This document shows positions 1 through 64,000 of a stretch of 64,000 bases of DNA, in pieces; the first letter of the stretch is position 1, and each line of letters begins with the position of its first letter. Both the position numbers and the translations under genes were made by a program. This DNA comes from Bolinopsis microptera. Taxonomy: Eukaryota; Ctenophora; Tentaculata; Lobata; Bolinopsidae. The notes beneath the pieces were generated by a model. The model had not been told where the DNA came from, searched no databases, and saw only the letters and a list, made by a program, of their open reading frames with translations. The stretch is taken from assembly GCF_026151205.1 (NCBI RefSeq), contig NC_087078.1, positions 7,828,675-7,892,674 on the forward strand, given 5' to 3'.

Positions 1-2110
1 CCCTGGAGCAAAGATTAGAAAATAAAAGTCGGCAGCGTTTTCAAAAGCAAATGAACCCAAATCAAAAAACTTTGAAAAAAATCTGATATATGAAACGGTA
101 CTGAACAAAACGACGTAGCCTCGCAGAACTTTTGCATAAAATAGGACTAAAAGGTTGAGATCAGGGGTTATAAACGCTACATTTACTTCCTAGTAAGCAC
201 GTACACTTTTCTCAGTAAAACTGGGCGATCACTGATTCTTAGTAACGACCAAATGGATGAGTATTTTAGATCGTTTATTTTCACAGAAATCAAGTTTTAT
301 TTCAGTGGTATGATGTTGGATCCCATTAACATGATTAAGGTCCAGTTATATCGTTGAACGAGAATGTCATACCAAGGTATGAATACCAGACTATATACAT
401 CGGAGCGCGGTACGGCAAAATTTGTAAATTTTTTGTACAACATGCCACAAAGAAGTATGATTTAAATAAAATGAAAAAAGATTATGCGGTTCTCATTTCG
501 TTCTTATCTTATCGTAAAATTCTTTAAATATTTATAGAAAGTTATAAAACAGTGAGGTTACCAACCTCAGAGGTTGGTGACTGTGGGGTGAAACACAATA
601 TATCTAGAAACATGCCATAATACAACTAGTAAATCCAATCTAGAATCATTGAACATGATACAAAACACATATGTTTAAACAACTAATTGACAATGTTTCA
701 CTGTCAACAACATGACCACTGAACAACAAAAGAAGAAACTGTGTAAAACAATAAATCTTTGAATAATTCCCACACTCCGCACTCCGCACTCCGCACTCCG
801 CACTGGGGCAGTGGGGCAACTGCAGTCTGGAGACGGCCCATGATCTCATGACCTACCAGTTTAAACTTTAATGTCATTAGTCATTATCTTACAACAGAGA
901 AAGCACGTGATCTTTGATAAGTTTGATATATTACTGGAATATGGGCTCGCTCTATCAAAGATAGCAATTGAAATGATTGGCACATACAGAGAAGGGTATT
1001 GCAGTTAAACAACGCTACAAATGTATTACATTTATAAAAACTTATTCGGTATAACAGTTCTAGCGTGAGCTATCACGGTCTTTTGAGACAAATATCTTTA
1101 TTGCTTAATAGCAAGACAACGTGAAATCACGCCTATCGGATATGCAACTTCCCAGTGGACCCGTGGCAGTTCATATTACATCGCAATCGACACGGCAAAA
1201 TACGAAAATCACGACTTTCGAGTTTACAACTTATATAATATGGAGATTGGAGGTATGCATAAGAAAATTTAATTCGATTTACAGATCTTTAAATACAATA
1301 TTCAAAATGTTAAATCTTAGATCGTGTTATTTAGAAGTGTTTAATTAAAGAAGGCATAAACTAAAGTGTACATTACAAAATATACTAGGCAAATATTCTG
1401 AGGAATCCAGTCACAGTCAAAGCTGCAAAACTTACTTTACAACATATTATGTAAAATAATACGACAGCACACAAACTATAAAGGAGTGAGCAGCCCCCGA
1501 AGTATAACACTGTGACCCAGCACTATAATCACGAGACTCATTTATACACGGAGCTCCTCTACACACGTAACACGGTCCACTCTTTACGAGTTACAATTAG
1601 AGTATACAAATCACAATCATCCTCCTAGCTACTCTCTTAAGACGCGCGCACGCCAGGTGTGATGTGTTAGAGTACATTATGTTCATTTCAATACATTGCA
1701 GTCAAGAGAGTAGTGTCACACACACACGACTCCCACAACATTAACTTGGGTATTTTCCGGGTAATCAGACTACAGGTGACAGAAAGAAGACTACTGATTA
1801 AAGATAACACTATTAATTGGGTATTGTAAGAATCAATAGTTTAAGTATGACTCTTAATGATTTGATTTAGTAATCGAATTATGTTCATACAATCATTAAT
1901 TTTTGAAAATATGCCAAATACTGTTTGCTTTCGATGATGTTCTAGGAAATATAGCGGCTATATTAGCGACCAATCAATATTTAGCTGGATCAAAATTGAA
2001 ATGTCGATTTTATCAGAGTTGGTTTAACTCACTCGGCTGGTTGCTGAGGAGCATGTCCCCTACTTAGTACTTACATGATGGATTTAAATCATACATAATG
2101 TATACTACTT

Positions 2111-2145
2111 CTTCAAACGTCACATCGAATATGTGACGTTTGAAG
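2111..2145. repeat. Perfect 15-bp hairpin with TGACGT core
   Basis: Two perfect 15-base arms (CTTCAAACGTCACAT and its complement) flank a 5-base loop CGAAT. Each arm carries ACGTCA/TGACGT, the core of a CRE-type binding site. No gene is recognisable within 5 kb, so a role as a transcribed hairpin, a dyad binding site or an element remnant cannot be chosen from sequence alone. Confidence 0.6.
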
Positions 2146-4374
2146 CAAGACCGTTGTTTGATGTTCCTTTATTCTTTGAAATCTTATCGAATGGGGAGTA
2201 ATGGATCGCAATAATACCTCGAATCATAAATTCCGTTTCTAACCACAAATATCATTTAAATGAGTTAATCAAGTAGACTCATAAAAAGCGAGGGAGGGAC
2301 TTTCTCTTAAACGATAAATCCACAAAGCACATTTTAACAAATGGGTTAATGAAAAGGTAGATATAATTAAGGGTCGTGTTGGTTACAACATATGGCAATC
2401 GTGTGATTGGACCGAAAATATGAATATCGTATTCATCAAGTCAAAGACTGCCAAGGATTATACAAAAATCTTTCTTCATCCTGCAACCAGAACTAAAAGG
2501 AGGACCAAGAGAAACATGTTTGTGTAGTGAGGTGATTGAACTACTTAACTTATAGGTTCGCCAAGAGATCACGTGATATCAAGTTTGACCAGTAAAATTG
2601 TTGCACGCTTGAAAATTCAGCTACTCAAACTCAAAATACAGTGTGTAGTAGTCACACTATCGGGTTACCCTTGATAAGAGGTAATCACACTGTGCAAATA
2701 TTGATAAGAAGTGCACCATGCCATATGGGGAAATTCCTAGCATTCCATGTATATCAGCATACCAATGATAACAAAAGTCAACAGCCTCTATATGTGATTA
2801 TGATGGATACCAACGTACAAACTTCAGTGTGTACTGATTCACATGGCAACTTACAATAATTTAATGTGCCATCTGGACGATTTCAATAACCGTAGTTCAA
2901 ATAACTATATATCCAAAACAGTACAGTCAGGGTAGCCATGAGTTGTTAAAGATCAATTGTTCAACAAAGTTTAAACTTTAAGTTGATTAGCATTTAGCAA
3001 ATTAAGCAAAAAATAACATTTTATCTGCAAATTGCGATAAATTTAAACCACAGATAATAATCGATGTGAAAATGTCTATAGCAAACCCACCTAAAAAGCA
3101 GTATTAGCAATAAAATTTGATAAGAAAATCCCTAACGTCGCACACGAACAGTAGATTAGTAAAGGTATCTACTGATGTAATATGTTATTATACCATGTAG
3201 AGGCATGTGAAGTAAGGGATAATACAATAAGAACTTGTGTGTACAACTACACGGCTCTAGAACTACAGTATTTATTTAACTTTCCGTTGGATGTGAGGTA
3301 GCGATGTTCCCTCTAATGGCCATAATTCAATATAATGAATAAAATTCCATAAAAGTTAAAACACGTACACTCTGCTCGTCACGATACAAACGCGACCAAA
3401 TATCAAGTACAACTGAATAGAAGGTGTTTACTGTTTATCACAGAGTACTTATACAGTAGAGTATATAGAACAGTATAGAACGGTATCAAAAGACTAACGT
3501 GACAGAAGGTAATGTGTTGTGTATGGTTATGTAGTATAAAAGAAGTGAGTTAGCTCGTGACATATTGAATAGAGAACGTTTCTCTTTATTAATTACAGTG
3601 TGGAACTGAAACGAAGTACAAGTCAATGGACGCCGTTACGAGACATCTACTATCGATTAATCAAATGGCTCACAGGTATCCACATATATTATACACTATC
3701 CATGTATTCCATTCAACAGAACATAATAATCCTTGTATATTACCATAGCAACAAGTTAATAAGGTGACCGACTCAGTTTTTCAGTTTAATTAAATTAATG
3801 GTTAAAGAAAAGTCTATGTTACAACTAGGATGTAATCTCCTAAAATGAATATAAGTGAATATAATTTAACCGCAGTATTACAACAAACAGAGTGAAATTA
3901 GACTGTTACTAGATGAAACACTGGGATATTAACTGTCCCATATTAGGAAATTACAATGTCTGTCAACACACTAACAGTAACCAAGCAATGAACAATAATT
4001 GCATTTAGTCGCCGTGGACTTGCAATTAAGGTTCAGACATGAAGCAAAAACTCAGAGGAAATAACAGAAATAAAATGAGTCATCATCTTATTAATCATTT
4101 CCAGTTTCTACTATCCAAGTTTGGTATATTATAAGATCACTTTAAAAGGGAACGCTATTTAGATCTCCATAACGTGATAACGCAGCAAGATTTGTCTATT
4201 ACACGTGTACGTGAAAAATTGATCGTCTATAACACGCGAGCCAGACGCACAGTGCATGAGTACATTATCAAGCGAGCACACTGCATTATTGACTAGCTAA
4301 CAAGGCTAAAACCTGTTGTTGTAATATACAGAGCAACACGAATTAGCGAATACGTCGAGAATTATATTGTATTA

Positions 4375-4443
4375 GATTACAGCGTGGCTGCTATCTGCTG
4401 TAATCTGTACTGTGATTATTCCATCTAGCGAATAATCACAGTA
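4375..4443. repeat. Two adjacent hairpins
   Basis: GATTACAGC (4375-4383) pairs with 4397-4405. Just downstream, the 14-base arm TACTGTGATTATTC (4408-4421) pairs perfectly with 4430-4443 across an 8-base loop. The 3 bases between the hairpins make them a compact double stem-loop. Confidence 0.55.
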
Positions 4444-5809
4444 TCTGTCAGAATAGTGTACAGACCTCAGCGAATATGATATAATGGTATGTTAGAAGTA
4501 TCAAGCAAACTATGGTGGTTACTGGTTACTGGTTACTGGTCAATAAATATAGATTTACTACAGGGACCCAACCAAGACTACACAAAAACAACAGCTGGTC
4601 CGGGCTTATCATATTATGCCGATAAGATAATACGGCCTATGGTTTATCATCATGGTACACCCACACGCATTCAACAAAGCCTGTATTCAGACTGGCTTGA
4701 ATTTTAAAATCTGCGCCGCGCGTAATTTAGCTTGGGCGATAGATTTTATTCACACGCAAAGCGTTCGGCTTCGCGTGTTACGTCGAAACACGTCCAACCC
4801 TTACAGCTAGCTCTTGGTTTTGCAATTAGTACATCAATATTTTGTACGAATCCCACCGATAAGACATAAGAGAATAGTCAGAGAGTTACACTAAACAAAT
4901 AATTCACGTACCAAGATTCCATTTTCGAGCGGAGGCTCTGCAAATTTCTCTTCCCGCGTCTGAAATGTGGTTATAATTAACATAACCCGCCGGTACGTGT
5001 CGTGGAGTTACTGAAGAAACGTACAGTATTTCAATGACAGACACGAAGCCTTATCAATTATGCCAACTCAGGATATTATGAATACACGTAATCTTTCATG
5101 GCTACATTGGGGGTGTGCGGTGGGTGTAATTATACATGTTTATGGTATTTAACTCACCCCAAAATCTACCTCAGTGATTGACTCCACCATCGGCTGAAAC
5201 AAGTATAATATGTTAATCTAAAGCTACTTAAAATACATTGCCAAGGGTACTTTTTATTGCACCAGGTCTAAACATGGACCAAGATGGGCGACAAGAAGCT
5301 TCAATTGAGCTGAGTTAAGGCTGATTCCCATCCGGTTCTCGCGAGTATTTCTGATTGAACCGAATGGCACATGATCGAAATCTGAGTAAAGATTAAACAC
5401 TCAACATCCGATGAATCGTGGTAACCTTACACTCCTGCGCTAATCCAGATTTTATCATGCTGGTTCAGATAAAGAACATAAGATGTGATCAGAAATAAGA
5501 AACCCTGATAAACCAGGTTTCGAAATTATCCAAAAACGTGACTGAAATTCTGGACACTTGGCAAAGCTTCCTACTTTTTCAGTATCTAATAATGAGATAA
5601 TGCTTAAAAACAATCAGGTTTGGTTCCTCGTGAAGGTTTAAAAACTAACCATGTGTACACATATTATGTGATTACCACCTCGCCCAAGGAAACGTCACTT
5701 ATTGCAGTGTGTACTGCATTAAAAGTAACTATACATCGTACACTGGACTACTTCTTTGCTAACATATTACACAAATATATCTTAAGGCTGAGCGTGAGTT
5801 TGAGACGAA

Positions 5810-5977
5810 TTTAGCTTTCATTTTAGACTTCACGTCTCCCGAAATACACTTTATCAAGTGTAACCTTGATAAAGTCCAATGCGTGACGAAATTTGGTTTT
5901 ACAGTTTACTTAGTTCCTTGTTTCACTTTGTTCGCAGTTTTATTTCGGGAGACGTGAAGTCTAAAATGAAAGCTAAA
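5810..5977. mobile_element. 168-bp MITE with about 37-bp perfect terminal inverted repeats
   Basis: The ends are perfect inverted copies running from TTTAGCTTTCATTTTAGAC inward through the sequence CTCCCGAAATA. The interior is about 95 bp and non-coding, so the unit is a non-autonomous inverted-repeat element. The 13-bp word AACATATTACACA occurs at 5761-5773 and again at 5976-5988. It may be a long target duplication placed outside the visible repeats, or a chance or older duplication. Superfamily unknown. Confidence 0.75.
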
Positions 5978-7231
5978 CATATTACACACAAATCCATTAC
6001 TTTATGGCAGTGGAGTTTCAGATTGTGTGCAGGTAATAATTAATTAATTAAAGGTTTGCGGAGTAATTATTGGTATAACTATCATATATCAGTTACCCTA
6101 CACGACTGGCTGTACGTGACGTGGACACCGCACATAAACTAGCCTTAATCCTTATTTCTGAGTAAAGTCATTCTTTACACCCTTAACTTAATTTGAAGGA
6201 AACATATCTTAATGATATTTCCAATAATTTTATTCTATGGTAATACTTCAATGATAAATGCACCAGCGACGGTTCTTAATCGAGAATTTTCTTCCTATTG
6301 GCTACCACGTCAAGGGGTATTCCTGATGTAATAAAGTAATAAGATGATGTGATTATATTCAGTTATATTACACAGACTCAACAACATTTTAACATCGTTC
6401 ATATGAGTCATTTTTGAAAAAAGTGGCCCAACTTTTCAGTTGCAAAATCGATAAGTTCAAAAAGTGTGTATGCAGCAAAATTGTCACAATGTACTTATTC
6501 ATGTTAAATTGTTTGATGTGAATACAAGCTAGTATGTGACTTCTATTTTTATAAAGCTTTAACAATTTACATACTAACTATAATATGCTAAAGCAACTTC
6601 CCTTGATGAAACTAATTTTCTTTGTTTATAGAGTGTACACTCACACTCACATGTTTAAGTAACGAGCAAACAACCGTTCAAAAACAAAATAATTCTGGTG
6701 AGTGTTGTGTAGACCTATTATGCCGGTTAAATGTTTGGAGATCACCAGACTAATTTACATCATGCAAGGGAAGGATTTAATCAATACTTATATTGAGTTC
6801 CTAAAAACACCTGCTACAGTTAATAACGATGAGCCAATGGTCCCCCACAATCCACAATCCACATGGGGTATAGTTAGTAATTTATAAACCTAGGCATCGT
6901 CGAATATCAGCTGCAATATTCAAGTCATTATAATAAATCAGCAGCTGTAACGTTAACTGCGAGATGCATGTGATAAACGTCTGCCCTACGCTTTTCTAAG
7001 TTCCACGTGTTTATGATGTTAGGCACGTTTTGAGAATATTTCTCGTGTTGAGTGGGGTTAGTATTCTTTAGTTTGCTGATGACGAGGGCGCAATTGGTCG
7101 TTCCTCTGTGGGCACTCATTTTACTTTAGTCTTATAATATGTTCTAACATTTAAGGATCTTCGTAGATATACTATATTTTACTGATTCAGTTGACTTGAA
7201 TGAATTACTAAAATTTAGTTACATTTCATCA
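5978..7231. other. Intergenic stretch before the receptor gene
   Basis: No exon is recognisable. The last 14 bases before the AAG-ATG of the receptor gene form a plausible splice acceptor (TTACATTTCATCAG at 7219-7232). Confidence 0.45.
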
Positions 7232-7235
7232 GAAG

Positions 7236-8174
7236 ATGGCAATATTCAGTGAAGGTGGGACAAGCTATCCCGACATTCTTGTAATCTTGTATCTTGTGAC
7301 TTGCTTTATCATCTCCAGTATTGCTAACCCGGCCGTATTCATCTACAACTGCAGAAAACGAAATTCAGTGGCAGTTTTCCTTTTCCGGTTTCTAGCAGTC
7401 TTCGACTTCTTTACCTGCATATTCATACCAATAAAAGTGGTACTAGAGGCTGTCGGAGAGGAATGCTCTGTAGCCGAGAATAATTTACAAAAATCGGAGA
7501 GATGTATTGAGAGGGTACGATACGTATTAGATATTCCAGTAAGACTCTACAGCTTGGTGGCATGGATTATGGTCTTGACACCGAACTTCATAGCAGCTTT
7601 AATGGCTATTTGCAGGTTCATCCAAATTAGATTCCCCTTCTACCCGTTGAGGCTGAAACATATCGTCATATCTGTTGTGATTTTTGAAATATATACACTA
7701 GTTATGAATGGTTACATTGCATTCCACAGTGATTCTGTGTACCACGTTGATAAACAATTGGTTACGAATAGTTTAGGGTTAAAACGTAGCGCTAAGCGAT
7801 TTATTCCACTTATTTATGTTTTTCCGAGTGTCATTTGCCAGTTTCTATCGTTCTTAACATCACTCCTTACCATCCACCACCTCTGGAAGGTCAGGAGAGA
7901 GCCACTAGCCGAGCAATCAGCTATCTCAAGGAAAAGCAGTTTCAAAATCCTGGTAACGAACTTCGGAAGTATCGTCAACAATATCGCGATGGTTTCCTCG
8001 ATGGTCTTTGTATTCTCTGGTGGCCATGGTAATTACAGAACCCTAGTTGTTCAGTTTTTCACTGTAGTTCTTGCCCCAGTTTTGTTGTCTTGCTTTAATC
8101 CTATTGTGTTCATAGTATTCACTCCTAGTTTCAGATTGGCTCAAGGAACTAGAGTTAGACCTACTGCTGGATAA
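7236..8174 (+). CDS. Divergent seven-transmembrane receptor (class A GPCR-like), single exon
   Basis: The 312-residue frame has seven hydrophobic segments at about residues 12-35, 45-66, 105-130, 140-160, 190-213, 240-262 and 270-296. Class A landmarks remain: ANP in helix 1, LAVFDFF in helix 2 (compare LAxxD), and NPIVF at the end of helix 7 (compare NPxxY). The DRY motif after helix 3 is replaced by CRF, so G-protein coupling may be altered. The N-terminus is only about 10 residues with no glycosylation sequon, which suggests a small-ligand receptor. One exon fits the lineage-expanded orphan or chemosensory receptors seen in many invertebrates. The start follows a splice-acceptor-like CAG by 3 bases. 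Ligand and subfamily are unknown. Confidence 0.75.
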   Translation: MAIFSEGGTSYPDILVILYLVTCFIISSIANPAVFIYNCRKRNSVAVFLFRFLAVFDFFTCIFIPIKVVLEAVGEECSVAENNLQKSERCIERVRYVLDIPVRLYSLVAWIMVLTPNFIAALMAICRFIQIRFPFYPLRLKHIVISVVIFEIYTLVMNGYIAFHSDSVYHVDKQLVTNSLGLKRSAKRFIPLIYVFPSVICQFLSFLTSLLTIHHLWKVRREPLAEQSAISRKSSFKILVTNFGSIVNNIAMVSSMVFVFSGGHGNYRTLVVQFFTVVLAPVLLSCFNPIVFIVFTPSFRLAQGTRVRPTAG

Positions 8175-9760
8175 TAATCATCCGCAAAAACTCACAAGGC
8201 ACTTACAGTCTTTTAAAAAATCTGTCTAATGCCTTTCAGAATTTGAAAGCAAACCATGTGTAACTGTCTGGTTTATTGGATAAAAAGTGTCTGCTCATGA
8301 GCCACGCCTGAAGAGAAATAACGACGAAGGAAACGGAGTTTCAGTATTGAGATTATAAAAAGTTCACGGCAATCTAGGCGTTTATACCTTATTTGATGAT
8401 ACATTTTTTGCATTTTGTCAGTTTCTGATTTCTTTAGATTTTGACAACGAAGAAAACTTGACGACGACGTTGAACTTTAAATTTACTGAAAAAATGAGCA
8501 GCTCAAAACTTTGATGTATTATTTTGACGATACTGAGATTTATTATTATATTGCCATTAATTTGTTTTTCTATTAGAACTGGAATATCTGAATAGTATAC
8601 ACTATACATTCAATGCATCTGAATTCATCTGAGTACATCCTAATACGTAGAAATAGAGCACAGAAGGGAACCTTTACCTCAACCCCCAAGACTTTAAGAA
8701 TCTAATGTTCTCCCTTACACTGCACACGTAATAACATGGCAGATACAGATAACAAGATAACAGCTGAGAGAACAACACACGTTTTTTGCATAACTCATTC
8801 TTCTTATAACCTTAATTATTCACGTCAACCAATGAACCAGTAACCACACTCAAATGTATATTTTAAAATCGCTCCCGCAGCTAATTACACTACAAATATA
8901 CCCGAGCTGAACATTGCAATAGTGCATACTGCATATATTCATTAATCATTACATGTACTCTTCTCCGCATCGTATAAGACAGTATTAGACCTATTACCTG
9001 TAGCTGTATTTAAAGAGTGTAGTGGAGTATATACAGTAATAAGACGTACCGGACGAGGCTGCAACCCAGTTTTCCCATCACCAGCTTAATAAATCAGTGT
9101 AATTGGTAGTCGTTATGTACTATAATTAGCTAATTACAGGAAAATAGGGCGAACCACCCGGCGTAGCCCAGTAAGCAACTTGTACAACTGCACAACATTC
9201 ATGAGAACAAATTAGGCAGGTATTAGGTATATATTGGTAGGTCAGTAGTGGGTCGTGACACAGACAATACTATAGCTGTGTAGTGTGTACGTGGTTTATG
9301 GGTCATGTTTCTGGGATAAGGGGTGGTTGTACATTTTGTGTAACACTAAATTTAGAGGTTGATCTTATGGAATGGTACATCTCAATTCACGAATTCAAAT
9401 ACTTGATAACGGATATGGTAAATTTGGAAGTTAAGAAGTAAAAATGTTTCAGCTTTACGCTTCGGTAGGAAGCAATACACCAGACTGGACCATATTTTTC
9501 CGTAAAATAAGCTAAAGGAGATTGAAAGCAATTGTTTATATTGACTAGATTGAACAGTCTACACAGTACATATTATTATGATACCACACATCACACAGTG
9601 CGGTTATCTCTCAATCTTAGCCAGTGAAATACGAATAAACGCTCAGTCAGCGACACGATACACACAGATATTATCATAACCATGACAACATATTCGAGAT
9701 ATAATTACAGAACTGAGTTAAATTCTACAGATCAGAAAAAGGGTAAAATTCAACACTCAC
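8175..9760. other. No recognised gene; possible 3' exons of the PDZ gene (-)
   Basis: The stretch lies downstream of the last PDZ-gene exon I can support. Short minus-strand pieces bounded by splice-like signals occur near 8720-8770 and 9050-9085. They encode only about 12-15 residues each without recognisable similarity, so I do not annotate them. Confidence 0.35.
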
Positions 9761-11032
9761 CGAGTCTGTGTGGATAAAACCGTTTTCTGTCATCATAAGA
9801 CTTGCTAAGTCGTCAGTTGATACCTGAAGATGAGATCTGGATAAGAACTACCTACAATTATTACAAGTAAATAGTAAATAGTACATTTCAAGAGGTCCTG
9901 GTGTGAATATCACACTTGTTCTGGTGTGAATATCACACTTGTTTCAACTTTTATATCCCCTTTTAAGAATGTCTAAGTAATCTAAAACTGGGTATGATAC
10001 CATTCATTTACATGACTGTACATCAATACTATATATATAGTTATAAGTGTTTTCGCTAATAGCTGCAAATTTGTGCTGGTCGTCAGCTTTAAATCACAGA
10101 CATTAGGATTAAGACGCAGCTAACTTATGTAAGCTTGTAAAATTATACGAGATTAGCACTACTAAAAGCAGGTGAAGGCAGGCTCACAGCCGCATAGAGC
10201 TGATCTCTAAATTTAGAGCTTTTAGTGCATGATTCTATTATTGAGATTTTAGCGGCCAGAGTTTTGAGGTATAGCACAGTAATGCACAGTAATGTACATT
10301 GTACAGTTATATTAAGTAAAGCAGGTGATGTACAACTAATTTTAAGTGCTACTTACACTGAATTCAAGCTGAGCAGGTTCCACTAAAAGTTCCAACACGT
10401 TGGGAGAGCTCTTTAGTACTCTGATGGCCTCATCGTGAGACACGTCCATCAGCGTCTCTCTGTTCGCCTGAATGAGACGAGGTTAGGACTATTGAAGAAC
10501 ATGAGAACAACTCCCATCAACGAAATTTTCAAATAGTAAATTTGTTTTTATCGCATGATAACCAACCACTATACTAACCAGTATCTGATATAAAGTTAAA
10601 AGAAGAGAAAAAACTATCACCATGATAATTGATAAGTCAAAATTAAACTATTAAATATCAAGAATTAGAACTATTTCAAACCTCAAGTATTCTGTCACCA
10701 ACACAGAGGTCGATATCAGAGCGGGACACTTCGCTCACAAATATGCCACTGTCACCCTCCTTATGAGGCACATCTGATCCTCCACATACCGTCAAACCGA
10801 ACCCTGGAAACAAGATGGACGTTATTTGGATATAGAGTATGATACGACGTGTAGGAAAAGTCAGCACCGAGATGACAGTCAATGGGACATTTTTAAAGGA
10901 TTAGAAATTTAATTGACTCATTTCATAAGAAGTAAAAGAAAAATTATTTATTTTAGAATAATGTTTCTCACCAGAATCGCTTCTTGGTATTTTCACTCTT
11001 CTCACGTCACTACTTCGGTCATCAGTTGGCAT
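9761..11032 (-). CDS. PDZ-domain protein, 5' part (four exons)
   Basis: Exons on the minus strand are 11032-10972, 10803-10682, 10467-10357 and 9823-9761. All junctions are GT-AG, phases agree, and together they give 119 residues with no stop. After a 13-residue charged lead comes one PDZ fold at about residues 11-93: GFGLTVCGG is the carboxylate-binding loop, followed by SGIFVSEV, CVGDRILEANRETL, the helix HDEAIRVLK and the last strand VLELLVEP. PDZ folds bind C-terminal tails of membrane or signalling proteins. The ATG at 11032 follows an acceptor-like TTTTAAG by 12 bases, as in the other genes here. The last exon ends in an open splice donor, so the protein continues; those exons were not identified. 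I cannot name the family (a scaffold such as a LAP or MAGUK relative is possible). Confidence 0.72.
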
Positions 11033-11708
11033 AGTAATAATACCTTAAAAGTAAATATATATTACAATGAAAATTATCGACATTTTAAAGTCAATTGATA
11101 CAATCCAATGCAGCAAATAGAGGTTAAATTTGGCTCATTCCAATGGTTAGTATTTTATAATCAGCATTGTATTCTTTGATTATGTAGTTAAACTAACGTA
11201 CAATATGTAAAATATGTAATGAGACATGATATAATAAAACGGATCCATATAAAACATCAAGAACTTTCCATGACATCAAGTTAAAAATTATTGTGATTAA
11301 TACATTGAAATAAATAAATTAAATTAAATATTTTCGGGTAAATTCTTGCCGAAATTAAAGAAATAAGTATGAATAAAGCATGACATACTGAAAAATTGAC
11401 CAAAAAGGTTTAATCAATTTACAACAGAGGCAACATATAAGAGCAGCAAAATTTTGCGAATTGTGCATTCAACCAGCAATCAATTAGCATGAAATAAGTG
11501 GACTAATCAATAGGTAGATCCAATTATGATGGATATGTGAGGTGGGAACAAGAAATTGTAATTCCCAGGGATCTAAATGTGCAGCGTATTAACGAGTCCC
11601 AAAATCTCCCAACTGTGTAAAAAGTGAGAAAAAGGACAGTTACGGTATTGTGAATATGTTGCCTCTGATTTATAATTAATGTTTGTTGAATAAAGTGTGA
11701 TCTAAGTA
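11033..11708. other. Intergenic region between the RNPC3 3' end and the PDZ gene
   Basis: AT-rich, with no exon recognised. It should contain the RNPC3 3' UTR and the 5' flank of the PDZ gene, both on the minus strand. The two genes are tandem, about 0.68 kb apart. Confidence 0.4.
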
Positions 11709-13220
11709 TCACTTAGACTTAGCAAACATTATGGCCATAGGTTTTCCATGTAAAACATACCCATGCAAATCGGACAATGCAACTTCTGATGCCTCAACAT
11801 TGGGTAGCGTGATAAAAGCTTGTCCCTTCATCTGACCACGTGTCATCAGTTTTATTTGAAGTTCAGGTACATTGTCCTGCTCATCACGACCATAAAACTC
11901 GAGGTAAGGTCTGAACAAATCTTTTAGATCCTTTTCCTGGACCTCTTTGTGGTTAAGATTTTTTATGTACAGCTTTGAGGAAGGATCTCCTTTGACATAC
12001 CTTTTGAGTACAGCGTGTTCAGCAAAATTATCAGGAGTCAAGCACTTTGATCTGACAGTCGTTTGATGATCAATAAACTGTTTTTTGCGTAGTTTTTTGC
12101 GTAGTTCTGCGTAGTTTTTGCGTAGTTCTGCTATCTTTTCAGGAATAGTTTCGGGAATTGCAGCCTCAAATGATTTTTCAGACTGACTTCCTACCATTGA
12201 TGTAGGTTCTGAGCTTGAAGTGGGTTCTTCATAATCAGGTTTGAGAGGTTTGGGGATTGCTCTGTTTTTCATCTCAGTGGTAACATTTGAACTAGACGGA
12301 ATTTCTGGCTCTTGAGATGATTTATTTGATGGCACATCAATTTCGCTTGGTTTAACTGTAGGTAATTCCACAGCTTCAGTGTTTTCACTATCGCTCAAAT
12401 CCATATCAACTGACTCATTTACTGACGAAGATTTGCTTTCCTCATTACAAACTGCTTTGCTCATTTTAACTGTATGGCCAGGATCAGGTTCAGAAATCTC
12501 TCTTTTACGTTTTCGTTCTGATTCAGGCATATGCTTCTCAATAAACGCCTGAGTAGCAATCCTCTTTTCCTCCAAAATCTCCTTTTCCTTTTCAAGTGTT
12601 CTAGATTCAACCAATTCTTGGGGTTCCTCATGGTCAGACTCTAATTCTGACTCAGATGAAGATGGTAAAGGTGGTGGTAATGATGCACTTGTTTCAAATA
12701 TAGATTTTTCTGTCGACTTTGAAAATGGAGGAGGAAGATTCATTTTGTTCATAAGATGTAAAACTTGGATGTAAAAGTGAGGTACAGCAACCAGAGCATG
12801 AGAAATGTTACTAAGTGTCTGCGATGTAGGGGGTGGGTACAAATAGTGAAGAGAATGGTCCGGTAAACTTTCGGTTTTCAAACCCACTCTTTCAGGTTGT
12901 GGAGGCTTTTCTGTGGCCTTTGGAGGTTGAGGTAAAATAACAGAATCTGGCGCCTCAAAAGGCATGAAATTCTTTTCTGAATATTGAACAACGAGTCTTG
13001 AACCAAAAAGTGGTGCTTGATGTAACTTTTTTAGGGCAATATCAGCTTCCTCTCGAGAACCAAATTCTGCAAACGCAGTGCCTCTCATGTGACCTCTCGG
13101 GCTCATGACACTGACTGACTTGGCACCAAAATATTGTAAAAGATCAGATGCTTCTTCGTTACTTAAGTCTATCGGAAGTTTTCGGACCATCAAAATAGTT
13201 GGACTTGGAGGAAATGCCAT
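11709..13220 (-). CDS. RNPC3: RNA-binding region-containing protein 3 (U11/U12 snRNP 65K), intronless
   Basis: The 503-residue protein has two RNA-recognition motifs separated by a long low-complexity linker. RRM1 spans about residues 8-86, with RNP2-like LMVRKLP and RNP1-like RGTAFAEF. RRM2 spans about 415-500, with LYIKNL and KGQAFITL. The family member bridges U11 and U12 in the minor-spliceosome di-snRNP: the C-terminal RRM binds the U12 3' stem-loop and the N-terminal part binds U11-59K. The linker has proline-rich, acidic and lysine-rich stretches and a small internal duplication around LRKNYAELRKKLRKK. Length is close to the vertebrate protein. No intron interrupts the frame, although vertebrate RNPC3 is heavily spliced, so intron loss or a functional retrocopy is possible. 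The ATG follows an acceptor-like TCTTTACAG by 5 bases. Confidence 0.9.
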   Translation of the reverse strand: MAFPPSPTILMVRKLPIDLSNEEASDLLQYFGAKSVSVMSPRGHMRGTAFAEFGSREEADIALKKLHQAPLFGSRLVVQYSEKNFMPFEAPDSVILPQPPKATEKPPQPERVGLKTESLPDHSLHYLYPPPTSQTLSNISHALVAVPHFYIQVLHLMNKMNLPPPFSKSTEKSIFETSASLPPPLPSSSESELESDHEEPQELVESRTLEKEKEILEEKRIATQAFIEKHMPESERKRKREISEPDPGHTVKMSKAVCNEESKSSSVNESVDMDLSDSENTEAVELPTVKPSEIDVPSNKSSQEPEIPSSSNVTTEMKNRAIPKPLKPDYEEPTSSSEPTSMVGSQSEKSFEAAIPETIPEKIAELRKNYAELRKKLRKKQFIDHQTTVRSKCLTPDNFAEHAVLKRYVKGDPSSKLYIKNLNHKEVQEKDLKDLFRPYLEFYGRDEQDNVPELQIKLMTRGQMKGQAFITLPNVEASEVALSDLHGYVLHGKPMAIMFAKSK

Positions 13221-13485
13221 GGCTTCCTGTAAAGATTTGGTATAATTAATATAATATAATAATTAATGACATCATAACATGACAGTCAACGATAATAATC
13301 TAACATTATAAAGTTTTTCTTAGTGAGTTATAAAAATGATCAGCGAGAGAGCAATGGCGTATCACTTCATGTTGATAAGTAAGATTGTCAAATTGGACAA
13401 ATTAGTTGTTTTGATAGAATTTGCGGGTAAAGCCTATTTCTAGAAGAAAATGTTAAATTTTGCGTAAAATTCTTTCCGGACAATC

Positions 13486-13640
13486 TCCTCTAAAAAAGGT
13501 AGATTTTAAGACTTCATTTTCAATGCGTGCGATTAAATATCACTCACGCAATACAATTACTCACAAGCACTGACCTCTAACAGGCAATAAATTCAACTAG
13601 GAACGACATTTTTCCATGGTACCAAAAGCCAAATTATGTT
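13486..13640. repeat. Diverged copy of the foldback-element family seen inside the hemocyanin gene
   Basis: In reverse complement this stretch matches the flank and outer arm of the element at about 45030-45530. Shared landmarks are the TTGGTNCCATGGAAAAAT block, GTTCCTAG, ATTGCC, GGTCAG and the ATTGCGNGAGNGAT block. Only one arm is visible, so this is a partial or decayed copy. Confidence 0.6.
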
Positions 13641-14575
13641 AAAATTTGTTTGTTTTTCAATGACGAAGACTGTGAAATGTTCAGTGCAGTATTTATATAG
13701 TATATTTATATAATAATACTGATGATGCAATGTTATTAACCCTCGTTTTATCCCCTTTAGCAAGTTACCTATAGGAAGTACTGGCTTCCCTTGTTCCATC
13801 AATCGTAACACTGATAATGAAGAAATTAGGAAGAATGTTCAAGACTAGTGATGATGTTTATGTCATTATTTTTTATTCGATTTGATTTGAAAAGCAGCTG
13901 ATACATATTACTCCTCTCTATTACTATCAGAAACAACTATAAAGTTGAAAAACCGTGACCAAGGGGCCAAAGGATCAATGATCTTACTACGGTACCCCTT
14001 CAGTGCATCTACATTCTACATTGCAATGTACTGTAAACATAGAACTATATAATACTATGTACTATTCGTTTAAGTAAAACTGAACTTAGACTAACTTATT
14101 CGAAGGAGAAAAATCAAGATGCAGGCAAATTGGATAGTAAAAAGGAAAGACTGAAAATATTTTATTACTTTAAAAAACCACGACTGAAAGCGGATAAATA
14201 CCTTTTCTGGTGTCTACGTAGCACCAGACAGAACCCCAGCTGAACAAAAGGCAAGAAACCAACTAGTTGCACAGCTCAAAATGAAAATTAAAGAGCAACC
14301 TGAAGTTAAGTGGGTGATTAGAAGGGGGGAGGTAGTAAACTGTGGGAAGTGGGAAGGACGGACAATTACACCCAGAACTCTTAGATCATCAATGGGTAGC
14401 AACTCACAGCTTAAGACTGATTAATATAAATGTGATTGCGTGGGACTCAACAGTAAATGTGTGCCTAATGAAAAGTCTTAATGCAAATTTCAAAGTTTTT
14501 TTCTTTTTAAAAGAATTGATTAAACTTGATGTGAACTGCAATCGAGTTGAGTTCGAGTAGGGTTTTAATGATCGA
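13641..14575. other. No gene recognised
   Basis: AT-rich sequence upstream of RNPC3. The open frames are short and lack conserved motifs. Confidence 0.4.
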
Positions 14576-15391
14576 ATTGAGTTGGCTGTGTGGCCAAAAT
14601 CTTTATTATTATTATAAAGGGTCTCAATAAGAGGTCTCGACTGCCTAGGCGTCAAACCTTGGCAGTCGGTAGTTTTCCTCTGGCCCGGGATCAGCTGATC
14701 CTAGGGACCAGAGGGTAAAGGTGTAGAGACTATGTGTATCTACAAATCTTTCGAGGTTGTTTTTACAAGAGACAGGGCTTGCTACGCAAGGGAAGAAAAC
14801 CAGGAGAAACAATCACAAATTATACAAATAAATATTATAAAACCTAGCAAAAAGAAATTCAAACAATCCTACACTACTACAAATGTTTATTACATACTAC
14901 AGTGTAATACACGATAAATAAATGCTGTATAATCAAGAAACAGGGCTTGCAGGGCAAGGGACGGAACACTGGAACTGGTTACAGAGTGTATAAAACAGTG
15001 ATTCAGCAAGTACCCATTGGGTATTGCTGAATCTGACCCCCAAAATACCACAATCAATACAAGAATATACAATATAACAAACATCATGTTTATACAAGAA
15101 TCAGGGCATGCAGAGCAAGAGAAGAAAAATAAGAGAAAAACTCCAACACATGTATACCCCTTAGTCCAGTAAATAACAATAATTACTTGTACACAAAACT
15201 GTATAATATAAAATACATAACAAATACACAGTCTACCCAATATACGAGTTAAAAATTGTATAAACAAGAGACAGGGCTTGCATAGCAAGGGAAGAGATAT
15301 AAGAGGACCAGGTAAAAAGTGTTTATTACAGTATCCAGTGAAGAATAAACTAAATATAGAGTATCTACAGTGTAATATACTCTCAATAAAA
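14576..15391 (-). repeat. Presumed LINE 3' UTR with four degenerate tandem units of about 165 bp
   Basis: Four units recur near 14768, 14937, 15102 and 15267 (spacing about 165-169 bp). Each carries a short hairpin of the form CAGGGCTTGCnnnGCAAGGGA followed by an A-rich tail. On the minus strand they lie directly downstream of the stop codon of the LINE remnant, so they look like its 3' UTR. A GC-rich imperfect palindrome (about 14676-14713) and a TTATTATTATTATA run (about 14603-14616) lie at the distal end, the likely 3' terminus. Confidence 0.55.
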
Positions 15392-16758
15392 TCATATGTC
15401 TAAGACCATCCTGAGAATTCTGGCTGATCCAAGCAAAGCTGTCTTCTGGAGATTAGAGATGCTCAGATTGCAGTGGACTGCGTCGAGGTGTTTACGAAAG
15501 TTAATGGTGATAGTTCCTAATGCGCCTATCACCACAGGGACGATTGTGACCTTTCGTAAATTCCAGTTCTTCTTAATTTCTCTTTTTAGGTCTTGATATT
15601 TCAGTATCTTTTCTTGTTCTCTATCCAGGATCCGGGTATCTCCTGGGACTGCAACGTCAATGATGGTTGCTGCGTTGGTTACCTTGTCTACCAGGAGGAG
15701 ATCCGGTCTGCAGTGTTCGATAACGTGGTCCGACTGGACATGGAAGTCCCACTATATCTTGACTTTTTCGTTCTCCAGCACCTTCTCTGCCCGGTGTTCG
15801 TACCACCTTTTACTGCGTGGGAAGCCGTATTCCTTGCACAGACTCCAGTGCAATGCGGCAGCTACTTTGTCATGCCGACACTTATATTCTGTCTGTGAAA
15901 GTTTTGGGCACCCATTCAGTATGTGGTCTATTGTCTCGTAATGATTTCTGCAGAGTCTGCAGAGGGGAGAAGAGCCAGGTGTTTTGTCAATCCTGTGCTT
16001 CACATAATTAGTCCTAAGTGCTTGGTCTTGGGATGCTATCAACAATCCTTCTGTCTCCTTCTTCAAGTCTTGTTGAGTGAGCCAGTTCCAAGAGGTTAAC
16101 GGGTCCGCTATACCCATCATCCAGTGGCGTAACGTCGCCTGTTGGCGCCCCCCTGCCGAAAAGGCGCCCCCCTGTTGGCGCCCCCTCCTCTTTTGGTGCC
16201 CCTCCCTAAAATTGAACAAATAAGGTGATTTTAGAGGATACGCCGGTAAAATCTCTAAAAAAGTGTGTATCTAGAGCAAAACGCGCAGTTTTGCTAGTAC
16301 TTTAGTTAAGTTTTCAAAATTGTCCCACATTCAAAGGACGATTTGGCGCCCCCCTAAGACGGCGCCCCCCTGCACAGCGGGGTCAGCAGGGCCCTTCGTT
16401 ACGCCACTGCCATCATCTGCCTTGGGAACTGTCCGTGCATCACTTTAGCAGTCCACTTCTCCTTGCGGATTTCCTCGCGTTGTGTTCGGTCGATATCTTT
16501 CTCTATCTCTTCGCCCAAGAGTATCTTGTCTTTGACAAAGTAGTCCTTCAGAGCAATCAGTTCTGGGTCTTTACTTCTCACCACATAAGTGGCGAGTGCA
16601 TTCTCCTCTCTCTTTACGACTTCCTCTATACTATGTAGCCCACGGCCACCCAGTTGACGGCTTACGTATAACCGATCAACATCTCCTTGGGGGTGGTGAG
16701 CTCCATTTATCCTCATCAGTTTCCTGGTCTTGACATCTAAGTTTCCTGGTCTTGACAT
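15392..16758 (-). pseudogene. Non-LTR retrotransposon C-terminal ORF with zinc knuckle and PD-type nuclease-like domain, broken
   Basis: In minus-strand order the frame carries the post-RT block GGRGLHSIEEVVKREENAL, then a CCHC knuckle (CRLC, H and C within CRLCRNHYETIDHILNGCP), KWYEH, RPDLLLVDK and a downstream IDVAVPGD block. This matches the C-terminus of a very common invertebrate and fish LINE family. The RPD..VDK segment resembles the PD-(D/E)xK core of restriction-like endonuclease LINEs (R2/NeSL/Hero type); that assignment is inference. Two breaks make it inactive: an in-frame TAG at about 15750 before WDFHVQ, and a hAT MITE at 16122-16409. Removing the insert and one target copy rejoins the two halves. 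No RT catalytic region precedes it, so the copy is 5'-truncated near 16780, where a 21-bp tandem duplication lies. Confidence 0.82.
16122..16409. mobile_element. hAT-type MITE, copy 1 (nested in the LINE)
   Basis: The 288-bp non-coding unit has terminal inverted repeats CAGTGGCGTAACG / CGTTACGCCACTG and perfect 8-bp target duplications CCATCATC at 16114-16121 and 16410-16417. An 8-bp duplication and CAGnG-like ends are the hallmark of hAT transposons. The interior is rich in GGCGCCCCC-type blocks near both ends. A near-identical copy is at 50442-50734. Confidence 0.92.
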
Positions 16759-17124
16759 CTAAGCTTTCATCGCGGTCTCGACATCGGGATTGCTCCCTCT
16801 GCCGAGACCGGCCACACGAGCAGTGCACGAAGCGACTGCCGGCAGTTATTATTATTATTATTTAAATCTTAAATTTGAATCATATAAAATCTGAAATCAA
16901 TATACTTAGTGCTTAAAATACACTCCAATGAATGTGAACTGACGGATACCCTTAAAACGATATATTTTCATGAGGCAACCTTTACTTCACAATGAACCCT
17001 AAATCACAGTTGTCTGGTCATTCAGCTGAGTCAGCTGCTGGAACTTGCAATGACCTAACTTGCAAAGACCTAACAGAAAAATAGCTAACCCAACGGATGA
17101 ATAAATATTACAGGTTGACTAAGT

Positions 17125-17950
17125 GATTGACGATGTCAATCCTTCTTTATTCACAGCTCGGCAATCAGGCTCATTAGTGTATTTCGTTGACGGATGTTAC
17201 TCGTCTAAATTTCTTCGAAGTAGCGCGCGCCGCTTTCTTCTCGAAATGGCAAGTGCTACAAAATAGCGCGCGCCGGGCCAAATCATTAACGATGGTCAAT
17301 AGTTTGCTCTATCCAGAGCCCTTGCGCTTGCAGTAGCGCGCGCCCGCCTCACTTGTGAAACAAGCGCGCCCGAAGTGGCGCGAAAGCACATGGTTAGGTG
17401 AAGTCAATAGTATCTCGCTGATCTAACGAGAAGTAACATTTGATGCGCGGCGCGGCCCAGTAGTGCATCACGCGACAATCGGGGGCCTTTATATGAAAAT
17501 TTTGAAGTTCGAGTGTAAAGTGATTTATATTATTAAAACGCTAGTTGTACTTTTTACTTAGCTTATATTATTAGTCACTTGCTCGTTTTTTCACTTACTG
17601 TGGTGTTAAGAAGTGATACTCTTAAAATATTTGTTTTAAATATTGACCGTCGACTAGTTTAACTTTTGACCATTGTTAATGATCTGGCCCGGCGCGCGCT
17701 ACTTCGTAGCACTTGCCGTCGGGCCATTTCGAGAATAAAGCGGCGCGCGCTACTTCGAAGAAATTTAGACGAGTAACATCCGTCAAGTTTAACTTCAAAC
17801 TTGGCGCGCGTTTTCACATAGCCATGTGTATACGCGTACTGCGTGACGCGCTTGTTTAACAAGTTGCCTACGGCGGTCGCGCGCTACTGCAAGCGAAAGG
17901 GCTCTGGTTAGAGCAAGCGCGCGTTTTCAATTTTTGATTTTTGATTTTGC
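17125..17950. repeat. CpG-rich inverted-repeat complex
   Basis: An arm at about 17186-17300, containing ATTTCTTCGAAGTAGCGCGCGCC, is repeated in inverted orientation at about 17664-17790. GCGCGCGCC blocks recur throughout against AT-rich surroundings. Related sequences, including the TGATGCGCGGCGCGGCCCAG block at about 17440, recur at 48.4-49.4 kb, so this is a dispersed family with foldback architecture. It has no coding frame. Confidence 0.7.
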
Positions 17951-18285
17951 TAGATAATAAAACCAAAAACTACAAAATTGCATGCATGTATATTCAATTT
18001 TTATTTTGATATAAAGTTTGCTTTTAATACAATTGCGTTTACGTCATTTTTCCGTTTTATATATTTTTAAATTTATTTACAATTTATAGTTCCAAGCTCA
18101 CAATTTAAATTTGAAGCAGTAATTAAATTATAAAAATGTTTAATGTCCATTATTAAGTAAAACAAAATTATTATTTTCTTTGATGTTTGAACTCTTTTAA
18201 CTCTTAAAAAGTTCATAACTGATAATACCGCGCGCAACTCTCAAAACATAAAACCCGCGCCAAAGCCGAGAAGTGAAAAATCGTT

Positions 18286-18400
18286 GTATCACGTGCAACG
18301 TGGTGACCCCCACTGTCGCTTCACTATAGAGTTTCTACGATACAGGGAGAGCCGCATACTCGTGCGCGGCGGTTTATACAACGTATGACAAAAAATCGCG
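18286..18400. repeat. Dispersed repeat shared with 49027-49133 and inverted at about 48925-49010
   Basis: Shared blocks in the same order are TGTATCACGT, GTGACCCCCA, GTTTC/TTCAC, GATACAGGG, GAGCCGC, GTGCGCGGCGG and ATACAACGTATGACAA. This is probably part of the same CpG-rich element family as 17.1-17.9 kb. Confidence 0.65.
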
Positions 18401-18420
18401 TGTAATAAATATAAAGTTTT

Positions 18421-18555
18421 TGAAAATGAACAAAAAAGAACAAAAAGAACAAAAAAGAACAAAAAGAACAAAAAACAAAAAAGAACAAAAAAGAACAAAA
18501 AAGAACAAAAAAGAACAAAAAAGAACAAAAAAAGAACAAAAAAAGAACAAAAAAA
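18421..18555. repeat. A-rich minisatellite (AAAAAGAAC unit)
   Basis: About 14 copies of an 8-11 bp AAAAAGAAC-type unit. The long open frames on both strands (lysine/glutamate-rich on +, phenylalanine-rich on -) come from the repeat and are not genes. Confidence 0.85.
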
Positions 18556-19019
18556 GAAAAAGATCAGCAAACTGGATAAGCATGATCCGAAAGCTAAATT
18601 CTTCAAACTTAACTTTAGTATAGTAAGCTAAACTCTGTAATAGTAGTAAACTAAACTCTTCATAGCAATTCATTTATCAAAGGATTATGGGGTCTTATTA
18701 ATTTATTATATCGAAATCATAACATTTTTTAGCTTTCATTGAGGTAAAATGCCGTATCTTGCAAATTAATTAAATTGCAAAATTTTCGATTGTGCGAACC
18801 GATTTATGCTTCATTTATTATAATTATATTAAACGGTACTTAGTTTATAGTGAAGTTAAATGGTTAATAACTCCATTTGGTTAATTAAAATTAATGATAT
18901 CGTGTCATTCGAACTAACAAATTGAACAGAGGTGTTAAAAGGTTTTATTCCTTTAATTTGCCTGATTCTATAAAGTATAATATTATGAATCATAACAATC
19001 ATCAAGTTAAAAGCTTAAC

Positions 19020-19140
19020 AGCGCCTGAGTCCGTTCACCAACTGTGCTAATGTGAGTGGCGGTGTGGTAAAACCCATTTTAACAGCGTGAATATTTATCA
19101 AATATAAGCGCGCTAGCTGCTAGCATACTTGTATCATTTA
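19020..19140. repeat. Dispersed repeat, inverted copy at 50900-51005
   Basis: About 105 bp, including TGCTAATGTGAGTGGCGGTG, AACCCATTTTAACAGCGTGA and the palindromic GCTAGCTGCTAGC. It recurs in reverse complement 32 kb away with very few differences. Confidence 0.75.
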
Positions 19141-19478
19141 ATTTTTAATCAAATTTATTCGGATATATATTTATTGATTATGTATTGAATTGGTGATAAA
19201 TAATAAAATTGTCTTTTCTCAACAAAAAAAATTGTCTTTTCTCAAAATTTGTACGGGTTACAGGTTACCGATTTGGTCCACTTTCTCTGTTCAAAATACC
19301 AATTTAGTGTTTACCTTAATTTTATTCGGCCGAATCTACATCCGTTAGAGATGTTAATGTTGCAGTTGTAAGCTGCAAACAGCAAAACTAATATTGTGCA
19401 CGAAAGAAAACCAAATTCATGGATCCTGTAGGGGCCTTCTGTATGGGCTTTTTTCAGTTCCATTGCTTTTTTCAGTAC

Positions 19479-21006
19479 CATTGCCAGTCAGTGTAACTTT
19501 GTTTAACTTGATACCTGCCACCATGGACTATGAATGTTTCTAGACACTATCCTTTTGATATCGAGATATTGGTATCTCAGATCACGTGTACATCTTTCCT
19601 TTTCTATGACACAGTAAAAATTAAAAAAAAAGTACCATTGTTAAGGGAGGTTAAGACATGTATTTTTTAGAAGTTTCGAAGTGTGTAGTGTTAAGTTTAT
19701 GAATCATGATTTCTGATTTGAGTCATTAGCTAACCCCAGGCATCGATGGCACTTGCTGTAACCGCAACCATCAAATTACCAGTTATAATAGGGCCAATTG
19801 TGTCATAACGAAAGCCATCCTGTGGAAATGCTGTTCTCTTTTGATGTTCTCAGCCACAATCACAGCCATCTCTTCAATTATCGAAGGACTCGAAAGTTAG
19901 AGGAAACGACAATCTTGCATCTTGTTAGGGTACTGTTCAGTAAACATAAAATATGTTTTTCTGTAAGACCATTGTTCTGTTCTTGAGAACCTTCCTTGTT
20001 TAAGATTCCTCTTCCCATCCAATATCGGTCCTATAAAGCCTTTGAATTAACAGTTACAGTTTGTATGGAATATAGGTAAAAAATGAAAATCCTTACATCA
20101 AAGAATGTGAGCTTACATGTTGACTGCAGCCCACGAGCACTGAGAGGTAAACCCAAATTTGCTCTTTCATATATATCTGGTCTGTATCCGAAATTGCTAT
20201 GATTGTCGAGAAGATCTGGCTCAATTATCTCACCTCAATATGGGCTTTTCTCATCATGGGCTTTTCTCTCTTATTTCCAAAAAAGTTAAAATGAACAGTA
20301 AGTAAAAATCATAAAATTTTCACCTGAAATTTCTTAAAATCGATGTTGCTCACAACCTTCTGAAACTTTCAAAAATGTAACTTTTTTGGAAAAATGAATC
20401 AAGTTTATAGATAAATATTATAGTATATACCAATAGTCATAACACCATGCAGCATAAATAAATTTCCAATCAGAAATCAGCTATCAATTACTAGATATCA
20501 TACTATTATCATACAATAAGGGGCCATAATTGTTTCAATTATGTAACTGTATAGAATTATAATTATTATAATTATACTGTTTGAATGATCTTTCAATCTT
20601 GAAAACTGAATCAAGTATTTTGAGCACGTTGTACAGAGATAAGAATATTCAAACAATATACACATAATATAGCAATGGCCAATTGGCTGACTATAAGGTC
20701 ATGGCCTGAACAAACAATTTTTTTAAATAGTCAAGTGATGCTAAAGCAGAGCACAAATGTGTAATAAGTTAATAGATTAAAAAACTGATTCATGTGATGC
20801 ATTACGCAGAGCACAGATAAAAATACTGATTCAATGATTAAAATTATAGCTGTGAGTGTCAATAAATTAATGTGTCATAAAAAAAGGAACGATGTACACG
20901 TGATCTGAGATACCAATATCTCAATATCAAAAGGATAGTGTCTAGAAACATTCATAGTCCATGGTGGCAGGTATCAAGTTAAAAGAAGTTACACTGACTG
21001 GCAATG
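19479..21006. repeat. Pair of about 133-bp near-perfect inverted repeats
   Basis: Positions 19479-19611 and 20873-21006 are inverted copies; both contain GATACCTGCCACCATGGACT and GGTATCTCAGATCACGTGTA. The right arm extends into the retroelement fragment at 20942-21292. They are either the terminal repeats of a 1.5-kb element or two copies of one element 3' end inserted head to head. A 40-bp word starting GGGGCCATAATTGTTTCA near 20520 recurs at 49822. Confidence 0.6.
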
Positions 21007-21292
21007 TATACGATTGCCGTCTCCCTCTCTCACCCCTGACCGCTATCAGGGTGCTCCTGAGGATTGAGAATCTAATCCTGGTGCGCATGTAACACATAAT
21101 AGCCGCATAGTCTTCTCCTCTCTTCTGGGATAGTTTTTCAGCGAGTCTCTTGTGGTATCTTGTGGCTTGTGGACCCCATCCGCCATTTGTTGAGTATATA
21201 AGTGGGGTAAAGGTGCCTTTTTCCACCTGGATGATTCTGTTGTTGTACTTTTTCATTTTCCTCATTTCATGAGCTTTATAGATCTGTTCCAT
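20942..21292 (-). pseudogene. Retroelement C-terminal fragment (RT-associated tail)
   Basis: The fragment reads EKGTFTPLIYSTNGGWGP, then RYHKRLAEKLSQKRGEDYA and MRTRIRFSILRSTLIAVRG. This is the conserved C-terminal tail of a reverse-transcriptase protein family widespread in invertebrate genomes. The upstream RT domain is missing, so it is a truncated copy. Relatives lie at 52184-52465 and about 27070-27230. Confidence 0.75.
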
Positions 21293-22153
21293 ATCTTTTT
21301 TGTCATATGTGGGTGAGTTGGGGTGTAATTGTAAAAATAAAAAAAATGTAACTTTTAGCTGCCCTAGACTATCTTTGGTAAAATACCTTTAAATACCTAT
21401 TGTTCCCTCTGATTTCAAAATAGGTATCTAGAGTCTAGGTATTTATGTACCAGAATAAAAACCTATGGTACACTACTTTAACCGTCACTGGCCTAATGTA
21501 TAATAGAATCCTTCGGTTTCCTATAATTGGCTGGTTACACTTGTGTAACAATGCGGCTGTTGGAATGTCCGAAGTTAAATAAGTGTTAGATTTTTTTAAA
21601 GTGTTTACATGCATTCATTTTGGCAGTCTGATAATTTCATTTTTCTCATTTTGATGACAAATATATAAATATTGGTTACATTAGTTGGTAAAGTTGGTAA
21701 TTCTGAGCATGATAGTGTCATGATGAACAGAGCCACATTTCCATTGAAGGCATCGAATGTGTTTGCAATATCAATTCAGTAGCATCATTCATATCTCTTA
21801 TAAATCTGACAGCATTTTCCCGAATAGTTTCTTAAGCTACTACCTCTTTTAATCCAAGAATTTTTAAATGTCTCTACTGAAAAGTGCATACCTCTTTACC
21901 TTGGTATTTATTGCATCAAGTCTTTCAATTTTTAGTATGGTTTAGAATAGAATCTAATTGTGGATCGCTTTTTCAGGTTTTCTTTTGTCCTGAAGTGTTT
22001 TCGTGTGCACATTTTAAAAGTTGTTGTACTTACTTTTATTAATTAGGTCTCCTCAATCATTTGAGTGACCTGCACCAATGAACTCCTGTTTGTGTCGTAT
22101 CATCTCCCTGCAGATTTTGCGGTCACTAGTCATCTCGCTCACTCCTTCTAGAT

Positions 22154-22955
22154 CTATATTAGTGTTTCCTGAAAACACTGCAGCATCTTCCAGCAAGATG
22201 CTGCAGAGAGGTTGCTTTGAGAGGTTGCTTTAACAATTACCATAGCCTCAGTCTTTTTACCATTGATTTTAAAACCTCCCTGGGCAACATACATACACAA
22301 AAGGTCAGTTGTTTCTAGAAGACCTTCCTCGCTGTTATCCAGTACAGCTATGTCATCTGCATAATCCGTATCTAACACAGTGATATCATCAACAAGCTGA
22401 CTGATAGATCTTTGAAGAACCGCTCCGTGAGACACCACTTTGTTGCTCTCTGTTCTCTCAGCAGCCACATTGAGGCAGACATTAAAAAGTGGGGACCCTG
22501 AATGTCTCCTTGGCCACTACCAGAACTTACTTCAAGCCATTTTGACAATTCACTGTTGTGTCTGACAGCACTGACAGTTCCATTAAAGAATGCCTGTATA
22601 ATTCGGATGTATTTACATGGCAGGCCATAATGACTGAAAGCTTTCCAAATATAATTCCTGTCAATTGAATCAAAAGCTGCTTTGAAGTCTACAAAATTTA
22701 TAAACAGGGGGAGATTATATTCAAGGCAGTTATGTATAATGGTGCTGAGTGGATAAATCTGATCAATGCATGACCTGTTCTTCCTAAACCCACACTGATT
22801 GTCTCGTAGCAAACCTTCTAAACCGTCACTCTGTGTTGTAATAGTAGCAAATATGATAATTTGTTACTAAAGATGCTGTAGATCTAAGAGTGATACCCTA
22901 TTAATGGAGCAGTGGGAGATATCACCCTTCTTCGGGACAATATAGAAGTTAAAAT
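22154..22955 (-). pseudogene. LINE reverse-transcriptase remnant with frameshift
   Basis: The minus-strand frame has CGFRKNRSCIDQI, then FVDFKAAFDSIDRNYIW (RT block with catalytic Asp), ASHYGLP-type sequence and SGSGQGDIQGP. The catalytic TDYADDIAVLD lies in another frame (22154-22468), so at least one frameshift separates them. Upstream, KKGDISHCSINRVSL is still readable to about 22955. A 16-bp-arm hairpin (about 22939-22978) marks the 5' break. It belongs to the RTE/Jockey-like class of LINEs; the exact clade is not resolvable here. Confidence 0.85.
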
Positions 22956-22979
22956 TTTTATTTTTAACTTCTATATTAA

Positions 22980-25027
22980 AAACATGCTCACGATACACTC
23001 AAAATTGGAAATATTCAACGGCTTGTATATGAAACTTACACTTACACTCAGTGTACACCCAGTGTTAACTAGTATTACACACTGGTAAACTCTACGTAAC
23101 GCGCGAAAATAATAATTCTATGGCGTTTTCATTGTCACATCTCACGTCGACGGGATTAAACGCGCGCGCGCGTAACATCTTATCTTACTGCTATCTCAAC
23201 GAATAAACACACAACGACTCTGACAATTGACCGACGACTTAACGATTGTGAGTTATGACGGACTTAACTGTATGGGTCAACTACTAAAACTGCATTGTAT
23301 ACTATCTTAATCATTATACTGGACATGAGATGACGAAGTATCTTGAGCAGCACTTTATACCTCCACTTAGAACTTGATTAGTCACGAACAATAGAATCAT
23401 TATAAATCAATACAATAAAACATCTTGATCAATAAATGCCTAGCAGCACCAGACAGCAGCCGTGTACCTTTTTCGACTCCACGGAGTCCCTGATGGACTT
23501 TTGTTTACTTTTGTTAATAATTTGACCGCAACCTTTCTTTCTCGAAACACAAATCCTACTGTACTTCATTACAGTATTAAGATAATATAAAGCAAATCAT
23601 GTGAATATATGACTACGAAATAGATCTATAGATTTGTCCATAATATTTAATACCGTATTGATGGTTTTGAATTTTGTATATTGAATTTTAATGTGAAGCG
23701 TTTACTCCTCCCCCTCGGCAATTAATTAGAAAGTTAGATTAATGACAATAATTGCCAAATGACGTAGTAGATATAAATGTTCAATGTTGTAGAGTGATTT
23801 CAAGAGTAGTGGTCCACAGGGGTCCGAAAAAGCCGTACAGGCACTTGGGTCCTTATCCTTGTCACTAGTCCCAATTGGATTCACTTTACACAAAACATGA
23901 ACGTTTACAATTTAGACGTACACATTGGCACGATATTTATTAGAAAGCAAACAGTATAAAATAATACGTGCGTGCGCGGCTTGAGCCGCGCCGCATAACA
24001 ATTTATGCATTTAGGGGCTGGAGTACGCGTGTTTACAGATTAATGAATTTTTGCATTGTAAATATTTAAAGTTGACGATATATTATGATTTAATAGTAAA
24101 TTTTTCAAAGCTGGCTTTGGACTTAGGTAAAATAATAACGTATTTATTTAAAAGAAAAAACCACGGATAGTTTTAAATTTACATAGTCGTATAACTATAA
24201 TCAAGTTAATCCTGTTTTCAAGAATGCGCGGCTTTGGCGGCCAGTTATTGACTTGTACATAAAATTGAATTTTAAATAGAAATGTGAATGTATTAAAATT
24301 TAAAACTTTCAAAACGGAGGCTTATAAATATTATTATACTATGATTGTAAAATAAAGGATAAAATTTTAAATTTGTTTCACTAAAAATTTGTTTCACTAT
24401 TATTATGAAAACATAAGCTGGATTGCTGATTGCCTCCTGTGAGTCGATATGTGATAATTAGAGGCGTAGGCACAGTACTTACCACAAGCAATGCAATAGT
24501 TTTGCTAAAGCTTAAATGCCAGGAATTGACATCTATTAACTATTGCATTGGTTTATGTTGCGGAGAATGGATTTTTCAATGAAGAAGTCTGAATTAATTT
24601 TTCATTAGGCTATATTTCATCTCATTCCCTAGTTCTCCATAGCATAGGTTAATGTGACAGTTCATCATATTCCTTAAATAGTAAACCAACTTTGTGACAA
24701 CGTGAAAGATAGTGTTATGGGTTTTTAGGGGGACGAAATAATTGTTGTTGTTGACAATCTTCTTATCTTTAAAAATTAGAATATTTAGCAAAATTTGATT
24801 GCATTTATTATTGAAATGAATTTTGTGGCTGTGATTTTAACAATGTAATTATAATTTTCTGTTATATAACTACCTAACCTTCCTCTAGCAAGTCACACAT
24901 GCTAATAAAATGACCACAGTGGGCACCAGTTGAAGTAGACCAGCAAGACGCGGATGGTGAGTTCAACTGTCACATAAGCTTTCTTTATATCTTGCCTATA
25001 ACTTGCTCTATAACTTAAAATGGGATT
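22980..25027. other. No gene recognised
   Basis: AT-rich DNA with isolated CGCG islands (about 23160-23180 and 23970-23995) that resemble the CpG-rich repeats of 17 and 48 kb. Near 24878-24900, TAACCTTCCTCTAGCAAGTC closely resembles the acceptor of BOP1 (AACCTTCCTATAGCAAGTC), but the frame after it closes at once. Confidence 0.4.
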
Positions 25028-25276
25028 TGTATGACGGGGGGGTTGCAACGACCATTAATGTCAGTAGATGGAATTTTGTCAAAACTGACATTGTCATTAA
25101 TGGTCATTAATGGTCATTAATGGTCATTAATGGTCATTAATGGTCATTAATGGTCATTAAATAATTGAAATTCTGAACTATCTTGGAAGCAACATGTCCA
25201 AGAAATTTACAATTATGATCACTTTGTATCAAAGATAGTGAAAGTGAAGACAAGGATCTTCATGACTTAAGTTACT

Positions 25277-25729
25277 ATGAAAAACAAGAAAATGAACAAA
25301 AACACCGCTATTACGAAGTTCTGTAATTTTGGTAAGACGATATTTGGAAATAAAAGTCGGAGATCGACATTTTTTGGTACCGGCTGTTTCGAGGGTTCTG
25401 TGCCATACCAACCGGGCTGCAAAAATTCTTCTAAGCCCTGTCAACGTCGAACAATTCGAAAGGGCGACCCATTAAGTGCTACCTTTGTTCCAAAAAAGGC
25501 TAAACGTCCCCTTCGTTGCCTCGGTACCATCTTATCAATGAGTGTCTCTGCTTCAAAAAAGGGCAACTGCAGATCTAGACGAATTCCTGCCGCATCAATT
25601 TGTCCCTATCATGATGACAGTGCTCGATTTTGGGTCAAAACTGCCGAAGTCAGAGTATTGAACTGTAAACGAATTGTTCTATCTAATCCTAGGAAAAGAT
25701 CAGCTTTTTTGTTGTCCGATTCAGACTGA
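25277..25729 (+). CDS. Hypothetical 150-residue basic protein inside the transposon
   Basis: The frame is rich in Lys, Arg, Ser and Cys (about seven cysteines) with no recognised domain. It ends in LLSDSD. It is fully contained in the 1.6-kb transposon. An overlapping acidic frame just upstream (DSESEDKDLHDLSYYEKQ) suggests that a longer, broken or spliced coding region once existed. It could be a transposase relic, an element accessory protein or a chance frame. Confidence 0.3.
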   Translation: MKNKKMNKNTAITKFCNFGKTIFGNKSRRSTFFGTGCFEGSVPYQPGCKNSSKPCQRRTIRKGDPLSATFVPKKAKRPLRCLGTILSMSVSASKKGNCRSRRIPAASICPYHDDSARFWVKTAEVRVLNCKRIVLSNPRKRSAFLLSDSD

Positions 25730-25959
25730 TGACGATGTATTTCATGAAGTGCTAAAGTTGAATAAGTTCATCTACTGTGTAATTACTATATAATCGACTA
25801 GCATAATGATTTGGCTAAAATATAAATCTTGATAATATGATATAAGAACGGGAACGAAGTATTTAATTTTAATACCCGTGTTATTATTATTTTATTATTG
25901 ATTGTTATTTTACTATTGATACGATCTGATACTCCTAAATTGCCCTTTGAATTATTATT

Positions 25960-26227
25960 ACTAGCAGGAACCCGTCTAACCCTAAAGTGGTGTCAAGATT
26001 CGAGAGACTAAAATAATTATTACCTATTTAATTCGCGTTTTTGACACCACTTGGGAGTCCAAATTTTGGGCACTAAAATTCTTATTCCTTGGCCAATTTT
26101 TCATTTTTTCATGCTGATTTGAAGGCCATTAAAGCATTTGACCCAGTCAAAAAAGTTTCAGTTGTATATCTTTTACAGTTTTTGCGGAAAGTCGCGTTAA
26201 AGTTGATGCCGTGGTGTCAGTAAAATG
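25960..26227. repeat. Dispersed about 270-bp repeat, copy 1
   Basis: It begins ACTAGCAGGAACCCGTCTAA and ends GCCGTGGTGTCAGTAAAATG, and contains inverted GTGGTGTCAA / TTGACACCAC blocks. A second copy at 59861-60747 shares both ends but is split by a LINE fragment. Non-coding; probably a SINE- or MITE-like element. It sits inside the 25036-26657 transposon and is therefore younger than it, or part of it. Confidence 0.7.
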
Positions 26228-26811
26228 GCACGGATCCATATATCCATATATATCGTCTCGCTTTATATATAGTAAGATTGATAACTATAAGTCACCAACT
26301 GTTATCTGGTTTAAATCCTGTGGCCGCAAAGTTTGTTCTTCATTACATTCGAACTTAATAAATGTAATCCCTAACTCACTCTGGAATCCACTCAAGTGAT
26401 ATTCTGGAAGGTCTGCCTAACCACGGAAGATTCTATTCTAAGTTTTCTCTCTCGAATCTCTAATTGTAAATGTAAAATAATAAGATATACTTGTAGTTAG
26501 TTAACTTAAGGCCAAGGTAGGGTCTAATTGATGCAGGCGTCCGTCCTTTTCGCTCTAAGAAGTGCCGGAAAAAACATGACCATTAATGTCAGTAGATGAA
26601 ATTTTGACAAAACTGACATTGTCATTAATGGTCATTAATGGTCGTTGCAACCCCCCCTGTATGACTAAGTGTGGGGCAGCATCCAAAAAGCTCGGCCTCT
26701 AGAATTAGAATTAGAGTCTAAGAGTAGACTAAAGTAGGATTAGGTTAGGGTAAGGGTATCTACTACCTTGTTTTAGTCTTTCCAAACCCTTAATTTTTTT
26801 CAAACAATTTA

Positions 26812-26981
26812 CAGTAAAACCCCGATTTACCGAATACCCCGATATACCGCGGCCATCTCCTTCCCCCAAATAGGGCTTAACATGTATAATGTGAACAAAC
26901 AAAACCCTGATTTACCGCGAACCCCGATTTACTGCGGATGTTTCCTTTCCCCAAACTCCGCAGTAAATCTGGGTTTTACTG
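26812..26981. mobile_element. pogo/Tigger-like MITE
   Basis: 170 bp with inverted ends CAGTAAAACCCCGATTTACC and the imperfect complement ending GGGTTTTACTG, flanked by TA on both sides. CAGT ends with an AAAACC..GATTTA motif and a TA target duplication are typical of the pogo branch of Tc1/mariner. The motif CCCGATTTAC(C/T) recurs internally, so the interior is itself repetitive. Non-coding. Confidence 0.75.
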
Positions 26982-26989
26982 TATATATA

Positions 26990-27235
26990 CATTCAATTAA
27001 ATCAAGTAATGCAATTGACAGAGCACAATACACAGGTAACGAAAATTATCCATTGCTACCAATATTGTATGAAATATCAACAATCAAATATATGCACATG
27101 AACATGCCACGTCTACTCCATCATAGGGGCAGGGATGAGGTTGTGAGAGACTTCTAATAGAGGGGTCTCATATTTGTTGTCCATCTTCTTGCCCTTAAAT
27201 CTTACCTCATTAGTCGGGTTTCTGCATTTGATATA
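26990..27235 (-). pseudogene. Retroelement 3' fragment, sibling of 52000-52465
   Basis: It matches the 3' part of the remnant at 52.0-52.47 kb. Shared blocks include ATTCAATTAAATCAAGT, GAGCACAATACA, TACTCCATCAT.GGGGCAGGGAT and TGTCCATCTTCTT. Only the end of the reading frame survives. Confidence 0.65.
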
Positions 27236-28013
27236 GATAACTGGCAGTTCAGAAAGAGCTGCAGTAAATCGGATATTGATTAATTATACAGTGTTGGGAT
27301 CAGGGGCACATAAGTCAGTGTGGAAACGTTTTCGCTCATAACATAACTTTACAGATATGATGGCATACTGTAACTACGCATTAGAGGATTCTGTCACCAA
27401 AAGTTCGATTGTCGCCCTAAATTGAATTGCTTATGGAGTGGTCAGAAAATGTGATGGCCCCGTCAAGTTTTGACGAAACTCCACATAGGTAGGTAGGATC
27501 TCGTTAGCAAAATTGTTATGATGATAATTTGAGTGTGATACGACACCCTGATTGGGCTTCCTGGACGATTCCTATTTATAGTGGTGTCCGCTAAATCACC
27601 TGATACCACGTCATGAAAAAACCCATCGTACTGGATATCTCATTCATCTGAGAAGCTAAAGCACCCATTTTCAGCATCATGTGATTTGAATAAGTGATGA
27701 GTTATACCAGAAAAATGTTTGTCAATCAGACAATCTGTGACTGAGAAATAAAACGAATCATTTGGACACTGATTTATGGGCCCCCTGTATGTGTACTGTG
27801 TATTTGGGGGAAAATGGGGGTTTTAATGTACCAGTGTCTCAGTGTTTTTAATTTCATAGTGTGAGCGTTTACACTTCTTTCATCGAGTAAATAAGCCATC
27901 ATTATAGGCCAGGCTGTAAGCATTATGAGAGTTAACTTATTACAAATGTAGGTTAAAGGTATGCATGTCGTGATGTTGCTTATTCTTCTCCCAATTCATC
28001 CACTCATTCATTC
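27236..28013. other. No gene recognised; 5' flank of the small membrane protein gene
   Basis: No exon is recognisable in this stretch. The pyrimidine-rich acceptor TTCATATTTCAG at 28011-28022 introduces the next gene. Confidence 0.4.
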
Positions 28014-28026
28014 ATATTTCAGCGTT

Positions 28027-28155
28027 ATGGTGTTTTGCAGCACGGATCAAGACACGATAATTGTTGCTCTTGTTTTAGCGCTGGCTATCGGTATAATGGT
28101 AGGTTTTAGTATTGGTTTTCTCTGCGGAAAGACATGTAGAATAAGACAGAGCTGA
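28027..28155 (+). CDS. 42-residue single-pass membrane micropeptide
   Basis: The frame starts MVFCSTDQDTI, continues with a hydrophobic stretch of about 22 residues containing GIMVGFSIGF (small-xxx-small helix-packing motifs), and ends with a short basic tail CGKTCRIRQS. The ATG lies 4 bases after an acceptor-like TTTCAG at 28022, the same arrangement as the recognised genes, which is the main reason to call it real. A charged N-terminus, one helix and a basic C-terminus resemble regulatory micropeptides or small integral membrane proteins, but I do not recognise a family. The upstream in-frame ATG at 27961 would lie before the acceptor and is less likely. Confidence 0.5.
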   Translation: MVFCSTDQDTIIVALVLALAIGIMVGFSIGFLCGKTCRIRQS

Positions 28156-28828
28156 GAGTGATAGGGTTATGCCAGAAGTATATCCTTTAAAGAAGCGTAA
28201 AATGTTAAATATAAAAAACTTGGTTTGATGATTTAGATACCAAAACTATATTGAAAACGTGTACCGGTAAGACAAAGCTGCAGCTAGCACAACTTTAGTC
28301 AGTGACTGCAATATGCTTCTCCTACTTAGTAACGCTTCAATGCTCCTCCAAAAGATTGCTGAGTATTCTGGCTAGGGACTAGGGAGGTACTTACTGAATA
28401 CTGAAGTTGTGCTGATCTCATTGGACCGATCATGTGAAGTCCTCTACAGCACCTGATCTTTGCATGAAAGCAAACTTTTAACTTGAATCATATATGCAAT
28501 GGAGAGCTGAGAAGGTATGAACTCAAAAACTCCAATCAAAACCTTTTTTAAGTTACTTCCCATTCATTAATTTATTTTTAGCTTTGTTAACCTCAGATTA
28601 TTTTTATAGATTTTTGTATCATATCAATCCCGGAAGGAGGGTCACATCATATTTTTAAAATGGTATTTTTATTAGATTTAATAAATGATGGATGATCTTG
28701 ATACTTTGAATTTATTTTCTAATAATTTGCTATTCAATAAAATGGCCTGCCTCCTGATTTTTGTTCCAGGCTTTCCCATTTGCATACAATTTCTGGGAAA
28801 CTAAAACAGAGGGAGAGGCGTCATTTTG

Positions 28829-28850
28829 TTTTCGCCATCGATGGCGAAAA
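28829..28850. promoter_or_regulatory. Perfect 22-bp palindrome around CCATCGATGG
   Basis: TTTTCGCCATC pairs with GATGGCGAAAA without a spacer. It contains two opposed GCCAT cores (YY1-like) around ATCGAT. It lies 0.67 kb after the micropeptide gene and 0.69 kb before EXOSC3, the first gene of the translation cluster. A dimeric binding site in the cluster promoter is plausible but unproven. Confidence 0.4.
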
Positions 28851-29536
28851 TTGTCGCCGTGTCCGCCAGCCGTAGAGAAAACTAAATGAGCTTAGATTTA
28901 ATGTACGCTTGCAAAAACATAAAGGTGTTTTAATCAAACATTTTAAAGCTACCTTAGATACTGAAGAAGTGGTCCCACATAATTACAGTAGATCTTAGTA
29001 TGACAGCTATTTGACTCAGTTCTCTCAACTCTTTATATCCTTAGCTGGTGACGTAATTTAACGGCACGTAACAGATTTTAGTTAACCTTACTTCAACTCA
29101 ATTAATCATTCCAATGCTCCGGAGCATTTCATGGTTGGTCTCGATCTTGATGTGATCTATTCACAAATAAACACTGTAAGATGTTGCTCACGTGAACTAG
29201 CCTGATTGTCATTATGCCTGTTATCCCCTTTAAAACGGCTCAGTGGAGTCTGCCTGTAGAGGTGGGGGACATGAAAGGGTCTACATCTTGAATAGAGTGC
29301 CGGCGCGGACGACATTTTAATGGGTTGTTTCATAATCTCGAGCGAGTAAACACTTCTCCGGGCGTGTTTTTTGCGCGCACGACCTAAATCTTGTGGATTT
29401 AAAGATATTCTTATTCGCGGGTAGTCACAATTATGCGATAGGATTGTGAGCGTCAATCTCATTTTAACTGATTCCTCCTAATCCAATTATATGGTTGTTT
29501 TTGGTTTCCTAATCAGAATTATTTATTAGGATAGTC

Positions 29537-30722
29537 ATGGCAGAAACTGAGACCAAGGAGATTCCAGATAAACCGAGTATAGTGGTATGTGGGGACACGT
29601 TCAACATTCCAGCCAACAAAGATCTCACTGTTGGACCAGGCCTTGTTTTCCGGAACAATGCTATAACCTGCACGAAACCAGGAGTCATAAAATCTAACGA
29701 CAAATCTGTCTGGATCGACAGGAACAATCGGAGGTAAGTTTCGATTACTCGTCATCCTAATTTAGTCGTGTCTCAGATTTTTTGCAACGTGGAGTGTAAT
29801 TAGTTTGTTTTTTCTGCTTGTTTCCTCTACGTTACCCTAGGTATGTTCCAGTGCTGGAGGAACGAGTGGTTGGAATTATAATTGGCCGTGTAATGGACGA
29901 ATACCGGATTGATATAGGAGGAGCCCATGTAGCCATGATGAGCTCTATTGCGTTCGAAGGAGCAACTCAGCGAAATAAACCTGAACTAAAGGTATGTATT
30001 TAATATCACTGCTGTACACCACACTGTACTGCTTAACGCATCACGTCTGCTAATGCAAAACCTTTGAGAAAGTTTAGTTCATACAACAAGTACAATGTCA
30101 GTTTCCTTGAAGTCGCGACACTATTGTTAAAGCAACGGTAGTGTTTGTTAGTTTAGTGTACTGTAATCTTTTTGTTTAATATTGTCGTCCCTTCAGCCGG
30201 GTAATGTCGTGTTTGCTAGAGTGATCGCAGCTAATAAAGACGTGGAACCCGAGCTTGCGTGTGTCAACAAGAAAGGCAAAGCTAACGGTCTTCAGGTACT
30301 GTTAATTTTGTATATCATGCTGTATGAATCTTTATCAGTGTAGTGGTCCCTTGGGTTTTTCCGTGGTCTTAGAATAGCAGTAAATCTCAATTTACATCCA
30401 AATGATTATTGCATTTCCATGTTAAATATAAATTATAACAGTGGTCTTCTCACTGCTCTAGGTACTTGAAGGTGGTCACATAATCCAGTGCTCTCTGGGT
30501 CTCTGCAGAAAACTCCGTCAGCACAAATCACCCCTTACCCAACCCCTCCTAAACCACTTCAAATCATTCGAACTTTGTGTAGGGATGAACGGCAGGATTT
30601 GGGTCAGATCTGATACGAACAAACACACTGTTGCTATTTCCATATATTTGAAACAGTGCGAGCATCTGTCGGTTTCTGATGCGGTTATGTCGCTAAGGCA
30701 CACTGTCAAAGCTTTAGGATGA
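29537..30722 (+). CDS. EXOSC3: Exosome complex component RRP40
   Basis: Exons 29537-29733, 29841-29991, 30197-30295 and 30462-30722 join in frame to 235 residues. RRP40 is a cap subunit of the nuclear and cytoplasmic RNA exosome, which processes rRNA and degrades RNA 3'-to-5'. Visible are an N-terminal beta-barrel, an S1-like central domain (residues about 66-150, VVGIIIGRVMDEYRIDIGG and GNVVFARVIAANKD), and a C-terminal KH domain whose signature GMNGRIWV is the Rrp40-specific GxNG loop. The length is somewhat below the vertebrate form. The ATG follows an acceptor-like TTATTAG by 7 bases. It is the first of eight co-oriented translation-related genes. Confidence 0.92.
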
Positions 30723-31140
30723 TCATTTGTGAGGCTTTATGTTGCTCAGTCAATTTGAATCAATCACATGTAATATGAATCATGAAGTTGGTAAGAAATG
30801 AAGATATAGTGAAGCTGTGAAGATGACACCAGTTTGGACCGATCCATTCGATTATGATAAGTGAACGCTTGTGGTCGACTCGATGACTCTTGTTTATTTG
30901 ATTTTGAACTTTGCTGTTGACCATTCAGTCTTACGGAATCCGACCGAGGCATTTGATTCCAGCCAATATATGTCGTGTTATTTGTCCTTTGCCTTAAATT
31001 TCGAACCGTCTTGATAAGGTATTACTTTCGCTACTTATTCATTCAAAAATATGTTGTTCAGCATCAAATGCTTCTTTACATTACCATCTATTGAGTTCTA
31101 TTCGTGTCCCAGGATAATATAGATATCTCACTATAGGTGC

Positions 31141-34100
31141 ATGCTAACAGGCCTCATACGAATTGGGTTACGATCTGTTAACATCTCAACCAGATTAATC
31201 TGTTACAGTAGCAAGGCTTCAGCCCTACCCATGGACGAGTTAAAAGCAGCAGCAGCCCAGCAGGGGGCAATAGTTCGGAAACTCAAGGAGTCCAAAGCAT
31301 CTGCTGACGAACTAGCAGCAGCTATCTCCGAGCTCAAAATTAGAAAGTTAGCTCTGTCCAATGCGGAGAAAGCAATAGCCGCCACCAAAAAGCCAACAGT
31401 AGATCGTGCTAAATTCGAGAATCTCATGAAAAGAAGATTCTTCTACGGAGCTGCATTTTCTCTGTACGGTGGAGTTGCAGGTCTCTACGATCTCGGTCCT
31501 GCCGGGTGTGCTCTCAAAGCCAACATGGTGAACTTCTGGCGGAACCACTTTGTTGTGGAAGAGAACATGCTGGAGGTTGAGTGTACCATGTTGATGCCTG
31601 CAACAGTGTTGAAAGCGTCAGGCCACGTGGAGCGGTTTAGTGATATCATGGTGAAGGATGCTAAAACTGGGGATTGCTACCGGGCTGATCACCTGTTGGA
31701 GGCTCATTTGGAGAAAGCTCTGGAAGGAAAGAAGGTGACTGACGAGAAGAAGGAGGAAATGGGTGCTGTTTTGAGACAGATTGACAGTTTTGGTCTGAAC
31801 GAGTTAGGAGAGTTGATAAAGAAGTACGGATGTAAAGCACCAGTGACTAACAATGATCTCACTGATCCATCAGAGTTCAATCTCATGTTCGGAACCTCCA
31901 TTGGACCTTCTGGGCTTGTGAAGGGGTTCATGAGACCAGAAACTGCGCAGGTTAGGAAATGTAGTTATTATTATCTCTTTTCGTGATCACTAAAACTACC
32001 TTAGTAGGGTGTTGTAATGAAAAATAGATTTCGTATTTTACTAAAATAACAGTTTTACTTGAGTTCAGCTGTCATTATTTATTAATTCCATGCAACCAGG
32101 GAATATTTGTTAACTACAAGAGGTTACTGGAATACAATCAAGACAAGATACCATTCGCAGGGGCCCAAATCGGACAGTCGTTCAGAAACGAAATATCGCC
32201 CAGGTCTGGACTTCTCAGAGTCAGAGAATTCTGTCAGGTCAGTTTATTAAGTGAATTAATTTTAAGTTTTGAATAATTTGTTTTTTATTCGGTTTCATTA
32301 TGTACTCTGAGCTATTTAGAATTCCAAATCCTAAATTGGTGTCTCTCTCAGGCAGAAATCGAGCATTTTCTTGATCCGTTGGACAAATCTCATCCTAAAT
32401 TTAAGAATGTGAAGGATGTTAAGATTAAGTTTTATACCTGTGAGGCTCAAATGGCTGGAACTGACATGCAGCACATTACAGTCGGAGAGGCATTGGAAAA
32501 AGGTGTCCTTGAAAACGAAACTATGGGGTAAGTTCTCACAAAATTATGAATTTAACTAATGAAAGATAAATTAATTTGTTAACTCTAATAACTAAACCCT
32601 CAGCTAACATTAAACTCACTCTCTCGACAGGTATTTCATAGCCCGAATCCACCAGTACCTGTCAGAAGTTGGTATCCCCGATGAAAATCTCCGGTTCAGA
32701 CAGCATCTTGCGAAAGAGATGGCGCATTACGCGGCTGACTGTTGGGACGCTGAGTGTAAGACTACATACGGGTGGGTGGAGATAGTGGGGTGCGCTGACA
32801 GGAGCTGCTTCGATCTCAACGCTCACGCAAAGGTAAATTATGGCGCTCATGATTCTGTAACATGCTCGTTTTAATATAAAACCCTCCAAAGGTTCCATTT
32901 TATACCGTAGGGTATTTTGCAAAGTTTCTTTGGTTTTTGTCAGTTCCTAATTGTAGTCTTGTCCCCTTAGGCGACGTCCACGAAGCTAGTAGCCAAACAG
33001 ACCCTCGACACCCCCGTCACGAGGGAAGTAGTAGAAGTTGCTCTGAACAAAGCTGCTGTTGGTAAAGGGTTCAAGAAGGAGGCCGGTGGAGTCACCGCTG
33101 CTATCCACAACATGGAGGACGAGGACAAGTTGAAGATGAAGGAACAACTCCAGTCAGATAACTTTAAACTGGTGGTTGGTGATAAGTCTTACGAGATAAC
33201 CCCGGCCATGGTGACGAGTATAAGCACGGTTTCAAAGACGGAACATGTTCGGGAGTTCGTGCCGAGTGTTGTGGAACCTTCTTTTGGTATCGGAAGGATC
33301 CTCTACTGTATACTGGAGTGCAACTTCAAGGTACTATGATACACATCCTAGGCACCACATAAAGCAGTTTTCAAATGTTTAATGACTACCACGCCAAGAT
33401 TATTTTAGAAGTTTGATGATTGAACATTGTATATTAAACGGTGGTTATATATTATTTATATTCAGTAATGTCTGGCCTGACTGAGTCCTCCTTCTTAACC
33501 AACTTCTCTCACCAGGTACGAGAAAATGATGATAAGAGAACGTGGCTGAACCTGCCCCCTCTGATAGCACCCACCAAGTGCTCTGTCCTTCCCCTCAGTA
33601 ACTCTCCAGAGTTCATCCCTTACGTTGAGGACCTCAGTGCTGCACTCAGGAAACTGGGTATTCCTAACAAGGTATGTAGGGATGGGGTAGCGAGCTTGTT
33701 GTTAATATTATCTTATGTGAAGTGTAAACTGTAAACCCATTCAATGAAAGTAAAGCACTATTTATTCCGATTATTGCTGACATATCTAAGATGAGGTACG
33801 TTAAACCGCCCAATACTGCAAATTGATAGTTTTCAAACGTCTGCTCCCCCGTAGGTTGAAGATTCTTCTGGATCCATTGGACGGAGGTACGCTCGAACTG
33901 ACGAGCTTGGAATTCCTTTCGGTATCACTATTGATTTCGATACCATGAAAGAACAATCTGTAACAGTTAGAGATCGAAATAGCTGCAGTCAGGTAAAATA
34001 ATTTTACTTTTCATGTCTCATTCGAGTCGCTTCAGTTATGCAAAGTCGCTTCAGTTACCCAAAGAATACATAAGCCTGGGAAGCCTTGAATATATTCCTA

Positions 34101-34277
34101 CGTCGGAAATTTGAACTTGAATAACATATTACGAATCTTGATACCAATAATCCTCAGATTCGTGTCCCGGTATCAGATACACCCGACCTTATCAACAAAC
34201 TGTGCACTGAGCAGATGACATGGGGAGTTGCTAAAGAGAAGTACCCTGAGTTTATAGGACAGGAATCCAATAACTAA
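31141..34277 (+). CDS. GARS1: Glycyl-tRNA synthetase, dual mitochondrial/cytosolic
   Basis: Eight exons: 31141-31950, 32100-32237, 32352-32527, 32631-32832, 32971-33330, 33516-33671, 33855-33992 and 34158-34277. They give 699 residues, near the human length. It charges tRNA-Gly in cytosol and mitochondria. Residues 1-30 ([19 protein letters not shown]...) form a typical mitochondrial presequence. A second Met at residue 31 (31231) starts a WHEP domain (about 33-85). Then come the class II catalytic core with [17 protein letters not shown] (motif 2, with the catalytic Arg), [10 protein letters not shown] (motif 3) and the anticodon-binding domain from about residue 560, including [18 protein letters not shown]. 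The first ATG follows an acceptor-like CACTATAG by 4 bases. Polyadenylation signal AATAAA at about 34392. Confidence 0.95.
31204..31230 (+). promoter_or_regulatory. Possible internal trans-splice acceptor between the two GARS1 starts
   Basis: CTGTTACAG at about 31200-31208, preceded by a TAATCTG stretch, lies 22 bases before the second Met codon (31231). If used as an acceptor, the mRNA would lose the mitochondrial presequence and encode the cytosolic enzyme. Confidence 0.3.
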
Positions 34278-34391
34278 TCCTAGTTTAGGTTCACTAGTCA
34301 TCTTCAGTGATGTTCCTTTTATGCACATATTTCCTTGAGTTTATTCCTCTTTTATTTTACTTTTACTTCATAATTTGTAAAAGATCTCGCC

Positions 34392-34397
34392 AATAAA
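34392..34397 (+). terminator. Polyadenylation signal of GARS1
   Basis: Canonical AATAAA 115 bases after the stop codon, before the 3' flank leading to MRPS10. Confidence 0.55.
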
Positions 34398-34907
34398 ATT
34401 TACTATGCTTAACAATTTGTTTGCTAAAATTTGGCATGTACTCGGAAAATTTGCCACGATTTTGAGGATCCTATCTCAGCATAAGATTATCCTGAAATTA
34501 TCCTTGACTTTTAGGTGAAATGTATAAAGAAGAAATTGAATGTCACAGTATCATTAAAATATAAGACTGTTTGTTGAATTTCTGTAAAATTGTTTATTCA
34601 AACTTTAATTATGTCTGTAAATATTGTGTGATAAACGTTTTAGATTAAGATGGTTATTAGACAAATAATTTTATGCAATTAAGAGATAAAATTATTAGAT
34701 ACATATTCTATTTAAAGATTGATATGTTTTTGGGGACTTGTTGTTTAAGAATGTTATATGAAATGTATTGCCATATTGGCTTGGGGATATTACTAGTTTA
34801 TTTTCAAAATCTTCTTGTTTTACTGTTTACCTCCTTTCCTTAACCAAAAAACTTTCCTTCGTCTTCATTCATTTCAATAAAATACTAACCTGATGTATTC
34901 TCTAGCA

Positions 34908-36358
34908 ATGTTAAGACAGACACTCTCCAGACTGGGTGTTTGGACTTCAGTTACAGTTCCAGTTTTAGCTTCAGGAGCACTACCCACTCTTAGCTGTACT
35001 TGTCATCGGTATGTTGGCACTAAAGCAGGCAAAGCAAAGTTCGCTATGGACGTGGTAAGCTTGTTATGATAGTTTTACCTAATTTCTGGCCCCTTTTTAA
35101 GTCAATTATGTTTGAAACGTCTGAGAATAACTCGAGCACGATTTATTATATTTCACGTTTTGCCATTACAGGTGGAGTTTGACCCAAGTGAAATCAAAGC
35201 TAAGATTCCACCCCAAGAACCCTACACGGAAAGAGAAGCCGCTACAAGATCAGATTCTAAGTACGACCGAGTAAATCCTCACTTATTCGTAAAGCACAGA
35301 GAAAGTTTGGATCCGAGGCGCTACACGGCCGATGTCGAACAACTGGAAAAGTCTGCCCTGAGGGTAAGTTCTGGTGAATATTTAATACAATAATAGGGAT
35401 CTCGCTTATTATACCAAGGCCGGATCTGTCTGTGGTATCTCCATGGATCATAATAATTCTTAGTTACGTACGTTACAGCCAATAAATGTTCCATACTCTT
35501 CCCATTCCTTCTCTCTTAATACCACAACTAACTTTGAGTCCCCCAGCCGGAGATAGACCCAGCAGGGGAGCGGTATGTAAGCAGGCTGGTACTCTCCATG
35601 AAGGCCAGCTGTTACAGTACGCTGAGAAGTTACTTTATATACTCTCACTTCACTGCTGAGTGTCTTGATATCCAGTCTACCATGGAACCTGGCAAACTTG
35701 TCACAGGGTACGTGTGGTGTTTGTAGCTTTAACAAGAAATACATTAGGACGAAAATATGGGAATTGGTTGATTTCCAAGGTGATAATGATATCAGGATTT
35801 TCTATTGAAATTGTATGCTTGGCACATTTAGTTACAGTCATCCGTTACAGAGTGTACACAGTGAACAAGTCGCCAGTAGTACACGGTAAACACAAGGACC
35901 GGTTTAAAAGAGACCTGTGGAACCGGAAACTGATCCTACACGATATCTCCGGTACTACTGCTGATGTGTATCTTAGTTACGTTCAGAGGAACATACCCGC
36001 AGGTTGGAATTGTTTTTTATCTGTCGTTTTTTGTTGTTATTATGACCAATTGTTACAGTGGTTATAACAAATCGTTTCAATAGAAGGTTAAAATGCAGCT
36101 TGCAAATACAAGTCAATTTAATTGTGTTAAATTCAGTATTATAAATATTTGCATCGTCGATTCCAATAGCTAACAATACGCCTCCCTTCTGCAGGTGTCA
36201 CCATGGCAATAACAGAAGAACGGTTAACAGAAATACCCCTGGAGTTTGTCAAAAGTTTCTACTCTGAAACAAACGACCAAGTTAAACAGGAAGTCGGAAA
36301 TGAGTTTGACAGCTTAAGAAGTTTGGTCAATGACGATGGTTTCGAAGAACCCGGCTAA
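34908..36358 (+). CDS. MRPS10: Mitochondrial small ribosomal subunit protein uS10m
   Basis: Exons 34908-35054, 35172-35363, 35547-35707, 35851-36002 and 36195-36358 give 271 residues with matching phases. The protein belongs to the head of the mitoribosome small subunit. The N-terminal about 40 residues are presequence-like. The S10 fold lies at about residues 115-240. Its C-terminal part, ISGTTADVYLSYVQRNIPAG then VTMAITEERLTEIP, is the clearest uS10m signature. Exon 4 is anchored by the phase-correct acceptor TTACAG at 35850. The start lies 2 bases after an acceptor-like TTCTCTAG. The next gene, MRPL48, has the same fold. Confidence 0.85.
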
Positions 36359-36765
36359 GATCATCAATCGTCCCAAATTGCGAAAAGAATGTCTTGGTGA
36401 TGGTGCGATGTGTCAATGATATAAACCCTTATGACTTCAGAATTTGCAGATGTTCGAAATGTATGTACAAATGAACCTCATTTTATGGTTTGAGGAAGAG
36501 ATTCCATGTGAATGAATCTTATGTGAAAAACTGTTATGTTAATACCGATTACCCCTTTTTCAATTTCAACTGTTTAGTTTATGAGCTTGTAATATTGTTA
36601 ACATGTTTGATTATTTGATAATGGTTTTTGAAAGTCTCTGATATTCTCACTTCAAGTTTACAGTGATTCCAATGCATGATATTAAATGTTTCCGACAGTT
36701 TTAATAACGATTTTTGTTCTTATATTAATCTTCCTCTTTTAAACTCCTCTCTTTTCAATAGGACG

Positions 36766-37341
36766 ATGTTACGAAACCTAACCAAGCGAATGTGTCCCCT
36801 CACCCTGTCTCACTCCCGCTCCCTCTCCGATAGAACCGAGATAGCATACGAGACAAACTTTGATGCACCCTCACTCCGCTTAGCACTCCACTTCCACATC
36901 TCCGGTCATGACGACACCGCACTGGAGCGGTTCATAAAGCACACCTCCACCTACTGCAAACAGGTGGGGTACAATGTGGACGGCAGGGTGGCTCTCCCCA
37001 CCACTGTTCAGAAAATAGCAATCAAGAAACCGCCCAACAAGTTCTCCAGGCGACTAGACGAGACTATCTACCTGAAAACACACCGTCGGATTATCCGGAT
37101 TAGTAATGTTCCGGGAACGGAGGTGGATATTGTTCTGGATACTGTTAACAGGACGATACCTCCGGGAGCGAAGATGACGGTTCATGACGACAAGACTGAG
37201 CCGCTGTCAGAGGAGTTGTTGAGGTTGCTGAAAGGGGGGCAGAAAATGCAGAATGTTAATAAATTTACAGGTGTAAATCCTGTTTTACATAGATGGATTA
37301 ATGTTAACTTTGAATCCAAAATAAATGACCCGGTTGACTGA
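36766..37341 (+). CDS. MRPL48: Mitochondrial large ribosomal subunit protein mL48 (S10 fold)
   Basis: Single exon, 191 residues. After a presequence-like MLRNLTKRMCPLTLSHSR, an S10-type fold spans about residues 45-150: LALHFHISGHDDTALERF, VALPTTVQKIAI, IYLKTHRRIIRISNVPG and VNRTIPPGAKMTVH. The LPT segment and the xxTHxRxxxIS block fit mL48 better than uS10m. It is a metazoan mitoribosome large-subunit protein related in fold to uS10. The chosen ATG follows an acceptor-like TTCAATAG by 4 bases; the more upstream in-frame ATG at 36676 lies before that acceptor. Gap to MRPS10 is 407 bp. Confidence 0.82.
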   Translation: MLRNLTKRMCPLTLSHSRSLSDRTEIAYETNFDAPSLRLALHFHISGHDDTALERFIKHTSTYCKQVGYNVDGRVALPTTVQKIAIKKPPNKFSRRLDETIYLKTHRRIIRISNVPGTEVDIVLDTVNRTIPPGAKMTVHDDKTEPLSEELLRLLKGGQKMQNVNKFTGVNPVLHRWINVNFESKINDPVD

Positions 37342-37781
37342 ATAATGTCCTGTTCAAGGTCGTGAGATTGTACAATCGAATCTGTTTATGTTTGAAAGTG
37401 TGAAGATGTTGGGCTGTCCTGGGTACTTCTTCTGTGACCCTCCAGTATCCTGAATTGAACTCTGTTTATTCTTGGCCACCCTGTATATTTAATTAGCGAT
37501 CCTAATGATTTCGCTGTTTGTAAATTATTACTCTTTGTATTTTGATGTTATTTACTGATGTTGTTTCTGGTCCTTGTCAATGTACATTTTGAATTTTAAG
37601 TGCCCTAAATAACATACATTTTCAGGGTGTCAACCCATTTATTTGACTAGTCATATTCATAAACGATTTATTATTGCTTCTAAATTCCCCCGATTTGAGA
37701 ATCGGGTATCTAAAACTTCATTCCCTCATTTTGACGTTTTATTGTTAATTAATCCAAATGTTCTTATTTAGCCAAGAGACG

Positions 37782-38379
37782 ATGGTCAAATCAGTGCAAG
37801 TGTTTGGTCGCAAGAAGACCGCCACGGCAGTGGCATACACCAAAGAAGGAAATGGTATGATCAAAGTAAACGGAGTACCTATCGATCTTCTGGAACCTTC
37901 TGCCCTCAGATACAAAGTGTTGGAGCCCGTCCTACTTCTCGGAAAGAAGAGATTCGAGGGTGTCGACATCAGGATCAGAGTCCGAGGTTCGTCTTTCTTT
38001 CAAATTCCATCAAATAAATTATGTCTTGATTGAATGTCAGTATTGTTAAGAAACGGATTTTTGCACATATGTGATTGTGATCCATCGTAGTTTGTCATTA
38101 AAATGTTGGTTTTATCCTGGATCTCATTTCCGCTCATTTTAACCTATCTGTTCCCCAGGTGGTGGAGCAACTGCCCGAGTGTACGCTATCCGACAGTCCA
38201 TCTCTAAATCTCTCGTAGCTTACTACCAAAAGTTCGTGGACGAAACATCGAAGAAAGAGATCAAAGATATCCTTCTGAATTACGATAAGTCTATGTTGGT
38301 GGCCGATCCCAGAAGATGCGAACCCAAGAAATTCGGAGGTCCAGGTGCCCGTGCCAAATACCAGAAATCTTATCGTTAA
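37782..38379 (+). CDS. RPS16: 40S ribosomal protein uS9 (RPS16)
   Basis: Exons 37782-37986 and 38159-38379 give 141 residues. The protein is a small-subunit head component near the decoding site. [15 protein letters not shown] opens the fold, [20 protein letters not shown] spans the exon junction, and the conserved C-terminal tail ends [13 protein letters not shown], reaching toward the P-site tRNA. The ATG follows an acceptor-like TTATTTAG by 10 bases, so a native TOP-type 5' end would be replaced if trans-splicing occurs. Confidence 0.97.
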
Positions 38380-38618
38380 ATGTATTTATTTTTTAATTTT
38401 ATTATACGACCATCCACTTTGTCTCACTGAATCATTCGAATTAATGTTTCAAGGAATCTTGTAATCAATTTTGTACAATTTTTGGCAATATTTTTCATTC
38501 TCAATGCAGAATTCATTTTCAATGCAGAAAAATTCGTAACCACTTGTCTAATGTACTGCATAATTAATTTGACAGATTTGTTTCTTAAACTAACAAAGCA
38601 ACCTTCCTATAGCAAGTC

Positions 38619-40685
38619 ATGAGCAAAAGGCCACTGGAAAGCTCCGAATTAGAGCTGGCCTCCGAACTACCTCTCACCGCCCTGGAAACCTTGGACGCTC
38701 TGGACTCAGTGGAGCATTTCTCCTTGGAATCAGGCGATGATAGTGAAGACGAAGACTTTGACTTCGGGGAAAATGACTACCGTGAAGCCTTGCCCGGGGA
38801 GAAAATTCTAGTTCGACCTAACGATTACAATGACAGCGACTGTTCTTCCGACGAAGAGGAGATCAGAAACAGGATCGGCAACATTCCAATGGAATGGTAT
38901 GACGATTACGATCATATCGGATATGATATCCACGGAGAGAAAGTGGCTAAGACCCATAAGGAGGGAGACCAGTTGGATAAGCTTCTCGATAGGATGGATA
39001 ATCCTGACTATAGGCGAACTGTCCACAACAAACGTGAAGGAGAGGACATCGTTTTGGAGGATGACGACGTGGCTATAATTGAAAGAATTAGGAGTAACGC
39101 TTATCCAGATCTGGGATATGATCCTTATGAACCGTATGTTGACTTCTTCACCAACGAGAAGCAGTTGACCCCCCTCGTTGATACTCCAGAACCTAAGAGA
39201 AGATTCATACCCTCAAAGCACGAGCACAAGAAAGTAATGAAGATCATCAGAGCCATTAGAAACGGCTGGATCAAACCCAAGGATGACACTCCAAAGAAAC
39301 CAGTTTACTTTGATCTGTGGGCCAACAAAGAAGAACCTCAGAAACACAATCCAATGCACATCCCCGCTCCAAAACTAGCACTTCCCGGTAACGAGGAGTC
39401 TTACAATCCTCCAGCAGAGTACCTGCCAACCCAGGAGGAGAGGGACCAATGGGAGAATACTGACGAAGTGGATAGGACCCAAAACTTTTTACCTCAGAAA
39501 TATTCCTGCTTGCGTCATGTTCCTGCGTATCCTCAACTGATCAACGAGAAGTTTGATCGTTGTTTAGATCTCTACCTGTGTCCCAGAAAGATGAAGATGA
39601 AACTTAACATGAATCCAGATGACCTGTTGCCCAAACTTCCGAAACCCAAGGACCTCAAACCTTTCCCCTCGACCAAGGCAGTAAAATTCAGCGACCACGA
39701 AGGCCACGTTTACTCCATCGACTCCAACAAATCTGGCGAGTTCATTGTTTCTGGGGGAGAAGACAAGATGCTGAGAATCTGGGAGAGCTCGACTGGGCGG
39801 GTACTAAACAAGATAGCGTTACCAGACACCATCACCAGCGTGAAATGGAACAAGGTCCACAGCATGGTAGCGGCAGCTTGTGGTAACACTGTGTACCTCC
39901 TTAACCCTGGTTTAGGGGACAGAGTGGTGGTGGAGTCCACCAACAAACTTCTCCAGGGACTTACTGATATCAAAGAGTTGGATCACTGTCGGTGGTATCC
40001 GCTCGGTAATGATAAGGATGGGTTGAGGGCTAAACTTGTCCACAATCATGACATCAATAATATCACGTGGCATAACAACGGTAACTACCTGGCTGTCACC
40101 ATGAGAGACAGTCAGTCCTGTCCCGTTCTCATCCACAACGTCGCCAAAAACTCAAGTCAGAAACCCTTTAACAAATCAAAAGGTCAGATCCAACAAGTCG
40201 AGTTTCACCCCAGCAAACCGTTCTTCTACGTTCTATCCCAGCGATATGTCAGAGTTTATAACCTGGTTAAGCAAGCCATGGTTAGAAAGCTAATCTGCAG
40301 TGTAAAGTGGGCGTCCTGTATGGCTATTCATCCTAAGGGGGATAACCTCATTGTGGGTAGTTACGACAAGGCCCTGGTCTGGTTTGATATGGACTTGTCA
40401 GTGAAACCCTACAAAAGTTTACAGCAGCACAAGAAAGCTATCAGAGACGTTTCATTTCATCCCCGATATCCTCTGTACGCTTCAAGTTCAGATGATTGTT
40501 CAACTATTATAACCCACAGTATGGTTTATAATGACCTCGTTAAAAACCCGTTAGTAGTACCGGTGAAAGTGCTGAGAGGACACAAAGTTACTACTAAGTA
40601 TGGGGTGCTGTGCAATGTTTTCCATCCTCAGCAACCCTGGATTTATACCGGTGGTGCTGACGGTGATATTTGGCTTTTTGTGTGA
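38619..40685 (+). CDS. BOP1: Ribosome biogenesis protein BOP1, intronless
   Basis: 688 residues in one exon. BOP1 forms the PeBoW complex with PES1 and WDR12 and is needed for 27S/32S pre-rRNA processing and 60S maturation in the nucleolus. The N-terminus is acidic (about 36-82). The BOP1NT domain follows (about 100-345, with IPMEWYDDYDHIGYD, PYVDFFT and FDRCLDLYLCPRKMKM). The C-terminal beta-propeller starts near 365 (GHVYSIDSNKSGEFIVSGGE) and ends GGADGDIWLFV. The start follows an acceptor-like CTTCCTATAG by 6 bases. No introns, in contrast to its neighbours. A possible AATAAA lies near 41020. Confidence 0.96.
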   Translation: MSKRPLESSELELASELPLTALETLDALDSVEHFSLESGDDSEDEDFDFGENDYREALPGEKILVRPNDYNDSDCSSDEEEIRNRIGNIPMEWYDDYDHIGYDIHGEKVAKTHKEGDQLDKLLDRMDNPDYRRTVHNKREGEDIVLEDDDVAIIERIRSNAYPDLGYDPYEPYVDFFTNEKQLTPLVDTPEPKRRFIPSKHEHKKVMKIIRAIRNGWIKPKDDTPKKPVYFDLWANKEEPQKHNPMHIPAPKLALPGNEESYNPPAEYLPTQEERDQWENTDEVDRTQNFLPQKYSCLRHVPAYPQLINEKFDRCLDLYLCPRKMKMKLNMNPDDLLPKLPKPKDLKPFPSTKAVKFSDHEGHVYSIDSNKSGEFIVSGGEDKMLRIWESSTGRVLNKIALPDTITSVKWNKVHSMVAAACGNTVYLLNPGLGDRVVVESTNKLLQGLTDIKELDHCRWYPLGNDKDGLRAKLVHNHDINNITWHNNGNYLAVTMRDSQSCPVLIHNVAKNSSQKPFNKSKGQIQQVEFHPSKPFFYVLSQRYVRVYNLVKQAMVRKLICSVKWASCMAIHPKGDNLIVGSYDKALVWFDMDLSVKPYKSLQQHKKAIRDVSFHPRYPLYASSSDDCSTIITHSMVYNDLVKNPLVVPVKVLRGHKVTTKYGVLCNVFHPQQPWIYTGGADGDIWLFV

Positions 40686-41092
40686 GGGAGGTTTTAGTCG
40701 TTTAGGTCTGGTTTTAATATTTGATGTCCGTACTTTAAAGAATTCTTCAGTTATGGACATGGTACGTGATAAAAGATGACAGTGGTTGGGTAAATTATTC
40801 TTAGATTCTAGATGATGGTATGTTATGTTCGAAGAAAAGCGTGTAAACTTGACGTATCTTTTTATAATTTATTGAGATTTTTGCTTTTAACATACCACAC
40901 AATTATTATTACTGTCCTTGGAGAACATTACTATCAATTTAATTTCGTCTTCGTTTGATATGAGAGAAATTTTACGAAGATCATCAGAAAAAAAGCTAAC
41001 TATGAACATTTGTGTTCGAAATAAAAAATACCTTCAATGTCATGGAATTTTGTGTAAAGTTTGATATTATTTTAACTTTTCATGTCCTTAGC

Positions 41093-44000
41093 ATGAGATC
41101 TATTTCCCGTTTAGCTCGACTACAATCCAGATCCTCCTACCTTACTGTTCCCTCTCCTGTTGAAAACAGGATCTGTTACCAAGAAAACAGACTATGTTCC
41201 CTACAAAACACGACGGTATCACGTCCGCCTTATCGTTCATTTGTATCTGGGTTTTCTGGAAGTACGTCTATTCCGGAAGATGAACAGAAGTCTGTTAGAG
41301 TGGCAATCATAGGGTCACCAAATGTAGGTTTGTACTGTTAATATCTTGATTTAACTAGCACTAACATACTTTCTAATTCTTTCTTTGGTGACTTTTGTAC
41401 TCTTTCGTAAACTATGTTCTGCTGATTTTGGATTGGTGTCTAATAGTTGGTGATTTTTAACGAAGTTATCCCATTACATTTTACTCGTCTTATCAACTCT
41501 TCTCTCCCAGGAAAGTCAACACTGCTGAACTCCCTGATGCAGCAGTACATTTCCCCTGTCTCCAAACTCCGTAACACCACCATGGGGGAAGTACTCGGTG
41601 TTATCACCCAGGACGATACTCAGGTCGTCTTCGTCGATACACCAGGTTTGTTTTAGTCCTACACATAGTACTCCTAGCATGCACCGAGACATGGCAGATA
41701 ATGATACGTTTAAAGCATATTTAGCCGTAGTTTAATTTCAATTTTGTCTTTTTTAATTTTCTATTTTGTCTTTGCGTCCTTTGGCCTTGACCCCTAGTTA
41801 TAGTCTTGCTTCAGTAGGATACATACAACGTAAGCTATCACCAGCTAGGACCACTACTCCCGTTCTATTTACCTGTTGAAGCTCAGGTCTACTACCGGGT
41901 GAGTTCAAAACACGACACCAGAAGCCGTTAATGAAGGAGTACTACCACAAATCACTGACAACAATACAGGACTCCTTACTAGAGGCTGACGTGGCTCTCT
42001 TCATGTTTGATTGCTCCTTGTCCCTCTACAGACTGTTCATCACGGCGGATTTAGAGGATGTTATTGAGAGCATTCCTGATATTCCTAAAATACTGGTACT
42101 CAACAAGGTACACTTGTCATTACTTTTGTAAAATTATGAAACAGACAACGTTGAAGTCAATTTTTAAATAATTAACAGGGTCGGTAAAACCATTCATTTA
42201 GTTCCTTCAATTATCACTCAATACTATATTAATTCATTAATAGTAATAGTATTATTCAGAGAATACCCTAGATTTAACCATTCAGAAGCGCTAATCACTA
42301 CTGTTCGTGTAGTGACGATTGATTCTCTCAGATCGACAAAGCGCGAGAAGGAGAGAAGATTGATTGCATAGTGGAACAGCTCACAACCCCCAGACCCCCC
42401 TTTCTTGTTCCCGAAATAGCTATGAGATCTGATATCAACCCTTCCCTTCTTGGATTACAATACGAGGATGATTTCAGAGATGGCAGAGAATTTGATGAGG
42501 TAAGTATTTTCCAGTGTTAGAAAACTGAGATTTCTTGATCATCTACTCATACTTTAATGCTCTACTGATAGTATCACGCGAAGACTGTGTAACTGTAATA
42601 AGGCAATATTGAACATGGCTTGGAGTTTTCAGCGTGACAATTTTAAACTTTTCCCCATACTACCGTCTACCGAACTCTTTAGTTAAAAAGAGCTGGGTTT
42701 TCAGTAGGTAACTGTAAGCTGTTACCCGGGTAACTAAACTCTGTGTCTCACACAGATAGTGACACTGAGTGCTCTACAAGGTACACATGTCAACTACATA
42801 TGGTACACAATAAGACAGCTGGCCGTGCACCGTCCCTGGCAGTACGGTCCCGATGTTGTCTCTCCTGATGATATTGAGAGTGTTGTAACCACTATCGTCC
42901 GGGCTGAGGTCAGTTTTAGCTTATTTGTTTGTTTATTGGGTGTCTTTTTTTGGTGAACTAGATGCGTTCAAAATCTTTGGTATTTAGGTTGGCCAAACAT
43001 CTGATTTAACAATTTTATACGATAAGAAACTTTATTAGTAGTTTATTTAGACGGTTCCTTTTACCTTGACATCTTAGATTTTGAAGAAGGCAGGCTATCA
43101 TCTAGCGTACGATTTGGATCACAAGTTTATCGGGTACAAAGAAGAAGCAGATAAGCTGACCATCGAATTCGCCATTTTCAGAGTGAGTGTATTTCACTAT
43201 TGATACGAATTTTCCTCGCGATTAAACTAAAAACCCTAAAAACTCGTAGCGTTTAATGCATATATGGAATATGATACATATATTTAATTGAATACAATTT
43301 TTTATTTTGAAGTTAACACCGTTCTTTAAAGATCAAGTAATTGTATTATTGTAATCATTACAAAATTATCGATAATAAAAATAGTACATAGTATGTCACC
43401 TCTTATTGAGCATGCAACGAACTCATCGATCTCAAAACAAAAATAAAACTCAAATCTAGCAAGAGCCAAGTGTCTTTTTAGCGAAGAATAAATTCAGGCT
43501 CCTTAAAATGATTGAAAAAATTAAATCCGATTAAGCCGAATGATTGAACGGTTCGTGTCCCAGAAATGTTATCTTAACCTCAGTTTTAGCGCTATTAGGC
43601 ACCTCCATTACCATCTTTTCCAGCGACTCAAATAAAAATTCCCTATCGAATGGGAATCCCATGGGTCTCTTATCAGGGTAATCAGATCCTATCTTTCCAC
43701 AAAAAGCCACGCTGCCAGAGAGATGAGCATCAGGACTTACTGCATCCTCCTTCCAATCAGTCGCCAACACGTAAAGATCAGCACTCATTCCATCAGAGGT
43801 ACCCCGGGGGACTAGCAGGTTCCTGGGCCAGCCACATCCACATCGAGCCTGAGAGTCAGAGTTCTTCCTATCTCGTATATCCTGTAGAGTTAGGGTAGGA
43901 GGAAGGAGAACTGAGGATTGCTCAGATGATCTGGTGATAGTCTGTTCTGCCCCACTGTCAATCTCTGCCACGAACCTGTCCATCTCTACAAAATCGTTCC

Positions 44001-46699
44001 TTCTCTGGTCGAGGTCCTCAGCATATCTAATGGGAGCCAGGAACACTCTGAAAACGAGTGTAGCGTCCTCCTCTCTCGTATTGCAGACTTTAAAGTGGTA
44101 GGTGAAGGGGAGATGCTGCAGAGATGTTGTGCGAAGGACTTCCTCCTTGCGGTCTTTGTAGATAGTGTGTTCTTTTTCTATCATCCTGGTGAAAAGTTGG
44201 TCGCGAAGCTCTTCTTGGCATGGCCCTAATCCTGGATCAGGCTCACAGATAATAGAGACATCATCTACCTCTATCCCTCTCACCTTCAGATCTTCCTTTG
44301 TATAAGACAGAATGTTGCTAAACCGTCTGTATTTTTCAAATATAGTGTCAATGAACTTATGCCACCTGTAAAATACAGGGTCTCTGGCTGCTGTCTCCGT
44401 TGCGATCATTGCTCCAGGGTCTATGTTATACCTCCCATCAGGATCGTTCATTAAACTAATCATCACGTGACCGTTGTTGTGGAGGTTCCCGTAGAGCTCC
44501 TTGTTCGCTGAGCCAGTGCTCGCTTCCACGCAGCATCCTAGCTTGTCCATCGTCAATTGAACTCTGTTACCAGTAGGGTCCTCTAGATGATTTCTTGCTA
44601 TGGCTATATAGAGCCTCTCTTTGTTCGTGTCCATGTTACTCGCCAGAATGTGACGGGAACCTAACGTCACACTGTCAGGTATGCTCATGAATGAAGCCCT
44701 AAAGGAATAGTCCTCTAACTTTGGGTTGAAACCTTCAGGTAAAGGATCATCCCAGTGAATACCTGGTCCGTAAGGTTCAACAGGAGAGAGACCCACTGCT
44801 AGCCTTTCAAAGTTGTATCTTGCAAGCATCTGCTGGTGCATGTACGCGAACAGCTCTCCCTGCCTATCTTTTACCGGCTCAGCGAAGGGGTAGTAGACAT
44901 GCCAGTTGTAGTGGTGCTCGGAGAGTCCGGGGTCCTGTCTCCACCAATCCAGCTTGTTTTCTGGATCCAGAGTTGCTTTGCTACCAATAAGGGTTGCTGC
45001 GCTTCCGAGAAGGTTGTTTCCCCCGGTTAAGATCTACCAGATATTTTTGGTCCCATGGAAAAATTTTGTTCCTAGCCGAAATTATTGCCGGTCAAAGGTC
45101 AGCGCTCAGCGATTTTCAATCACGCGCCCTGAAAATCGAGTCTAAAAATCTATCTCCTCCTACATTTTTTGAGCAATCACCTTGAAACTTTCAGGATATG
45201 TTCTAAGGACCATTTAAAAACTTTTACTCTTTTTAGAATTTCGAGATAGGCCTTTAAAAAATTTTTATTCGATTTTGAAAATCTTAGACCTCGTTTTTTG
45301 ACGATTTTTTCAGGTCCAAGATTTTCAAAATCGAATAAAAAATTTTTAAAGGCCTATCTCGAAATTATAAAAAGAGTAAAAGTTTCTAAATGGTCCTTAG
45401 AACATATCCTGAAAGTTTCAAGGTGATTGCTCAAAAAATGTAGGAGGAGATAGATTTTTAGACTCGATTTTCAGGACGCGCGATTGAAAATCGCTCGCGC
45501 AATACAATTACACATGAGCGCTGACCTTTGAGATGGTCCTTGCAGAAGAAAGCTCGTGGGAGTGTTTGGGAAGGAGGAGGAAGAGTCATGTTCTTGGTGT
45601 CTTCATGTTTAAACAAGGCTATCCTGGTCAGATAGTCCACGTAGGCACTGGTAGGGTGGCGGTTCTTTAGATCAGAGAGAGCTTCTATCATCTCCGATAC
45701 GTCCAGTTCGGAGAGTTGGTGTGCTGTGGCGTGGGCTTTCTTCATATGCTTCTCAACGAAGACGGTGAATTGAGGAATGTGGCTCAGCTCCGTAAACTCA
45801 GCATTCCTGACTTCATTGCCCTTCACGAATATTTCATCGTCTTCCAGGAATACTTTGAGAAGTTCTCTGTTTAACTCTAGATCAGCTGTCTTTGAACAGG
45901 TGCAGTCTGACATCTTCTGTAACGGTATTCCCATCTACTAAAGAGGGAGAGTTTTTTAATTCTGCAGCTAGAAATGTTACTATATATTATTATTAAGTTT
46001 AGTAATAATTTCAATATTGCTTAGTTTGATTTTCTTATATGCGGAAGAAAAAAAATCATACCTTAGAATAACAATAACAATATGTGAATAAAAATACTGT
46101 CTTGGTGTCCTTTACGCTAGTATATATACTGATCTGGGGTGTGTTTGGGTATGACAAATGTTTAAGCTCACTGATAAAAGTTCTTCAGAATGAAAACACG
46201 GATTAGGGCACAAAATGAACTCCTAGTTTACAATAGTTTTCATAGGTTGTTGTTAATTCCTCATAATCGCACAGTTTACTAACCGTTCATTAAGTACCAA
46301 ATGACTTTAAGTTCCTGAATATTTCTGACTACACTGCATCATTTAACTACGTTATCTTGGCCCTATCATTTTCTGTTACTTCTAAATCATCTTTCATCAG
46401 AACTCCCGCCCTAAATGGCGACGTTATACTGAGTTACTTACAAAACCTACTTATTGTCAAGTTTCATTGTATTTTAATGTTAAGTAACGCTTATATTCCA
46501 TTTTCAGAAGCAGCCAGTCTTTAAGACACAAGAAAACAAAGAAGAATCCATAAAGTACATCCAGGAATTGCTTAGCACCAGATTTGGATGTCCGGTTGAC
46601 TTTCGGCTCATTGATAGAAGGGTTTCGCAACAAAAATCTCAGCTTTTAGATATAATAGACATGTCACAAGAACCTGATATTGAAGTTTTTGAGGAGTGA
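41093..46699 (+). CDS. ERAL1: Mitochondrial Era-like GTPase (12S rRNA chaperone)
   Basis: Exons 41093-41327, 41511-41645, 41887-42107, 42332-42499, 42756-42908, 43078-43182 and 46508-46699 join in frame to 402 residues. ERAL1 binds mitochondrial small-subunit rRNA during mitoribosome assembly. A serine/arginine-rich presequence leads into the G domain: GSPNVGKST (G1, split by intron 1), DTPGLL (G3) and LVLNKID (G4, split by intron 3). The C-terminal KH-like domain (about residues 280-390) ends FGCPVDFRLIDRRV. Where Era proteins carry a glycine-rich GxxG RNA-binding loop, this one reads TQENKEES, so the canonical loop is lost. The last intron is 3.3 kb and holds a hemocyanin gene on the opposite strand; both splice sites are phase 0. 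Confidence 0.85.
43531..45934 (-). CDS. Arthropod-type hemocyanin / prophenoloxidase, nested in the ERAL1 intron
   Basis: The N-terminal exon (45934 to about 45530) carries a helical domain starting MGIPLQKMSDCTC, without a signal peptide, as in arthropod prophenoloxidases. The main exon (about 45015-43531) has the type-3 copper centre: CuA HHYNWH (about 44899-44916) and HQQ, CuB HNNGH and RWHKF, so all six histidine ligands are present. The C-terminal domain includes CGCGWPRNLLVPRGT, a family hallmark, and ends GHEPFNHSA. The enzyme would oxidise phenols or bind oxygen; phenoloxidase activity is the likelier role outside arthropods. A 436-bp foldback element separates the exons. GT donors at about 45530 or 45508 and AG acceptors at about 45014-44990 could remove it, but the pairing is unresolved; otherwise the gene is broken. 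The start follows an acceptor-like CTCTTTAG. Confidence 0.88.
45095..45530. mobile_element. Foldback element inside the hemocyanin gene
   Basis: Two arms of about 205 bp are near-perfect inverted copies meeting near 45300, with outer ends TCAAAGGTCAGCGCT / AGCGCTGACCTTTGA. The interior is AT-rich and non-coding. A relative lies at 13486-13640. No clear target duplication is visible. Because the outer end supplies AAAG|GTCAGC in the gene's orientation, the element may provide its own splice donor. Confidence 0.85.
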
Positions 46700-47002
46700 T
46701 TTTTGCGTTTTTTGAAAACTGCTTTTTTAATGATTTTTAATGGAACCTGCTCGATTTTGATCCAGTTTTGCGAGAGTCCACTAACTACGAAAAACTTTTT
46801 GAAATGTGTAAATATATTGTTGTGTTCATGTTATGTATGTTGATTGAATGATGAAATTCGAAAGTATACTTATCTGCGACAGAAAATGTTTCAGTCAAAC
46901 TTAAATATGGCGGAATTTTTCAAAATCTGCCAAATCTGCTTAACCATTCAAATTATTTGTCAAATAACAAAATTTAATTAAACATTCTCAGTGTTTAGCA
47001 GC

Positions 47003-47723
47003 ATGGCCTCGTACCAATCTCTTGGTCCTATCAAGGAGCACATATACAAGGAGAAGCACACCGGAGGAGTCACCCTCAAGGATGTTGAGTCACATATGTG
47101 GGTCAAAGAATTCGCCGCATTCCTTAAGAAATCAGGAAAACTGACAATTCCCAAGTGGACTGATATCGTAAAGACTGCCACTTTCAAAGAGCTCCCACCT
47201 AAGGTAAATTATGACATATGTAATATTTAACTTCCTGTTTTCAAACTCATTTTATTTTATATTCTAATTTCTAATTTCTGAGACAGGATCATAGTAACAA
47301 TTGTTACACTGTACTCCTAGCCCACATTGTTGTATAGAATCATTATTTTGTTACTATCATTGGTTTGTAACTCCAGTAAATTCTCAGGACAATGACTGGT
47401 ATTACATTCGATCAGCAGCCCTATTGAGAAGAGTATATCTTAGACAGGGTGTAGGAACCGGTTCCTTGAGGAAAATCTACGGAGGACGAATCAACAGAGG
47501 ATCAGCCCCCAGTCACCACAAAAACGCATCAGCTTCCGTCATCAGACACGCTCTTAAAGGGCTCGTAGAGATGAAACTGATCGCCAATCATCCCGATGGT
47601 GGAAGAATGATCACAAGTGCCGGACGACGGGACGCCGATCGTATCGCCTCTCAAGTTATGAGCGCCTCACAAGTTGCTGTTGAGGAAGCAGAGGAGGAAG
47701 TTGCCATTGTCGCTGAGGAATAA
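47003..47723 (+). CDS. RPS19: 40S ribosomal protein eS19
   Basis: Exons 47003-47203 and 47388-47723 give 178 residues, longer than the roughly 145 of the vertebrate protein. eS19 is needed for 18S rRNA 3'-end maturation and sits in the 40S head. The core starts [20 protein letters not shown] and includes [36 protein letters not shown] and [20 protein letters not shown]. The extra length is a 22-residue N-terminal lead ([19 protein letters not shown]...) and an acidic C-terminal tail ([14 protein letters not shown]). The ATG follows two possible acceptors (CTCAG and TTTAG) within 15 bases. Last member of the co-oriented translation gene block, 303 bp after ERAL1. Confidence 0.95.
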
Positions 47724-48030
47724 TATGTGGATTTTTATTTATGAGTTTTAAAAAGAATAATTGTTTAATTTGGAACTTCGAAAATCTCTCAAATTCTAGA
47801 AATCACTTTGATGAAGATCGACCTAACATTATCAATTATCAAGTCAAATTACAAAATGTAGAAAACGTAAAATCCCAACAATGAACCATTGTCCAGAGTG
47901 CAGGCCAACCCGTTTGCCGTTGGGATAGTAGCGTATACAGTACAGCGTATCTTGGATACATGATGTGCGTCTATTCGTAAGACTAGAAAATAAGCTCTTA
48001 AATATAACCCGTGATTAGATTCGAACCACT
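47724..48030. other. RPS19 3' flank
   Basis: Nothing recognisable beyond probable 3' UTR. The motif TTCGAACC near 48017 resembles a tRNA T-loop, but no arms pair around it. Confidence 0.35.
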
Positions 48031-48039
48031 CCAGTTTTA

Positions 48040-49400
48040 CTGGGCGGCGCGCAGCCTGTCATTCCGCCAAATCTCCATTATGATCATAAACATAAATATA
48101 ATAGCCTGGGGTCCCCCAGGTAACTCAAGTTTTATCATTTATACACTGTACATTTTTATATTATGTCAACCTATCCACTATAATCAAATCTTCCGAGCGC
48201 GCGCAGGGCTGTACTGGTTTACTCTTAAACTTTTCTACACGTTGTATACCTCTCTCGCGCGTCGTGCACTTCGGCGAGAGAGCCTTTAGGGGCCCTTCGC
48301 GCGCGATCAAAAGGGGTTGCAGTTGATACATGTTGCGTATCACAAACATCAAAGATATTATTCCGCGCGCGAAAAGTGGCATGCAACGTATGAGAAGGTT
48401 GCAGCGTGTGTCAACTTGAACTTGAGTTACGATGAAAGTTGACGGATGTTATTAGTCTAAATTTCTTCGAAGTTGCGCGCGCCGCTTTCTTCTTGAAATT
48501 TTTTACCTGGGGACCTCAGCACTCAGGCTATCATGTTTACAAACATAATAGAGATTAAGCGGAATGACAGGCTGAGCGCGGCCCAGTAAGAAATGTTAGG
48601 CCCGATTGAGGCAAATGTTGATTCACGATGTCAATCCTTCGCATCTCGCCGATCTGCATACGTGGTTGCGAGAAGCATTATTGGATGCGCGCGCGCGACC
48701 CAGTAGTGCATCGCGCTACAAAGGCAAATGCTACGAAGTAGCGAGCGCCGGGCTAGTCCATTAACAATGGACAACGATGAAAGCTACAGCAGTGTTTACA
48801 GTTTATATTCTTCAAATGAGTAAGTACAGCTATATCATATTATAGCACAATGAAATACAATATTACAAATATTCAAAATTTGATTTTTCGATTTCGATCA
48901 AAAATTGACAAAAATCAAGCTATATGACCCGCTGCGCACGAGTGCCGGGCTCCCCCTGTAAAGTGAAACGACAATGGGGGTACGGTCACGACGTGATAAC
49001 TGATACAATAAAGTACCTAGTCGAAATTTGTATCACGTCGTGACCCCCATCGTCGTTTCACCCTGTAGAGTTCCTTCGATACAGGGGAGCCGCGCACGAG
49101 TGCGCGGCGGGTCATACAACGTATGACAAGTCGAAACATTGAGCTAAGGATTCGGATAAAATTCTGCAATATTACTCAGATTTGTTTGACGTGGCTTCTA
49201 TTGGACCCCTGTCCACTTTGATTCACTATGTCAATCCTTTGCAGCTCGGCGAGGCCCATCGGTGCACGGGTGCATTTGCCGATCTACTGAAGTAGAATTG
49301 CGAAAAGAATCATTTGATGCGCGGCGCGGCCCAGTAGTGCATCGCGCTACAATTGTTTGTAGGTTTACAACCTACCAGGACGCGCGCCGGGTTAGACGAC
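48040..49400. repeat. CpG-rich inverted-repeat complex, relative of 17.1-18.4 kb
   Basis: Blocks around 48050-48118 and 48505-48580 are inverted copies (AGCCTGTCATTCCGC near the outside, GATTAAGCGGAATGACAGGC at the far side). Sequence near 48440-48500 matches 17184-17245. A unit starting GATTCAC(G/T)ATGTCAATCCTT occurs at 48619 and 49220, with a related piece at 17125. A palindrome spans 48925-49110 around two (G/C)ACCCCCAT(T/C)GTCGTTTCAC copies. No coding frame. The consistent co-occurrence of these blocks in two places 31 kb apart suggests composite elements. Confidence 0.65.
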
Positions 49401-50433
49401 ACTATATACAATATTCTTTGATCTACTCTGCCAAGTAATCGGGAAATTCAAAATTGAGAGTTTAATTAGGAAGGACGCTTTCAAAAGATCTAAAATCTTT
49501 TAATGTCCATTTCAAGTCGAGTACTCTTGACCCACTTAGTCCACATGCCTTGCAAACTTACAGCACGGTATTTGTGATTTGTAATGGTCTAAGTTCCTAA
49601 TACTCGCCAAAGATGGTTCCTCTAGTCAATCGTCAACGTAGGTGAAGAGAAAGCTTCACAACAAACTAGGTGGCTGCATTTTGTTTTGATTTTATTAGGT
49701 CCTAATATTTATTCCTAGTGTCTTACAGTTTTAAGAGAACTCTCTTTAAATTATTTTAATGCAGTCTCTCAGATAAGTTTTATACCAGGACACTTCAACA
49801 AAGATACTCTACCCACAGTTAGGGGCCATAATTGTTTCAATTATGTAACTGTATAGAATTATTATCATTATTTAATATCAATCTTAGGTGCACGTCTTGT
49901 AGTGCACTGTAAACCATATAGTTAACCATAATAGTTGATAGGACTATAATTTACTGCACTATAGTTGTCATAGATACTTTGTATCTTTAGTGAAAACGTC
50001 TCCATCCATTTACCCCGTTATTGGGACTCCTAGCTGTGAAAATGTCTCAAAACAATGTACATAAACAGAACAACTGGATACTTCTTGCCTAATGCTAGCT
50101 ATTATAAATCTCTGCCTTATTTTAATCGTGCTCTCTAGAATGAGTAATGACGAATAAAATGATGAAATAGTGCGCAAAAAATAGTGCACCATCTACTCCA
50201 TTGCAATCATTAAAATTTGTGCCAAGTATCTGTCGCAAATCTCTTATTAGGTATCATATGTTGAGATTGTTAGTTGATATCGACTCTTAATGAAACGCAG
50301 TACAAATGGTGTTAATCAAGCTGAAATAAATAGATATCAATTATCGATTACAAACAAGTAAATAGCAATCATGGAATATCTTAATGAGAGAATATGTATA
50401 AAACAATATAAAAGGTGTCTATAGATAAAAAAC
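49401..50433. other. No gene recognised
   Basis: AT-rich. The 40-bp word starting GGGGCCATAATTGTTTCA at about 49822 repeats that at about 20520. Confidence 0.4.
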
Positions 50434-50441
50434 AATACTTA

Positions 50442-50734
50442 CAGTGGCGTAACGTTGCCTGTTGGCACCCGCGCCCCCTGCCGAAAAGGCGCCCCCTGTT
50501 GGCGCCCCCTCCCCTTTTGGTGCCCCTCCCTAAAATTGAACAAATTAGGTGATTTTAGAGGATACCCCGGTAAAAATCTCTAAAAAAGTGTGTATCTAGA
50601 GCAAAACGCGCAGTTTTGCTAGTACTTTAGTTAAGTTTTCATAATTGTCCCACATTCAAACGACGATTTGGCGCCCCCCTAAGACGGCGCCCCCCTGTAC
50701 AGCGGGGTCAGCGGGGCCCTTCGTTACGCCACTG
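50442..50734. mobile_element. hAT-type MITE, copy 2
   Basis: 293 bp, with the same CAGTGGCGTAACG ends as the copy at 16122 and a perfect 8-bp target duplication AATACTTA at 50434-50441 and 50735-50742. The two copies differ at only a few positions, so they are recent relative to their surroundings. Confidence 0.93.
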
Positions 50735-50899
50735 AATACTTACCAAGATAAGAATGAACTGGATCGAAAGGTAAGTTCTGAATCTTCAGGTGTCCAGAAA
50801 AGACAATTTTTGAGAAAAGACAATTTTATTATTTATCACCAATTCAATGCATAATCAATAAATATATATCCAAATAAATTTGATTTAAAATTAAATGAT

Positions 50900-51005
50900 A
50901 CAAGTATGCTAGCAGCTAGCGCGCTTGTATTTGATAAATATTCACGCTGTTAAAATGGGTTTTACCACACCGCCACTCACATTAGCACAGTTGGTGAACG
51001 TTAAG
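50900..51005. repeat. Dispersed repeat, inverted copy of 19020-19140
   Basis: Reverse complement of the 19.0-19.14 kb repeat, including GCTAGCAGCTAGC and CCACCGCCACTCACATTAGC. Confidence 0.75.
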
Positions 51006-51009
51006 CTTT

Positions 51010-51990
51010 TATGAGCCCTGGTTGACTGCTGAGAGTGGCGACGGGTCTGACATTAATTTTATCTTAGTTTAACCTATATTCCAATAAAATTTTAGTTTTG
51101 AGTTATAATTATATGATTTGTATGCGATATTTAAGTTACAGCTGCTCGCAATACATTATTGCTTAAAAATTGTTAAATATGCTCACTATACGCTTAATTT
51201 TAGATACCGTATGTATATATACATATCAGCTCATAATACCAAATAACAATAATAAATAAATTAAAAGCATGAAGAGGTCCAAAACCAATTTAAGCATGAC
51301 ACCAGGTTGAATACATTGTCATCGGAAGCTGCAAGCTTATTAACGTTTGATTCCACGTTGATCCGTTATTATGCAGTCACCTTCAGGCGGTGTCGACGGA
51401 TCATGCGAAAAGGGTTTTTGACAGGCTGTGCCCTTACCATAATTAAACTGAACCATTGCCTGATACGATGTAAACATGAGTGTTGGATAGGTGAGCCGCG
51501 CGCGCATTTGTGTCGCTCTGACAAATAGCGCTTGAATAATTTAGTTACCAAGACGTAAATCGCGCGTTACGTAAAGGATAATTTTTCCCTTCGGATAAAG
51601 TGAACGTTACACCCGCGTGTAACCTGCTTCAATGGTTTGTGTGCATGTGTGGTGGAGTGAGTGTATAATGTAATGATTGAATGAATCTTTTTTCTTTTGT
51701 GGTCTATATATGATGTGAGTGACAGGTGTAAAATGTAAAAGATATAAATATAAATGGGGGTCTTTTCATAGGAAAGTGTTGAAGTTTAAGTCCTGATATC
51801 ACATTTCACTGAATGCTTATAGGAAACAAGTGATTAGCTATAATAATTTAAGATGACCTATTGAAATGAGATATAACAGAGATGACTGGGAATATGCCAC
51901 ACAAAAAAATAAATAAATAAAAACCCATTGGACCTTGATGTAGAGAGAGTGGGACAATGTTATATTAGCTCAGTATTGACTATTGTGATC
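51010..51990. other. No gene recognised
   Basis: AT-rich with no supported exon. The stretch follows a dispersed repeat and precedes a retroelement remnant. Confidence 0.35.
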
Positions 51991-51999
51991 ATTCAAACA

Positions 52000-52465
52000 A
52001 TATATAATACATTCAATTAAATCAAGTGATGCAACTGGCAGAGCACAATACATAGGTAACAGAAATGGTCCATTGTTACCGATATTGAGCGGCCATCCAC
52101 AAAAGAAAAGCGGCCGCATTTCTTGTTGTAGTTTAAACGATCAAATATATACACCAAAATTTCAAAACACATGATTTACTCCATCATTGGGGCAGGGATA
52201 AGGTTGTATGAGACTTCTGGTAGAGGGGCTCATGTTTGCTGTCCATCTTCTTTCCTCTGTACCCACGTAGAGCAATAAGTGTTGTTCTTAGCATTGCAAA
52301 TCTTATCCTCGTTCTTACATGCCTTACCACATCACAATACCTCTCCTTCCTCTTTCTTGCTATGAGGTCCGCTAATCTGTTGACAAGTTGCTTACACTCT
52401 TTCGACATACCTCCAGATGTGAGAAATACAGCCTGGGTGAAGGTTGCCTTCTCCACATTCAACAC
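52000..52465 (-). pseudogene. Retroelement C-terminal fragment
   Basis: EKATFTQAVFLTSGGMSKEC, then RLADLIARKRKERYCDVVRH and VRTRIRFAMLRTTLIALRGYRG, belongs to the same RT-tail family as 20942-21292. The flank 52000-52180 matches 26990-27150. Truncated upstream. It ends about 150 bp before the MSK start codon. Confidence 0.75.
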
Positions 52466-52623
52466 TCTCTAATTGTAGATAGAGTGGTTGCCACAAAAAA
52501 AAACAGTGTGTACTTATTTTTCGAATAAAATTGTTCTAACTCTCCCACAATAGGTAGTCAAGACATGGTATTCTGAAGATATCAGCAGAAAATATATAGA
52601 GCTGTTATTGATGTTTTCAGCAA

Positions 52624-62753
<10,130 letters not shown>

Positions 62754-63591
62754 TAATTAACTCCATGTTTATGTTAGTTAGTCAAAAAGGTGTTGCAAAA
62801 GGTGACCATGTCTGCGAATCTTAAGAGTAGGTTAATTACTGTTATTGATTTATAATAATAATTATAATTATTTTTAAATAATAATAATTATTATTTATTT
62901 AATACAAGCTTCCATTCACGGGATAGCCAGTTACCTGGCAAATCTCGCTCATGATGCTTCTCCAAGCTCACACAGATATTCATTTCTGCACGAGAAGCCC
63001 ATCACAGCTACCAACAATTAATTCAATGTATAATAATAATTATTAAAATTAAAATTATTTCTTAATAATGGGAATACTTTAGGTCTCTCAACATATTAAT
63101 ATAATCCGAAATTATATTAAGGCTACATAGGTACGGTAGGTGACGGGTGCATACCTTGAATCGGAATCTTGGGCTTCACTTGGAATAGGTTATAACTGGA
63201 GAAATTAGTTAGGTACTGAGCACACATTTTATAATGTTTGAATATCTCATTCTACAACCGTCAACCGAGGTCACTAAAATTTACAAACTACTATAAATTT
63301 AGATTTTTAAACCTTTCGGGAAGAACGTAACGAAAACTTTCGAGTAATCAGAAGCAATAAGTACTTGATGCAGAAATCGGGAAAAAAGTAAACGTATACA
63401 TTCTGGGAGGCTCTGTTTTATGGGAGGCATATACCCGTATATTGAACAGATGTAAGTAAGTTTGAAATCTAGGGAGGTTCACTAAATTTAGTTCAATTTC
63501 AAATTTATTCATACGTTGACCTGCATTGTCCCTCAAAATAGGAGAACATTTCTGTGATAGCTTAGAATTTGGGTACGAGGGGGAGCAGTGA

Positions 63592-63684
63592 TATGGGTAT
63601 GTGGGTATGTGGGTATGTGGGTATGTGGGTATGTGGGTATGTGGGTATGTGGGTATGTGGGTATGTGGGTATGTGGGTATGTGG
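63592..63684. repeat. 8-bp tandem repeat (GTATGTGG), about 11 copies
   Basis: Near-perfect GGGTATGT units from 63592. The homogeneity implies recent expansion. Confidence 0.93.
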
Positions 63685-63767
63685 GGGAGTAAAAGAGTTG
63701 ATTCTGGGGAGGCCGCTACGTGCGATGTGCATTGTTACCCACGTCCAGCATGGTGCCGCTAAGTGAC

Positions 63768-63823
63768 CTCACGTGGCCTCCCACGAGGGTTGCACGTGGG
63801 CTGCACGTGCCCGCACGTGGGCT
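63768..63823. promoter_or_regulatory. Cluster of CACGTG E-boxes
   Basis: Four CACGTG sites lie within about 55 bp, spaced 10-25 bases, several in a G(C/T)(A/T)GCACGTGGGC-like context, plus CCCACGAGG half-sites. It could be an intronic MSK enhancer bound by bHLH factors or simply a short GC-rich tandem duplication. Confidence 0.4.
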
Positions 63824-64000
63824 GCCTTTTGAGGGGGATATTTTTGAATATATGTGGTTAGATTGTACAGTGTATATCTATTATCTATCGATCTGAAATT
63901 TCAGACTCGACTATATGAACAAATATTTTGGACGGTAATTTTTGTTTTTTTGCGATGTCACCACCAGCTATAGAACAACTCTACATACACTTTCTGAGAA

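What the first reader, a model, noticed from the sequence alone, without database searches (positions are those of the whole stretch)
29537..47723. Candidate trans-spliced operon of eight translation genes
EXOSC3, GARS1, MRPS10, MRPL48, RPS16, BOP1, ERAL1 and RPS19 are all on + with no recognised gene of another function on that strand. Gaps from stop to next ATG are 418, 630, 407, 440, 239, 407 and 303 bp. All act in translation, ribosome assembly or RNA maturation across the cytosolic, nucleolar and mitochondrial compartments. Co-orientation, short gaps, functional coherence and an acceptor before each ATG are what a polycistronic, spliced-leader-resolved unit looks like. Mixing cytosolic and mitochondrial ribosomal proteins in one unit would couple the two translation systems. 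Order and gaps are seen; the operon is inference.
Basis: partly seen in the sequence, partly recalled or inferred. Interest (0 to 1): 0.9.

Follow-up and report, generated by a model that had tools for sequence, protein, structure and literature searches.

The report
Ctenophore translation-gene cluster, candidate operon
Eight protein-making genes sit head to tail in what looks like a comb jelly genome, and a gene fossil shows that one of them gets the shared RNA leader that lets other animals cut one long message into many; whether these eight share one message is likely but unproven.

Summary
The genome (264.65 Mb) fits the ctenophore Bolinopsis microptera (inferred). The trans-splicing half is now well supported. 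The genome holds a spliced-leader (SL) RNA gene array on contig C3. The leader core has 1705 near-copies, reversed control 0. Of three intronless RPS16 copies on C11, two carry 17 nt of leader joined at the predicted RPS16 acceptor: a fossil of a trans-spliced mRNA. All 8 ATGs have an AG within 12 nt, against 43% of 2262 other ATGs. The operon half stays inference: no polycistronic RNA, TSS or synteny data could be had. Against it: ctenophore SL use is general, 3 of 7 gaps lack a canonical poly(A) signal, and 6 of 7 gaps exceed 250 bp. For it: a proven Hydra operon has a gap of about 440 bp. Polycistronic transcription of most of the run: about 0.6.

The parts
29537..30722 (+). EXOSC3 (exosome RRP40), 4 exons, 235 aa; first gene of the run
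31141..34277 (+). GARS1 (glycyl-tRNA synthetase), 8 exons, 699 aa; leader-like N-terminus from ATG 31141 and a second in-frame ATG at 31231
34908..36358 (+). MRPS10 (uS10m), 5 exons
36766..37341 (+). MRPL48 (mL48), single exon, 191 aa
37782..38379 (+). RPS16 (uS9), 2 exons; SL trans-splicing shown by a genomic fossil
38619..40685 (+). BOP1, single exon, 688 aa
41093..46699 (+). ERAL1 (mitochondrial Era GTPase), 7 exons, last intron 3325 bp
47003..47723 (+). RPS19 (eS19), 2 exons; last gene of the run
37770..37772 (+). RPS16 trans-splice acceptor AG and first exonic base 37772; the junction found in two C11 fossils
29528..29530 (+). predicted SL acceptor of EXOSC3 (first exonic base 29530)
31135..31137 (+). 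predicted SL acceptor of GARS1, long form (a second candidate with first base 31223 lies before ATG 31231)
34904..34906 (+). predicted SL acceptor of MRPS10
36760..36762 (+). predicted SL acceptor of MRPL48
38611..38613 (+). predicted SL acceptor of BOP1
41090..41092 (+). predicted SL acceptor of ERAL1
46997..46999 (+). predicted SL acceptor of RPS19
43531..45934 (-). hemocyanin/phenoloxidase-like gene nested antisense in the last ERAL1 intron (not part of the proposed unit)
54507..54538 (+). exact copy of the 32-nt SL exon core, followed by a sequence that recurs after other SL copies rather than by GT; a relic, not an SL RNA gene

Best explanation
This is a compact run of eight housekeeping genes for translation and RNA maturation in a ctenophore, most likely Bolinopsis microptera, whose mRNAs receive the genome's spliced leader. 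Shown: RPS16 mRNA was SL trans-spliced 10 nt upstream of its ATG, because a retrocopy preserves the joint; and the genome holds an SL RNA gene array able to supply the leader. Strongly suggested: the other seven genes have the same acceptor layout. Inferred: most or all of the run is transcribed from a promoter upstream of EXOSC3 into a polycistronic precursor; 3'-end formation frees each message and trans-splicing gives each downstream one its cap and leader. The likely use is joint, growth-linked supply of parts for cytosolic and mitochondrial ribosomes.
For: Order, strand and gaps confirmed. SL core: 1705 copies with up to 3 mismatches, reversed control 0. SL RNA array on C3, mostly 591-bp spacing: 35 copies with GT listed between 13511056 and 13533428. 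Its unit has leader, GTAAG donor, hairpin, Sm-like ATCTTTTGG and hairpin (fold z -2.99). RPS16 intronless copies on C11: 2 of 3 carry ATAACAAATAATTTGAG joined at the RPS16 acceptor, intron removed. Acceptor AG within 12 nt of 8 of 8 ATGs, against 43% of 2262 controls. The leader resembles the published ctenophore SL ending AATTTGAG (by eye; PMC8527503 passages). Three other synthetase loci, seen as 10-kb stretches, show no such run. A tested Hydra operon has about 440 bp between stop and ATG and no promoter there (PMC3273482 passages). In Oikopleura most ribosomal-protein genes lie in operons (PMC6389100 passages).
Against: No RNA evidence of any transcript crossing a gap. Trans-splicing in ctenophores is general (leader on 56% of Hormiphora Iso-Seq reads), so it does not imply an operon. 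Acceptors also precede the ATGs of two - strand genes here. Canonical AATAAA/ATTAAA is absent from 3 of 7 gaps (EXOSC3, MRPL48, RPS16), and in the ERAL1-RPS19 gap the only one lies about 22 nt before the acceptor. Splice donors are not clearly depleted in the gaps (2 seen, 4.0 expected). Only 1 of 7 gaps is under the 250 bp used to call chaetognath operons. The direct SL fossil covers 1 of 8 genes: a search with 29400-43180 found only RPS16 copies, and 46500-47900 found only itself.
Confidence: 0.6

Rival explanations
1. A co-oriented housekeeping cluster without an operon: each gene has its own short promoter in its gap, and each pre-mRNA is separately SL trans-spliced.
For: General use of the SL in ctenophores; acceptors before genes on the other strand; gaps of 239-630 bp leave room for a compact promoter in most cases; CpG observed/expected is 0.93-1.15 in three gaps, like the 1.05 upstream of EXOSC3, though 0.42-0.78 in the other four.
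Against: A strand run of eight with a shared function and gaps this short is hard to explain without a shared constraint; the RPS16-BOP1 gap is only 239 bp and must also hold the RPS16 3' UTR.
Confidence: 0.33
2. A mixed unit: two or three shorter operons with internal promoters, for example a break in the 630-bp GARS1-MRPS10 gap or after the 3.3-kb ERAL1 intron with its antisense gene.
For: The GARS1-MRPS10 gap is the longest and holds three canonical poly(A) signals; Oikopleura operons have internal promoters (passages).
Against: No positive sign of a promoter was found; this is a sub-case of the best explanation and its probability is counted inside it.
Confidence: 0.35
3. A chance neighbourhood: eight genes that happen to lie on one strand.
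For: Gene-dense patches do occur by chance; strand alone would agree 1 time in 128 (arithmetic, no call).
Against: Shared function of all eight, short gaps, and flanks with few predicted coding pieces. Three other synthetase genes, seen in 10-kb stretches, lie without such neighbours.
Confidence: 0.05

Closest known systems
Ctenophore SL trans-splicing (Hormiphora californensis, Mnemiopsis leidyi; Schultz et al. 2021, PMC8527503, passages read)
   Same: Leader of about 42-44 nt with a similar core CAACACTACT...AATTTGAG (compared by eye; the 5' end here is inferred from conservation); hundreds of genomic copies of the leader
   Different: Here the SL RNA gene array with donor and Sm-like site is told apart from leader relics, and one host gene's junction is read from a fossil. 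The words operon and polycistron have 0 occurrences in that paper's text.
Hydra RFC140-flp operon (PMC3273482, passages read)
   Same: Co-oriented genes, gap of about 440 bp (worked out from the restriction sites described), SL acceptor before the downstream gene
   Different: Two genes only, tested with reporter constructs. Here eight genes of related function and no experiment.
Oikopleura dioica operons (PMC6389100, passages read)
   Same: Single promoter upstream, SL acceptors before each gene; most ribosomal-protein genes lie in operons
   Different: Much more compact genome, with a 60-bp distance cut-off for operon calls (SLIDR/SLOPPR passage)
Chaetognath Paraspadella gotoi operons (PMC12460157, passages read)
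   Same: The longest operon holds nine genes, including ribosomal-protein genes; no operon-specific SL
   Different: Called by under 250 bp between gene models plus SL reads; here 6 of 7 stop-to-ATG gaps are longer and there are no reads

Membership tests
SL-resolved eukaryotic operon | Two or more adjacent genes on one strand | tested here: met
   8 of 8 on +
SL-resolved eukaryotic operon | Short intercistronic distance | tested here: inconclusive
   239-630 bp stop to ATG; near the proven Hydra case but mostly above the cut-offs used for tunicates and chaetognaths
SL-resolved eukaryotic operon | An SL donor RNA encoded in the genome | tested here: met
   C3 array with GT donor, Sm-like site and hairpins
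SL-resolved eukaryotic operon | SL acceptor at downstream genes | tested here: met
   Acceptor AG within 12 nt of 8 of 8 ATGs; junction seen directly for RPS16 only
SL-resolved eukaryotic operon | Polycistronic precursor RNA from one promoter | not testable with these tools
   No transcript data for this genome could be read
SL-resolved eukaryotic operon | Canonical poly(A) signal in each gap | tested here: not met
   AATAAA/ATTAAA in 4 of 7 gaps. Not a strict requirement in all SL systems (recalled), but it counts against a plain nematode-like layout
Ctenophore-type spliced leader | Leader ending AATTTGAG before a GT donor | tested here: met
Bolinopsis microptera | Genome of 265 Mb, largest chromosome 26.2 Mb, GC 38.5% | tested here: inconclusive
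   G000 is 264.65 Mb; C1 reaches at least 26.04 Mb; contig count 232 against 346 scaffolds; whole-genome GC was not measured and no named record was compared

The most novel reading that the evidence does not exclude
An eight-gene polycistronic unit that couples cytosolic ribosome, nucleolar assembly, exosome and mitochondrial ribosome genes in a ctenophore. It would be the first operon reported in the phylum that may be sister to all other animals, and GARS1 may gain mitochondrial and cytosolic forms by choice of SL acceptor.
Probability: 0.4. Interest if true: 0.8.

Novelty: new member of a known kind. Interest (0 to 1): 0.6.

Why it matters
[quoted passage not shown] My searches for ctenophore or Mnemiopsis with operon, polycistron or spliced leader (the last listed 25 of 26) showed no paper whose title or start of abstract reports one; I opened six of the listed papers, and only at matched passages. 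A translation-gene operon in this phylum would bear on whether operons follow trans-splicing again and again, and on how the two ribosome systems are kept in step. The genome-only proof of trans-splicing for a named gene (leader joined to an intronless copy) can be applied to any animal genome.

Tried and rejected
Hypothesis that an ENA relative of MRPL48 starts inside the leader (194 aa against 191): rejected on reading the sequence; the extra residues are C-terminal. Synteny through equal contig lengths of relatives: BOP1 and MRPL48 relatives lie on contigs of different lengths; no conclusion. Retrocopies crossing a gap, as fossils of polycistronic RNA: none found (the tool scores only best candidates, and one search did not list the window itself). 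Chaetognath origin: considered for genome size and operons, set aside because the leader resembles the ctenophore one. An SL donor gene in the window: AATTTGAGGT has no exact match there, and 3 matches with one mismatch against 8.5 expected. Reading every leader copy as an SL RNA gene: rejected, since 28 of the 30 copies that brought in L038-L067 are not followed by GT, and of 12 copies followed by GT only L080 has the array's downstream sequence. Hammerhead ribozymes after leader relics: suspected by eye, not supported by Rfam (no match; only sub-threshold matches to other families). Rfam SmY match to the SL RNA: below gathering score (26 against 39 bits), so not claimed. Coding density of 30 other 3-kb loci as a gene-density control: mean 0.26, median 0.17, with transposon frames likely included, not used. 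The first acceptor test scored windows without an AG as -99; its P value is not used and one search replaces it.
Full report
What is there. Spliced models translate without internal stops (exon table, where GARS1 and MRPS10 end one base too far; their stops end at 34277 and 36358). Pfam for all eight and PDB comparisons for four support the names (BOP1). The stop-to-ATG gaps are 418, 630, 407, 440, 239, 407 and 303 bp, exactly as reported. Of 22 introns in the run, 21 are 103-256 bp; the exception is the last ERAL1 intron of 3325 bp, which holds a hemocyanin-like gene on the - strand. Outside the run, predicted coding pieces are sparse: an RRM gene on - near 11.7-13.2 kb, a reverse-transcriptase-like piece near 22 kb that is below its Pfam cut-off, and a kinase on + from 52624 with kilobase introns. 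I name the kinase by eye as S6K/MSK-like; its first 34 residues gave no Pfam match.

Which organism. The window lies in a genome of 264,652,675 bases in 232 contigs. A published table gives Bolinopsis microptera as 265 Mb in 346 scaffolds, largest chromosome 26.2 Mb (PMC11797021 passages), and contig C1 here reaches at least 26.04 Mb. BOP1 has a 99% match in an unnamed JGI contig, then unnamed relatives at 67-77%, then a cnidarian at 54%. The leader found below is of ctenophore type. The species name is inference.

Is there a spliced leader. The published Hormiphora leader ends AATTTGAG (passages). AATTTGAGGT occurs 1690 times here against 900 for the reversed pattern, and 3 of the first 30 places carry a longer leader-like sequence. 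Its 32-nt core occurs 1705 times with up to three mismatches, reversed control 0. Of the 30 copies that brought in L038-L067, 28 are followed by varied sequence and not by GT, as expected of relics of trans-spliced RNAs or of elements that picked the leader up. The 37-nt leader with a GT behind it has 215 exact copies. Only the first places of these are listed, and they include a tandem array on C3, mostly at 591-bp spacing, with 35 copies between 13511056 and 13533428. The unit holds GTTTTAATACTTTCAACACTACTATATAACAAATAATTTGAG, the donor GTAAGA, a hairpin, the Sm-like ATCTTTTGG and a second hairpin; the 5' end of the leader is inferred from conservation. It folds better than shuffles (z -2.99). 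I take this array as the SL RNA genes; Rfam gives only a sub-threshold SmY match.

Direct evidence at this locus. A search with window 29400-43180 found three intronless RPS16 copies on C11 at 92-99% identity, with the intron removed. In 2 of the 3 the 5' end reads ATAACAAATAATTTGAG followed by CCGAGAGACGATGG. The window reads cttatttag, then CCAAGAGACGATGG. So the last 17 nt of the leader are joined at the predicted acceptor, 10 nt before the ATG. The third copy matches only from 37783, the second base of the ATG, onward. None of the three matches reaches the RPS16 stop codon, so they say nothing about its 3' end. The copies stand in tandem and probably descend from one insertion. This shows that RPS16 mRNA has been SL trans-spliced in this lineage. 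No such copy was found for the other genes (best candidates only, and the stretch 43181-46499 was not searched).

Acceptors. A matrix built from the 22 cis introns was applied to the 40, 20 and 12 nt before each ATG. Within 12 nt, all 8 genes have an AG, against 43% of 2262 other ATGs on both strands; mean score 4.3 against -3.4, 5e-6 by resampling; within 40 nt the contrast is weaker (5.2 against -0.3, 2e-4). The proven RPS16 site has the lowest score of the eight (0.9). Two genes on the - strand also have close acceptors (scores 6.0 and 5.2, 6 and 3 nt from the ATG) and the kinase does not. Strong splice donors in the gaps are 2 against 4.0 expected, not a clear depletion. Canonical poly(A) signals are present in 4 of 7 gaps.

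How unusual. The PF00587 search gave three loci (it missed GARS1 in the window, so it is incomplete). Read as 10-kb stretches, these loci, which I name by eye as SARS, TARS and EPRS, show no tight run of same-strand genes; neighbours further off were not seen. One further ribosomal locus does show a small version: MRPS9 followed 662 bp downstream on the same strand by an adrenodoxin-like ferredoxin, both with an acceptor, by eye, just before the ATG. So 1 of 4 other translation loci looked at has a tight same-strand neighbour.

Operon or not. For: shared strand and function, short gaps, proven trans-splicing of an internal gene, a shortest gap of 239 bp, and a tested Hydra operon with a gap of about 440 bp and no promoter in it (passages; the distance follows from the restriction sites described there). 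In Oikopleura most ribosomal-protein genes sit in operons (passages), and in a chaetognath the longest operon of nine genes includes ribosomal-protein genes (passages). Against: no RNA, general SL use, missing poly(A) signals, gaps above the tighter cut-offs, no synteny test. I put polycistronic transcription of most of the run at 0.6 and one unit of all eight at about 0.4.

Novelty. SL operons are known in several phyla. A 2021 paper says none had been reported in ctenophores (passage). My searches showed none in titles or starts of abstracts, but they cover open-licence papers only, and the founding ctenophore paper (Derelle 2010) was not held. So this is a new candidate member of a known kind in a phylum where it would be a first.

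Noticed in passing
window 43531-45934 (-): Hemocyanin/phenoloxidase-like gene nested antisense in the last ERAL1 intron. Between its two coding blocks lies a near-perfect inverted repeat (arms 45108-45291 and 45312-45495, 97%), read by eye as an element inside its intron.
   Followed up: partly
window 31137 and 31223: GARS1 has a candidate acceptor before each of two in-frame ATGs (31141 with a leader-like N-terminus, 31231), so alternative trans-splicing could give mitochondrial and cytosolic enzymes.
   Followed up: partly
genome-wide; loci L038-L067; window 54507-54538: About 1700 leader-exon copies; 28 of the 30 looked at lack a GT donor; several share recurring downstream sequences and some stand as closely spaced divergent pairs.
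   Followed up: partly
L004 (C2, - strand): MRPS9 and an adrenodoxin-like ferredoxin gene in the same direction, 662 bp apart, with acceptors (by eye) just before both ATGs: a second small candidate unit.
   Followed up: partly
L087 (C3:13516900-13518400): SL RNA gene unit of 591 bp; its part behind the donor resembles nematode SmY RNA weakly (26 bits, below the gathering score).
   Followed up: no
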